A stretch of 50,206 nucleotides of DNA, from NCBI GenBank assembly GCA_013414795.1, contig CP058732.1, positions 1,225,744-1,275,949 of the forward strand, read 5' to 3'. Made by a program: the position numbers and the translations under genes. The notes beneath the pieces were generated by a model. The model saw nothing but the letters and a program-made list of their open reading frames with translations, did not search any database and was not told the origin of the DNA. Positions 1 to 50,206 of this stretch are shown here, in pieces. This DNA is from Candidatus Kapaibacterium sp. Its GTDB lineage: Bacteria; Bacteroidota; Ignavibacteria; Kapaibacteriales; UBA2268. How positions within the stretch are numbered: position 1 is the stretch's first letter; each line of letters starts with the position of its first letter.

Positions 1-1145
1 TAAGAAACAATTATTTCAAACTTTTCCACGCTTTTTCGAAGTATTTTAATAATTTCAAAATACACTTTTCTGTTAAATCAAATTCAAATGTTCACATTTT
101 AAAAGAATTTAAGGAACTTGGTTGTGGAGTTGATTGTTCATCTCCTTTTGAATTGCTTTTGGTTTTGAAGGCTGGATTTGACCCAACGGATATTATTTAC
201 ACTGGAAATTATGAAAGCGATGAAGATTTTGCATTGATATCGAGATACAATATTAAAATTAATTTCGATGACATAACATCCTACGAAAGATTCAAGAAAT
301 ATCGCCAGCCAGAATTTGTTAGTTTTAGAGTAAACCCAGGAATTGGAAAAGGTGGTTTCGAAGGTATTACAACTGGTGGTGCTGATGCGAAGTTCGGTGT
401 TCCATATGAATTGTTACCGCAAGCCTATCGGAAGGCAAAAGATGATGGAGCAAGATACTTTGGAGTGCATATTATGACTGGTTCAAACATACTTGAACCA
501 ATCTATTTTGCAGAAGTTGTCGAGAAATTGTTTAGAATTGTGGGAAGGATGTTCCAAGAACTTAAAATAAAGCCCGAGTATATTGATATTGGTGGTGGCT
601 TCGGTATTCCCTACACTGATGATGAAAATGAATTGGATATTGACAAAACTGCGGAAGTAATTTTCGAAGTGTATCAGGAGTATTGTAATAAATTTGGTTT
701 TGGAGAACCGCAATTGAAAATCGAACCAGGTCGTTATCTCATAGGAAACGCAGGTTATTTGATTTCGAAAGTTACTGGAATTAAAAAAGGATATAAAAAG
801 TTTGTAGGAATTGATGCTGGAATGAATACATTAATTCGACCAGCATTGTACGGTGCAATTCACAGGATTAAAGTTTATGGAAAAAGAGAAGCAACCAATC
901 TGGTGCAAATTTGTGGGCAAATTTGCGAGAATTCAGATATTTTATTGAAAAATGTACCATTTCCAGATATACAAGTTGGCGATATATGCATCATTGAAGA
1001 TGTTGGGGCATACGGCTTTTCAATGGCTTCGAATTATAATTCCCGTCCTTTACCAGTTGAACTGCTTGTCGACAATGGGAAAGTCAAATTAATCAGACGC
1101 CGACAAACATTCGAAGATTATATACACTTGATGGAAGTTGATTAA
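1..1145 (+). CDS. lysA: Diaminopimelate decarboxylase, 5' end outside window
   Basis: PLP-dependent decarboxylation of meso-diaminopimelate to lysine, last step of lysine synthesis. The reading frame is open from base 3, so the gene starts before the window; only about 380 codons are present against roughly 400-420 in the family. The PLP-binding lysine is seen in HFSVKSN (Lys codon at 75-77). Further fold III decarboxylase motifs are DIGGGFGIPY, the phosphate-binding EPGRYL, GMNTLIRPALYGA, CGQICENSD and GAYGFSMASNYNSRP. The substrate-binding CGQICENSD differs slightly from the commoner CGPxCESxD, so a related decarboxylase is a minor alternative. dapD at 12.3-13.1 kb supports the succinylase diaminopimelate route in this genome. 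Its stop codon overlaps the stop of the convergent next gene by two bases. Confidence 0.93.
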   Translation, partial: RNNYFKLFHAFSKYFNNFKIHFSVKSNSNVHILKEFKELGCGVDCSSPFELLLVLKAGFDPTDIIYTGNYESDEDFALISRYNIKINFDDITSYERFKKYRQPEFVSFRVNPGIGKGGFEGITTGGADAKFGVPYELLPQAYRKAKDDGARYFGVHIMTGSNILEPIYFAEVVEKLFRIVGRMFQELKIKPEYIDIGGGFGIPYTDDENELDIDKTAEVIFEVYQEYCNKFGFGEPQLKIEPGRYLIGNAGYLISKVTGIKKGYKKFVGIDAGMNTLIRPALYGAIHRIKVYGKREATNLVQICGQICENSDILLKNVPFPDIQVGDICIIEDVGAYGFSMASNYNSRPLPVELLVDNGKVKLIRRRQTFEDYIHLMEVD

Positions 1146-2203
1146 GAATTGCTTCCGTTTGTTAATATTGCTTTGGCTTTTTCGATAATTTTCTGTTTTA
1201 TTTCTTGAAAGTCAGAATTATGAAATCGGCAGCCAGCCGCATTTATGTGTCCACCGCCACCAAATTGGAGTGCAAGGTTTCGGGCAGAAAAATCTCCTTT
1301 CGAACGAATTGAAACCCGAATTTCGTTCCTTTCCACAATTTCCATCATCAAAATGCTCATCACCACGCCGTCGATAGAAAGTAAAGATTCAACAAATCCT
1401 TCGGTATCTTCTTCTTCTGAATTTGTCTCCACGAAATCCTTATGATATATTGGCATTAAGACCAGTTTGCCATCGTAGTAACTTTCCAATCGGGAGTATC
1501 CAATCCCCATAAGTTTGGCTGCTCTGAAAGGAATTTTATTGTAAACTTCATTATACAATTTTACTGGGTCGACGCCGTAGTCAATCAAATCGGCAACTAT
1601 GCGGTGGACTTCGCCATCGGTTCTTTCAAAGCGGAAGTTACCAGTGTCGGTCATAATAGCGACGTATAGGCATTCGGCAATTTCCGGTGTCCAAACGATT
1701 TCTTTATCTTGCGAAAGTAGTTTGTAAAGAATTTCTCCGGTTGAACTTGCTGTTGTATCTACCAGATAGTAATCTGCAAAGTTTTTTGGCTCTTGATGAT
1801 GGTCGATGACAATCTTTGTTGCTGGGTGGAGTTCTAAATTTTTCTGTAAATCTTTTAAACGAGTAATGTCATTCAAATCTAAAATGAATATTACATCGAA
1901 ATTGTCTGATAAAATATATTCTGATGGGTTTTGTAGAATTTTTATTTTGTCTATTCCATTTAAAAATTGTAAATTTGTTGGAATTGGACTAAGAAGTATG
2001 AAATTTGCAGATTTGCTTTTTTGAGTTAGGTAGTGATACAATGCTAATGAAGAACCAATTGCATCTCCGTCGGGGTTCATATGGGTTAAAATTAAAAAAG
2101 ACTGGGATTTATTGATGGCTTTAAGTATTTTCCTAGCCGAAGATTGGAACTCGGGTATTTTTGAAAGTTTTGAATTGTCTTTGACTTTTGTTTTCAAATT
2201 CAT
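1142..2203 (-). CDS. nrnA: DHH/DHHA1 phosphoesterase, NrnA-like
   Basis: 353 residues, ATG start. Predicted manganese-dependent phosphoesterase of the NrnA type, which degrades nano-RNAs and dephosphorylates pAp in the cytoplasm. Visible motifs: motif I THMNPDGDAIGSS, an aspartate in VIFILDLND, the signature DHH in VIDHHQEP, SSTGEILY, and the DHHA1-domain GGGGHINAAG near the C terminus, which binds the substrate. Length and motif order match NrnA rather than the longer RecJ or GdpP proteins. It is convergent with lysA, and its stop codon shares two bases with the lysA stop. Family call is firm; the exact substrate (nano-RNA, pAp or c-di-nucleotide products) cannot be read from the sequence. 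Confidence 0.85.
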   Translation of the reverse strand: MNLKTKVKDNSKLSKIPEFQSSARKILKAINKSQSFLILTHMNPDGDAIGSSLALYHYLTQKSKSANFILLSPIPTNLQFLNGIDKIKILQNPSEYILSDNFDVIFILDLNDITRLKDLQKNLELHPATKIVIDHHQEPKNFADYYLVDTTASSTGEILYKLLSQDKEIVWTPEIAECLYVAIMTDTGNFRFERTDGEVHRIVADLIDYGVDPVKLYNEVYNKIPFRAAKLMGIGYSRLESYYDGKLVLMPIYHKDFVETNSEEEDTEGFVESLLSIDGVVMSILMMEIVERNEIRVSIRSKGDFSARNLALQFGGGGHINAAGCRFHNSDFQEIKQKIIEKAKAILTNGSNS

Positions 2204-2273
2204 TTTACGAGTGAATTTTTAAGTTAATTTGACGAAAAGAGAAAAAAATATTTTGAAATAAAATGGGGGTTTT

Positions 2274-4739
2274 ATGAAAAAATTTTTCTTTGTTTTGCTT
2301 GTTCTATTTTTTCCGCTTCTTCTTAGTTCTCAAACTATTACTTCCTTTACAATTCCTAAAACTGCATTTAGGTTTGGGGAAAAATTCACCATTTCGATAA
2401 AGACACAGGGAAATTTCGCTTCGAATAATATCTTTTCTGTTCAAATTTCCAACTCTTTTGGTGATTTTGCTCAACCGACTGTTATTGGAAGTGTTGCTGC
2501 TCAAACTGATACTTTGATACTTTGTCAAATTCCAGATACATTAGCAAAAGGGAATAATTATTTAATTCGTGTTATTGCTTCGAATCCAAATTATGTCTCC
2601 TCTGCTTATCCCCAGAGAATTATACTTTATTATGGGAAAGTATTTTATGTTGCTACTAACGGGGACGACAACAATTCTGGAACTAATGATTCACCTTTTA
2701 GAACTATTCAAAAAGCCATAGACATTGCTTGGTATTACGATACGATTTTAGTAAAGCCTGGGAAATATGACGAAAACATTGTTTTCCGTGGCATTGATGT
2801 TGCTTTAATAGGGCTTGAAGGTCCACAGCAAACAATTATCGATGGACAAAAAAATGGTAATCCAGTTGTTACCCTTGAAAATGGTGAAAGCCAAGCCACA
2901 ATAATCGATGGCTTTACTATACAAAATGGTGTTAATTATCAAATGGACAATGGTCCAGGTATTACTATCAAATATCAAAATACCGCACCCCTTCTTCGAA
3001 ATCTTATTGTTAAAGACAACGAAGCCTGGGCTTTTGGAGGCGGTATCTTTTGTTACAATGCTGGAAAAGTGAAAATTGTTAATTGCATTATCAAAAATAA
3101 TAAGGCAAAATATTTCGGTGCTGGTATTTACACAGACCAAACAAATATTGAGATTGAAAGTTGTATTATTAAGAAGAACTCAACTGGGGGTGTGTACACT
3201 TGGCGCTCGTTCCCAAACATCAATAATTCTTTGATTTATTGGAATACAACTAATGAAGTAACTATATATTCCGACTTGGGTGTTCAATTAAAGCCACAAA
3301 TCATAAATTCTACAATTGTATCACAAGCCAAAGCCTATGGACTTTATTTAAATGGAAGATTTAACGCGACTATTTTGAATTCGATTTTCTATGGACCAGA
3401 TTCAACCATTGCAATAGAAGGGGACCGCTACGACACTCTGAAAATTGATTATAGCATTGTTTACAACTATCCTAAATCATTTTATCACGACAATGTTGCA
3501 TTATATATTGGTGGCACTTTCTACTCGGACGACCCATTGTTTGTTAATCCGAATGGAGAGAACTTTGGATTAGATTCTTGCAGTCCTGCTCTTGGTAACG
3601 CCTTGAAGAGCGTTGCCACGCCAGTGGATGTTTTTGGCAATCCAAGACCCGTCGATCCAGAGAGCGAAGAGAAACCAGATATTGGAGCAATTGAGAGCAG
3701 TAAATCCCAGCGGTCCAATATTGTGAAAATTTCACGTGTAAGTAAAACAAAGTTTTGCAAGGGAGGCTCTTTTACTGTCGATTACGAAACTGGCGGTTGT
3801 CCTTTCTATGCGGGAAATGAATTTATTGCTGAGTTGTCAAATCAAAATGGCACATTTAATCCATCTTACGAACTTGGTAGGGTAAAATCTGTAAACTCTG
3901 GAACGATTAATTGCACTATACCAAGCGGAATTCCAAGCGGAAGCAACTACCAAATTCGTATTCGTGCCACAAATGTACCATATCGTTCCCAACCACATAG
4001 CGAGAAGTTAGCAATTTACGACAGACCTCAAGTCAAAATTTTCGGTGCAAATCAAGTTTGCTCCTCCCGAGAATATGAATATTGGACAGATTCAAGCGAA
4101 TTTCCAACTAATCGATGGATAATTCGAAACGGCTATTCCTTGAATAATTTGACAGAGAATCGGATTAAAGTTGTTTGGTATGATTCTTCTAATGGTTTCA
4201 TAAAATTGATTCAAACAAACATTGCTGGTTGTGTGGATTCGACAATACTGAATGTTACTATTCTTCCGACTCCACCAAAACCATCAATTCAACAACTTTC
4301 CGATGGACAACTTGTGTCGAGTTATCCGAGTTGGAACCAATGGTATTGGAATGGTCAACCAATTTCTGGTGCAACTGGACGAATACACAAGCCAACAAAA
4401 AATGGCTTTTACAGTGTTAAAATTATTCCTCCTTCTGGTTGTGAATCTGATATGTCCGATAGCGTTTATGTTGTTGTATCGAGTGTTGAAAATGAAGAGT
4501 CGGGTATTTCAATAACACAAAAAGGGAAAACGGTATTTATTGAAATATTGGATGACAATATTTTGTTTAGAAAATGTAGTTTAGTTGATGTTTTAGGGAA
4601 TGAAGTTAATAAACAAGTGTCTTTTGAAGATAAAATGTTAGCATTGGATTTGAACAATTTGCCAGGAGGTTTGTATTTTCTTTTATTAGAGACGCAAGAC
4701 AAATTGTTGGTTTATAAATTGATTCTGTTAAATGATTGA
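2274..4739 (+). CDS. Secreted parallel beta-helix protein with T9SS C-terminal sorting domain
   Basis: 821 residues beginning with a signal peptide (MKKFFFVLLVLFFPLLLSS, cleavage near residue 19-20). Residues about 125-475 form a right-handed parallel beta-helix of the DUF1565/PbH1 type: FYVATNGDDNNSG, a run of short N- and I-rich rungs, then the usual closing PDIGAIE. An Ig-like module precedes it (about 22-120), and a second copy follows (about 485-585), recognisable by shared IP..(L/I)..G.NY.IR(V/I) patterns. The last 75 residues look like a type A T9SS sorting domain (LVDVLGNEV, LDLNNLPGGLYFLLLE, then KLILLND). Inference: exported by the Sec system, then secreted or surface-anchored by T9SS. 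The ligand or substrate is unknown; no polysaccharide-lyase catalytic residues can be assigned. A GGGGG tract lies just before the ATG. Confidence 0.82.
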   Translation: MKKFFFVLLVLFFPLLLSSQTITSFTIPKTAFRFGEKFTISIKTQGNFASNNIFSVQISNSFGDFAQPTVIGSVAAQTDTLILCQIPDTLAKGNNYLIRVIASNPNYVSSAYPQRIILYYGKVFYVATNGDDNNSGTNDSPFRTIQKAIDIAWYYDTILVKPGKYDENIVFRGIDVALIGLEGPQQTIIDGQKNGNPVVTLENGESQATIIDGFTIQNGVNYQMDNGPGITIKYQNTAPLLRNLIVKDNEAWAFGGGIFCYNAGKVKIVNCIIKNNKAKYFGAGIYTDQTNIEIESCIIKKNSTGGVYTWRSFPNINNSLIYWNTTNEVTIYSDLGVQLKPQIINSTIVSQAKAYGLYLNGRFNATILNSIFYGPDSTIAIEGDRYDTLKIDYSIVYNYPKSFYHDNVALYIGGTFYSDDPLFVNPNGENFGLDSCSPALGNALKSVATPVDVFGNPRPVDPESEEKPDIGAIESSKSQRSNIVKISRVSKTKFCKGGSFTVDYETGGCPFYAGNEFIAELSNQNGTFNPSYELGRVKSVNSGTINCTIPSGIPSGSNYQIRIRATNVPYRSQPHSEKLAIYDRPQVKIFGANQVCSSREYEYWTDSSEFPTNRWIIRNGYSLNNLTENRIKVVWYDSSNGFIKLIQTNIAGCVDSTILNVTILPTPPKPSIQQLSDGQLVSSYPSWNQWYWNGQPISGATGRIHKPTKNGFYSVKIIPPSGCESDMSDSVYVVVSSVENEESGISITQKGKTVFIEILDDNILFRKCSLVDVLGNEVNKQVSFEDKMLALDLNNLPGGLYFLLLETQDKLLVYKLILLND

Positions 4740-5293
4740 TGCGAAGGTTAACGCATAGCGAAATTTTAAAAGAGCGACTTTCGGTCGAACAGGCGAAAGT
4801 AGCAGAGCGCCACCCAGTATCTTTGTTGTTACACAATGTTCGTAGTTTGTACAACGTTGGCTCGATTTTTCGAAGTTGCGATTCCGCACTTTGCAAGGAA
4901 TTAATTCTTTGTGGATTTACTCCACATCCGCCTCGGAAGGAAATAGAAAAAACCGCTCTTGGGGCGGTTGAAACTGTTCCTTGGCGTTTTTTCAAAGATA
5001 CGAAAGAAGCCATCGAGGTTTTGAAAACAGAAGGGAATAAAATCCTTGCCCTCGAACTCACCGAAAGGAAACGATATTACACTACAATTAGGAAAGATGA
5101 ATTTCCTTTAGTGATTGTTCTTGGCAACGAACTCGTCGGTATTGACCAAGAAATTATCGATTTGTGCGACGATGCGATCGAAATTCCAATGTTTGGAGTC
5201 AAACATTCATTGAACGTTGCAGTTGCTGCTGGAATCGTTCTTTTCGAAACTGTGAAATTGTACAGAAAATATTTTAAAAATGAAATATGGTAA
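4739..5293 (+). CDS. SpoU/TrmH-family RNA 2'-O-methyltransferase
   Basis: 184 residues from ATG 4739, whose A is the last base of the preceding TGA stop (TGATG), suggesting translational coupling; a TTG three bases upstream is a less likely start. SPOUT fold methyltransferase using S-adenosylmethionine to methylate a ribose in tRNA or rRNA. The three SpoU motifs are present: motif 1 NVRSLYNVGSIFRSCDS, motif 2 VIVLGNELVGI and motif 3 IPMFGVKHSLNVAVAAGI with the knot-forming SLNV. It lacks the N-terminal L30e-like substrate-binding domain of RlmB-type enzymes, so it is the short TrmL/TrmH-like form. The target nucleotide cannot be predicted. Confidence 0.87.
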   Translation: MRRLTHSEILKERLSVEQAKVAERHPVSLLLHNVRSLYNVGSIFRSCDSALCKELILCGFTPHPPRKEIEKTALGAVETVPWRFFKDTKEAIEVLKTEGNKILALELTERKRYYTTIRKDEFPLVIVLGNELVGIDQEIIDLCDDAIEIPMFGVKHSLNVAVAAGIVLFETVKLYRKYFKNEIW

Positions 5294-5309
5294 ATAAAAA
5301 ATTTATTAT

Positions 5310-5317
5310 TATTTTTG
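5310..5317 (+). promoter_or_regulatory. Candidate -7 promoter element TATTTTTG
   Basis: Exact match to TAnnTTTG, the -7 element known from Bacteroidetes, 34 bases before the ATG of the histidine kinase at 5352 and inside the 58-base gap after the RNA methyltransferase. It would give this kinase its own transcript. Such an AT-rich octamer occurs by chance, so this is position-based inference. Confidence 0.4.
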
Positions 5318-5351
5318 GGTAACTTGTTAAGTTGGGTTGAAAATTATACAA

Positions 5352-8303
5352 ATGAGTACAAATGATACAATCTCAAAGTTGCTACAAGTAAACTCCGAGG
5401 ACATATTCCTTGTTTTGCTAATAGTAATTATTTTGTTAGTCATTACTACCCTTTCTTTGTTATTATATTTGGTTACAACTCGAAAGAAAAAGATACAACT
5501 TCAACTTTTATTCGAGGAAAAGGAAAAGCAGAGACATATTTTAGATAGTTTATTTCAGACTGCACCCGTCGGAATAGTCGTCACCGATTCCTTAGGGATA
5601 ATTGCCTCTTATAATGAAGAATTTATTAGGCTTTTTAAACTCGATAAGAATAAAAGTTATGAGGGGCAACTTCTCCAAACTTTGATTTTGGACAATGAAT
5701 TTCAGCAATACTACAAAGTTGCTCTTGAGAAACGCATTGAAAAGATTAAAGACCTTTTTGAAATTTCAGTTGTTTTCCCCGACGGTTCGGTTGGCTACTT
5801 TCAATACAAATCCAAATTTGTTGAAAGCCAAGTTTCATCTAATACGCTATTGATAAATATTTTTGTAGAAGTTACAAAACAAAAACTTTTCGAGTTATCT
5901 CTAAAGAAAAGCGAAGAGAAGTATCGTACATTTGTCGAACTTTCTACTGATGCAATTTATTGTTTCGAGGCAAAGGAACCAGTACCAATTGACTTTCCAA
6001 TCGAAGAACAAATTGTTCTTTTTTTTAAGAATGGTTTTTTGTCTGATTGCAATTTGGCATTTGCAAAATTTTATGGTTTTGAAAGTGTCGAGGATACAAA
6101 AGGGGCACCGCTTTCGAAGATTATTAGTCCAGCAAATGAATCCAAAATGGCTTTACTTTTAAATTTCATTTCAAACAATTATAAAGTCGATGGATTTATC
6201 ACCTATTTAAATGATAATAATGGTAATTTGTTCTACGTCCGAAATTCGCTGTTTGGTGTTATTGAAAATGGAACGTTAGTTCGAGTTTGGGGAGTGTTCC
6301 AAAACGTAACCGATTTAGTGAATTTGCAAAGACAATACCAAGAAACAGCAACTAAATACGAAAATTTAGTTGAGAATGTCAATAGCATTATATTACATAT
6401 TGACCTGAATGGAAATATAATATATATAAACAATTTCGGCTTGAAATTCTTTGGCTATAGTAAAGAAGAGTTAATAGGCAAAAATGTTATTGGAACAATA
6501 GTTCCAGAAATCGAAAGTGTAACTGGAAGAAACTTAATTGAACAAGTCAAAAACATAATTGCCGAACCTCTAAAATACGAGTATAATATTAACGAAAACA
6601 TACGAAAGGATGGAACTCGTGTTTGGATTTCTTGGAAAAATACGCCAATATATGATTCAAATGGAAATTGTGTAGAGATTTTGGCTGTTGGTATTGACAT
6701 TACTGAGCAAAGAAAAAAAGAGTTGGAATTACAGAGAATCTGGAATTTAATTTACTCAATGTTTGATGCCTTGCCAGATGCAATTTCGTTCAAAGACCCC
6801 GAAGGACGTTGGATTTATGCAAACCAAAGTATGATGGAAATCTTCAACTTGGTCGGAAAAGAAGTGATTGGAAAGACTGATTATGAGTTAATACAGTATG
6901 ACGAATTTTTCCGAGAAGCACTCGAAGGATGTGCGAAATCCGACCAAATGGCTTGGGAGGCAAAGGTGCCTTTGCGCTTGGAAGAAAAAATTAAAACAAA
7001 AGACGGCAAAGAGAGAATTTTTGATTTGGTTAAAGTTCCCACTTTTAATGAAGATGGAACCCGTCGTGGTATTGGCGTTGTAGCAAGGGATGTAACATTC
7101 TTAAAAGAAGTTGAAAAATTACTAATCGAAAGCGAGCAAAAGCATAAAGAAATAGTTAACGCACTTCCTTTACCAAGTTTCGTTGTTTCGGAAGGGAAGA
7201 TCATTTTTGCGAATAATAATGCTAAAAAATTATTTAATAATCTGCTTGACAATGCAGAAGTTGATTTTTCGGTGTTGGAAAACTACTTTAAAGAAAAGGA
7301 TTTTTCGAAACTCCAAAAGATTGTACAAAAAGGCAAACTGGATTATTATTCTTTGTTTAAAATTGAAACCAAAGATGGCGAAAAGATATTTTCTGTGTCT
7401 GTTGCACCAGTTTCTATTGGTACGACAATTTCAACTTTGTTTGTGCTCAATGATGTAACTGAACAAGTATTGTATTCTTCTTATTTAGAAAAAGTGCAAA
7501 AGGAACTAATATATCAAAGGTATGAACTCGAACGAATTAATAAAGAACTGAACGAAAAAAACAAAGAACTTGCGGAGTTGAACCGTACCAAAGACAAATT
7601 TTTCTCAATTATTGCCCACGACTTGAAAAATCCCGTCTACGGAGTTAAAAATTTGACCGAGGAGTTTCTGCGTTCTTTTGATGAATTGAAATATGAAGAG
7701 ATGCGAGAATTTGTGTTTGCGATCAATTCATCTACCTCAAAACTTGCCGATTTGGTGGAAGACTTACTGGTTTGGGCACGAGCTCAAACACGGACAATCA
7801 ATTACAATCCAGTCGATTTTAATTTGAGGTACGTTGTTGAAAACACTCTTTCCTTTTACACAGAAAATGCTAAACAAAAGAATATAGTGATCCTAAACCG
7901 AATTGAGGAAGATGTAAATGTTTTTGCGGACGTAAATTGTGTTTCGACAATCCTTCGAAATTTGATTTCAAATGCAATTAAATTCACTTTTGAAGGTGGG
8001 GTGATTAGAATTTTTTCACAAGAAATTGAAGAAGATGGTCAACTTTTTGAGCAGATTTCGGTTCAAGATAATGGTATTGGAATTCCATACGAGGTGCAAG
8101 ATAAACTTTTGCAATTAGATTTTCATTACACTGGTCTTGGGACAAAGAATGAAAGGGGCACTGGTTTGGGCTTAACCATTTCTAATGAACTTGTGAAACT
8201 TAATGGCGGTCGACTTTGGTTCGAAAGTACCCCAAAGGTTGGGTCAACGTTTCATTTCACAATACCAAAAAAAGTAGTGAATGATGAAAAAATTAATCTT
8301 TAA
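5352..8303 (+). CDS. Multi-PAS membrane sensor histidine kinase
   Basis: 983 residues from ATG 5352 (an in-frame TTG lies 15 bases upstream). One transmembrane helix at about residues 19-42 is followed by a basic stretch, then about five PAS-type sensor modules (approx. 60-175, 190-325, 333-455, 463-585, 595-705); the third and fourth are the clearest, ending in GIDITEQ and ARDVTFL. A coiled coil (706-750) leads to the HisKA dimerisation domain with phospho-acceptor His756 in IIAHDLKNP. The ATPase domain shows the N box NLISNAIKF, G1 DNGIGIP and G2 GTGLGL. There is no receiver domain, and no response regulator gene lies in the window. The helix is too near the N terminus to leave a sizeable periplasmic sensor, so sensing is probably cytoplasmic through PAS domains. 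Ligand unknown. Confidence 0.9.
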   Translation: MSTNDTISKLLQVNSEDIFLVLLIVIILLVITTLSLLLYLVTTRKKKIQLQLLFEEKEKQRHILDSLFQTAPVGIVVTDSLGIIASYNEEFIRLFKLDKNKSYEGQLLQTLILDNEFQQYYKVALEKRIEKIKDLFEISVVFPDGSVGYFQYKSKFVESQVSSNTLLINIFVEVTKQKLFELSLKKSEEKYRTFVELSTDAIYCFEAKEPVPIDFPIEEQIVLFFKNGFLSDCNLAFAKFYGFESVEDTKGAPLSKIISPANESKMALLLNFISNNYKVDGFITYLNDNNGNLFYVRNSLFGVIENGTLVRVWGVFQNVTDLVNLQRQYQETATKYENLVENVNSIILHIDLNGNIIYINNFGLKFFGYSKEELIGKNVIGTIVPEIESVTGRNLIEQVKNIIAEPLKYEYNINENIRKDGTRVWISWKNTPIYDSNGNCVEILAVGIDITEQRKKELELQRIWNLIYSMFDALPDAISFKDPEGRWIYANQSMMEIFNLVGKEVIGKTDYELIQYDEFFREALEGCAKSDQMAWEAKVPLRLEEKIKTKDGKERIFDLVKVPTFNEDGTRRGIGVVARDVTFLKEVEKLLIESEQKHKEIVNALPLPSFVVSEGKIIFANNNAKKLFNNLLDNAEVDFSVLENYFKEKDFSKLQKIVQKGKLDYYSLFKIETKDGEKIFSVSVAPVSIGTTISTLFVLNDVTEQVLYSSYLEKVQKELIYQRYELERINKELNEKNKELAELNRTKDKFFSIIAHDLKNPVYGVKNLTEEFLRSFDELKYEEMREFVFAINSSTSKLADLVEDLLVWARAQTRTINYNPVDFNLRYVVENTLSFYTENAKQKNIVILNRIEEDVNVFADVNCVSTILRNLISNAIKFTFEGGVIRIFSQEIEEDGQLFEQISVQDNGIGIPYEVQDKLLQLDFHYTGLGTKNERGTGLGLTISNELVKLNGGRLWFESTPKVGSTFHFTIPKKVVNDEKINL

Positions 8304-8729
8304 ACCTCATCTAATGATTTTATTTTTTGGGTTGAATATTAACAAATCGTATAACGTAAATTACCATATCAATCTTTGTTTAAAGGAAGAACAGTCGATT
8401 GCTTTTTTGTATCAAATTTTGTTGCTTTTAAAAATTTTTATCCTTCTATGAATAGATATTTATATTTTGGAATTTGCCCTAAAAAATTAGATTCTATTTT
8501 AAAAGTACCAATTAATAAAGATTTTATTGTAAATGCAAAAGAGAAATTTTTTTTCTTCAAGAAAAAGTATCTTTTAATCAGTGTTTGAATGAAATTAGTT
8601 CCTTTGATATTAATAGGAGAGTTCTTATAAAAACCAAAAATTTAGAACCAAAATTCCTGTCAAAAGGGTAGTACCAATGCACTCTTTTTTAAATATTATA
8701 TTAATTTTGTAACTATTTTGGTTTAAAAA
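8304..8729 (+). other. About 430 bp without a recognisable gene
   Basis: Very AT-rich spacer between two sensor kinase genes. A 70-codon open stretch at 8376-8588 (plus, TTG start) has low-complexity F- and K-rich composition, no ribosome-binding site and no recognisable motif, so I do not call it a gene. No strong hairpin with a T-tract was seen. The last 30 bases hold a candidate -7 promoter element for the next gene. It may carry a long leader, an unrecognised small RNA or a decayed gene; nothing in the sequence decides. Confidence 0.6.
8702..8709 (+). promoter_or_regulatory. Candidate -7 promoter element TAATTTTG
   Basis: Exact TAnnTTTG match ending 20 bases before the ATG at 8730. The same TTAATTTTG core precedes several other transcription units here. 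Expected to yield a short leader of 10-15 bases. Confidence 0.45.
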
Positions 8730-10715
8730 ATGGTAAATGAAAATCATCTTACTGGTAAAGAAGACCTGCAAAAAACCTTAAATGGAATGGGAAGTTCTGT
8801 TTTTTTAAGGAATTCGCAAGTTTTAATATTTGTTTGTGACCAAAACTATAATATAGTTGAGATTAGCAATAAAGTTGAAGAATTACTTGGCTACAAAAAT
8901 GAAGAAATAGTCGGTAAATCTTTCTTGGATATTATTTATCCAGAAGATATTGAAGAATTCCGAGAAGCATTCAAGAATCAAAACAGTGTCCAAGTGCGTT
9001 TAAAACCTTTAAACAAAGAACCTGTTTGGTGTTGCATATCAATTAATAAATATAAATTTAATAACCAAGAATTTGTGTATTATATCGCATTTGATGTTTC
9101 TGAATTAGTCAAAGGTAAAGAAAAAATCGCTCGATTGAGCTCATTTCTTTCCTCAATTTCCCGAGTAAATCAATTATTGTTGAAAAAGTATGAACTGGGT
9201 GAAATCTTTACTAAAACTTGCGAAATTTTTATTGATTCTGGGCTTTTCCATTATGCTTCTTTTATGAAATATATTGAGGATTTCGATAAATATGTTATCT
9301 TTTCTCATTCTGGGGAAAAAATATCTGGGATAACTGAGGAAGAATTAATCGCCAGAAAATTATATGAGATTTTCCCTTTCATAAAAAATTCGGTTGATGA
9401 TAATTCTATTGTTATCATTAATGACTTAAAATCCCTTCAAAAGACTACACCTGGAATGTTAGAACTTATTGAAAAAGATTTCAAATCAATTTGTGTTATT
9501 CCAATATATTGTGGGAAAAATTTTTTTGGGCTTTTCCTCTTTTGTTCAAAACGTTCTTGGATTGTTGATAACGAAAGTTTGCAACTTCTCGAAGAATGGA
9601 AGGACAATGTTGAATTTGGCCTTAAAGATTTCTTCAAAGATAGGCATATATTAGAAGAAACTTTTAAAAAAGAATTGTTTTTTGACCGTTCCCCAAGTGG
9701 TTTTTTGTTGGTGAGCGAAGAGGGAAAAATTGTCGAAACCAACCAAAGTTTTGCCGAACTTGTTTCTCTATCGCTCAAGGAGATTACCTCTAAAACTATT
9801 TTCGATATTTTCCCTAAATCGGAAGAACCATTACGGAATATGTTCAAAATGCTTTTGGAAAGAAAAAATGTGGAAATTGAAATCCCAGTGAATTTTGATG
9901 GTACTATAAGATGGCTACAACTTGTGGGAGAATATGTATTTGAATTTAATTTGTACCTTCTGATTTGTAAGGACATAACAGAGAAAAAGGAATATGAAAA
10001 AGAACTTGAAATACAAAAACAAAAGGCTTTGGAACTTGAGAGGCTAAAAACCAATATTCTTCAAAACATTAGCCATGAGTTTCGAACTCCATTGAATGGA
10101 ATTCTTGGATTCGCAAAATATTTACGTGATTCTGTTGGTGATGAGGAGATTAAGGAGTTTCTCGTAGAGATATATGAATCTGCTTACCGTTTGTTTCGTA
10201 CCTTGGAATCCTTGATTTACACCTCTCAAATTGTAAGTGGAAATTTAAAGCCAAGAAAAGAAATTTTCGATTTAAAGATATTTTTAGAGAATTTATATAT
10301 GGAGTTGAAAAATATTTTCAAAAGAAATACTATTGAATTAAGGTTGGAGATCAATTGTGATGAATGTTTAGTTGATTCTGATGCGGAATTTTTGAAAACA
10401 ATCATTTATTCATTAGTGGAAAATGCTGTAAAATTTACAGTTAAGGGGGAAATTGTAATTAGGGCTTATAAGATTTTGGAACCTGATAGAGATAAATTAG
10501 TTATTGAAGTTTCAGACACTGGAATAGGTATAAGTAAGGATATAGGAAATAAAATTTTTGAAATATTTAGACAAGGTAGTGAAGGTATCAGTCGTAATTA
10601 TGAAGGTCATGGAGTTGGTCTTTTCAACGTAAAGATGCTGACAGAATTATTGTGTGGAACGGTAAGTTACGAGTCCGAAGTAGGAAAGGGTACTACATTT
10701 AGGATTATTTTTTAA
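8730..10715 (+). CDS. Soluble PAS-GAF-PAS histidine kinase
   Basis: 661 residues, ATG start, no signal peptide or transmembrane helix, so probably cytoplasmic. Domains in order: PAS (about 25-120, with ELLGYKNEEIVGKSFLDII), a GAF-like region (about 130-300), a second PAS (about 310-425), HisKA with phospho-acceptor His449 in NISHEFRTPLNG, and an HATPase domain with N box SLVENAVKF, G1 SDTGIGIS, F box IFEIFRQG and a slightly atypical G2 box GHGVGL instead of GTGLGL. The H box resembles hybrid-kinase types, yet no receiver domain is present. Together with the kinase at 5352-8303 it forms a same-strand pair without a response regulator, so its partner must be encoded elsewhere. The signal sensed is unknown. 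Confidence 0.9.
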   Translation: MVNENHLTGKEDLQKTLNGMGSSVFLRNSQVLIFVCDQNYNIVEISNKVEELLGYKNEEIVGKSFLDIIYPEDIEEFREAFKNQNSVQVRLKPLNKEPVWCCISINKYKFNNQEFVYYIAFDVSELVKGKEKIARLSSFLSSISRVNQLLLKKYELGEIFTKTCEIFIDSGLFHYASFMKYIEDFDKYVIFSHSGEKISGITEEELIARKLYEIFPFIKNSVDDNSIVIINDLKSLQKTTPGMLELIEKDFKSICVIPIYCGKNFFGLFLFCSKRSWIVDNESLQLLEEWKDNVEFGLKDFFKDRHILEETFKKELFFDRSPSGFLLVSEEGKIVETNQSFAELVSLSLKEITSKTIFDIFPKSEEPLRNMFKMLLERKNVEIEIPVNFDGTIRWLQLVGEYVFEFNLYLLICKDITEKKEYEKELEIQKQKALELERLKTNILQNISHEFRTPLNGILGFAKYLRDSVGDEEIKEFLVEIYESAYRLFRTLESLIYTSQIVSGNLKPRKEIFDLKIFLENLYMELKNIFKRNTIELRLEINCDECLVDSDAEFLKTIIYSLVENAVKFTVKGEIVIRAYKILEPDRDKLVIEVSDTGIGISKDIGNKIFEIFRQGSEGISRNYEGHGVGLFNVKMLTELLCGTVSYESEVGKGTTFRIIF

Positions 10716-10831
10716 CACTTTCGAAACTTTTATGAATTGACTGGATAATTTCCTTGTCAAGAATGCCTAATTAAAAATTGCTTCAAAAACAATCAAAAAA
10801 TCGTTTTTATGTTAAACAACAGGGTAATGTT

Positions 10832-12061
10832 TTACTTTTCGAAACAGAAACTGGCAAAGGTAACCACAGACTTGTTTGCAGAATCGTCCCAGTAATCATA
10901 AGCCAGGAAATGTCCTACCGAGGGACGGACAACAGAGAGCAAAGTGTAAATTGGAGACATTCCGCAGATTTTGAATCTATCTTGAACGAGTGAAATTTCT
11001 TTGAAGAAGGCATTTGCGTCGCAATTACGGATATGCTCGATAAGTTTTTGGTCGTGTTCTCGAATAGAATCAAATTGCTCCATTGCGTCGAAGGGGTCGT
11101 GGAATTTCCTTCCGAAATGGGCAAAATCGACGCTTGCAATGAATAGTGGATTTTTGTAATTCTCATAAATTTTAGTTCGAAAAGTGTCTATGAATGCGTT
11201 TACTCTTTCGCTTGATATTGGTTGGCTGTTGTTATACATAAATTCATGGAATGAACCTACCAGGATTGGGATAAATTTTACATTGGGTTGGTTGAAAACG
11301 TATTGTAACAGCACAACTTGAAATTCTATAGAATGTTCAAATCTATGGGCTTGCTCGTCGATAGTTAGTTCGTAAGGAAGAAAATCGGAAAGTTCAGAAA
11401 TAAACTCTTTGTCTGTTTCGGCAATTCCAAAGGGGGTTACGAAATCTTTCTTTGTAAACATAAAGTAATCTGAATTACCATAATGTGATGTGCCGAAAAT
11501 GACAAAAACGTCATATTTGTTCTTTTCAATAGTCCGATAGGCTTCTGCATAGACGTGATGGGCTGGGGCTCCAATTGCAAAGTCAATATGGGGGACAATT
11601 ATTGCGTTGGAATTTGTAATATGCTTGAATTTGGAAGCAGTAGCCATTAAATTTTGCAAATAGTTTTCTAAATCTTTCTTTTCGCTTGGGTAGGAATTGC
11701 CAATGCAGACTGGGGGTCGGGTAGGCGAGTTAATGTATGCAATGAAATCGTCACGGATTTGAAAATAATAGGGGGTTTCGAGATAGCAAAGAAGATTTAG
11801 GTCTTCAATTAAATTCGAAATGTTTTCCAAAAATGGTGTAGTGTCGCCTTTGTAATTTTGGGAAATAATTTTTTCAAGTTGAGCCAATGTTGTTTTCCCA
11901 TCAAAAAATTGAAGAAGAGAACCAAATTCTATTGGGAAAAGCAAGGGTTGGTTTGCGATTTTACTTTCATCATAAAGGAGAATTTTCTTTTCGTTTCCAT
12001 TTTCAATTATGCGAAGAACTATATCGGCTCGCAATTTGGGTATTACTTTATTCTTGTCCAT
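10832..12061 (-). CDS. MEMO1-family protein (AmmeMemoRadiSam system protein B) with N-terminal extension
   Basis: 409 residues. The C-terminal two thirds (about 145-409) is a MEMO domain, related in fold to extradiol dioxygenases. The conserved pocket residues are His158 in VPHIDF, His193 in GTSHYG and Cys366 in KICGMSP, matching the His/His/Cys set of human MEMO1; FEHSIEFQ and SVDFAHFG are further hallmarks. An extra domain of about 135 residues precedes it (YDESKIANQPLLF, FDGKTTLAQLEKIISQNY, LIEDLNLL), resembling a small PqqD-like winged-helix module, which is my inference. The usual AMMECR1 and radical-SAM partners are not in the window. It overlaps the small upstream membrane protein gene by 14 bases. 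Function of the family is unsettled; redox or metal chemistry is plausible. Confidence 0.85.
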   Translation of the reverse strand: MDKNKVIPKLRADIVLRIIENGNEKKILLYDESKIANQPLLFPIEFGSLLQFFDGKTTLAQLEKIISQNYKGDTTPFLENISNLIEDLNLLCYLETPYYFQIRDDFIAYINSPTRPPVCIGNSYPSEKKDLENYLQNLMATASKFKHITNSNAIIVPHIDFAIGAPAHHVYAEAYRTIEKNKYDVFVIFGTSHYGNSDYFMFTKKDFVTPFGIAETDKEFISELSDFLPYELTIDEQAHRFEHSIEFQVVLLQYVFNQPNVKFIPILVGSFHEFMYNNSQPISSERVNAFIDTFRTKIYENYKNPLFIASVDFAHFGRKFHDPFDAMEQFDSIREHDQKLIEHIRNCDANAFFKEISLVQDRFKICGMSPIYTLLSVVRPSVGHFLAYDYWDDSANKSVVTFASFCFEK

Positions 12062-12248
12062 TTCCTTTAGAAAATTTGTTTAACTTTAAAATTAAATAGA
12101 TTACTGCAAACATTGCAAGGACATTTAATAAACTTGCAGTGAGGAACCAAAAGTTTCTTGTTAAAATGAACGGGACGAAAAACAAAATTGCAACCAAAAG
12201 ATTTGTTGCTGCTAAAGTTTTTAGTCCCTTTTTCTGCGATGGGTGCAT
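12048..12248 (-). CDS. Small two-helix membrane protein
   Basis: 66 residues starting with ATG, two predicted transmembrane helices (about 14-29 and 35-54) and short basic ends (HPSQKKGLK at the N terminus, KLNKFSKGNGQE at the C terminus). No family recognised. It lies between dapD (stop two bases upstream) and the MEMO-family gene, which it overlaps by 14 bases, so it is very probably translated as part of the lon-dapD operon. The coupling is the main evidence that it is real. Confidence 0.65.
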   Translation of the reverse strand: MHPSQKKGLKTLAATNLLVAILFFVPFILTRNFWFLTASLLNVLAMFAVIYLILKLNKFSKGNGQE

Positions 12249-12250
12249 AT

Positions 12251-13078
12251 TTACCTCAACAATTGTTCTAATGCAGATTTTGCGTTTGTCTTCTCGTCTC
12301 TATATTTGATAATAATGGGCGTATAAATCGACAAGCCGTGAATTTTGGCAAAATCTGTTGAAATTGTCCTCGACCCAGAGACTACGACTGCATTCTCGGG
12401 AATTTCCAAGGGGCGTGAACTGGTAGATTGGTATATTTTGTCGTACACAATATCGTAAACTTTTGTCGAGGAAGTTAAAATTACCCCAGCAGCAATCACA
12501 GCACCTTTTCGAACCAATACACCCTCGTAAATACCGCAATTTCCTCCAATAAAGACATCGTCTTCGATGATAACGGGGCGGGCACCTATTGGTTCCAGTA
12601 CTCCGCCAATTTGCGAAGCGGCACTCAAATGGACTCGCTTCCCAACTTGAGCACACGAACCGACAAGCGAATGTGAATCCAGAAGCGTGCCTTCGTCGAC
12701 ATAGGCTCCAATATTGACATAGGCTGGTGGCATTATGATTACACCTTTGGCAATGAAAGAGCCATTGCGAATCGATGTTCCTCCTGGGACAATTCTAATT
12801 GAGTCACTTGCAACAACTTCTTTGAGTGGTAAGGTATTTTTATCGAAGAACTTGAATTGACCAAGAGAAAAGTCGACAATGTTTCCATATTTGAAAAGCA
12901 GAAGTATTCCTTGTTTCACCCATTGATTAACTTGCCAAGTTCCGTCCTCGCTGGGTTCCGCTGCTCTTATAATTCCTTTGTTTAGAGCCTCTGTAAATTC
13001 TTCGTAAAAGTCTACAAAAAGTTCCTCATTGAAGTTGCTAACGAGTTCTTCGACTTGCTGTTTTAGTTTTTCCATCAT
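12251..13078 (-). CDS. dapD: Tetrahydrodipicolinate N-succinyltransferase
   Basis: 275 residues; two adjacent ATGs (13078 and 13075) behind an AGGGG-type ribosome-binding site. Transfers succinyl from succinyl-CoA to tetrahydrodipicolinate in the succinylase branch of lysine and diaminopimelate synthesis. The N-terminal helical domain is followed by a left-handed parallel beta-helix of hexapeptide repeats ([59 protein letters not shown]), then the typical C-terminal strand region. Length matches the bacterial trimeric enzyme. Its first 38-41 bases are read in another frame as the end of lon, so the two genes are translationally linked. lysA at the left edge completes the pathway end. Confidence 0.95.
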
Positions 13079-15551
13079 TTTTCCCCTTGTTGTTGCTATT
13101 TTTGTTCCAATTTACAAAAACATAAGGCAAAGCCTCGGAAAGATGTTTCACTGGTATGATGTTAAGTCCTTTTTTAACATAGTCGTTTACTTCAACTAAA
13201 TCTGGTTCGTTTTCATAAGGAATTATCACAGTATTTATTCCAGCACGCTTTGCAGCAAGAAGTTTTTCGTTTAGACCCCCAATGGGGAGGATGTTCCCGC
13301 GTAATGTGATTTCACCAGTCATTGCAACATCTCCGCGGACTGGATTTCCGCTTGCAGCGGAAATAAGAGCCATTGCAATAGTAATTCCAGCAGAAGGACC
13401 ATCTTTAGGTATTGCTCCTTCGGGAACGTGAATATGAATTTCTTTGCGATGGAAGAAGTCCTTGGGTACTTTCAGTTCTTGGTAATTTGCTCTAATAAAT
13501 GATAATGCTGCTTTTGCAGACTCTTTCATTACATCCCCGAGTTGGCCAGTAAGAGTTAATTTTTCTTGTCCTGGCATAATTGCAACTTCAATTGGCATAA
13601 TGTCGCCACCGACACTTGTCCAAGCAAGCCCAACGGCAACTCCAACTTTTGGCTCGAGGTCTTCCTTTTTGGCTTTGTATTTCGGTACTTTAAGGTAATC
13701 TTCTACTTCTTTAACATTAATTAAGAACTTTTTTCTTTGAATGAATTTTTTAAACTTTGGATTTTCTCTTAATGCTTGTTTAAAATCGCTTTCGGGGTCA
13801 AGGTTTTCCTTCCGCTCAAATTCAATTATTATGTCCTTAATCTTTTTCCTAAAGATTGAAGACAATTCGCGTTCCAGGTTTCGCACGCCAGCCTCACGCG
13901 TGTACTCTCGGATTACTTTGATAATTGCTTCATCAGTAATATCTATTTTCAAATCGCTTATTCCAAATTCCTCTTTAATTTTCGGAATAATATGTCTTTT
14001 CGCAATTTCCAATTTCTCTGGTTCAAGATAACTCGAAAGTTCAATAATTTCCATTCTGTCCAAAAGCGGCAAGGGGATTTCATATTTTACGTTGGCAGTT
14101 GTAATGAATAGTACATTAGACAAGTCGTATTCTACTTCGATGTAGTGGTCTTGGAATGAAACATTTTGTTCTGGGTCGAGCACTTCCAGCAAAGCAGCGG
14201 ATGGGTCGCCGCGAAAATCCATCGACATCTTGTCGATTTCGTCAAGAAGGATTACGGGATTGATTGTTCCAGCCTTCTTCATTGCTTGAATGATTTTTCC
14301 GGGCATTGCCCCGACGTAGGTGCGACGATGTCCACGAATTTCAGCCTCGTCGCGAACGCCACCAAGAGAAAATCGGACGAATTTTCTTCCTAAAGCCCGT
14401 GCTATTGAACGAGCCAGGGATGTTTTTCCAACACCAGGGGGACCTACAAAGCATAGGATTTGTCGCTTTAAACTTCCAGCAACATTGAGAACTGCAATGT
14501 ATTCCAGAATTCTTTCCTTTGGCTTTTCCAAATCGTAATGGTCTTCGTCGAGTATTTTTTTGACGTGTTCAATGCTGAAATTGTCTTCCGTTCTCGTTGA
14601 CCAAGGAAGAGAAACAAGCCACTCGAGGTAAGTTCGGTTTACAGAATATTCTGGAGACATTGTTGGGGTCTTTTTCAATCTTTCTAATTCTTCGATTGCT
14701 TTCTTGTAGGCGTGTTCTGGCATTTGGGCTTTTTCAATTGCCTCTTTCAATTGAGCAATTTCGGGAATTGCTTCTTCCTCTTCTTCGAGTTCCTTTTGAA
14801 GAGCACGAATCTGTTCTTGAATGTAGTATTTTTTCTGTGTTTTCTGGAGTTGGCTTTGAACTTTGGAGTCAATTTCTTCTTCAATTTTAAGGATTTCCAA
14901 CTCCGATGTCAAAATTGAGTTCAACTCGAAATATTGTTCTTTTAGTGTTGTTTTTTCGAGAATCTTTTGTTTAACTTGAACGGATTGATGAATATTTGCA
15001 GCAGCGAAATATAGTTTTCGTATTGGGTCTTTGATATTTTCGTATGCACTATAAACATCGGGTGAGAGCAATCGATGGGAGCGAACGTAATTGTAAAACA
15101 ACTCTCCTGCTCGACGAATCAATGCTTTGAGTTCGGTATCGTTTTCATCGTAACTAACCTGGATTGGGACAATCCTAGCGATGAGATAATCATCTCTTTT
15201 AATAGGTTCAACAATTTTGGAATGGTACAAACCTTCGACAAGAACTTTTAGCAAATTGTTTGGAAGTTTTACGACTTGAAGAATTTTCGCTGTGGTTCCA
15301 TACTCATAGATATCTGAAAAGTCGGGCTCGTCGATGGTCGGGTCCTTTTGGGCGGTAAGAAATATGAATTTGTCTTTATCCATCGCTTCTGTGATTGCTT
15401 GAATTGAACTTGCCCGACCGATAAGTACTGGATAAATCATAAACGGAAAGATTACGATGTCTCGAAGTGGAAGAATGGTTAGTTCCGATGGAATTGTAAA
15501 ATTTTCATTTACTACCGTTTTTTCACTTTCTTTTTGTTTGTTTTTTCTCAT
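13038..15551 (-). CDS. lon: ATP-dependent Lon protease (LonA type)
   Basis: 837 residues from ATG 15551; an in-frame TTG six bases upstream is less likely. Cytosolic hexameric protease that degrades misfolded and regulatory proteins. The N-terminal substrate domain starts [15 protein letters not shown] and is followed by a coiled-coil region rich in E and K (about 200-300). The AAA+ domain shows Walker A GPPGVGKT (370-377) and Walker [10 protein letters not shown]. The protease domain carries the Ser-Lys dyad: Ser720 in KDGPSAG and Lys763 in [10 protein letters not shown]. It ends in a basic tail ([10 protein letters not shown]) that is encoded out of frame over the start of dapD, an overlap of 38-41 bases. 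It heads a tight minus-strand operon lon-dapD-membrane protein-MEMO. Confidence 0.96.
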
Positions 15552-15615
15552 TGTCAATTATTAAATTTCTAATCAATTAAAAACGATTTTGTTAGATTTA
15601 GATTTGATTTTAGAA

Positions 15616-16416
15616 ATGATAATATATGACCAAATTGGGAATAAAATTGAATTAAAGGAAACTCCAAAGAAAATTATTTCTTTGGTTCCATCTATAACCG
15701 AAACACTTTTCGATTTGTGCTTGAAGGAAAATATTGTCGGAATAACAAAATATTGTGTTGAACCGAAAGGCTTGGTTGAATCAATACCAAAGATTGGAGG
15801 TACCAAAAAAATCGACATTGAGCAAATCTTGAGTTTGAATCCAGACATTGTAGTTGCAAATAAAGAAGAAAACCAAAAGGAGCAAATCGAAGAACTGATG
15901 AAATATGTCCCCGTTTGGGTGAGCAATGTTGTTACTCTTGGCGATGCTATGAATATGATTTCTTCGCTTGGATTGATTTTGGGTAAACAGGAAAAAGCAA
16001 CAGAACTTGTTGAAAATATAAAAAGCAGTTTAAAGGAATTTTCTGAAAAACTTCCTGGTTCAAAATATTACGCAAAATCTGTTCTTTATTTCATTTGGAG
16101 AAAGCCCTATATGGTAGTTGGTAAGGAAACTTTCATTAATTCAGTTTTGGAAATGTGTTCACTTCAAAATTTTGGTGTTAAACTAAATTCAAACTCAAGA
16201 TATCCAAAGGTCGAGCCTTACCGATTGCTCGAAATTTCGCCAGATTTGGTTTTTCTTTCGACTGAACCCTATCCATTTTCTGAAAAACATTTGCCCGAGT
16301 TCCAAACTCTTTTCCCTGAATCAGTAATAAGAATTGTTCGTGGAGACTACTTCTCTTGGTATGGCTCACGGATTTTGAAAGCAATAGACTATTTCTACAA
16401 ACTTTTGGAAGTTTAA
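15616..16416 (+). CDS. ABC-type helical-backbone metal/cobalamin substrate-binding protein
   Basis: 266 residues from ATG 15616; a TTG start nine codons upstream is possible but adds a less typical N terminus. The protein matches the BtuF/FhuD-like periplasmic binding fold: IISLVPSITETLFDL, VGITKYCVEP, IGGTKKIDIEQILSLNPDIVVA, and a single long linking helix. No signal peptide is visible with this start, which is common for a subgroup of these proteins and leaves its location unclear. No ABC permease or ATPase gene is nearby. Ligand could be cobalamin, a siderophore or another metal complex; the sequence does not decide. Divergent from lon and convergent with the photolyase gene. Confidence 0.8.
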   Translation: MIIYDQIGNKIELKETPKKIISLVPSITETLFDLCLKENIVGITKYCVEPKGLVESIPKIGGTKKIDIEQILSLNPDIVVANKEENQKEQIEELMKYVPVWVSNVVTLGDAMNMISSLGLILGKQEKATELVENIKSSLKEFSEKLPGSKYYAKSVLYFIWRKPYMVVGKETFINSVLEMCSLQNFGVKLNSNSRYPKVEPYRLLEISPDLVFLSTEPYPFSEKHLPEFQTLFPESVIRIVRGDYFSWYGSRILKAIDYFYKLLEV

Positions 16417-16428
16417 TAGTAAATGTAA

Positions 16429-17826
16429 TTATTTCTCCTCTTTTATTTTTTTATAAGCCCGAAAGAATTCAATTCTTGTCGCATTTAAATCCTTTATTAT
16501 TGGCTTGGAATAGTTTGGGATTTTGTTATTAAATATGAAATCATAGCTGTGGATTGAATCTGGCGGAATGTTTTTCAATTCTGGAACATATTTATAAATA
16601 TATTGGCAATCTGGGTCGAATTTTTTCGATTGAATGAAAGGATTGAATATTCTTGTCGCAGAACGTGGGTCTGTTCCAACGCCAGCGACCCATTGCCAAT
16701 TTCCAATATTTGATGAAGTTTCGTAATCAAAGAGATATTCTGCGAAAAATTCTTCGCCAAGTTTCCAATCGATAAGTAAGTTTTTGGTCAACAAACTTGC
16801 AACAACCATTCTCACTCTGTTGTGCATATAACCAGTTTGCACAAGTTCTCTGATACCAGCATCGACAAGAGGAATACCCGTTTCTCCATTTTTCCATTTT
16901 TCGAAATCGTTAAGATTGTTCTTCCATTCAACTTTGATATTTTTTTGTAGGTTTTCGTTTATAGTTTCTGGAAAGTTGAATAGAATGTAATTAAAAAATT
17001 CTCGCCAAATCAGTTCAGACACAAACGAGTTGTAATTTTTTTCCAATGCCCAGCGAAACAATTCACGTATTGAAATAGTCCCAAAACGTAAATGAACACT
17101 CAAAAGTGAAGTTCCTCTTACAGAAGGAAAGTTTCTAATTTTGTCATAATTATCTGCAATTTTTTCGAAATCGCTTAATAGTTGCTGTGGAGTTTTCAAC
17201 GCTCCCTCGAATTCAATTTTGGTTCGCTTGAAACCTAACGAGGTAATTTCAATCGGTTTAGGATTTGCTTGTCCATTTTCAACTTCAATAATTTGGTTGA
17301 AATTTTGGTATTCTGCAAGTTTGAATTGTGGGAAATGGGATGGAATTTGATAATTTCTAAACAATTCGACGATTGGAGAAACAGCATTTTTGAAATGCGT
17401 AAAAACAGTATACGATTTTCCATCTTTTGATTTAATAGTCTCAGGTTGCAAAAGAAAATTGTCGTGAACAATTTTTAAGTTGAACAACTTGTGTATTTGA
17501 TTATCTCTTTCTTTTGAGTATGGATCATTATCCGAACTGGAATATATGTTGAAAATATCAAACATAGTGCAAAGATAATCGAAAACATTTGCTGGGGTTC
17601 CGAAAAATAATGCAAGGTCGAGATTTTTGTCTTTTAATTCTTTCTTTAAATTTAGGACTTGGTCGAAAAGGAATGAAATTCTTCTATCCTCTGGATTTAA
17701 ATTTTTTAAAATGTTTTTGTCGAAAATGAATATTGGGAGAACTTTGGTGCTATCTTTGATAAACAAGATGGGATTGTCTCTTGTTCTTAAGTCTCTTCTA
17801 AACCAAAGAATGTTGACTTTTTCCAT
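16429..17826 (-). CDS. phr: Deoxyribodipyrimidine photolyase (class I family)
   Basis: 465 residues from ATG 17826, which gives the family N terminus VNILWFRRDLRTRDN; longer versions add non-conserved residues. FAD-dependent, light-driven repair of cyclobutane pyrimidine dimers. The N-terminal alpha/beta domain would bind an antenna chromophore. The C-terminal FAD-binding domain shows ELIWREFFNYILF, GIPLVDAGIRELVQTGYMHN, NRVRMVVAS and WQWVAGVGTDPRSATRIFNP. These are class I photolyase signatures; cryptochrome function cannot be excluded but the short C terminus argues against it. A -7-like TAATTTTA sits just upstream of the start (one mismatch to the promoter element seen elsewhere). Confidence 0.92.
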   Translation of the reverse strand: MEKVNILWFRRDLRTRDNPILFIKDSTKVLPIFIFDKNILKNLNPEDRRISFLFDQVLNLKKELKDKNLDLALFFGTPANVFDYLCTMFDIFNIYSSSDNDPYSKERDNQIHKLFNLKIVHDNFLLQPETIKSKDGKSYTVFTHFKNAVSPIVELFRNYQIPSHFPQFKLAEYQNFNQIIEVENGQANPKPIEITSLGFKRTKIEFEGALKTPQQLLSDFEKIADNYDKIRNFPSVRGTSLLSVHLRFGTISIRELFRWALEKNYNSFVSELIWREFFNYILFNFPETINENLQKNIKVEWKNNLNDFEKWKNGETGIPLVDAGIRELVQTGYMHNRVRMVVASLLTKNLLIDWKLGEEFFAEYLFDYETSSNIGNWQWVAGVGTDPRSATRIFNPFIQSKKFDPDCQYIYKYVPELKNIPPDSIHSYDFIFNNKIPNYSKPIIKDLNATRIEFFRAYKKIKEEK

Positions 17827-17885
17827 TTGGAATTTATACATTAACATAAAATTATAGTAAAAGTTTTTTCCAGTTGATTATTTTA

Positions 17886-17893
17886 TAATTTTG
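17886..17893 (+). promoter_or_regulatory. Candidate -7 promoter element TAATTTTG
   Basis: Exact TAnnTTTG match 23 bases before the folP ATG, in the intergenic space divergent from the photolyase gene. A GGAAAG ribosome-binding sequence lies between it and the start. Confidence 0.5.
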
Positions 17894-17915
17894 TTTTTAA
17901 TCTTCAGGAAAGAAT

Positions 17916-18713
17916 ATGAATTTTCCGAAAATAATGGGTATTGTTAACGTAACTCCAGATTCGTTTTCAGATGGTGGAATGTTTTATGACTCAAAGGCTG
18001 CGGTTGCTTGGGGTTTAAAGTTGCTGGAAGATGGTGCGGATATTCTCGACATCGGTGGAGAAAGTACAAGACCTGGTTCGGACCCTGTTAGCGTAACAGA
18101 AGAACTTCGACGAGTTATTCCAGTAATCGAGGGAATAAAAAAGGAAAGACCAGATGCAGTCATTTCGATTGATACTACAAAGTATGATGTTGCAAAAGCC
18201 GCAATCGAAGCGGGGGCGACAATTATAAATGATGTTAGCGGTTTACAAAATGACATTCGTTTGGCTTCGCTCGCAGGAGAAAAGAATTGCACATTGGTAA
18301 TTATGCATATGCAGGGAACACCAAAGACAATGCAGATTAATCCAAAATATGAAAATGTGGTCGAGGAAATTTTTTCCTTTCTCAAAAACAAAATTGATAT
18401 AGCAAAACAATTTGGTGTTAAATCAATCGTTGCTGATGTAGGCATTGGTTTTGGTAAAACAGTTGAACATAATTGGGAATTGCTTCGCAATATCCCAAGA
18501 TTTTATGAGTTAAATGTGCCTTTGCTGTTGGGAATCTCACGGAAATCATTTATTGGCAAGACACTGAATATTGATAATCCAATTGAGCGTGATTTACCAA
18601 CTTTACTGTTGCATTCTTTGTTGCTAAATTTCAAAATTGATATCATACGCGTGCATAATGTTAAACAATTTCAAATGTTACGAGTTTTGTACCAAAAGTT
18701 GTATGAAAATTAA
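17916..18713 (+). CDS. folP: Dihydropteroate synthase
   Basis: 265 residues, TIM-barrel enzyme condensing para-aminobenzoate with dihydropterin pyrophosphate in folate synthesis; the sulfonamide target. Signatures: MGIVNVTPDSFSDGG at the N terminus, DILDIGGESTRPG (pterin-pyrophosphate loop), the Asp of ISIDTTK, IINDVSG, IMHMQGTPKTMQ, DVGIGFGKT and the C-terminal GISRKSFIG. Length is usual. Start chosen at ATG 17916 with AGGAAAG seven bases upstream. Its last 11 bases overlap the next gene, a PD40-OmpA envelope protein, an unusual partner for a folate enzyme. Confidence 0.96.
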   Translation: MNFPKIMGIVNVTPDSFSDGGMFYDSKAAVAWGLKLLEDGADILDIGGESTRPGSDPVSVTEELRRVIPVIEGIKKERPDAVISIDTTKYDVAKAAIEAGATIINDVSGLQNDIRLASLAGEKNCTLVIMHMQGTPKTMQINPKYENVVEEIFSFLKNKIDIAKQFGVKSIVADVGIGFGKTVEHNWELLRNIPRFYELNVPLLLGISRKSFIGKTLNIDNPIERDLPTLLLHSLLLNFKIDIIRVHNVKQFQMLRVLYQKLYEN

Positions 18714-20718
18714 TTTCACAATTATTGCACTTTTACTTTTTATTTTGTTAAACAAATCTTTTGCTGAAATACAATGGGCATCCTATGTTGTAGGATATTC
18801 ATCTGAACTTGGGGTGAAGCAATATTCTATTGAGCAGGCTCTTGGCGAGCCAAGTGTTCTACCCGACTTCGGTTTCACTCCTTGTGCTTGGACACCAAGA
18901 TATGTGCGGAGTAAAACGGTTGAATATATTCATCTTGGATTTTCCAACCCTCAACAGGTTAGAACTATTATTGTCAACTTGAATAACTCCCCCGATTGCA
19001 TCTATCAAATTTATCTTTACGATGAGAACAACAAAAAGTACCTCGCCTACAACAAGCAATTTTTTGAAATAAAAGGTGCTAAAGGCGTATTATTTAAAGA
19101 AGTAATTGAAAAGACAAATTATAAAGTAAAGTCAATCCAAATTTTTTTCAAGACAAATACTTTAAACGATTTTCTTCAAGTTGATGCTGTCGGGATATCC
19201 TCCGAGGATGAACGTTCCTACACTGTGAAAATAAATGAAATTAGTATACCACCAATTGAAATGAGTAAACCAATAAATCTTGGTCCCAATGTAAATTCCC
19301 AGTATATTGAACTTTTGCCAATTGTTACACCCGATGGGAAAAGACTTTATTTCACTCGCGAGGGCCATCCTGGGAACTTTGGGCCACAAAAGAAACAAGA
19401 CATTTGGTATTCAGACATTGACTCGCTTGGAAATTGTTCCCCTGCGACGATTTTGCCCAAACCTATCAACAATGAACATCATAACTTTGCTTTTGGAACT
19501 ACGCCCGATGGTCTTTCGCTAATTGTTGGAAATGTGTACAATCCCGATGGTTCAATGCGAAAAGGAGTTTCAATTGCTCGGTTTAACGGTTACGATTGGG
19601 ATTTTCCCCAGGAAATCGTTGTTAGAGATTTAGAAAATTTTAATGAAAAAACTGCATATTTCCTTGCCTTGAATGGAAGAATACTTATATTATCACTCGA
19701 AGCACGTGATTCATACGGAGGATTAGATTTATATGTAAGTTTTAGGCTTGACGACGGAACATTCTCAAAGCCAATGAATTTGGGTCCCGATGTAAACACA
19801 GCGGACGATGATACTTCCCCATTCCTTGCTTACGATGATGAAACTCTTTATTTTTCCTCTGCGGGATACCCAGGCTATGGTAGTTTGGATATTTTTATGA
19901 CCAGGCGTTTGGATTCCACTTGGCGGAAATGGAGTAAACCAGTTAATCTTGGAAAAATTGTAAACACCGATTCCTGGGATGCATATTTTACCATTCCTGC
20001 TTCTGGAGATTATGCCTATTTCGTATCGACGAAAAATTCTTATGGCAGAGAGGATATCTTTAAAATATTCCTTCCTAAAGCATTGAGACCAAAACCCGTA
20101 GTGATTGTCTCTGGAAAAGTGCTCAACAAAAAAACGAATCAACCTTTGTACGCAAAAATTCAATACGAAACGCTTTCAGATGGAAAAGTAATTGGAATCG
20201 CTGAATCGAACCCAGTTACAGGAGAGTATAAAATTGTGCTTCCTGGTGGCTCACATTACGGTTTTCTTGCCCAGGCAGATAGTTTCCTTTCAGTTAATGA
20301 GAATATTGATATTCGTTTGGATTTGCGTTACCAGGAAATTCGAAGGGATTTATACCTTGTACCAATCGAAGTTGGCGAAAGTATTCGATTGAACAACATA
20401 TTTTTCGATTACAAAGATTACCAATTGCGTGAAGAATCTTTTCCAGAATTAAAAAGATTAGTTAAGTTGATGAAAGAAAGACCTGAACTTATAGTTGAAA
20501 TTTCTGGTCACACGGATAGCATTGGTTCTGATGCATATAACCTAAATCTCTCCCGTCTAAGGGCTAAATCTGTTGCAGATTACTTGATTTCAAATGGGAT
20601 AGACCCAAATCGGTTACAAATTCGTGGCTATGGTTCAAAATTTCCAGTAGAATCTAATGAAACAGAGGAAGGAAGGCAAATGAACCGACGAGTTGAATTT
20701 AAGATTTTAAAAAAATAA
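18703..20718 (+). CDS. PD40-repeat/OmpA-domain envelope protein (PorE-like architecture)
   Basis: 671 residues from ATG 18703, which creates a clean signal peptide (MKINFTIIALLLFILLNKSF) and overlaps folP by 11 bases. After cleavage a domain of about 145 residues (24-168) resembles a discoidin/galactose-binding jelly roll (WASYVVGYSSELG, ALGEPSVLPD, VEYIHLGF, VDAVGI). Four or so PD40/WD40-like propeller blades follow (190-458; repeated KP.NLGP.VN, LYF(T/S), DI(W/F)), then a carboxypeptidase regulatory-like domain (about 465-550, VSGKVLNKKTNQPL) and a C-terminal OmpA peptidoglycan-binding domain (FFDYKDYQLR, SGHTDSIGSDAYN, LSRLRAKSVADYL, GYGS, NRRVEFKI). Propeller, CRD and OmpA in this order resemble PorE of T9SS, but PorE has TPRs rather than this N-terminal domain. 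Probably periplasmic, tethered to the cell wall. Confidence 0.82.
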   Translation: MKINFTIIALLLFILLNKSFAEIQWASYVVGYSSELGVKQYSIEQALGEPSVLPDFGFTPCAWTPRYVRSKTVEYIHLGFSNPQQVRTIIVNLNNSPDCIYQIYLYDENNKKYLAYNKQFFEIKGAKGVLFKEVIEKTNYKVKSIQIFFKTNTLNDFLQVDAVGISSEDERSYTVKINEISIPPIEMSKPINLGPNVNSQYIELLPIVTPDGKRLYFTREGHPGNFGPQKKQDIWYSDIDSLGNCSPATILPKPINNEHHNFAFGTTPDGLSLIVGNVYNPDGSMRKGVSIARFNGYDWDFPQEIVVRDLENFNEKTAYFLALNGRILILSLEARDSYGGLDLYVSFRLDDGTFSKPMNLGPDVNTADDDTSPFLAYDDETLYFSSAGYPGYGSLDIFMTRRLDSTWRKWSKPVNLGKIVNTDSWDAYFTIPASGDYAYFVSTKNSYGREDIFKIFLPKALRPKPVVIVSGKVLNKKTNQPLYAKIQYETLSDGKVIGIAESNPVTGEYKIVLPGGSHYGFLAQADSFLSVNENIDIRLDLRYQEIRRDLYLVPIEVGESIRLNNIFFDYKDYQLREESFPELKRLVKLMKERPELIVEISGHTDSIGSDAYNLNLSRLRAKSVADYLISNGIDPNRLQIRGYGSKFPVESNETEEGRQMNRRVEFKILKK

Positions 20719-20724
20719 TTTTAT

Positions 20725-20732
20725 TATTTTTG
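20725..20732 (+). promoter_or_regulatory. Candidate -7 promoter element TATTTTTG
   Basis: Exact TAnnTTTG match seven bases after the PD40-OmpA stop codon and 32 bases before the ArsR-family ATG. A GTG start at 20732 that would overlap this element is therefore less likely than ATG 20765. Confidence 0.45.
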
Positions 20733-20764
20733 TGATTTTAAAAAAGTTAGGAAATGAAAACAAA

Positions 20765-21061
20765 ATGAAGGGCTCTAAAACATTTACAGATGAGGATTTA
20801 AAAAGATTATCTTCAATCTTCAAGATATTATCCGAAGTTTCTCGATTGAAAATCTTACGATGTCTGATGGAAGGGGAAAAATGTGTTACAGAAATTATAA
20901 ACGCCACTGGTTTGATGCAAGCAAACGTTTCGAAGCAAATTAAGATAATGCAGGAAGCAGGAATTTTACAGTGTCGTCCGGCGGGTTTGCAACGTTTTTA
21001 TCGAATTGTCGACCCATCGATTGTCGAAATTTGTCAAACTGTTTGTAAATCCAGAAATTGA
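20765..21061 (+). CDS. ArsR/SmtB-family winged-helix regulator
   Basis: 98 residues from ATG 20765. The fold is a small dimeric winged helix: LSSIFKILSEVSRLKILRCL, then MEGEKCVTEIINATGLMQANVSKQIKIMQEAGILQ as recognition helix-turn-helix, and the wing around RPAGLQRFYRIVD. Cysteines at CLMEGEKC and the terminal CQTVCKS could bind a metal or sense redox state, but the classical ELCVCDL metal site of ArsR proteins is absent, so the inducer is unknown. Its stop overlaps the TTG start of plsC by three bases, so they are probably one operon. Confidence 0.85.
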   Translation: MKGSKTFTDEDLKRLSSIFKILSEVSRLKILRCLMEGEKCVTEIINATGLMQANVSKQIKIMQEAGILQCRPAGLQRFYRIVDPSIVEICQTVCKSRN

Positions 21062-21786
21062 AATCTCTTTTAGATTTGTTGTCTTTCCCATTTCGTTTCT
21101 TCTTTGTCCTTTTAGTAACTCTCATTGATTCCACTCTTGGTATTCTTGGAATGTTCCTTCTCGGAACTCGCTATTTTAAATTGGGTCATTATCGGGCTTG
21201 GGCAAAAAGACTTTTGTTTTTTTCTGGAGTTAAAGTTGAATCAAATGGTATCGAAAACATTGGTTTAGATAAATCCTACGTTTTTGTAGCAAACCATTCA
21301 AGTTACTTCGATATTCCTTCTGTCTTTGTTGCAATTCCAAACAATTTAAGGATAATGTACAAAAAGGAATTAGAAAGTATTCCCATCTTTGGATTGTATT
21401 TAAAAAAGTCAGATTTTATTGCTATCGAGCGAGAGGAGGCTGTCTCGGCAAGAACAAGTTTAAGTCAAGCATTGGATTTGATTCAGAAAGATGTTTCGAT
21501 ATTGATTTTTCCAGAAGGTACCCGTTCGCACGACGGAAAATTGCAAGAATTTAAAAGAGGTGCTATGTATCTGGCAATAAGAAGTGGGAAACCAATCGTG
21601 CCCGTGACCATCGTGGGAGCAAATAATATATTGCCAAAAGGAAAATTCTTTTTCAAAACTGGAAAAGTAAAGGTAATCATTGGTAAACCATTGGAGGTAG
21701 TTATTAATCCAAGCAAATCTGAAATTAACAAACTTATTGATGAAATTCGCTCTATTATTTCTTCAAACCTTTCGCAAGCCAGTTAG
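21058..21786 (+). CDS. plsC: 1-acyl-sn-glycerol-3-phosphate acyltransferase
   Basis: 242 residues; TTG start overlapping the ArsR-family stop. Membrane-associated acyltransferase making phosphatidic acid. A hydrophobic N-terminal region (about 10-36) is followed by the HX4D catalytic motif NHSSYFD (His80, Asp85), the glycerophosphate-binding FPEGTRSHDG, and IVPVTIVGA. These are the PlsC family blocks in the expected order and length. An alternative would be an acyltransferase of another lipid class such as lysophospholipid or ornithine lipid synthesis; no neighbouring genes point there. Confidence 0.9.
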   Translation: MKSLLDLLSFPFRFFFVLLVTLIDSTLGILGMFLLGTRYFKLGHYRAWAKRLLFFSGVKVESNGIENIGLDKSYVFVANHSSYFDIPSVFVAIPNNLRIMYKKELESIPIFGLYLKKSDFIAIEREEAVSARTSLSQALDLIQKDVSILIFPEGTRSHDGKLQEFKRGAMYLAIRSGKPIVPVTIVGANNILPKGKFFFKTGKVKVIIGKPLEVVINPSKSEINKLIDEIRSIISSNLSQAS

Positions 21787-21844
21787 GGCAACTAATACAA
21801 CTTGAATAAATGTTTGCGTGTAAATTTTAAAAGTTCTATCGAAA

Positions 21845-22561
21845 TTAAATTTTGATTCCGAAGTTCAAACCGAGAAAGAACCCCCCAAAATCTTTAATTG
21901 GTTTGTCTTTTATGCTTTCTAACCCCGAACCACCAAATGGAATCCAATATTGCCTTCCCGAGACCCCAAAATAGGATTTATCTGCTATGGGAATGTTAAC
22001 TCCTAACCCAACAAAAATACCAAAGCGAATATACATTCTTGCGTAACCAAGAGATGTGAAAAACTCCTTATCGTAGGGAGTTGATACGATGAATGTTGGT
22101 CCTAATCCAATGTTTGCATAGGGAGTGAAGTTTGTTCCAAGAACTTCTGTTAAGAATGATTGAGATAAACCAAAAGTAAGGGGAAACATATACAGTCGGT
22201 TTACTTTACCAGGAATAAAAAGTTCACCAGTATAAGGGTCGTAAAATTCAAACTCGTCTGTATTCCTTACCCCAGATAGATAAAGATTTATAAACAAATT
22301 AGTGTTTTTCCAGAAGTAGACTTCATAAAATGCACCAAAGCCAAAACCACTGTTTGAAAGGATAATGTTTAAACCCCAAAACTTTGGCTTTGTCAAAGTT
22401 TTGATTTGATTGGAAAGTAAAGGTCTTGGGCTTTGAAAAACAATAGTTGTATCGAACTGAATTGGAAGTGAAGCACTAAGAGTCTCGTCGTTTGAATAAG
22501 AAATATTAGTCAAAAAAATTGTATAAAATAAAACCAGAAGGTAAAAGTTTTTTTTCATCAT
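21845..22561 (-). CDS. Putative outer-membrane beta-barrel protein
   Basis: 238 residues from ATG 22561 or the adjacent ATG 22558, which places a signal peptide (KKNFYLLVLFYTIFLTNISYS) at the N terminus; a longer start would bury it. The mature part is rich in alternating aromatic/glycine strands typical of small outer-membrane barrels (GFGFGAFYEVYFW, MYIRFGIFVGLGVNIP, GGFFLGLNFGIKI). No family recognised with confidence. Convergent with plsC and divergent from the NIF3 gene. Function unknown. Confidence 0.6.
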   Translation of the reverse strand: MMKKNFYLLVLFYTIFLTNISYSNDETLSASLPIQFDTTIVFQSPRPLLSNQIKTLTKPKFWGLNIILSNSGFGFGAFYEVYFWKNTNLFINLYLSGVRNTDEFEFYDPYTGELFIPGKVNRLYMFPLTFGLSQSFLTEVLGTNFTPYANIGLGPTFIVSTPYDKEFFTSLGYARMYIRFGIFVGLGVNIPIADKSYFGVSGRQYWIPFGGSGLESIKDKPIKDFGGFFLGLNFGIKI

Positions 22562-22669
22562 TTTTGTCCAAGTTATCAAAAAATAAAACGTAAAGATAAT
22601 GAAAAATTGTATATGAGGCAAAAGTTTAGTAATTTCGTATGCTATAAAGTTTTGATTTTTGAAAATTTG

Positions 22670-23512
22670 ATGGGAATTGAAGATTTTTTAGTTAGAATAG
22701 GTGAATTTATTCCCTTCGATGCTGGATTTGAAGATGATAAGTTAGGAATACAAATATATACAGAACCCAAAGAAATTAAACAAGTTCTTATTGCGTATGA
22801 AGTTACTTCCGAAGTTATTGATGAAGCCAAAAATTATAACGCCGACACAATTGTTTGTTTCCATCCACTAATTTACCATCCAGTTGATAGAATAACATAC
22901 GATACTCGTGTGGGTTTGCTAATTTCTAAACTTATTCAAAATGGCCTTGGGTTAATAGTTTGCCACACCAATTTCGATGCCTTCAAAGGTGGAACAAGTT
23001 GGTTGTTTGCAGAAAAATTGGGTTTGGTTAACCTTGATTTTCTGGTCGCCAATCCCAAGCATTCTGGATTTGGATTCGGTGTTGTAGGGGAATTCCAGCA
23101 ACCAATTGCGGAGAAGGAATTTCTCGAACTTGTGCAAAAAGTTACATTTTCACCACTTCGTTGGTGCAAAGGCAAGTCTGGAAAAATTTCAAAGGTGGCA
23201 ATTGTCGGGGGCAGTGGTATGGGCTTTGCGAAGGATGCGTTTCAACTCCCATCCGATGCGTTTATTACTGCGGATATTAAATACCACAGTTTCCACGAAT
23301 ACAACGGTAGAATGATGTTGGTTGACCCTGGACATTGGGAAATGGAATATTTTGTACCAATTGGTTTGAAAAATCTTTTTGAAAATATTTTTAAACAAGA
23401 GATAACTTTTTTCGTCTCTAATATATACACAAATCCAGTTAGGTATTTTGCTGAAATCGATTACAACGAAAAGCAGAAATTTTTAGTAGTAAATAAAAAG
23501 GGTGAAAGATGA
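22670..23512 (+). CDS. NIF3-family dinuclear metal-centre protein
   Basis: 280 residues from ATG 22670 (longer in-frame starts at 22607 or 22613 add an unlike N terminus). Members of this family are toroidal hexamers with a two-metal site; the bacterial form is called YbgI/YqfO or GTP cyclohydrolase 1 type 2, but the biochemical role is unproven. Metal-site residues are visible in TIVCFHPLIYHPV, CHTNFDAFKGGTS and the C-terminal GHWEMEY. Its stop overlaps the start of the zinc-ribbon gene by four bases (ATGA), a pairing seen widely in bacteria and supportive of a joint role. Confidence 0.88.
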   Translation: MGIEDFLVRIGEFIPFDAGFEDDKLGIQIYTEPKEIKQVLIAYEVTSEVIDEAKNYNADTIVCFHPLIYHPVDRITYDTRVGLLISKLIQNGLGLIVCHTNFDAFKGGTSWLFAEKLGLVNLDFLVANPKHSGFGFGVVGEFQQPIAEKEFLELVQKVTFSPLRWCKGKSGKISKVAIVGGSGMGFAKDAFQLPSDAFITADIKYHSFHEYNGRMMLVDPGHWEMEYFVPIGLKNLFENIFKQEITFFVSNIYTNPVRYFAEIDYNEKQKFLVVNKKGER

Positions 23513-24240
23513 AGTATCCGCTTCAATATTTAGTTGCATTGTCACTGGTTGATAGGCGACAAGACGACCTTGAAGATGAGTTTGGCGATTTGCCACAAAA
23601 AATTAAAGAGAAGAAGGAGCATTACAAAGAATTAGAATCCTATGTCAAAGAGACCCAAAAAGTCTTGGAAGAAGTTCGCGATTTCATTGTGAAATCGAAA
23701 AAAGCACTCGAAGAGTTGAAAGCACGCGAAGAGAAACTTTCGAAGCAACAATTTATGGTGCGAAACAATAAAGAATTTGATGCAATAACGCGAGAGATTG
23801 AATTTGCAAGGAGCGAATTTAATAGAATTTCGCAAGAATTGCAACTCACAAGTTTGAAAGAGGAAAATCTGGTAAATGTTCTTGAACAACAAAAACAAGA
23901 AGCTGCCGAAGCATTGAAGGAATTACAAGAGTACGAGCGTGACTACGAATTGATTGCGACCAACCAAAATGATGAATTGAAAGAAATTAAAGAGGCTCGG
24001 CAGAAAATAATTGAGCATTTGGACAAGCACACTTTGGAGTTTTATCAAAGAATTAGAAATACTCATAAAGATGCGATTGTCAAGGTTAAGAGAAATAGTT
24101 GCACTGGTTGTTTTAGCCATATTCCACCACAGAAAATTATTGAAATTCGTAACAATCTTGATAAACTATACACTTGCGAGAATTGTGGTAGAATTCTATA
24201 TCCAGAAGATTTAGAAATTGACAGTGAGTACATATTATAA
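23509..24240 (+). CDS. Coiled-coil protein with C4-type zinc ribbon
   Basis: 243 residues. Residues about 20-180 are a long charged coiled coil (heptads rich in E, K, L and Q). The C terminus is a zinc ribbon with CxxC pairs in SCTGCFSHIPPQ and YTCENCGRILYPEDL. This is the DUF164/CT398-like family; homologues are proposed to bind nucleic acid or act as assembly factors, which remains unproven. It overlaps the NIF3-family gene by four bases and ends 20 bases before the RNase P RNA gene. Confidence 0.85.
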   Translation: MKYPLQYLVALSLVDRRQDDLEDEFGDLPQKIKEKKEHYKELESYVKETQKVLEEVRDFIVKSKKALEELKAREEKLSKQQFMVRNNKEFDAITREIEFARSEFNRISQELQLTSLKEENLVNVLEQQKQEAAEALKELQEYERDYELIATNQNDELKEIKEARQKIIEHLDKHTLEFYQRIRNTHKDAIVKVKRNSCTGCFSHIPPQKIIEIRNNLDKLYTCENCGRILYPEDLEIDSEYIL

Positions 24241-24247
24241 AATTTTG

Positions 24248-24255
24248 TATTTTTG
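24248..24255 (+). promoter_or_regulatory. Candidate -7 promoter element TATTTTTG of rnpB
   Basis: Exact TAnnTTTG match ending five bases before helix P1 of the RNase P RNA, which is the spacing expected between a -7 element and a transcription start. It supports the element as a true promoter in this organism. Confidence 0.6.
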
Positions 24256-24259
24256 AATA

Positions 24260-24715
24260 GTTAGAGCCGTTCTTTGATGGAAGGGTGGGCAGCCGCAAGG
24301 GTTCTTCGGAATCCTTGAGGAAAGTCCGAACTCCACGGAGCAGCCCGCTTCCTAACGGGAAGGCAGCGAGCCCCGACGGGGCAAGCTGACGGAAAGTGCC
24401 ACAGAGAACAGTCTGCCAATCCGGCTTGCGAACCGCAAGCGTCACGGAGGCGATGGTGAAACGGTGGGGTAAGAGCCCACCAGCACTCTGGGCGACCAGA
24501 GTGGCTTGGCAAACCCCGGGCGGAGCAAGGTCAAATAGGGAAGCATTGGGGAAACCCAGCCGAGTGGCTCCATCGGTAACCCTCTCGGGTTGTGCTTCTG
24601 GGTAGACCGCTTGAGGGCATTGGTGACAATGCTCCCAGATAAATGGCTGCCTCCACCAGGTTCTCTGGTGCAGACAGAATTCGGCTTACAACCCTTTCAT
24701 CTGAACGGTTCTAAC
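24260..24715 (+). ncRNA. rnpB: RNase P RNA, bacterial type A
   Basis: About 456 nt, catalytic RNA that removes 5' leaders from precursor tRNAs. Ends are set by helix P1, where GTTAGAGCCGTTC (24260-24272) pairs with GAACGGTTCTAAC (24703-24715) with one G-U pair. Conserved regions are clear: GAGGAAAGTCCGAACTCCAC near the 5' end, AGTGCCACAGAGAACAG in the middle and ACAGAATTCGGCTTACA near the 3' end. Its GC content stands well above the flanking sequence, as usual for structured RNA in an AT-rich genome. No T-tract terminator follows P1, so the transcript may be 3'-processed or read into the Hpt gene. Confidence 0.97.
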
Positions 24716-24743
24716 CGTGTTATGTTCGACAAAGGGTTTAGTT

Positions 24744-25049
24744 ATGAAACTATCTGACGATCCATTTGTTAGGGAACTGTTGCCAGAATTCGTTGACAAT
24801 TGGCTCGCTGATATCGACTCTCAATTTGACAATCTAATTCAACAGCGGAATCACGAAGATTTGTACAGATTTGCTCATACTTTGAAAGGTTCGTGTTTTC
24901 AATTTGGTTTGGACCATATCGCTCATCTGGGAATTGAATTGATGGGGTATGCCAAGGAAAAAAATTGGGAAAGGGCTCAACAGATGAAGGACGTCATTCA
25001 AAATGCATTTGTCGAGGTGAGGGACTACTTGAAGAATAATCCCCTGTGA
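24744..25049 (+). CDS. Stand-alone Hpt (histidine phosphotransfer) protein
   Basis: 101 residues from ATG 24744; a start in the rnpB 3' end is less likely. A four-helix Hpt domain with phospho-acceptor His45 in RFAHTLKGSCFQFG, followed by the typical LGIELM and GYAKEKNWERA helices. Such proteins relay phosphate between receiver domains. No hybrid kinase or response regulator gene is adjacent, and the two kinases at 5-11 kb lack receiver domains, so its partners are outside the window. It starts 28 bases after the RNase P RNA. Confidence 0.85.
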   Translation: MKLSDDPFVRELLPEFVDNWLADIDSQFDNLIQQRNHEDLYRFAHTLKGSCFQFGLDHIAHLGIELMGYAKEKNWERAQQMKDVIQNAFVEVRDYLKNNPL

Positions 25050-25077
25050 TTTTTGAAATAAATTAGGGAGAGGAAAA

Positions 25078-25569
25078 ATGAGAAAGTTTGTGTTGTCGAT
25101 TTTTACGATTTTTCTATTGCATTTTTCTTTTTCGTTCTCGCAACTTCGCATTGCAGTGCTTCCCTTTCAGAATATGGACGGCGATCTTTCCTTGAACCTT
25201 CTCAGTTATCAACTTCAAGATAGCGTAGCAAAATTGCTTCACCAGTACGACTCGACCCAAAAATACTTTGTAATTATTCCGGCAGATTCTATTGATTTCC
25301 TTGTTAGTCAATTTAATCTTGACCCGACTAACCCCCAATATCCGACGGATATGTGGAAGGCTGTGAAAATGCTTAACGCTGATGCTGTGATTAGTGGGAC
25401 TTTTAATCGTAAAGCCGAACGGATTTTAATTAATGCCTACATTTACGATGTCAACACGAAACTTGCCTACCCAGATCACCAGGCACGAGATATTTTCAAG
25501 CCAGAAGACAAAGTTATGGAAGCAGTGCCAATTATTGTAAAAAAATTGCTTCCTGGGTTAATCCAATAA
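25078..25569 (+). CDS. Small secreted protein with FlgO/TolB-N-like fold
   Basis: 163 residues behind a good ribosome-binding site (GGGAGAGG). Signal peptide at residues 1-22 (ending FSFSFSQ). The mature region begins LRIAVLPFQN, followed by QLQDSVAKLL and AVKMLNADAVISGTF, the pattern of the alpha/beta domain found in FlgO, TolB N-terminus and CsgG/LpoB-like lipoproteins. No lipobox cysteine, so it should be a soluble periplasmic protein. Exact role unknown. It follows the Hpt gene by 28 bases and may share its transcript; it ends one base before the convergent cupin gene. Confidence 0.65.
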   Translation: MRKFVLSIFTIFLLHFSFSFSQLRIAVLPFQNMDGDLSLNLLSYQLQDSVAKLLHQYDSTQKYFVIIPADSIDFLVSQFNLDPTNPQYPTDMWKAVKMLNADAVISGTFNRKAERILINAYIYDVNTKLAYPDHQARDIFKPEDKVMEAVPIIVKKLLPGLIQ

Positions 25570-25570
25570 T

Positions 25571-25903
25571 TTATTTAAAGAATATTGCAAGCCAGATGGA
25601 TTCTTCATCGGGTGTTGTCCATTCAACCCGATGCTTACGATGTGGTTCAATTAATATATAATCTCCGCTGTTAAGAGTAATCTCTTGGTTATCTTCGAAT
25701 TTTAATATTGCTTTCCCTTTCAAAAGAACTACCCATTCGTATTCTTCTTGGTCGTACCAAAAACCGGATGGTGAACAATGTCCTTTTGAAATAATTTTTT
25801 CGATTCTAATACCATCTTTTTGAAAAAGCGTTTCAAAAAATTCTTCATCTGGATTGAAAATGTAATTTTTAGATTTAAAAATATTCCCGAAATTATTAGT
25901 CAT
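25571..25903 (-). CDS. Single-domain cupin
   Basis: 110 residues from ATG 25903. A conserved small beta-barrel with GHCSPSGFWYDQEEYEWVVL, LKGKAILKF, LNSGDYILIEPHRKHRVEWT and WLAIFF. The first cupin motif has H, E and E residues plausible for metal binding and the second supplies PHRKHR. The family is widely distributed, and its small-molecule substrate is not established. Its start overlaps the end of the DNA methyltransferase gene by eight bases, so both are probably co-transcribed, though a functional link is not evident. Confidence 0.82.
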   Translation of the reverse strand: MTNNFGNIFKSKNYIFNPDEEFFETLFQKDGIRIEKIISKGHCSPSGFWYDQEEYEWVVLLKGKAILKFEDNQEITLNSGDYILIEPHRKHRVEWTTPDEESIWLAIFFK

Positions 25904-27443
25904 AGAATAACTTATCATTGTTATTTATCGGTCTAACTTCCTTGGTTGCCTTTTTGAATATTGTTGGGTCGGCACCACCGGGCAATTTGGGTCCATTTCC
26001 TTCGAGAAGATCCTCTATTGTGATAATTTGAATTCGGTCGATGTTGAAACCATTGTATTTGCCTACTTTTTTTGCCTCGCTTTTCATTGAGTCTGTTACA
26101 TATTCTTTGAAACAAACAAAGAATCCTAAATCTGCATTTTGCTTTTCAACAACTTGAATAAAAGAACGAATCATATTAATATTAACGGAGCCACTTTTTA
26201 CTTCAATCAATATTTTGCCTCTTTCATTTTCTGATTTCGCAAAGGAAATATAGCCGTCCCAACCTCCATCAGCCGATTTTTTGGGATTCACTATTCCACC
26301 AAGTAAAATTTCTACGACCCAATATTGAAATTCCAATCTACCTTTTGTCCCTTTATTTGCAAGTTCTTTTGCAGAAGCAATATCACGAGGAAATCCGTGA
26401 ATTTCAATTTCTTTTAAAATTGATTTTTTAGTTTCGTCGTCGTAAGGGTCTGTAAGTCTTTTAAGAACCAAGCGAATTGCTAGATGGGAAATATCTACAC
26501 CAATCCATTGTCGATTGAGACGATTAGCAACTGCTATTGTAGTCCCACAGCCACAGAAGAAATCGGCGACAAGATCGCCTTCGTTCGATGAGGCTAGAAT
26601 AATTTTTTCCAGTAATGCTTCGGGCTTTTGAGTTGGATAACCAAGACGCTCTTTGGAAGCCCTATTTATCACCGGGATTATAAACCAATCTCTTGGTGGA
26701 ACACCAGGTGATTTATCCAAATAATCACGGTAAACCCACTCTGGATGGGTTGATTCTAATTCGATACTTAACCCTTGTTTTCCAAGGTAAGGTCCCCCTT
26801 TCCCTCTAATTTGAAAACGGCGTCCGTTTTCATCAACATAATTAAATTTTTTATATGTACCCAGGCTATAATCCTCTGCAACTAATTCCCAATTAAATTT
26901 GTTATTCATTGATTTTGTATAAAACAGAATTACGTCATGTTTTTTATTCCATTGTTTTTTTGAAATTTCACGCTCTTTGTAGCACCAAATTAATTCATTG
27001 AATCTGACATTCCTCCCAAAAATCAAATCACATATAACTTTGAGATAGTGACTCATATTTGGGTCGCAATGTAAATAGAAGGAGCCAGTATCTTTCAAAA
27101 CTTTATGCATATAAAATATTCTTATTGCCATAGTTGTCAAATAGGAAACTGTAGATGTAGAAATATTAATTCTATCAAGTGTTTTTAGGAATTGATAGAC
27201 ATCATCGTGTAAATCTGCTAATTCATTCAATGAATCAATATAACTGACATTGCTCCAAGTATCTGTAAATGCTTCTCTTTGGGCTTTGGTATCTTCCATT
27301 TCAATGTGCTCAAATAAAATATTATAATCGCGCTTGGAATTAAAAGGTGGGTCGATATAAATTAGATCAATAAATCCTTTTGGATGCTCGCGAGCAAATT
27401 TTTTTAAAACATCAAGGCAGTCACCAAAATATAATTGTTTCAT
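25896..27443 (-). CDS. Site-specific DNA methyltransferase fused to a restriction-endonuclease-like domain
   Basis: 515 residues. Residues 1-330 form a beta-class amino-methyltransferase: motif IV DPPF at 31-34 comes before the SAM-binding FFCGCGTT at 295-302, and GYPTQKPEALLEKII lies just ahead of it. The order and DPPF suggest N6-adenine or N4-cytosine methylation. Residues about 368-485 look like a PD-(D/E)XK nuclease fold of the Mrr type: GGWDGYI with Asp396, then ILIEVKSGS with Glu414 and Lys416. The two activities in one chain suggest a single-protein restriction-modification or methyl-directed enzyme. There is no specificity subunit, helicase or separate nuclease gene nearby. The recognition site is unknown. 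It sits among housekeeping genes between a cupin and tRNA-Glu, so it may be an insertion next to a tRNA. Confidence 0.85.
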   Translation of the reverse strand: MKQLYFGDCLDVLKKFAREHPKGFIDLIYIDPPFNSKRDYNILFEHIEMEDTKAQREAFTDTWSNVSYIDSLNELADLHDDVYQFLKTLDRINISTSTVSYLTTMAIRIFYMHKVLKDTGSFYLHCDPNMSHYLKVICDLIFGRNVRFNELIWCYKEREISKKQWNKKHDVILFYTKSMNNKFNWELVAEDYSLGTYKKFNYVDENGRRFQIRGKGGPYLGKQGLSIELESTHPEWVYRDYLDKSPGVPPRDWFIIPVINRASKERLGYPTQKPEALLEKIILASSNEGDLVADFFCGCGTTIAVANRLNRQWIGVDISHLAIRLVLKRLTDPYDDETKKSILKEIEIHGFPRDIASAKELANKGTKGRLEFQYWVVEILLGGIVNPKKSADGGWDGYISFAKSENERGKILIEVKSGSVNINMIRSFIQVVEKQNADLGFFVCFKEYVTDSMKSEAKKVGKYNGFNIDRIQIITIEDLLEGNGPKLPGGADPTIFKKATKEVRPINNNDKLFYD

Positions 27444-27498
27444 TTTTTAAAATATTAAAAATAGAAAATTAAGAAAATCATGGGAATGTAAAATTTTG

Positions 27499-27570
27499 TA
27501 GCGCATAGGGGATTCGAACCCCTGCCGCGGCCTTGAGAGGGCCGTGTCCTAACCACTAGACGAATGCGCC
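27499..27570 (-). tRNA. tRNA-Glu (anticodon CTC)
   Basis: 72 nt cloverleaf read on the minus strand: acceptor GGCGCAT/ATGCGCT, D arm GTCTAGTGGTTAGGAC, anticodon arm CGGCC-CTCTCAA-GGCCG with CTC in the loop, T arm AGGGG-TTCGAAT-CCCCT, discriminator A. TTCGTCTAG at positions 6-14 of the molecule is characteristic of tRNA-Glu. The first pair is a G-U wobble and CCA is not encoded. A TAATTTTG promoter element lies nine bases upstream. Confidence 0.95.
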
Positions 27571-27579
27571 TTTAAAATG

Positions 27580-27587
27580 CAAAATTA
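27580..27587 (-). promoter_or_regulatory. Candidate -7 promoter element TAATTTTG of tRNA-Glu
   Basis: Exact TAnnTTTG match on the minus strand ending nine bases before the mature tRNA 5' end. A TTG lies 17 bases upstream of it, roughly where the Bacteroidetes -33 element is expected. Confidence 0.6.
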
Positions 27588-27610
27588 AAAAAACTTATGT
27601 AAATCAACAA

Positions 27611-29803
27611 CTATCGGACCCTATTTTGTTGAGGATAATTCCTGGGTCGACTCGAAGGTCCAACGCCCGAATGCTCCGGTTTGGGAAGCAATGCCTTTCT
27701 GCTTAATTTGTACTTCCCATCGGCTGTGATTTCGATTAACATTACGTCCACTTTGTCGCCAACGTTAAGTATGTCCGATATTCTATTAATCTTCTTGTAG
27801 TCGATGTGGGAAATGTGGAGCAAACCAGTTTTCTTTGGTAGAAATTCGACAATAGCCCCAAGCCCTTCGCGGATTTCTTTAACTTCCCCTTTGTAAACAT
27901 CGCCAACTTCTGGCTTACGTACAAGATTTTCAATCATTTCTTTGGCTCGTTGGCTATCTTCTTTGCAAGTTGCTGCAATTTGAACTGTTCCATCTTCTTC
28001 AATGTAAATCGATGTATTGGTTTCTTTTGCAATTGAACGGATTGTTTCGCCCCCGGGACCAATTACCAGTCCAATCATATCGGTCGGGATTTTTATAGTG
28101 GTATACCGTGGAGCATATGGTGAAATATCCGGTCTTGGTTGGGAAATTGTATTGTTCATAATTTCTAAAATCTTCAATCTGGCTTCTTTTGCTTGTTGGA
28201 GCGCGTTTCGCATAATTTCGATGGATAGCCCTTCGATTTTAATGTCCATCTGGCAGGCAGTAATTCCATCTTTCGTTCCAGCCACTTTAAAATCCATATC
28301 GCCAAGATGGTCCTCGTCGCCAAGTATGTCTGTTAAAACTGCAACATTGTCTCCTTCTTTGATTAATCCCATTGCAATTCCGGCTACTGCTTTCTTCATT
28401 GGAACTCCGGCGTCAAAAAGAGAAAGGCTTCCGGCGCATACCGTAGCCATAGAGGAACTGCCATTAGATTCTAATATATCGGACACAACCCGAATCGTAT
28501 AGGGAAAATCATCTTGGTCTGGAAGCATATTTTTTAATGCTCGCTCGGCAAGGTTTCCGTGTCCAATTTCACGCCGACTGACACCAGTTAACCTTCCAAC
28601 TTCACCAGTGCAGAAAGGTGGAAAATTGTAGTGTAGCATAAAGCGGGAAGTGTAAACTGGGAAAATGCCGTCAAAAATTTGTTCATCCTCCTTGGTGCCA
28701 AGAGTTGTAGTACAAAGTGCTTGTGTTTCACCGCGAACAAAAAGCGATGAACCGTGAGTTCTCGGTAAAAGCCCAACCTCGCAATAAATCGGTCTAATAT
28801 CCTTTAAACCTCGACCATCGAGCCTTCGGTTCTCGTTCAAAATCATTTTGCGCATTTCTTTCTTTTCGATTTCATTCACGATGTTGGCAACAGCCATTTC
28901 GAAATTGAATTCGGCGTACTCTTCTTTTTCCCCAAATGTGGCAACAGCCTCCTCGAGTGCTTTTTGGACAAATCGTTCCCGCCACTCTTTTCTTTCTTTC
29001 TTTGTGGTTATTGTATGAATGTAATTATCAAGTTCTTCTTTGATGGAATTTTCAATGAGATTAACCAAATCTTCGGGATAGACAATTTCCTTGTATTCGC
29101 GTTTTGGAATACCAACTTTTTCGGCGAGTTCTCTTTGCATAGCATTAAGAAGTCTGATTTTTTCGTGTGCAAATTGTAGGGCTTGAAGGAAATCTTCCTC
29201 GGAAATTTCTTTTGCTTCGCCCTCAACCATTACAATGGAAGTGTCGGAGCCGGCAACGGTCAGATCCATATCTGAATTTTTAAGTTCGTCGATAGTTGGA
29301 TTGATTTTGAAGACGCCATTTATACGACCAACGCGAACCTCTGAAATAGGTCCGTTGAAAGGTATGTCCGAAATCATTAATGCAGCAGAAGCGCCAACCA
29401 TACCAAGAGTATCCGGGTCCACATCTGGTTGTGAAGAAAATACTGTGGCAATGATTTGAGTTTCATAACGCCAGGATTTAGGAATCATAGGTCGGATGGG
29501 GCGGTCGATTAGCCTTGCAGCCAAAATTTCGCGATCGGTTGGTTTGCCTTCGCGTTTGATAAACCCGCCGGGAATTTTTCCAGCAGATGAACTTTTTTCT
29601 CTATATTCTACTTGAAGTGGAAGAAAATCGATATCAGTTCGTTCGGTATCGGAAGCGACAGCGGTAACCAAAACCATTGTGTCGTCGTATTTGACCATTA
29701 CAGAGCCATTTGCAAATTTTGCAAATTTTCCCGCTTCAAGAGAGTATTCTTTTCCATCAAAATCGATTTTAACGACCACGCTTTCCCGATTGTTACTTTC
29801 CAT
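27611..29803 (-). CDS. pnp: Polyribonucleotide nucleotidyltransferase (PNPase)
   Basis: 730 residues, ATG start with AAAGGAAA upstream. Phosphorolytic 3'-5' exoribonuclease, trimer, part of mRNA decay. Two RNase PH domains are present: the first begins LEAGKFAKFANGSVMV, and the second carries RRLDGRGLKDIRPI, FVRGETQAL, GEDEDHLGDMDF-type (here ILGDEDHLGDMDFKVAG) and the active-site aspartates. They are followed by the KH domain (MIGLVIGPGGETIRSI) and an S1 RNA-binding domain (GDVYKGEVKEI, TGLLHISHID). Order and length are standard. It follows rpsO with a strong terminator hairpin between them. Confidence 0.97.
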   Translation of the reverse strand: MESNNRESVVVKIDFDGKEYSLEAGKFAKFANGSVMVKYDDTMVLVTAVASDTERTDIDFLPLQVEYREKSSSAGKIPGGFIKREGKPTDREILAARLIDRPIRPMIPKSWRYETQIIATVFSSQPDVDPDTLGMVGASAALMISDIPFNGPISEVRVGRINGVFKINPTIDELKNSDMDLTVAGSDTSIVMVEGEAKEISEEDFLQALQFAHEKIRLLNAMQRELAEKVGIPKREYKEIVYPEDLVNLIENSIKEELDNYIHTITTKKERKEWRERFVQKALEEAVATFGEKEEYAEFNFEMAVANIVNEIEKKEMRKMILNENRRLDGRGLKDIRPIYCEVGLLPRTHGSSLFVRGETQALCTTTLGTKEDEQIFDGIFPVYTSRFMLHYNFPPFCTGEVGRLTGVSRREIGHGNLAERALKNMLPDQDDFPYTIRVVSDILESNGSSSMATVCAGSLSLFDAGVPMKKAVAGIAMGLIKEGDNVAVLTDILGDEDHLGDMDFKVAGTKDGITACQMDIKIEGLSIEIMRNALQQAKEARLKILEIMNNTISQPRPDISPYAPRYTTIKIPTDMIGLVIGPGGETIRSIAKETNTSIYIEEDGTVQIAATCKEDSQRAKEMIENLVRKPEVGDVYKGEVKEIREGLGAIVEFLPKKTGLLHISHIDYKKINRISDILNVGDKVDVMLIEITADGKYKLSRKALLPKPEHSGVGPSSRPRNYPQQNRVR

Positions 29804-29844
29804 TTTTCGTATTTCCTTTAAACTTGATTAAGCAAATAGAAACG

Positions 29845-29878
29845 AAAAAAGCGGTTTATTTATTGCAAATAAACCGCT
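29845..29878 (-). terminator. Rho-independent terminator after rpsO
   Basis: Perfect 12-bp stem AGCGGTTTATTT / AAATAAACCGCT (29850-29861 with 29867-29878) with a 5-base loop, followed in the minus-strand reading direction by a T-tract (A run at 29845-29850). It lies about 20 bases after the rpsO stop and before pnp, and would limit read-through into pnp. It could also serve as an mRNA-stability hairpin at the rpsO-pnp boundary. Confidence 0.85.
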
Positions 29879-29898
29879 CGATTTTTCACGAGTATTAA

Positions 29899-30165
29899 CT
29901 ACTTCCTTAAATTTAAGGAGGCTAAAATTTGACGATAGCGATTGATATCGGTTTTTTCGAGGTACTTCAATAAGCGTTTTCTTTTACTTACTAATTTAAT
30001 TAATCCGCGTCGGCTATGGTTATCCTTTTTGTGTGTGTTTAGATGGTTCGTTATATCTTGAATACGAGCGGTTAATAGGGCAATTTGGACTTCGGTTAGC
30101 CCAGTGTTCTTTTCGTCTCCACCAAATTTTTTGATAATTTCGGCTTTCTGTTCTTTTAAAATCAT
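29899..30165 (-). CDS. rpsO: 30S ribosomal protein S15
   Basis: 88 residues from ATG 30165 (a TTG four codons upstream would add residues not found in the family, and the correct length is about 89). Binds 16S rRNA central domain. Motifs: GLTEVQIALLTARI, LNTHKKDNHSRRGLIKLVSKRKRLLKYL. It is transcribed from its own TAATTTTG promoter in the end of ribF and terminated by the hairpin upstream of pnp, an arrangement that matches the common ribF-rpsO-pnp order. Confidence 0.97.
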   Translation of the reverse strand: MILKEQKAEIIKKFGGDEKNTGLTEVQIALLTARIQDITNHLNTHKKDNHSRRGLIKLVSKRKRLLKYLEKTDINRYRQILASLNLRK

Positions 30166-30187
30166 TGAAAACTCCAAATAAGAATTA

Positions 30188-30195
30188 CAAAATTA
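30188..30195 (-). promoter_or_regulatory. Candidate -7 promoter element TAATTTTG of rpsO
   Basis: Exact TAnnTTTG match on the minus strand, 22 bases before the rpsO ATG and overlapping the ribF stop codon. A TTTG sits 19 bases upstream, at the position expected for a -33 element. Same TTTTAATTTTGTA core as secD. Confidence 0.6.
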
Positions 30196-31149
30196 AAAAA
30201 AATTTTTCAAATTCAAATTGTTAATAAGATTTAGACTGTGTTCCTTGTCTTTATTTAATTGAATTAACAATTCATCAATAGAGTTGAATTTTTGCTCATT
30301 TCGAAGGAATTTCAAAAAATGTACTTTTAAGTTTCTTTTGTATAAATCTCCAGCGAAATTAAGATAGTAGACCTCTAAAACACGTTTCTTTTCGCTGTGA
30401 AATGTTGGTCGAAAGCCTAAATTTGCCATTCCGTAAACGATTTTGCCGTCAATATTCGAATAGACCAAATACACTCCGTTCGAAGGGACAAGTTTGTGTT
30501 CATCGTCGAACTTTATGTTCGCCGTTGGAAAGCCTAAACTTGCACCGCGTCCGTCTCCAGTTACAACTGTGCCAGTTATAAAATAATGATAACCCAGCAA
30601 CTTGTTTGCCAATTCTATTTGATTTTGCAATAAAGCATTGCGTATTTTTGTGCTCGATACAGTTATTTCCTCTGTAATGAAAGCGGGAATTCTTTCGACA
30701 AAAAATCCTAATTCATTTGAAAGTTTAGACAAAAGTTCAAAGTTTCCTTCCCGATTCTTTCCAAAGAAATGGTCGTGTCCAACAAGTATATGGGAAAACC
30801 CTACCTTTTGGTGAAGAATCTCTCGAACAAATGCTTCGGCGGAAATTTGTGCAAATTCTTTGGTGAATGGAATTATTAGTACTTTCTCGATACCGAACTT
30901 TTCGAAAAGGAGCAATCGTTCTTCAATCGTTGTTAATAGTTTGATGGGTTCTTTCTCTGGTCGTTTGACTACAAATTGAGGATGTGGGTCGAATGTAATT
31001 ATTAACGACTTTCCGTTTTCAATTTTAGCAATTTCTTTTATTCTATTTAAAATTTTTTGATGTCCAAGATGCACACCATCGAAGGTGCCAACCGTAATGA
31101 TATGCTTTGAATTGTTTGAAATTTGCTCAATTCCGTGAAATACTTCCAT
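30193..31149 (-). CDS. ribF: Bifunctional riboflavin kinase/FAD synthetase
   Basis: 318 residues from ATG 31149; the TTG three bases upstream is unlikely. Converts riboflavin to FMN and FAD. The N-terminal nucleotidyltransferase domain has GTFDGVHLGHQKIL, ITFDPHP, FAQISAEAFV, VGHDHFFGKNREG and VSSTKIR. The C-terminal riboflavin kinase domain has GTVVTGDGRGASLGFPTANI, GVYLVYS and the Glu of RVLEVYYLNFAGDLY. Start overlaps the truB stop by one base (TGATG), so coupled translation is likely. Confidence 0.96.
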   Translation of the reverse strand: MEVFHGIEQISNNSKHIITVGTFDGVHLGHQKILNRIKEIAKIENGKSLIITFDPHPQFVVKRPEKEPIKLLTTIEERLLLFEKFGIEKVLIIPFTKEFAQISAEAFVREILHQKVGFSHILVGHDHFFGKNREGNFELLSKLSNELGFFVERIPAFITEEITVSSTKIRNALLQNQIELANKLLGYHYFITGTVVTGDGRGASLGFPTANIKFDDEHKLVPSNGVYLVYSNIDGKIVYGMANLGFRPTFHSEKKRVLEVYYLNFAGDLYKRNLKVHFLKFLRNEQKFNSIDELLIQLNKDKEHSLNLINNLNLKNFF

Positions 31150-31865
31150 CAACTCACCTTTTTCAATTCTGTTAGAAATTCTTCCATCTTGAAAGCATTA
31201 TTGACGGAAAAGTTGCCAATTTGTGTTCGCCTTAATTCAAACAAGTAGGCTCCAACGCCAAGTTTTTTACCAATATCGTTTGCAAGCGAACGAATGTAAG
31301 TTCCTTTGGAACATTTAACCTCGAATTCTACGAAAGGAGGTTCAATAGAAAATATCTCAATTGAATGAATTTTAACAAGGACAGGCTTTAACTCAATTTC
31401 TTGGTTTCGACGGGCAAGTTGGTAAAGTCGTTGACCAGAAACTTTTTTCGCTGAATACATTGGTGGAATTTGTTCGAAGTCCCCAACAAATGATTTTATA
31501 ACCGATTCTATTTCTTGATTTGTAATTCCATCAATATTTTTTAGATTTTCTTCCTCGCTTGTAGTGTCGAATGTTTTAGTAGTTGCACCAAGTTTTATTT
31601 TGGCTATATATGTTTTATCGAGGTTGGTAAATTCTTGTTGTTTTTTAGTGAATTTGTTTAAAAGGAGGATTAACAAACCTGTGGCAAAGGGGTCGAGTGT
31701 TCCCGTATGCCCTATTTTCCTAATTCGTAGAACTTTTTTCAATTTGTTTACAACGTCGAATGAAGTCCAGTCCTTGGGTTTGTCAATCAAAACTGCACTT
31801 CCAAATTCGTATGTTTTATTCAACCAGTAAGTTAAATCTTTAATATTAGTTTTTGTCAATATCAT
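31149..31865 (-). CDS. truB: tRNA pseudouridine-55 synthase
   Basis: 238 residues. Isomerises uridine 55 in the T-loop of tRNAs. The catalytic Asp58 is in [12 protein letters not shown]; other family blocks are [37 protein letters not shown] and [15 protein letters not shown]. The protein lacks the C-terminal PUA domain of longer TruB proteins, as in many FCB bacteria. It follows the DUF4175 gene by nine bases and is overlapped by ribF. Confidence 0.95.
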
Positions 31866-31874
31866 CGGGTTCTA

Positions 31875-34800
31875 CTAATTTGGAACAGTGTTTTGTATCG
31901 AATTAAAGTATTTTCGGATAATTACTTCGTAATCTTTAGTGTATTTTAGTTTTAATTCATTAAGAAATTGTTCAATTGATTTTTTGTTTAAAATATTTAA
32001 ATTAAGCGCCTTGGGACTTTCCTTTGCAAGTTCTTTTCCAGGGGTGGACTCCCTTCGTTCCTCGTAATCTCTTTCGTAAACAGACTTGGTTGCATCGAGC
32101 AATCTGGAAAGGATTCGTTCTTGCCGTTTCAATGTTTCGCTATCAATTTTCCCACTTTTCAAATCGGAAATTACTTCTTCCATCTCTTTCAGAATTTTAT
32201 TTAGATTGCCAGTAAGCCGTGGGTCTTGTTGCCCAAAACGTTTCTGTTCGTTTGCAAGGTCTTCGAGTGCCTTTTGGGCTCTTCCTTGGTCGGCAAGTAT
32301 TCTTGCAAGTTGAGCCTGTTGCTCTTGTGTTAACTGTCCTTGATTTTGATTTGCCAACTGTTGAGCCATCTGGTTGATTGTTTGTTGGTTTGCTGCAATT
32401 TGCTGAAGTCTTTGCATAAAGTTGAATGAACTTCCTTTGCCATTTTCCCCCATACCACCAGGATTGTCGCAAGAACCTTGATTTTTCAACTGTGATAACA
32501 TATCTTGCATTTGTATCGAGGCTTGGTTCATTGCTTGTATTGCCTGGTCTTGGAATTCTTTTGCTTTGCCAAGATTTCTATTGGCAAGGCTTTCGACAGC
32601 CTTCTGCATTGAGTTCAAAGCCTCGCCTATGTTCCTTGCCATTTCTGGGGTAACCGAGAAGGATTTCTGCGATAATTCAAATAGAGAAATTGCGAGTTCC
32701 ATTAAAGACTCGGTCAAATTTGCTTGTGTTCTCGCTTGTTCTGGGATTTTCGAAGAATTGTAGTCAGTGTTTTGAGTTTGCCTTTTCAAATCCGATTGTT
32801 CTTTGGAAAGTGTCATCATATCGTTGAGTGCTTTCTCCATTTTTTCTATTGCTTCTTTTGTTACTTTTTTGTTAATCTCATCTCGCACTTTTTTCATTTG
32901 ATTGGCAAACTTTTGCAAACGGCTTTTTGCCTTGTTTTGCGATTGCTTTGCACGGTTGAAATTACCGCTTTGGATAGAATTTGATGCGTCTTGCATATCT
33001 TTGCTTGTTTCGTTTGCAGAAAGTTCTTGCTCGGCTTGTTCCAATTCGTTTAAAGGCATATCGTTGCCAATTTCTTTCATAATTTCAGCAAGTTTTTGCA
33101 ATTCCTTCTCGATTGAGTTCAAATCCTTTCGAATTTGCTCTTGCTGTGATGCAAGTTTTTCCCTCATAGCATTGTCATTGGGGTTTGTGTTATCAAGCTG
33201 TTTTTGCAATTCTTCTTGTTTATGCAACAATTCTTCAGCCATTTTTTGTAAAGCATCTGCTTTCTGTTCTGCTTGCAATCTTTTTAGAATTTTGATGGTT
33301 CGTTCAAGGTTTTTTCGAAATTGCTCTTCGTCGAATTTATAGTTTTCCATTGCTTTCTTAATTTCCTCTGGTGATAATTTTTGCAAGGCTTGTTCAAATT
33401 GCTGTTGTAGTTTCCTCAATTCTGGGGAATTCACTTCTTTAAGCAGTTTTTGCAATTCCATATATTTTTGCAATGTCTCTGGGGAAAGCAAATTGTTTTC
33501 GGTCATTTGCTTGGTAAGATTTTCAAGGTTTTTCTGTATTTCCGAAAGTTTATTGCTCAATTCCTTTTGTTTGTTTAAAAGGTTTTCTGCTCGTTTCTTT
33601 TCGGACCAGTCCATTTGATTCTGTAGTTTTTCTTTGCTCAATTCTCGTTCGATTTTTTCCATTTCCTTCTTGATTTCGCTCGCTTCTTTCAATGCTTTAT
33701 CCAACTCTTTTGTTATGCTTTCTTGTGCTTTCGATGTTTCGCTTAAAACTTCCTCTAACGACGGTAACTTAACCCGAAGAGTATTTGTCTTTGTGGATTT
33801 TGGTCCACTGACTCTGTCGTTGTCGAAAACTTCGACATAGAATTCATATTCGTCTGCTGGTGAGATTTGCAAAGCATTTAGGTCCCAAATATACGCTACA
33901 TTCGATTCCGTCTTATCAGTTGGATAGGGTATGTTTATGTGCTTAAATTCCTTCCAAGGTGAAGTGTAATTTGAATTGGTCAATCGATATTTCAATTGGA
34001 GTCCCGAAAAACCATAATCGTCGCTAATATAAATCATCATTGGAAGCAAGCCAGCCTCGGTGAGTTTAACATCGGTTTCTGGTTCCAATAATTTGACTTC
34101 TGGATATGCATCGGGAAAGACATTAATCTTGTATTGTATTGGATTGATAATTTGCAAATTATCATAGTCTCGCAATTGGACAAAGTAGAAGCCATTGAAA
34201 TTGGCTGTGAACGAGCCGTTTGCTTTTCTGTCTTCTACATTTAATGTAACAAAACTTGTGTCAAAGCGAATTTGTTCGTTTTCTTGGCGTTCTTTTAACA
34301 AGTAAACTTGTGCTTCTTTTATTTTTTTGTTGGATAAAATGGATAGATGAATTTGGGAACCAACAAGAACGTTCAAATCTGCATTTTGTTCAGTAAAGTA
34401 GAATGGTTGTTTTTGGGTATAGGCAGGGAAATGAACTATTCCCTGAATAGTTTTGACAATGGGATTGTCGATAACAACAACTTCACCAATGTCAGAGGTA
34501 ACTTTTTCAGTCACCCAATCTGCTTGTGCATAAAACTTGATTGAATTTTTTATTGATGGATATTGGTAAACGTAAACATTACCAGAATCTAAATTCAAAG
34601 GAATGCTTTCGTATTCTTCTTGTTGTTGTTCTTTGATTTTAAGGATTATTGTTTGCGGACTTTTTCCTTGTGCTTTAACCAAAATGCGGACATTTTCTCC
34701 TTTTTTCACAGTCTCGAACTTGGGATAAATAATCAGAGAAAAAGGAGGGGGCGGAATGAATGATTTGTTGAAATTGACTATACGATAGAAAGCAAAACCA

Positions 34801-35348
34801 AAACTATTTGGGAAAATCAGGCAAATTGAAAGAAACAAAAGCAACGAAGCCAGAAAACGAACAAAAGATTTTTTTAATCGTTTTTTGTCTATGATGACAT
34901 TGAAATCGTATTTTTCGGTGCCAGATAGTCCATTTTCTATGCTTTTCAAAATTAGAGTGCGGGAGAAACCATCTGGATTTTGTAGCATTGAGAAAAGTTG
35001 TAAGGAGTTGGAAAGCCTATCTTTTACATCAGGATAGTAGTAACCTATTTCCAGAGCCAATCTGTCTAATGATAATCTTCGTTTTCGACCAAAGATTGTG
35101 GATAGTGTGCTATAATTTCCAATGTAAAAGAAAACAACGAAGTTCATTAATATGCCAAATATTAAAAAGGTTCTTGTAATTCTATCGAAATTGAAAATAA
35201 GTTCGAAGAAAGTTAAAATGAAAAGCATAACTATTAGGAAAGTCAAAAGATTAAAAGTATTAGCAGTGAACTCTGAAAGCAGTTTTAATGTTTTGGTTCT
35301 TTTTAATCTTTTTATTGTATATTCCATTAATTCTATGCTTTCTTTCAT
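31875..35348 (-). CDS. DUF4175-like membrane protein with long coiled coil
   Basis: 1157 residues, ATG start. Two N-terminal transmembrane helices (about 34-52 and 59-76) and a third (about 170-190) anchor it, with the remainder probably outside the cytoplasm. Residues about 200-530 contain strand-rich Ig-like segments; the segment about 540-1080 is an exceptionally long coiled coil rich in E, K, Q, L and N. The layout fits the DUF4175 family of Bacteroidetes-type bacteria, whose function is unknown; the assignment is from pattern memory. It lies directly after the DUF4159 gene, a recurrent neighbour. The highly repetitive Q/N region makes overlapping frames open on the other strand; those are shadows. 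Confidence 0.75.
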   Translation of the reverse strand: MKESIELMEYTIKRLKRTKTLKLLSEFTANTFNLLTFLIVMLFILTFFELIFNFDRITRTFLIFGILMNFVVFFYIGNYSTLSTIFGRKRRLSLDRLALEIGYYYPDVKDRLSNSLQLFSMLQNPDGFSRTLILKSIENGLSGTEKYDFNVIIDKKRLKKSFVRFLASLLLFLSICLIFPNSFGFAFYRIVNFNKSFIPPPPFSLIIYPKFETVKKGENVRILVKAQGKSPQTIILKIKEQQQEEYESIPLNLDSGNVYVYQYPSIKNSIKFYAQADWVTEKVTSDIGEVVVIDNPIVKTIQGIVHFPAYTQKQPFYFTEQNADLNVLVGSQIHLSILSNKKIKEAQVYLLKERQENEQIRFDTSFVTLNVEDRKANGSFTANFNGFYFVQLRDYDNLQIINPIQYKINVFPDAYPEVKLLEPETDVKLTEAGLLPMMIYISDDYGFSGLQLKYRLTNSNYTSPWKEFKHINIPYPTDKTESNVAYIWDLNALQISPADEYEFYVEVFDNDRVSGPKSTKTNTLRVKLPSLEEVLSETSKAQESITKELDKALKEASEIKKEMEKIERELSKEKLQNQMDWSEKKRAENLLNKQKELSNKLSEIQKNLENLTKQMTENNLLSPETLQKYMELQKLLKEVNSPELRKLQQQFEQALQKLSPEEIKKAMENYKFDEEQFRKNLERTIKILKRLQAEQKADALQKMAEELLHKQEELQKQLDNTNPNDNAMREKLASQQEQIRKDLNSIEKELQKLAEIMKEIGNDMPLNELEQAEQELSANETSKDMQDASNSIQSGNFNRAKQSQNKAKSRLQKFANQMKKVRDEINKKVTKEAIEKMEKALNDMMTLSKEQSDLKRQTQNTDYNSSKIPEQARTQANLTESLMELAISLFELSQKSFSVTPEMARNIGEALNSMQKAVESLANRNLGKAKEFQDQAIQAMNQASIQMQDMLSQLKNQGSCDNPGGMGENGKGSSFNFMQRLQQIAANQQTINQMAQQLANQNQGQLTQEQQAQLARILADQGRAQKALEDLANEQKRFGQQDPRLTGNLNKILKEMEEVISDLKSGKIDSETLKRQERILSRLLDATKSVYERDYEERRESTPGKELAKESPKALNLNILNKKSIEQFLNELKLKYTKDYEVIIRKYFNSIQNTVPN

Positions 35349-35355
35349 AGCACAC

Positions 35356-36060
35356 CTAATTTGTTAAAGCATAAATTACAATGTTTGTACCCATTTTCAA
35401 TGCTTGTTCACGAAGTTGTGGTGGGTCTTTGTAAACTTCTGGGTCGACCCAACCGTCGCCAAGATTCGATTCATAAGTGTAAAAAACACAAAGCCGTCCG
35501 TTGTAAAAAAGACCATAGCCACCGGGAGGTTTATTGTCGTGTTCGTGGATTTTGGGTAGACCTCTTTCGAATTTAAAGTGGATGTTGTAAATAGGATGGT
35601 TAAATGGAAGTTCAACAAACTCTTGGTCTGGAAAAACTTTTTTCATCTCTCTACGAATGAACTTATCCAGTCCATAATCATCGTCAATGTAAAGAAAGCC
35701 ACCGTTTTTAAGATAAGTTCGAAGATTTTCAACTTCTCTTTCGCTGAAATTCACGTTTCCGTGACCAGTTAGAAAAAGTATAGGATAGGCAAAAAGGTTT
35801 TGGCTTGCCAAATCGACCCATTCGTAAACTGGTTCAACGGGTATGTTTGTATTTTGTTTGATAAACTTCAAGAGGTTTACTTCTCCAGATGGGTCATTAT
35901 ACCAGTCCCCACCACCAGAGTATTTAACCCTTGCAATTTTCAATTTTGATGTTGAACCAATGGTTTGGGCAAAGGAAAAACACCCCCAAATGAATGTAAT
36001 CAAAATCAGAATCCAAAATGCTTTAATTTTGGAATTTGCAAACCACGATTTTTTTATCAT
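35356..36060 (-). CDS. DUF4159-family secreted protein
   Basis: 234 residues from ATG 36060, which gives an N-terminal signal segment (KAFWILILITFIWGCFSFAQ, cleavage after SFAQ); starts at 36078 and 36084 only lengthen the basic lead. Domain blocks: IARVKYSGGGDWYNDPSGEVNLL, PILFLTGHGNVNFSEREVENLRTYL, GGFLYIDDDYGLDKFIRREM and FNHPIYN. These fit DUF4159, a glutamine-amidotransferase-like fold often found in envelope gene clusters. Its enzymatic role is unknown. The start lies at least 38 bases inside the rsmG coding region, so translation is probably coupled to it. Confidence 0.8.
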   Translation of the reverse strand: MIKKSWFANSKIKAFWILILITFIWGCFSFAQTIGSTSKLKIARVKYSGGGDWYNDPSGEVNLLKFIKQNTNIPVEPVYEWVDLASQNLFAYPILFLTGHGNVNFSEREVENLRTYLKNGGFLYIDDDYGLDKFIRREMKKVFPDQEFVELPFNHPIYNIHFKFERGLPKIHEHDNKPPGGYGLFYNGRLCVFYTYESNLGDGWVDPEVYKDPPQLREQALKMGTNIVIYALTN

Positions 36061-36685
36061 CTTTCTTAAACTTGTCATAACCAACCAAATTAATTAATAT
36101 TTCATTTACTACAAGATTGGAAAACATTTTTTTTGCTTCGTTAATTTCTTCTGTTAAATCTCCACCTTTAAGAAGAACTATTTGACCGTTGTTCCGTAAT
36201 GTATTTTTTACCCAAGCAACAATAGTTGCAATTTTACCAACGCCCCTCGATAGTACAACGTCGAACCGTGCAAAGTTATTTTTGTCTTTGGCAAATTCCT
36301 CTGCACGTGCACAAATTGCTTCGAAATTTCTCAATTCTGTGTGTTTTGCCAACATTTCTGTTATTTTAACTTTCTTCGCAATCGAGTCAATTAATATCAT
36401 TGTAATATCCGGCCTTGCAATTTTCAGTGGAATTCCCGGAAGACCTCCGCCAGTTCCAACATCTATACAACGAGCCTTTTTGGGTATGTCAACATATTTC
36501 AAAATACTTAATGAGTGGAGAATATGATTTTCGAGTACATTTTGGATGTCTTTTCGTGAAACAAGATTAACCTTTTCGTTCCAATAGGTCAATTCTTTTA
36601 CATATCGTTCAATTAGTTTCAATTGTTCGACTTCGAGAATTATACCATTAGCCGATAATATTGTCCAGAACTCTGTTAATTCCAT
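36023..36685 (-). CDS. rsmG: 16S rRNA guanine-527 N7-methyltransferase
   Basis: 220 residues. SAM-dependent Rossmann-fold enzyme; motifs ARCIDVGTGGGLPGIPLKI, MILIDSIAKKVKI, ARAEEFA and DVVLSRGVGKI. The N-terminal part (LIERYVKELTYWNEKVNLVSRKD) is typical. It is the first gene of the minus-strand run rsmG-DUF4159-DUF4175-truB-ribF-rpsO. Divergent from hslO across 62 bases. The 3' end overlaps the start of DUF4159 by at least 38 bases. Confidence 0.94.
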   Translation of the reverse strand: MELTEFWTILSANGIILEVEQLKLIERYVKELTYWNEKVNLVSRKDIQNVLENHILHSLSILKYVDIPKKARCIDVGTGGGLPGIPLKIARPDITMILIDSIAKKVKITEMLAKHTELRNFEAICARAEEFAKDKNNFARFDVVLSRGVGKIATIVAWVKNTLRNNGQIVLLKGGDLTEEINEAKKMFSNLVVNEILINLVGYDKFKKDDKKIVVCKFQN

Positions 36686-36747
36686 TTTAAAGCAATTTTA
36701 ATTATTGAAAGACGTTTTAAATCTTTATTTAATTTGCAAATTGAACT

Positions 36748-37650
36748 ATGTCGTTAACATTTGAAAAACATCAAGAAAAGTCCCGTGTTGTTAGCGTGCT
36801 TGCTAACAATGGTCATTTTCGTGTTTCCGCAATTAAAAATACCAATGTTGCATTGGAAGCCCAGAATCGCCATTCATTGCCAGAAGTTCCCGCTCTATTG
36901 CTTGCACGAGCACTTTCTGCTGCTTCTTTGCTTGCAGTGTTTTTGACGGGTGAAGAGCGAGTTATTATCGACGCTATTGGAGAAGGTCTTGTCAACAAAG
37001 TTACAGCCGAGGCAATTCAAGTTGGCGAAGTTCGTGGCTATTGCCAATATTCACCCTCCGTTTCCAAATTGAGTAAGGAAGAATTCGATACTGCTCTCGG
37101 AAGTGGAATTTTCCGAGTTATGAGGATTTTATACAATGAACCCGAGCCAGTTCAAGGAATTGTAAAGTTGGTTCGTGGGGATATTTCTTCTGACTTAAAT
37201 TATTACTTTGCAAAGTCGGAGCAAATATTTTCAATAGCAATTCTTGATGCGGATACCGATGATGAAGGTAAAATCTCAAATTCTTGTGGAATAATTGTCC
37301 AAGCAATGCCCGGGGCAACCGAAAAGGAAAAAGATGAAGTTGTAGAAAAATTGCAAAAACTCGATAGATTGACCCAAATTATCCAACCCCGTGACGATTT
37401 GAATGAAGTTTTAAAAAAGATTTTACCTTGGGACTTCACTTTGCTTAAGAATGACAGAGTGGACTTTTTCTGCCGTTGCTCGAAGGAAAGTTTTATCGAA
37501 AAATTGTTGACTTTAAGTTACGTAGATATCAAGGAAATGCAAGAGTTGGGTCAAAACGAATTGGTATGTCAATATTGTAATGCCAAATATTACCTCGAAG
37601 AAAGCGATTTCAATTATTTACTTACTACACTGAAAGCAAAAACAAATTAG
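36748..37650 (+). CDS. hslO: Redox-regulated chaperone Hsp33
   Basis: 300 residues. Holding chaperone active under oxidative stress. The C-terminal zinc-binding redox switch has Cys242 and Cys244 (FFCRCS) and Cys274 and Cys277 (VCQYCNAKY), all four intact. The N-terminal domain includes ALLLARALSAASLLA and the linker region VVEKLQKLDRLTQ. Length is typical. Its stop codon overlaps that of the convergent ubiE gene by two bases. Confidence 0.95.
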   Translation: MSLTFEKHQEKSRVVSVLANNGHFRVSAIKNTNVALEAQNRHSLPEVPALLLARALSAASLLAVFLTGEERVIIDAIGEGLVNKVTAEAIQVGEVRGYCQYSPSVSKLSKEEFDTALGSGIFRVMRILYNEPEPVQGIVKLVRGDISSDLNYYFAKSEQIFSIAILDADTDDEGKISNSCGIIVQAMPGATEKEKDEVVEKLQKLDRLTQIIQPRDDLNEVLKKILPWDFTLLKNDRVDFFCRCSKESFIEKLLTLSYVDIKEMQELGQNELVCQYCNAKYYLEESDFNYLLTTLKAKTN

Positions 37651-38342
37651 TTTTGCTTTCTGGCTTTACCAGTGTATAGATAAGCAATACCAAAAGTAAG
37701 TGGCTTAAATGTAACATCGTAAAACAAATTGGTTCGATTAACGAGTTCCACAAAATTTTCACCACTTGGAAATTTGTTGACCGTTCGGACAAGATAGTCG
37801 TATGCATCGAAATTCTTGCTAATTAATCCACCTAAAAAACGAATGAACAGATTTTGGTATACTCGAAAAATTGGTAAAAACCAAGATTGAGGACGACCAA
37901 ATTCCACTATGAGAAAATATCCATTTGGTTTCAAAACCCTGTGTATTTCTTTTAAGCATTTTTCAACATTTGCAACATTTCTAATTCCGTAAGAGATAGT
38001 AACAAGGTCGAAATAATTATCAGCAAAAGGAATAGCAGTTGCATCTCCAAAAAGAAACTTTGCTTTGTTTCCGTATTTGAAATTCTTTTTTCGCGCTATT
38101 TCCAACATATTTTCAGCAATGTCAATTCCAGTAATATCGAGGTTTTGATTTGCTTTAAGAAACTCGAATACGAAATTTCCAGTGCCAGTGGCAAGGTCCA
38201 GAATTTTCAATTTGTCTTGTATTGGAATTGAATTTACGGCTTTTTTCAACCAGGTGCGATGAATACAAAAACTTAACAAATCATTAAGTAAATCATACCT
38301 GTAGGAAATTTGATTGAACATTCGAGCAATACGGTTTTCCAT
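37647..38342 (-). CDS. ubiE: Demethylmenaquinone/ubiquinone C-methyltransferase
   Basis: 231 residues. SAM-dependent methylation of demethylmenaquinone (menaquinone being expected in an FCB organism, so menG is the alternative name). Blocks: YRYDLLNDLLSF, ILDLATGTGNFVFEFL, GIDIAENMLEIAR, FGDATAIPFADNYFDLVTISYGIRNV and GYFLIVEFGRPQ. Followed by the convergent hslO gene and preceded by purA eight bases upstream; likely in the purA transcript. Confidence 0.93.
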   Translation of the reverse strand: MENRIARMFNQISYRYDLLNDLLSFCIHRTWLKKAVNSIPIQDKLKILDLATGTGNFVFEFLKANQNLDITGIDIAENMLEIARKKNFKYGNKAKFLFGDATAIPFADNYFDLVTISYGIRNVANVEKCLKEIHRVLKPNGYFLIVEFGRPQSWFLPIFRVYQNLFIRFLGGLISKNFDAYDYLVRTVNKFPSGENFVELVNRTNLFYDVTFKPLTFGIAYLYTGKARKQN

Positions 38343-38350
38343 TGTGTCAG

Positions 38351-39673
<1,323 letters not shown>

Positions 39674-39706
39674 TTATCTTAACTATTGACTTTTTGTGTT
39701 TTCGAA

Positions 39707-40054
39707 CTATAAGGCGGAAAGATACTCATCTGCGGAATTGTAAATCTTGAAAATTGTATCCAAGTGGGTAATTTTCAAAAGGTTCAGAACTTTGTCCGAG
39801 GGTGAAATTAGAATTAAAGCAATCGAATTCTTTTTTAAAGATGTGTAAGCAGCGACAATCATTCCAAGACCAAGACTGTTAATTACTTCAACATTACTTA
39901 AATCAAGGAGAAGTGCTTTTAATTTCTTCACTTTTGCGTTTTCGACAATTTCATTCATTACTGATGTAGCACTTCCCCCAAGTAACTTTGGGGGAAGTTT
40001 TATCAATAATACATCAGAAGTTAGTTCGATTGTTTGAAATTCAGATTGTTCCAT
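39707..40054 (-). CDS. STAS-domain anti-sigma-factor antagonist
   Basis: 115 residues with the STAS fold: LKALLLDLSNVEVINSLGLGMIV, where the Ser in VINSLGLG is at the usual phosphorylation site, then AYTSLKKNSIALILIS and LKITHLDTIFKIY. Such proteins bind serine-kinase anti-sigma factors or serve stressosome-like switches. No partner kinase or phosphatase is in the window. It begins two bases after the secF stop and so probably sits in the secD-secF transcript, an odd placement. A perfect 11-bp inverted repeat lies in its 5' part. Confidence 0.85.
   Translation of the reverse strand: MEQSEFQTIELTSDVLLIKLPPKLLGGSATSVMNEIVENAKVKKLKALLLDLSNVEVINSLGLGMIVAAYTSLKKNSIALILISPSDKVLNLLKITHLDTIFKIYNSADEYLSAL
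39971..39998. repeat. Perfect 11-bp inverted repeat inside the STAS gene
   Basis: ACTTCCCCCAA (39971-39981) and TTGGGGGAAGT (39988-39998) around a 6-base loop, in the 5' third of the STAS coding sequence. GC-rich stem in an AT-rich gene. On the minus strand no T-tract follows it, so it is not a standard terminator for secDF; a short TTTTAT follows it on the plus strand. It might shape mRNA stability or translation after secF. Confidence 0.6.
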
Positions 40055-40056
40055 TT

Positions 40057-41001
40057 TTATGCCTTTGCTGCTACTGTTTGTTTAGCAATATCTTCTTCAA
40101 TATTGATTTTTTTAACTTTTTTCATATACCACAATACGAACGAAGTTGCAATATAAATCGAAGAATAAGTTCCAACGATAACTCCGACTGTCATTGTAAA
40201 AGCAAAGCCTTGCAAAACGGGACCAGAAAAGAAATCCATTACGAGTAACACAATTAATACTGTTAATACTGTGATAATTGTTCGGGATAATGTTTCGTTT
40301 ATGCTTAGGTTGGCTATTTTTGCAAAGGGGATTCCTTTGTGTTTTTCGCGATTTTCTCGAATTCTGTCGAAAATAATAACCGTATCGTTAACAGAATAAC
40401 CAACAACTGTAAGTAACGCCGCTACAATTCCTTGGTTGATTTCCAAGTTAATTATTCCGAGTTTGTCGAAGAGCACTATCATTCCAAGGGTAAAAATAAC
40501 ATCGTGTACGAGAGCAATAATTGCACCAAGCCCGAAAGTGAACTCAAATCTCAATCCGATATAAATTAACATTGCAATTATTGAAAGAAGTACGGCAATG
40601 ACTGCTTGAAATCGAAGTTCAGCACCGATTTTTGGCCCTATCGTATCCTTTTTCAGAATTTTAATTGAATAATCTTTTAAAGAAGAAAGTAGGGTTGTTT
40701 CAATTCTATTAGCATCTTCGCCAACTTCCTTCAAACGTAATAGGAATTGATTTTTTTCGCCATAGGATTTAATTTCGTCTGGGACGATTTTGTTCTGGGC
40801 TAATATTTTTCTTAGTTCATCAGTGGTAATATTTTTTTCAACTGAAATTGCGATTTCAGTCCCACCAGTAAAGTCAATTCCAAAACGGAATCCAAAAATA
40901 ATTATCAAAAGAATTGATAGTCCAATAAGGATTGATGAAATAATAAAGAATTGGTTTCTTTTGCCTACGAAGTCTATGTTTGGTTTTTTGAAAAATTGCA
41001 T
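40057..41001 (-). CDS. secF: Protein translocase subunit SecF
   Basis: 314 residues with six transmembrane helices. Works with SecD in a proton-driven step that helps release and pull translocated proteins. IDFTGGTEIAI in the first periplasmic region, IAMLIYIGLRF, AALLTVVGYSVNDTVIIFDRIRENR and a final helix GTYSSIYIATSFVL are SecF signatures. It follows secD by twelve bases on the same strand. Confidence 0.96.
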   Translation of the reverse strand: MQFFKKPNIDFVGKRNQFFIISSILIGLSILLIIIFGFRFGIDFTGGTEIAISVEKNITTDELRKILAQNKIVPDEIKSYGEKNQFLLRLKEVGEDANRIETTLLSSLKDYSIKILKKDTIGPKIGAELRFQAVIAVLLSIIAMLIYIGLRFEFTFGLGAIIALVHDVIFTLGMIVLFDKLGIINLEINQGIVAALLTVVGYSVNDTVIIFDRIRENREKHKGIPFAKIANLSINETLSRTIITVLTVLIVLLVMDFFSGPVLQGFAFTMTVGVIVGTYSSIYIATSFVLWYMKKVKKINIEEDIAKQTVAAKA

Positions 41002-41013
41002 AAATCCCCCAAA

Positions 41014-43143
41014 TTATAATGAACTAACTGCTTTTGGCTGACCAAAGCTGATATTTGTTTTGCCTAAATTAAGTGTAATTTGGAAAAGCGCCTTTGATAT
41101 GAGTATTGCAGTGAAAAGAGTTGTAATGATACCAATCATCAAAGTCATTGCAAATCCTTGAATTGGACCAGTTCCAAAGAAATACAAAATCAATCCAGTT
41201 ATAAAAGTTGTGATGTTCGAGTCGAGAATAGCGGAAAGCGCCTTGGTATACCCCTCGTCAATTGCAGAACGAATCGAGCGTCCTTTTTCGAGTTCTTCAC
41301 GAATACGCTCGTAAATAAGTACATTGGCGTCCACAGCCATACCGATTGTAAGAATAATTCCAGCAATTCCGGGTAGTGTTAATGTTCCTTGGAATGCTGC
41401 CATTATCCCAATAATGAGTAAAACGTTTATAATAACAGCAACATTAGCGTATATCCCTGCAAGAGAGTAATAAATCATCATAAAGAGCAGAACAAGAATT
41501 GCAGCAATCAAAAGAGATTGAACCCCTCGTTGAATCGAATCTTCACCAAGCGATGGACCGACAATCCTCTCTTCAATAATTTGAACTGGTGCTTTCAAAG
41601 CACCCGCTTTTAGAACAATTTTCAATAGTTTAGCCTCGTCGGCACTACTCATTCCAGTTATTTGTGAATTTCCACCGACGATTTTTTGCTGAACCACTGG
41701 AGCGGAATAAACCAGATTATCGAGAACAATAGCAATTCGTTTTTTAATGTTAGCACCAGTTATTCTTGCCCATTTGTCAGCCCCATCGGCGTTCATCGAC
41801 ATTGTAACAATTGGTTGGTTGGTTGTTGGGTCAAAAGTTGCAATTGCGTCGGTAATTACTTCGCCAGTAAGTTCCGGTTCCCGTTTTAAAGCATAGAAAG
41901 AGTAAATTTTAAATTCTTTACCTTTGTTGTCTTTAACAATGTTTGGTTTAGCACCGCGAAGAATTTCAACATCATATGGAAGAAGAGCACGAACTTCTTT
42001 TCTATTAATGATTGCTTCAAATTTATTCCATACATCTTCAAAAATCTCGAAATCATATTCACCTTTTGGTACTTGTGAAGCATTATAGAAACGAACATCT
42101 CGTTGGTATTGAGTTCTTTCAGCGTTAGGCGGTAGGAAGTTGGTGATAAACAACGTGGTGAATGGATGATCCTCAAGGTATCTTTTGGATTTTTCTTCTT
42201 GAGATAAGCCAGCATATGGGTCTGTTGTATCGGGTTGTTCACCTTGTTTTGCTGTATCTATTCGATTACTTGCTTGAGTGGTATCTTTGGTTATCGACTG
42301 TGCTTTTGTTGTGTCTGCAGATTTGAGTTCTGGTGAAGTTTTGGTGGTGTCTTCGGGGACGTTAGGAAGTCCTTTTGAAATCTGCTTTTCTTTTTTTAGT
42401 AGTTCATCTATTTTATAAAAAGCAGCGACAAGATTTTCGTCGTTGCGAACAAGTTTGAATTCCAATCTTGCAGTGGTTTGGATTAGTTGTCGCATTTCCC
42501 TTTCGTTTGTAACACCGGGAAGTTCAAGTAGAATTCTTCTTTGTCCAATTTTTTGTATTGTTGGTTCGGAAATGCCATATTTGTCAACACGTTGCCTAAT
42601 TACTTGTAGTGCTTGGTCAATTGATTCTTGTGCGTTCTCTTTTAGTTTTTTTATGATGTCTTCTTCGGATTCAGCGGCAGAACCACCGAAATCGTAATAG
42701 TCTGACAAAAATTTCTTTTTCGGTCGCGCAATTTGGTCGAAGTTTCGCTTGAAAATATCGACCACATCCTCGTCTGAATTTTTTGCATCTTGTTTCGTCT
42801 TTTCAAGAACTTCCATAAAGATGTCGTCAATTGCATCTCTTTGCGCGCTTTCTTCAAGCATTTTAAGTACATCAACTTCAAGGGTAACGTACATTCCTCC
42901 ACGCAAATCCAAGCCCAATTTAATTCGGTTTGCGCGCGCATCAAGTAATTCTTGTCCGTATGCCTTTTCAAATTTTTCGATAATTTCCAAGGAATCTTGG
43001 GGATTTTTGGCTTTTCGCGCTTGCTCCAAATATTGTTGCTTCAACTTCTCTAACTTGCTTGCTTTGTAAGTAGGATATAGCAAAATCAATGCGATGATTA
43101 ACGGCACCAAAACAAGCAAAATCTTTCCAATCGACTTTTTCAA
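41014..43143 (-). CDS. secD: Protein translocase subunit SecD with a T/D/S-rich insertion
   Basis: 709 residues, longer than the usual 600-615. TTG start 43143 is supported by a GGAGG ribosome-binding site six bases upstream; the next ATG is at residue 84. Signatures are LGLDLRGGMYVTLEVD (about 77-91), the P1-domain VIRQRVDKYGISEP and RRILLELPG, AGIILTIGMAVDANVLIYERIREE-type region (594-617), and the C-terminal helices. Residues about 255-310 hold a low-complexity insert with DTTK, DTTQ and PDTTD repeats, and acidic coil segments lie at about 92-175. SecD and SecF are separate here and co-transcribed. Translocase role at the membrane. Confidence 0.95.
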   Translation of the reverse strand: MKKSIGKILLVLVPLIIALILLYPTYKASKLEKLKQQYLEQARKAKNPQDSLEIIEKFEKAYGQELLDARANRIKLGLDLRGGMYVTLEVDVLKMLEESAQRDAIDDIFMEVLEKTKQDAKNSDEDVVDIFKRNFDQIARPKKKFLSDYYDFGGSAAESEEDIIKKLKENAQESIDQALQVIRQRVDKYGISEPTIQKIGQRRILLELPGVTNEREMRQLIQTTARLEFKLVRNDENLVAAFYKIDELLKKEKQISKGLPNVPEDTTKTSPELKSADTTKAQSITKDTTQASNRIDTAKQGEQPDTTDPYAGLSQEEKSKRYLEDHPFTTLFITNFLPPNAERTQYQRDVRFYNASQVPKGEYDFEIFEDVWNKFEAIINRKEVRALLPYDVEILRGAKPNIVKDNKGKEFKIYSFYALKREPELTGEVITDAIATFDPTTNQPIVTMSMNADGADKWARITGANIKKRIAIVLDNLVYSAPVVQQKIVGGNSQITGMSSADEAKLLKIVLKAGALKAPVQIIEERIVGPSLGEDSIQRGVQSLLIAAILVLLFMMIYYSLAGIYANVAVIINVLLIIGIMAAFQGTLTLPGIAGIILTIGMAVDANVLIYERIREELEKGRSIRSAIDEGYTKALSAILDSNITTFITGLILYFFGTGPIQGFAMTLMIGIITTLFTAILISKALFQITLNLGKTNISFGQPKAVSSL

Positions 43144-43149
43144 TTGATA

Positions 43150-43154
43150 CCTCC
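43150..43154 (-). promoter_or_regulatory. Ribosome-binding site GGAGG setting the secD TTG start
   Basis: Canonical Shine-Dalgarno core on the minus strand, six bases before the TTG at 43143. It decides the start, since no ATG occurs near the N terminus. Confidence 0.75.
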
Positions 43155-43183
43155 AAAATTTCTATACTAATTCAAAAAAAATA

Positions 43184-43191
43184 CAAAATTA
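43184..43191 (-). promoter_or_regulatory. Candidate -7 promoter element TAATTTTG of secDF
   Basis: Exact TAnnTTTG match on the minus strand, 40 bases before the secD start and in the 148-base gap after ftsY. A TTG lies 20 bases upstream, at about the expected -33 distance. Core TTTTAATTTTGTA is shared with rpsO. Confidence 0.55.
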
Positions 43192-43291
43192 AAACATTAT
43201 ACCTTAATAACCAATTTATTCAGTTATGCTTTTAGTTACTTGTTGAAAAGTTTGAATCAATACAGTTGGCAAAGAATTTACTCAAAATAAA

Positions 43292-44281
43292 TTATCCCAA
43301 AAGCGCATCGACAAAAATCACTGGGTTGAATGGTTGTAGGTCGTCGATTTTTTCGCCAACTCCAATGAATTTTACCGGTATTTTAAACTCGCGTGCAATC
43401 GGAATAATCACACCACCTTTTGCCGTTCCGTCAAGCTTTGTTAAAACAATTCCAGTAATCGGTGCCACCTTTGTAAATTCTCTTGCTTGTTGGATTGCGT
43501 TCTGTCCAGTAGTTGCATCAAGTACAAGAAGAACTTCGTCCGGTGCAGTCGGCTTCAATTTCTTCATCACGCGAGTGATTTTCTCAAGTTCTGCCATCAA
43601 GTGTGCTTTATTGTGCAATCTACCAGCGGTATCAATAATGACCACGTCAATATTTTTTGAGATTGCAGAATGAAGGGTATCGTAGGCAACAGAGGCGGGG
43701 TCTGCGCCAGGCTTTTGTTGAATTACGGGGACACCAGCCCTTTCTGCCCAAATTTCGAGTTGTTCGTTGGCTGCTGCTCGAAATGTGTCCGCTGCACCAA
43801 TTAAAACAGAGCGGCCCAATTTTTTGTAGTTATAGGCAAGTTTTCCGATTGTAGTGGTTTTACCAACGCCGTTGACCCCGACGATTAGTATTGTGTGTGG
43901 TATTTTTTCTTTATCTATGAAAAAAGGGTCGGAGTTTAACTCTTGCGCTGATTCCTGCAAAATGTTAAGTATTTCAAGTTTGATAACTTCAAGAATTTCT
44001 TCGATGTTGGCAGAATTTATTTTTGATGCCTTTTGTTTCAATGCTTCGATTATTTTTTCGGTTGCGTCGACACCAATATCTGCTGTTATGAGAATTTCTT
44101 CAATTTCATCGAGCAGAGAAGCGTCGATTTTTCTTCCAAGACCTATGGCGCTTTTGATTTTGTCGAGGATGTTGCTTCTTGTTTTGGTAAGTCCAGTGTT
44201 TACTTTATCAACCGAAAGAGTGTCGGAGGTTGATTTTAAAAAACTCGAGACCTTTTCTTTGAATTTGTCAAATAATCCCAT
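43292..44281 (-). CDS. ftsY: Signal recognition particle receptor FtsY
   Basis: 329 residues. SRP GTPase that docks ribosome-nascent chains to the Sec translocon. The NG domain shows GVNGVGKTTTIGKLA (P-loop), DTFRAAANEQLE, VIIDTAGR, KLDGTAKGG and GVGEKIDDL. The acidic A domain is reduced to the first 30-40 residues, as in many bacteria of this kind. The gene follows pgsA; its own TAATTTTG candidate promoter lies at 44301. Confidence 0.96.
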   Translation of the reverse strand: MGLFDKFKEKVSSFLKSTSDTLSVDKVNTGLTKTRSNILDKIKSAIGLGRKIDASLLDEIEEILITADIGVDATEKIIEALKQKASKINSANIEEILEVIKLEILNILQESAQELNSDPFFIDKEKIPHTILIVGVNGVGKTTTIGKLAYNYKKLGRSVLIGAADTFRAAANEQLEIWAERAGVPVIQQKPGADPASVAYDTLHSAISKNIDVVIIDTAGRLHNKAHLMAELEKITRVMKKLKPTAPDEVLLVLDATTGQNAIQQAREFTKVAPITGIVLTKLDGTAKGGVIIPIAREFKIPVKFIGVGEKIDDLQPFNPVIFVDALLG

Positions 44282-44300
44282 TTTTTGCTTTGAAAAAAAG

Positions 44301-44308
44301 CAAAATTA
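44301..44308 (-). promoter_or_regulatory. Candidate -7 promoter element TAATTTTG of ftsY
   Basis: Exact TAnnTTTG match on the minus strand, 19 bases before the ftsY ATG and overlapping the pgsA stop codon. Same layout as the rpsO promoter at the ribF end. Confidence 0.45.
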
Positions 44309-44833
44309 CGAAGTTTTAAGTTTTTTCAGCCACTTAAAATAGTAGAATGAATAGAGAAACAAGGAAACAACAGCAACAAAGTCGATAAAGATTTCGATAT
44401 TGTTCTTCCAAATTTCCGTCGGAGAAAAGACAAGTATCAAGAAGATTGAAAAACCAATTAAAAAGGCAGAAACTTTTCCGATTATGTTTGAAGGAATAAC
44501 AAATTTATATCTTTTTGCAGCAATTAATCCAGCAATTAATATGATTAAATCCCTTCCAATCACAAAAGAAGCGGTTGATATTGCAATTGTATGGTTTGAG
44601 ACAAGAGAAATGACAATAATAAGAACGAGAAGTTTGTCGGCAAGTGGGTCCAAGATTTTTCCTAACTCAGAAATTTTGTTCGTCTTACGGGCAAGATAGC
44701 CATCGAGTAAATCGGTAACCCAAGCAATTAGAATTAATATGATTGCAACAACTTTTTCGTTGTTGAAAAGCAAATAGCCAATTACAAATGCAAGAACCAA
44801 ACGGATCGCACTGAGAATATTTGGAATTGTCAT
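44306..44833 (-). CDS. pgsA: CDP-alcohol phosphatidyltransferase, phosphatidylglycerophosphate synthase-like
   Basis: 175 residues with four to five transmembrane helices. Transfers a phosphatidyl group from CDP-diacylglycerol to glycerol-3-phosphate. The CDP-alcohol motif DGx2ARx8Gx3Dx3D is complete: LDGYLARKTNKISELGKILD followed by PLAD. The N terminus MTIPNILSAIRLVLAF fits PgsA. Its start overlaps the stop of the FAD enzyme by four bases (ATGA). Other CDP-alcohol transferases such as PssA are less likely on this N terminus. Confidence 0.92.
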   Translation of the reverse strand: MTIPNILSAIRLVLAFVIGYLLFNNEKVVAIILILIAWVTDLLDGYLARKTNKISELGKILDPLADKLLVLIIVISLVSNHTIAISTASFVIGRDLIILIAGLIAAKRYKFVIPSNIIGKVSAFLIGFSIFLILVFSPTEIWKNNIEIFIDFVAVVSLFLYSFYYFKWLKKLKTS

Positions 44834-46155
44834 ATATCACCATTTTGTTTCAACATTTTCGAAACTGCTAATTTACTACTCAAAGCGGCACTTTCAAGTG
44901 TGGCTGGAAGATTTGTCTGGGTCCAATCTCCAGCGATGAATAAGCCATCGACTGGGGAAACTTGCTCGGGACGGTATTTGAAAAAATAAGAATCAAGAGC
45001 AACAGTGGCAAACTTATCTTTTATTACTTTGCAAGCAATAATGTTGATTTTTTTTCTAAAAAACTTAAATATTTCTTGTTCCAAAAGTTCAATGATTCTT
45101 GTTTGAGAGAGAGAAACTAAATCCTTTGCGTTGCTAGTGGTAAAAGAATAATGGTATGGTGGAGATGGTAGTCCAAACATCTGGGTTTTGTTGAAAATCC
45201 AGTGGAATGGGGAATCATCTAAAAAACCGAATGCTTTCGGGGTAATCTCTTCGTTTGTTGTTATAAATATTGACAAAATTGGGTTAAATTGGACAAAATC
45301 AAGAAAACGAAAGTATTCGTTTATTAGCCATTCCTCTGGTAATATTTTTTTTAAAACATTTGGTTGCACACACAAAATTACTTTCTCAAAGTAGAACTTT
45401 TGATTTGAATTGGTTTCGAGTTCGAACATAGCCGAATTTTTTTGGATTTTTTTTACTGCGGTCGCCAATAATAGTTGCCCCTGGGGTTTGATTCTATCTT
45501 GAAAATTAACGAACAACAACGATTGAGGAACCTTGGAATAAGTAAATCCAATTTGGTTGCTTTTCCCAAGGAGAGCAATTTTAAAAATGTTAAAAAAAAT
45601 TTCTGTCGGAATACAATCAATCGAGTTATTGAAAATAGAAACAGCAATTGGGTTCCAAAATTTGTCTATGATTATTTGCTCTTGATTTTGTTGCAACAGA
45701 TATTTTTGAGTGTTTATGTTTTTTGGAAAATTTTTACTCAAAATAATTTTTAACAACAGTCTCAATAGATTTATCCTTTGCTTGAATGGTAGCAAGCGAA
45801 AATTTAATATTCCAAATAGTAAACTAAGTTTTCCTTTGAAAATTTTTTCCTCAAACGGTATTAGACCAAACTCTTTTGAAAAGAAAGGAATTTCAATTTT
45901 AGAAACTTTTTCAACGTGGCTTTTTGTGTCAAGTTGTTCTAACAACTCGAAAAAGTTTTTGTATGCAAGCGAGAAGAAGTGCTGTCCGTTGTCTATTTCA
46001 AAACCAAGTTCTTTATCGAAAAAAGAGTAAAACCTTCCGCCAATAAAGTTCTTTGCTTCGAAAATTGTGTGGGGAACACCATTTTTTGTTAACTCTAATG
46101 AAGCAGAAATTCCAGCAACGCCACAACCAACAATGGCGACTTTGCTATTTAGCAT
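44830..46155 (-). CDS. FAD-dependent amine-oxidase-like protein, HpnE/phytoene-desaturase type
   Basis: 441 residues from ATG 46155 (overlaps cstA stop by 11 bases). Rossmann FAD-binding VAIVGCGVAGISASLEL is followed by the second acidic strand of FEAKNFIGGRFYSF and IDNGQHFF. The C-terminal GDWTQTNLPATLESAALSSKLAV matches the FAD-binding end of hydroxysqualene dehydroxylases (HpnE) and phytoene desaturase relatives. The partners HpnC, HpnD or squalene/carotenoid synthases are not nearby, so the isoprenoid role is only an inference. Co-transcribed with cstA and pgsA. Confidence 0.8.
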   Translation of the reverse strand: MLNSKVAIVGCGVAGISASLELTKNGVPHTIFEAKNFIGGRFYSFFDKELGFEIDNGQHFFSLAYKNFFELLEQLDTKSHVEKVSKIEIPFFSKEFGLIPFEEKIFKGKLSLLFGILNFRLLPFKQRINLLRLLLKIILSKNFPKNINTQKYLLQQNQEQIIIDKFWNPIAVSIFNNSIDCIPTEIFFNIFKIALLGKSNQIGFTYSKVPQSLLFVNFQDRIKPQGQLLLATAVKKIQKNSAMFELETNSNQKFYFEKVILCVQPNVLKKILPEEWLINEYFRFLDFVQFNPILSIFITTNEEITPKAFGFLDDSPFHWIFNKTQMFGLPSPPYHYSFTTSNAKDLVSLSQTRIIELLEQEIFKFFRKKINIIACKVIKDKFATVALDSYFFKYRPEQVSPVDGLFIAGDWTQTNLPATLESAALSSKLAVSKMLKQNGDI

Positions 46156-47809
46156 TTTCGATTGGTTCAATGTTCGCTGTTTCGGGTACTATGACTTTAC
46201 GGTGGAAAATCTTTTGCAATGATTCTATTGCTACCCAAATTCCAAGGAAAATCAAAAGTGTGGATATGACCAAAAGAAGAATTTGTTTTTTCGGCAAATA
46301 GATAAATAACAGTTGATAAATTAAAGCAGATTCGGTTACAACAAGCATAAATAGAGCAGGAATAAGTGTGTAAAGTTTCGGTGCTTTTATTCCGAGAAGG
46401 TAAGAGGTTACAACGAAGAGAGCGAGTGTTCCAATCAATTGATTTGCAGCACCAAAAACAGACCAAATTTGGTTGTAACTTCCGCTCAAACAAATAGCAA
46501 GGGTAAGAATGATTATTATTGCAGTTGAGAAGTATTTATCTTTTAGAACCCCGCCATAACGTTCGCCGAAGCCTTCTTGAACGATATAGCGGCAAAGACG
46601 TGTTCCAGCATCCAAAGAAGTAAGTATAAAAGCATTAAGCATTAAAATTCCAAATGAAGTACCAAATAATACTGGAATACCAAGAGATTTAAGGGTCAAT
46701 CCAAGTGCATTCCCAAAAAGGATGTCGGCATTCTTATTTGTCAAAATTCCCATAAATGAGTTGTTGGGGTCGCCATTAAACGGCAAAACACTTGCAACCA
46801 TCATAATAACGAGGAAGGCAAGTGCACCTTCGGTGAGCATTCCTCCATAGGCTATAATCTTTCCGTGACTTTCTCTATCAAGTTGTTTTGCAGAAGTTCC
46901 GCTGGCAATTAGCGAATGAAAGCCAGAAATTGCTCCGCAAGCAATGGTTATGAACAACATTGGGAATAAAGGTCCTTTTTCGTGTAAAAAACCAATGAAT
47001 TGTGGACCTTGAATCTTAGGATTAAGAAAAATCATTCCCAGATAGCCAAGGGTCATCCCAAACACAAGTATATACATTGCAATATAGTCTCGTGGTTGAA
47101 GAAGAAGCCAGACGGGTAGAATTGCAGCAATGAAACAGTAAGCCAAAATAATACCAAGCCAGACGCCATAGGAGGCTTTGATTTGAAATAAATGTCCAAG
47201 GTATAGCAGAACCACTAACAAAACAAGCGCAATGAATGTTGCGATGTAAACATTTACTTTAAGTCGATAGTGGAGAATACCAAAGAGTAAAGCCACAAAT
47301 ATTAATCCAATGGTTGGTACAACTATCGTTGGGTCTTCCATCAATGTCCTTGCTGTTAAATCGGAAAATACGGCGAGCACCAAAAGTAGGGTAAGAAATA
47401 CGAAAATTGAAAATAGAAATCCAGCCCTTGGGGAAATAACTTTATCTGCTATGTTAACAAGCGAAAACCCTTTATTTCGAACAGAAGTGATAAGGCTTGT
47501 ATAGTCGTGGACAGCACCGATAAACACAGAACCAAGCAGAATCCATAACAATGCAGGAAGCCATCCAAAATAGGAGTATGCAAGGATTGGACCAATGATT
47601 GGTCCAGCACCAGCAATTGCAGAGAAATGATGACCAAACAGAACGATTGGTTTTGTTGGTACATAATCTTTGTTATCGAAAAGTGTATGAGAAGGGGTGG
47701 GGTTTTGGTCTGTTGAACGAAGGACCTTGTTTTTAATGATATTTCCGTACCAATAGTATGCAAAAATGAACCATGCTATTCCAAAAAGAATGAAGAAAAG
47801 TGTGTTCAT
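46145..47809 (-). CDS. cstA: Carbon starvation protein A family transporter
   Basis: 554 residues from ATG 47809 with GGAG upstream; TTG at 47821 is unlikely. Polytopic membrane protein with 14 or more helices. Family blocks: FGHHFSAIAGAGPIIGPILAYSYFGWLPA, VFIGAVHDYTSLI and the C-terminal YIVQEGFGERYGG and FGAANQLIGTLALFV. Known members transport peptides or pyruvate; substrate here is not determined. The 554 length fits the shorter family form that lacks the extended E. coli C terminus. Divergent from an outer-membrane-like gene. Confidence 0.93.
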   Translation of the reverse strand: MNTLFFILFGIAWFIFAYYWYGNIIKNKVLRSTDQNPTPSHTLFDNKDYVPTKPIVLFGHHFSAIAGAGPIIGPILAYSYFGWLPALLWILLGSVFIGAVHDYTSLITSVRNKGFSLVNIADKVISPRAGFLFSIFVFLTLLLVLAVFSDLTARTLMEDPTIVVPTIGLIFVALLFGILHYRLKVNVYIATFIALVLLVVLLYLGHLFQIKASYGVWLGIILAYCFIAAILPVWLLLQPRDYIAMYILVFGMTLGYLGMIFLNPKIQGPQFIGFLHEKGPLFPMLFITIACGAISGFHSLIASGTSAKQLDRESHGKIIAYGGMLTEGALAFLVIMMVASVLPFNGDPNNSFMGILTNKNADILFGNALGLTLKSLGIPVLFGTSFGILMLNAFILTSLDAGTRLCRYIVQEGFGERYGGVLKDKYFSTAIIIILTLAICLSGSYNQIWSVFGAANQLIGTLALFVVTSYLLGIKAPKLYTLIPALFMLVVTESALIYQLLFIYLPKKQILLLVISTLLIFLGIWVAIESLQKIFHRKVIVPETANIEPIENAK

Positions 47810-47834
47810 TTTTTTCTCCAATTAATGTGAATGG

Positions 47835-47842
47835 CAAAATTA
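47835..47842 (-). promoter_or_regulatory. Candidate -7 promoter element TAATTTTG of cstA
   Basis: Exact TAnnTTTG match on the minus strand, 25 bases before the cstA ATG and in the space divergent from the gene at 47902. No TTG at the expected -33 distance was seen. Confidence 0.5.
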
Positions 47843-47901
47843 AAAATAATTCTTTTTTGTTATTTTGCATTTTTGGAAACAACTTGTACTTTGGAGGTTT
47901 T

Positions 47902-48648
47902 ATGAGAAATTTATTTCTTGTCGTATTTACTTTTATTTTTGGATTTACTTTGTTGATTGGACAAGATGATTTAAATAATGTTCAATTTGAGGAAAGTGAT
48001 GTGAAAATCGAGAAACCACCCTACTTTGGTATTGGTGGTGGTTACGTTGGAAATTTTATCTTTTACAATCTCGATGATGTAAATAATTTGATTAAAGCCA
48101 TACCCGTTGGTTTAGATGAAATCAAAAGTCCGATATTCCTTTCTGGTGCCCAAGGTTTCACTGCAATTGGAATCATTAAGAATTTAAGGATTGGTTTTTC
48201 TGGATTTTCTGGTTCGAAAACTACCGAGAAAGAAGTTAATTTTTCAACAAAAGGCGTTAAATACGAAGTCAGTTATACCTCCTTTGCAATAGATTATGGA
48301 ATTGTCCCATTGAAATCATTGGCAATTTTGCCAGGAATAAACTTTGGATGGTCTAATGTTAATATATCCAAATATTCGATTAGCCAAATTGATTGGAATG
48401 ATTTAAAAAGTGAAAATTATAATTCTATAATTCTTACTGGTAGTTTTTGGATTGTACAACCAGGAATTAATGTTGAATTTGCGGCGACGCCTTTTTTAAT
48501 GATACGAGTGGGAGCAGCGTATCCAATTTCATTTAGTCCAAAATGGAAAATTGACGATGTAAAAGAAATTACAAATATTCCAAGTGGAATCAAGCCAAGC
48601 GGTTTTAATTTCAATTTTGGAATTTTTGTCGGTTTATTTAATTACTAA
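47902..48648 (+). CDS. Putative outer-membrane beta-barrel protein
   Basis: 248 residues from ATG 47902, chosen because GGAGG lies four bases upstream and the signal peptide RNLFLVVFTFIFGFTLLIGQ follows. A longer in-frame start (47800) overlaps cstA and lacks support. The mature part consists of alternating strands with aromatic ends (YFGIGGGYVGNFIFYNL, MIRVGAAYPISFSP) and ends in FVGLFNY, consistent with an outer-membrane barrel C-terminal strand. No recognised family. Divergent from cstA; upstream of tRNA-Ile2. Confidence 0.6.
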   Translation: MRNLFLVVFTFIFGFTLLIGQDDLNNVQFEESDVKIEKPPYFGIGGGYVGNFIFYNLDDVNNLIKAIPVGLDEIKSPIFLSGAQGFTAIGIIKNLRIGFSGFSGSKTTEKEVNFSTKGVKYEVSYTSFAIDYGIVPLKSLAILPGINFGWSNVNISKYSISQIDWNDLKSENYNSIILTGSFWIVQPGINVEFAATPFLMIRVGAAYPISFSPKWKIDDVKEITNIPSGIKPSGFNFNFGIFVGLFNY

Positions 48649-48664
48649 TTAGCCGAAAATTTAT

Positions 48665-48672
48665 TAATTTTG
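48665..48672 (+). promoter_or_regulatory. Candidate -7 promoter element TAATTTTG before tRNA-Ile2
   Basis: Exact TAnnTTTG match 46 bases before the tRNA 5' end, so the precursor would have a leader for RNase P to remove. Shares the TTAATTTTGTA core with the other elements. Confidence 0.45.
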
Positions 48673-48718
48673 TATTTGTAAGATTGCTCTTTTGTCTTGT
48701 TCTTTGGTGGTTAAAGAG

Positions 48719-48792
48719 GGGCCCTTAGCTCAATTGGTTAGAGCGGCGGACTCATAATCCGTAGGTTGGGGGTTCAAGTCCCTCAGGGCCCA
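48719..48792 (+). tRNA. tRNA-Ile2 (CAU anticodon)
   Basis: 74 nt cloverleaf: acceptor GGGCCCT/AGGGCCC, D arm GCTCAATTGGTTAGAGC, anticodon arm GCGGA-CTCATAA-TCCGT with CAT, T arm GGGGG-TTCAAGT-CCCTC, discriminator A. CAU could be methionine, but C4-G69 and C5-G68 in the acceptor stem match the known determinants for TilS, which makes the lysidine of tRNA-Ile2. CCA is not encoded. Anticodon identity is certain, Ile2 is inference. Confidence 0.9.
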
Positions 48793-48811
48793 CAATAGTA
48801 TATATTAGAAT

Positions 48812-50206
48812 GTGGCTTTTGTAAAGCGATATTTCCCTTTTTTTATTTCTTCTTTTCTCTTTTTGTTAATATCTACATTTCTTGTATTTCATTCCATTTC
48901 ACAAAACAATGGCAATTTTGTTTATGTTCTCGACGACCCTTACATTCATATGGCTATCGCCAAAAATTTTTCTCAATTTGGGGTTTGGGGTGTCGATAGA
49001 TATGCTTTTTCACCCGCATCTTCTTCGATACTTTGGTCATTGCTCATTTCTTTTTTCTACTTTTTTCTTGGAGTAAATGATTGGATACCATTAATTTTAA
49101 ACATCATTTTTGCTTTACTTTTACTTTATGCTATTTTTGAATTTTTAAGTAGGCTTGTTAAATCTAATTCCTTAATTCTGTTCATTTTACTGTTTGTTAT
49201 TTTTGTAACACCATTTTTTCTTTTGGTGTTCACTGGTCAGGAACATCTTTTGCACACCCTTATCACTTTGCTTTTCGCATACAAAACTGCGATGTTAGTT
49301 TCTAATAAATCAGAGCGTAATTCCACTGGAAATAACATTTCACCATTTGACATTGTGCAAATGCTTTTTCTTTCATTTTTACTTGTTGCAATTCGATACG
49401 AAGGATTGTTTTTACTTTTTATTGCTTGTGTTTTTCTTTTGATAAAGAAGCAGTACCGACTTGCAATTTTACTTGCTCTTTGTGGTGTTCTTCCAGTTTT
49501 AATTTTTGGTTTTATTTCAATTGCATCTGGAGGATATTTTTTACCAAATTCGGTGTTATTAAAAGGTAATTTACCAAATCTATCGACTTTTCGTGGAATT
49601 CTGAAATTTTTGGGTGGGTTTGCTGCTTACCAAATGGTTTTAAATCCAGAAATTTTGCTTTTGTTTTTGGTTGCAATTTCCCTTTTGTTTTTTGGTTCTC
49701 GTTCTAAATCCGATTTCTATTCATTTCCAAATATATTTGTTTCAATTTTTATTTTAACTTTATTACTTCATCTTCAATTTGCTAAAGTAGGTTGGTTCTA
49801 TCGGTACGAGGCATATTTGATTTTTCTGGGAATTTTTGCAATAGTGCAGTTTATCTTTTTAAATCTTTCACAAATGAAAAATGCTTTAAATCCCAGAAAA
49901 ATTCTTTTGCCATTTTTGCTCTTTGCCTTAATTGCTTTATTAGCATTTCGAGGCTATTCAACGTTTAAAGTAATTCTCCCAGCAACCAAAAATATTTACG
50001 AACAACAATTTCAAATGGGAAATTATATAAAAAAATACTTCAATCAAAGCGTTGTTGCTTTAAATGACATCGGATATGTTAATTACATCGCAGACATTCG
50101 TTGCGTTGATTTGTGGGGTTTAGCCAACTTCGATGTTGCCAAAGCAAAGTTGAATAAAATTTTTGATACACGAAAGATTTCTGAAATTTCCAAGAAGTAC
50201 AATGTT
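48812..50206 (+). CDS. GT-C-type polytopic membrane protein (mannosyltransferase-like), 3' end outside window
   Basis: 465 codons open to the right edge without a stop, so the protein is truncated by the window. GTG start 48812, 20 bases after tRNA-Ile2; TTG 48863 is an alternative. The N-terminal helix is followed by the aspartate pair of GT-C glycosyltransferases in YVLDDPYIHMAIAKNF (Asp41-Asp42), then about ten transmembrane helices with polar loops (FTGQEHLLHTLIT, IRYEGLF, GGYFLPNSVLLKG, WFYRYEAYL) and the start of a soluble C-terminal part (VVALNDIGYVNYIADIRCVD). The fold suggests a lipid-linked sugar transferase acting at the outer face of the membrane; acceptor unknown. Confidence 0.75.
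   Translation, partial: MAFVKRYFPFFISSFLFLLISTFLVFHSISQNNGNFVYVLDDPYIHMAIAKNFSQFGVWGVDRYAFSPASSSILWSLLISFFYFFLGVNDWIPLILNIIFALLLLYAIFEFLSRLVKSNSLILFILLFVIFVTPFFLLVFTGQEHLLHTLITLLFAYKTAMLVSNKSERNSTGNNISPFDIVQMLFLSFLLVAIRYEGLFLLFIACVFLLIKKQYRLAILLALCGVLPVLIFGFISIASGGYFLPNSVLLKGNLPNLSTFRGILKFLGGFAAYQMVLNPEILLLFLVAISLLFFGSRSKSDFYSFPNIFVSIFILTLLLHLQFAKVGWFYRYEAYLIFLGIFAIVQFIFLNLSQMKNALNPRKILLPFLLFALIALLAFRGYSTFKVILPATKNIYEQQFQMGNYIKKYFNQSVVALNDIGYVNYIADIRCVDLWGLANFDVAKAKLNKIFDTRKISEISKKYNV

What the first reader, a model, noticed from the sequence alone, without database searches (positions are those of the whole stretch)
25571..27443. Adenine/cytosine DNA methyltransferase fused to an Mrr-like nuclease domain in one polypeptide
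Seen: DPPF at 31-34 and FFCGCGTT at 295-302 give a beta-class methyltransferase; D396 with E414-V-K416 gives a likely PD-(D/E)XK site about 100 residues downstream. Known: Type IIG and related enzymes combine both functions, but usually with the nuclease N-terminal or a specificity domain between. Here the nuclease-like part is C-terminal and no TRD, helicase or second subunit is nearby. Inference: a compact restriction-modification or modification-dependent enzyme. A cupin gene overlaps it by eight bases. It neighbours tRNA-Glu but no att site was seen.
Basis: partly seen in the sequence, partly recalled or inferred. Interest (0 to 1): 0.6.

Follow-up and report, generated by a model that had tools for sequence, protein, structure and literature searches.

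The report
One-gene phage-borne restriction-modification enzyme
This gene encodes a single protein that most likely both marks DNA by methylation and cuts unmarked DNA, built in an order (methylase first, nuclease last) that differs from textbook one-protein restriction enzymes, and relatives with exchanged DNA-reading parts are found in many phages.

Summary
The fusion is real. AlphaFold models support both folds. Across 112 aligned sequences, the window's included, DPPF and D396 are in 112 and K416 in 111; residue 414 is E, Q or S.

The central region behaves as an exchangeable cassette. In one related genome four paralogues are 79-97% identical in methylase and nuclease parts but 14-28% in the central region; the window's own cassette is 56% identical to one in a gammaproteobacterial protein whose nuclease is only 23% identical. 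No conserved partner gene was found. Two congeners with the same gene order lack only this gene. Relatives occur in temperate phages and many viral contigs.

Best reading: a single-chain, helicase-free restriction-modification enzyme. It works like Type IIG but fails its definition (gamma-class methylase, N-terminal nuclease). Activity, target site and methylated base are untested. My ten paper searches listed no description of this architecture; REBASE could not be consulted.

The parts
25896..27443 (-). fusion gene: beta-class DNA amino-methyltransferase with internal TRD and C-terminal Mrr-type PD-(D/E)XK nuclease, 515 aa
27009..27443 (-). methyltransferase N-terminal half (residues 1-145, with motif IV)
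27342..27353 (-). motif IV DPPF (residues 31-34), in 112 of 112 aligned sequences
26658..26996 (-). target recognition region (residues about 150-262), hypervariable and exchangeable
26439..26657 (-). methyltransferase C-terminal half (residues 263-335, with motif I)
26538..26564 (-). motif I DFFCGCGTT (residues 294-302)
26004..26351 (-). Mrr-type PD-(D/E)XK nuclease domain (residues 365-480)
26256..26258 (-). D396, predicted metal-binding Asp, in 112 of 112 aligned sequences
26196..26204 (-). E414-V415-K416; K in 111 of 112 aligned sequences, position 414 S 51, Q 43, E 18
25571..25903 (-). cupin gene downstream, ancestral at this locus, not part of the system
27498..27570 (-). tRNA-Glu (CTC), ancestral neighbour, intact

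Best explanation
A single-chain Type II-like restriction-modification enzyme. The central region reads one short DNA sequence; the beta-class methylase halves around it methylate an amino group (m6A or m4C) of that site in host or prophage DNA; when the site is unmethylated, the C-terminal Mrr-type PD-(D/E)XK domain, delivered by the same reader, cuts DNA at or near it, probably after two molecules meet since each chain has one nuclease site. Changing the one reader changes both activities together, so specificities can diversify safely. It can travel as a single gene and gives its host (or, in phage copies, the lysogen) protection against unmethylated incoming DNA. Shown: domain order, folds (predicted), conservation of both active sites, cassette exchange, a single-gene difference from congeners, no conserved partner in the stretches examined, presence on phages. 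Inferred: both activities, cleavage of unmethylated DNA, dimerisation, defence role.
For: Both domains above Pfam cut-offs; N6_N4_Mtase, NA-iREase1 and Mrr_cat in 52, 50 and 47 of 52 scanned sequences. AlphaFold of the whole protein pLDDT 81.9, pTM 0.77; of the nuclease alone pLDDT 91.9, pTM 0.88. Whole model: M.BceJIV Z 26.1, rmsd 3.1, 241 aligned; M.RsrI Z 25.3, rmsd 2.9, 251 aligned. Nuclease model: R.BspD6I2 Z 10.1, rmsd 3.2, 123 aligned; AF1548 Z 10.0, rmsd 2.5, 100; AspBHI Z 9.8, rmsd 3.0, 117; BamHI best by Foldseek, E 6.5e-4, the only match of 699 at E 0.001 or better. In the model D396 lies just before strand 397-402 and E414-K416 at the end of strand 408-415, as in PD-(D/E)XK enzymes. 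DPPF and D396 in 112 of 112, K416 in 111 of 112. Four paralogues of genome G010: methylase halves 81-97%, nuclease 79-88%, residues 176-250 14-28% identical, 6 of 6 pairs. Window cassette 56% to L018 against backbone 39% and nuclease 23%; 8 of 4696 TRD-matching pairs exceed backbone by 15 points or more over at least 70 columns. The most frequent neighbour cluster near 111 homologues occurs at 12 loci and reads as a serine recombinase. Congeners G001 and G002 have 163-aa gene, cupin, tRNA-Glu, pnp without this gene.
Against: No activity, methylome or cleavage data. Position 414 is Ser in 51 of 112, unusual for a PD-(D/E)XK site, so some members may be weak or inactive. A profile of the nuclease domain found no solved relative by sequence (only Rpb5 at E 0.84), Rpb5 chains also score up to Z 8.7 on the model, and Pfam's best label for the domain is an 'inactive' nuclease family. 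The model is poor at 36-62 and 494-515. In 1 of 11 annotated regions, the Cellulosimicrobium plasmid, a gene annotated as a restriction endonuclease lies just upstream of the fusion. The partner search saw 3.8 kb or more on both sides at only 53 of 111 loci. At E 1e-60 only 4 of 296 genomes of the phylum match, the own genome included.
Confidence: 0.7

Rival explanations
1. A solitary methyltransferase whose C-terminal domain is a non-cutting, DNA-binding or oligomerising relic of a nuclease; function is epigenetic marking or shielding phage DNA from host restriction.
For: The Pfam label matched by most members for this domain is NA-iREase1, 'inactive' (50 of 52, against 47 for Mrr_cat); position 414 is Ser in 51 of 112; 342 of 370 matching phage records cover less than 80% of the protein, many presumably plain methylases.
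Against: D396 in 112 of 112 and K416 in 111 of 112 aligned sequences, down to about 28% identity; the window protein has the orthodox D-EVK set; PD-QxK is the Mrr arrangement in print (PMC3874165, PMC12707154, passages). The 112 were picked for covering both parts, which favours intact domains.
Confidence: 0.14
2. A modification-dependent (Type IV-like) nuclease combined with a methylase: the nuclease cuts DNA carrying foreign modification, the methylase has a separate role.
For: The nuclease is of the Mrr type, and AspBHI and MspJI, modification-dependent enzymes, are among the structural neighbours.
Against: No SRA or winged-helix reader found by Pfam at E up to 1; an enzyme cutting its own mark would be suicidal (inference); the hypervariable reader lies inside the methylase.
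Confidence: 0.06
3. A Type III-like Mod that needs an unlinked helicase-nuclease (Res) in trans, its own nuclease domain being accessory.
For: Foldseek ranks EcoP15I Mod first for the whole model; a Mucilaginibacter plasmid methylase with a 43% identical reader sits beside a ResIII helicase; the own genome holds ResIII frames elsewhere, one of 936 aa.
Against: No helicase-sized ORF beside the gene and no recurrent neighbour; no helicase annotated in the 11 regions, a RecB-like nuclease at the edge of one; the Mucilaginibacter methylase has no Mrr match; the own 936-aa frame lies about 2 kb from another methylase-like frame, presumably its own Mod.
Confidence: 0.06
4. A Type IIG enzyme in the accepted sense.
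For: Methylase and nuclease in one chain without helicase.
Against: Type IIG is described as gamma-class methylase with N-terminal cleavage domain (PMC3874165, PMC4081073, passages); here motif IV precedes motif I and the nuclease is C-terminal.
Confidence: 0.04

Closest known systems
Type IIG (IIC) restriction-modification enzymes such as BpuSI, BcgI, MmeI
   Same: methylase and PD-(D/E)XK nuclease in one chain sharing one reader; specificity changes for both at once
   Different: IIG: gamma-class methylase, N-terminal nuclease, C-terminal or separate S module; here beta class, internal reader, C-terminal Mrr-type nuclease
Beta-class amino-methyltransferases (M.RsrI, M.BceJIV, CcrM, MboIIA)
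   Same: motif order IV then I, internal TRD, fold (Z 24-26)
   Different: these carry no nuclease (recalled)
Type III Mod subunits (EcoP15I)
   Same: beta-class methylase with internal TRD; a 43% similar reader occurs in a methylase beside a ResIII helicase
   Different: Type III needs a separate Res helicase-nuclease
Mrr / MspJI-family modification-dependent nucleases (AspBHI)
   Same: Mrr-type catalytic domain
   Different: they have wH or SRA-like readers and no methylase
Type ISP enzymes (LlaGI, LlaBIII)
   Same: Mrr-like nuclease (PD-QxK) and methylase in one chain
   Different: ISP: N-terminal nuclease, translocase, gamma-class methylase, C-terminal TRD

Membership tests
Beta-class amino-methyltransferase | motif IV precedes motif I, TRD between | tested here: met
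   DPPF 31-34, D294-T302, variable region 150-262; structural neighbours M.RsrI, M.BceJIV, CcrM
[quoted passage not shown] (E/Q)xK | tested here: met
   Mrr_cat above cut-off, model secondary structure, structural neighbours, D396/K416 conservation; in 51 of 112 aligned sequences position 414 is Ser instead
PD-(D/E)XK superfamily, Mrr type | nuclease activity | not testable with these tools
   needs biochemistry
Type IIG | methylase and nuclease in one chain | tested here: met
Type IIG | gamma-class methylase | tested here: not met
   motif IV before motif I; definition from passages of PMC3874165 and PMC4081073
Type IIG | N-terminal cleavage domain | tested here: not met
   nuclease at 365-480 of 515
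Type IIG | cleavage at a fixed distance, AdoMet dependence | not testable with these tools
   needs biochemistry
Type III | adjacent Res helicase-nuclease | tested here: not met
   longest other ORF at 22000-31000 is 730 aa, read as pnp; no ResIII match of the own genome falls within the window
Type IV / Mrr | modified-base reader domain (wH or SRA) | tested here: not met
   Pfam at E up to 1 found methylase and nuclease families only
Type IV / Mrr | cleavage depends on modification | not testable with these tools
   needs biochemistry
Type ISP | translocase domain in the chain | tested here: not met
   515 aa with no helicase match

The most novel reading that the evidence does not exclude
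A distinct class of one-gene restriction-modification enzymes: beta-class methylase, swappable internal reader and C-terminal Mrr-type nuclease, spread largely by temperate phages as lysogen-protecting genes, with reader cassettes moving between distant lineages and even shared with a two-gene helicase-dependent system. It would be the beta-class counterpart of Type IIG and a ready scaffold for reader exchange.
Probability: 0.4. Interest if true: 0.68.

Novelty: new variant of a known kind. Interest (0 to 1): 0.5.

Why it matters
The two standard reviews whose passages I read describe one-chain restriction-modification enzymes (Type IIG) as gamma-class with, in one of them, an N-terminal nuclease. 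A phage-borne family with the opposite build and only about 500 residues would extend that scheme, suggest that some phage genes annotated merely as 'DNA methyltransferase' are exclusion systems, and offer a compact scaffold in which one exchangeable segment should set both the methylated and the cut sequence.

Tried and rejected
Att site or mobile-element footprint: tRNA-Glu is intact and present in G001 and G002; the longest exact repeat shared by the two junction stretches searched (50 and 70 bases) was 6 bases. Rejected as evidence of tRNA integration.

Cupin as partner: rejected, since it sits beside the 163-aa gene in G001, G002 and G003 without the methylase. In G004 no cupin follows that gene.

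No motif could be inferred, so site avoidance was not tested.

Base methylated: DPPF does not decide between m6A and m4C, because m4C Type III Mods carry DPPY/F too (PMC8259958, passages).

Strict co-variation of residue 373 (Q/E) with 414 (E/Q/S), as for a migrated catalytic carboxylate: looked for and not found.

Lysogeny neighbourhood: 35 of 85 viral loci have a recombinase or CI-like repressor, by similarity to ten seeds, within 4 kb; no control was run and this may be near chance, so only single cases are used as examples.

Virus against cell split: on a backbone tree of 112 tips (85 viral) the label changes 9 times, against a shuffled mean of 24.5 and minimum of 20: repeated but not free exchange.

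A Res partner in trans: the own genome has 11 ResIII matches, 6 or more in ordinary helicase-sized frames; not excluded, see rivals.

Rows dropped before counts: of 44 distinct ORFs matched (54 with duplicates), 32 were aligned; 12 were left out because BLAST showed only the methylase part or they were fragments (L002, L014, L033, L037, L039, L040, L042-L047 without L041). Four of the 32 (L032, L035, L036, L038) match the window protein only to residue 428 or 445. The 80 viral sequences are the best 80 of 567 relatives, themselves from a capped list of 600 stretches.

Papers: searches (15 of 26 listed), 96, 105; none listed a paper whose title or abstract start describes this architecture. Passages only were read of PMC3874165, PMC4081073, PMC4389544, PMC12707154, PMC1189080, PMC8259958, PMC12839542, PMC10853773.

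Full report
What is there. The minus-strand ORF at 25896-27443 encodes 515 residues. Pfam places N6_N4_Mtase at 25-325 (E 8.8e-44), NA-iREase1 at 377-468 (E 6.4e-9) and Mrr_cat at 386-478 (E 2.2e-7), each above its cut-off. The 25 PADLOC matches shown, of 67, are methylases; the nuclease part matches the unnamed candidate family PDC-S02 (model PDLC04815) in 24 of 32 members.

Anatomy. DPPF (motif IV) comes before D294-FFCGCGTT (motif I), so the methylase is of the beta class. Beta-class enzymes carry their reader between these halves (recalled from the Malone classification). In ten close homologues, mean identity to the window protein is 0.75-0.97 in several blocks of both halves but 0.06-0.09 at residues 211-240. 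In 112 aligned sequences the stretch between residues 150 and 262 is 66 to 178 residues long.

Structure. AlphaFold of the full chain with 52 aligned sequences: pLDDT 81.9, pTM 0.77; poor at 36-62 and 494-515. VIA-align gives M.BceJIV Z 26.1 (rmsd 3.1, 241 aligned) and M.RsrI Z 25.3 (rmsd 2.9, 251 aligned), within residues 1-351. The nuclease domain modelled alone: pLDDT 91.9, pTM 0.88; neighbours R.BspD6I2 Z 10.1, AF1548 Z 10.0, AspBHI Z 9.8, FokI, MspJI and Nt.BspD6I entries at 8.7-9.0; Foldseek's best is BamHI, E 6.5e-4. Rpb5 chains of RNA polymerases also score 6.5-8.7, so the fold match alone does not prove catalysis. By sequence the nuclease profile found no solved relative.

Catalytic residues. 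Over 112 aligned sequences, the window's included (32 from the genome, relatives, plasmids and phages; 80 from viral contigs): D31, P32, P33, F34, D294, G298 and D396 are in 112 of 112, K416 in 111 (Thr in L067), position 414 is S 51, Q 43, E 18. These were chosen for covering both parts: 12 of 44 distinct ORFs were left out, and the 80 viral ones are the best 80 of 567 relatives. So the counts do not estimate how often the fusion is lost. PD-QxK is the Mrr arrangement (PMC12707154 and PMC3874165, passages); Ser there is unusual.

Cassette exchange. Genome G010 of the same family has four copies; for all six pairs the methylase halves are 81-97% and the nuclease 79-88% identical, residues 176-250 only 14-28% over 39-69 aligned columns. 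Of genome G018 five copies were compared; among the four close ones the same stretch is 11-27% identical. The reverse, a reader more alike than its backbone by 15 points or more over at least 70 columns, occurs in 8 of 4696 pairs with a reader match. One is the window: 56% to the gammaproteobacterial L018, with backbone 39% and nuclease 23%, whereas its closest backbone relative L020 (73%) has a 26% identical reader. Not every close pair differs: L019 (backbone 68%) has a 47% identical reader. This is the pattern expected if one reader sets the specificity of both activities. A 43% identical reader also sits in a 671-residue methylase next to a ResIII helicase on a Mucilaginibacter plasmid.

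Locus history. Congeners G001 and G002 have the 163-aa gene, the cupin, tRNA-Glu and pnp in the same order, without the fusion gene. G003 has the 163-aa gene and cupin with another gene beyond and no tRNA in the 2,901 bases fetched; in G004 no cupin follows. The four congeners have only partial methylase matches (best E 1.8e-18). So this one gene was gained between cupin and tRNA-Glu or, less simply, lost in the others. No long flanking repeat was found. GC of the ORF is 34.8% against 35.8% for the window, so composition says nothing.

Distribution. 34 of 40 genomes, own included, have some methylase match, but at E 1e-60 only 4 of 296 genomes of the phylum, own included. On phages 28 of 370 matching records cover 80% or more of the protein: among the 20 listed are Marinitoga phage MPV1, Streptomyces Likavirus phages and Mycobacterium phage Amgine; on plasmids 8 of 456. 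In MPV1 it lies next to a CI-like repressor, in three Likavirus records one small gene from a serine integrase, in Amgine near integrase and immunity repressor, in contig L065 between genes that I read as a repressor and an integrase. Near 111 homologues no neighbour cluster exceeds 12 loci, with 3.8 kb or more on both sides at 53 of them. In 11 annotated regions no helicase is annotated, though a RecB-like nuclease lies at the edge of one, and one, on a Cellulosimicrobium plasmid, has an annotated restriction endonuclease just upstream.

Mechanism. Shared reader, two conserved active sites, no recurrent partner, a one-gene difference between congeners and phage carriage fit a self-contained restriction-modification enzyme that spares DNA it has methylated. 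A nuclease that cut its own mark would destroy its carrier (inference). Dimerisation for double-strand cutting is inferred from one nuclease site per chain. If the site is asymmetric, as in Type III and MmeI enzymes, newly replicated sites would need protection by slow or two-site cutting; unknown. The own genome has ResIII frames elsewhere; one of 936 aa lies about 2 kb from another methylase-like frame, so it probably has its own partner, but help in trans is not excluded.

Comparison. Type IIG enzymes are described as gamma-class (PMC4081073) with N-terminal nuclease (PMC3874165; passages); Type ISP has an N-terminal Mrr-like nuclease, a translocase and a gamma methylase. The window protein fails these definitions but works alike. 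My ten paper searches (see Tried and rejected) listed no description of the beta-class, C-terminal Mrr build. Subscription papers and REBASE were not searchable, so 'undescribed' is not claimed.

Noticed in passing
window 24277-24704 (+): Bacterial class A RNase P RNA (Rfam RF00010, 296.5 bits); the ORFs listed within it are probably not genes.
   Followed up: yes
L163 1712-6300: Mucilaginibacter plasmid: 671-aa beta-type methylase beside a ResIII helicase, with a reader region 43% identical to the window's, so the same cassette may serve two architectures.
   Followed up: partly
   Followed up: partly
L032, L034, L035, L036, L038, L041: Sister group with DPPFFS and a shorter QVK-type nuclease-like region followed by a further C-terminal stretch; Pfam found only the methylase in L035, the one scanned.
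   Followed up: no
L067 4983-6419: The only one of 112 aligned sequences with Thr in place of the catalytic Lys, a candidate natural nuclease-dead variant.
   Followed up: no
G000:C1:27750-30545 (L171, L003): A ResIII frame of 936 aa about 2 kb from a methylase-like frame of 629 aa in the window's own genome, perhaps a separate Type III system.
   Followed up: no
L055 2813-5737: Cellulosimicrobium plasmid with an annotated restriction endonuclease gene just upstream of the fusion homologue.
   Followed up: no
window 25571-25903 (-): Small cupin similar to the cupin half of TIGR03890 (94.3 bits, below its cut-off of 159.45).
   Followed up: no
L164 487-5010: Flavobacterium phage with four annotated DNA methylase genes within 4.6 kb.
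   Followed up: no
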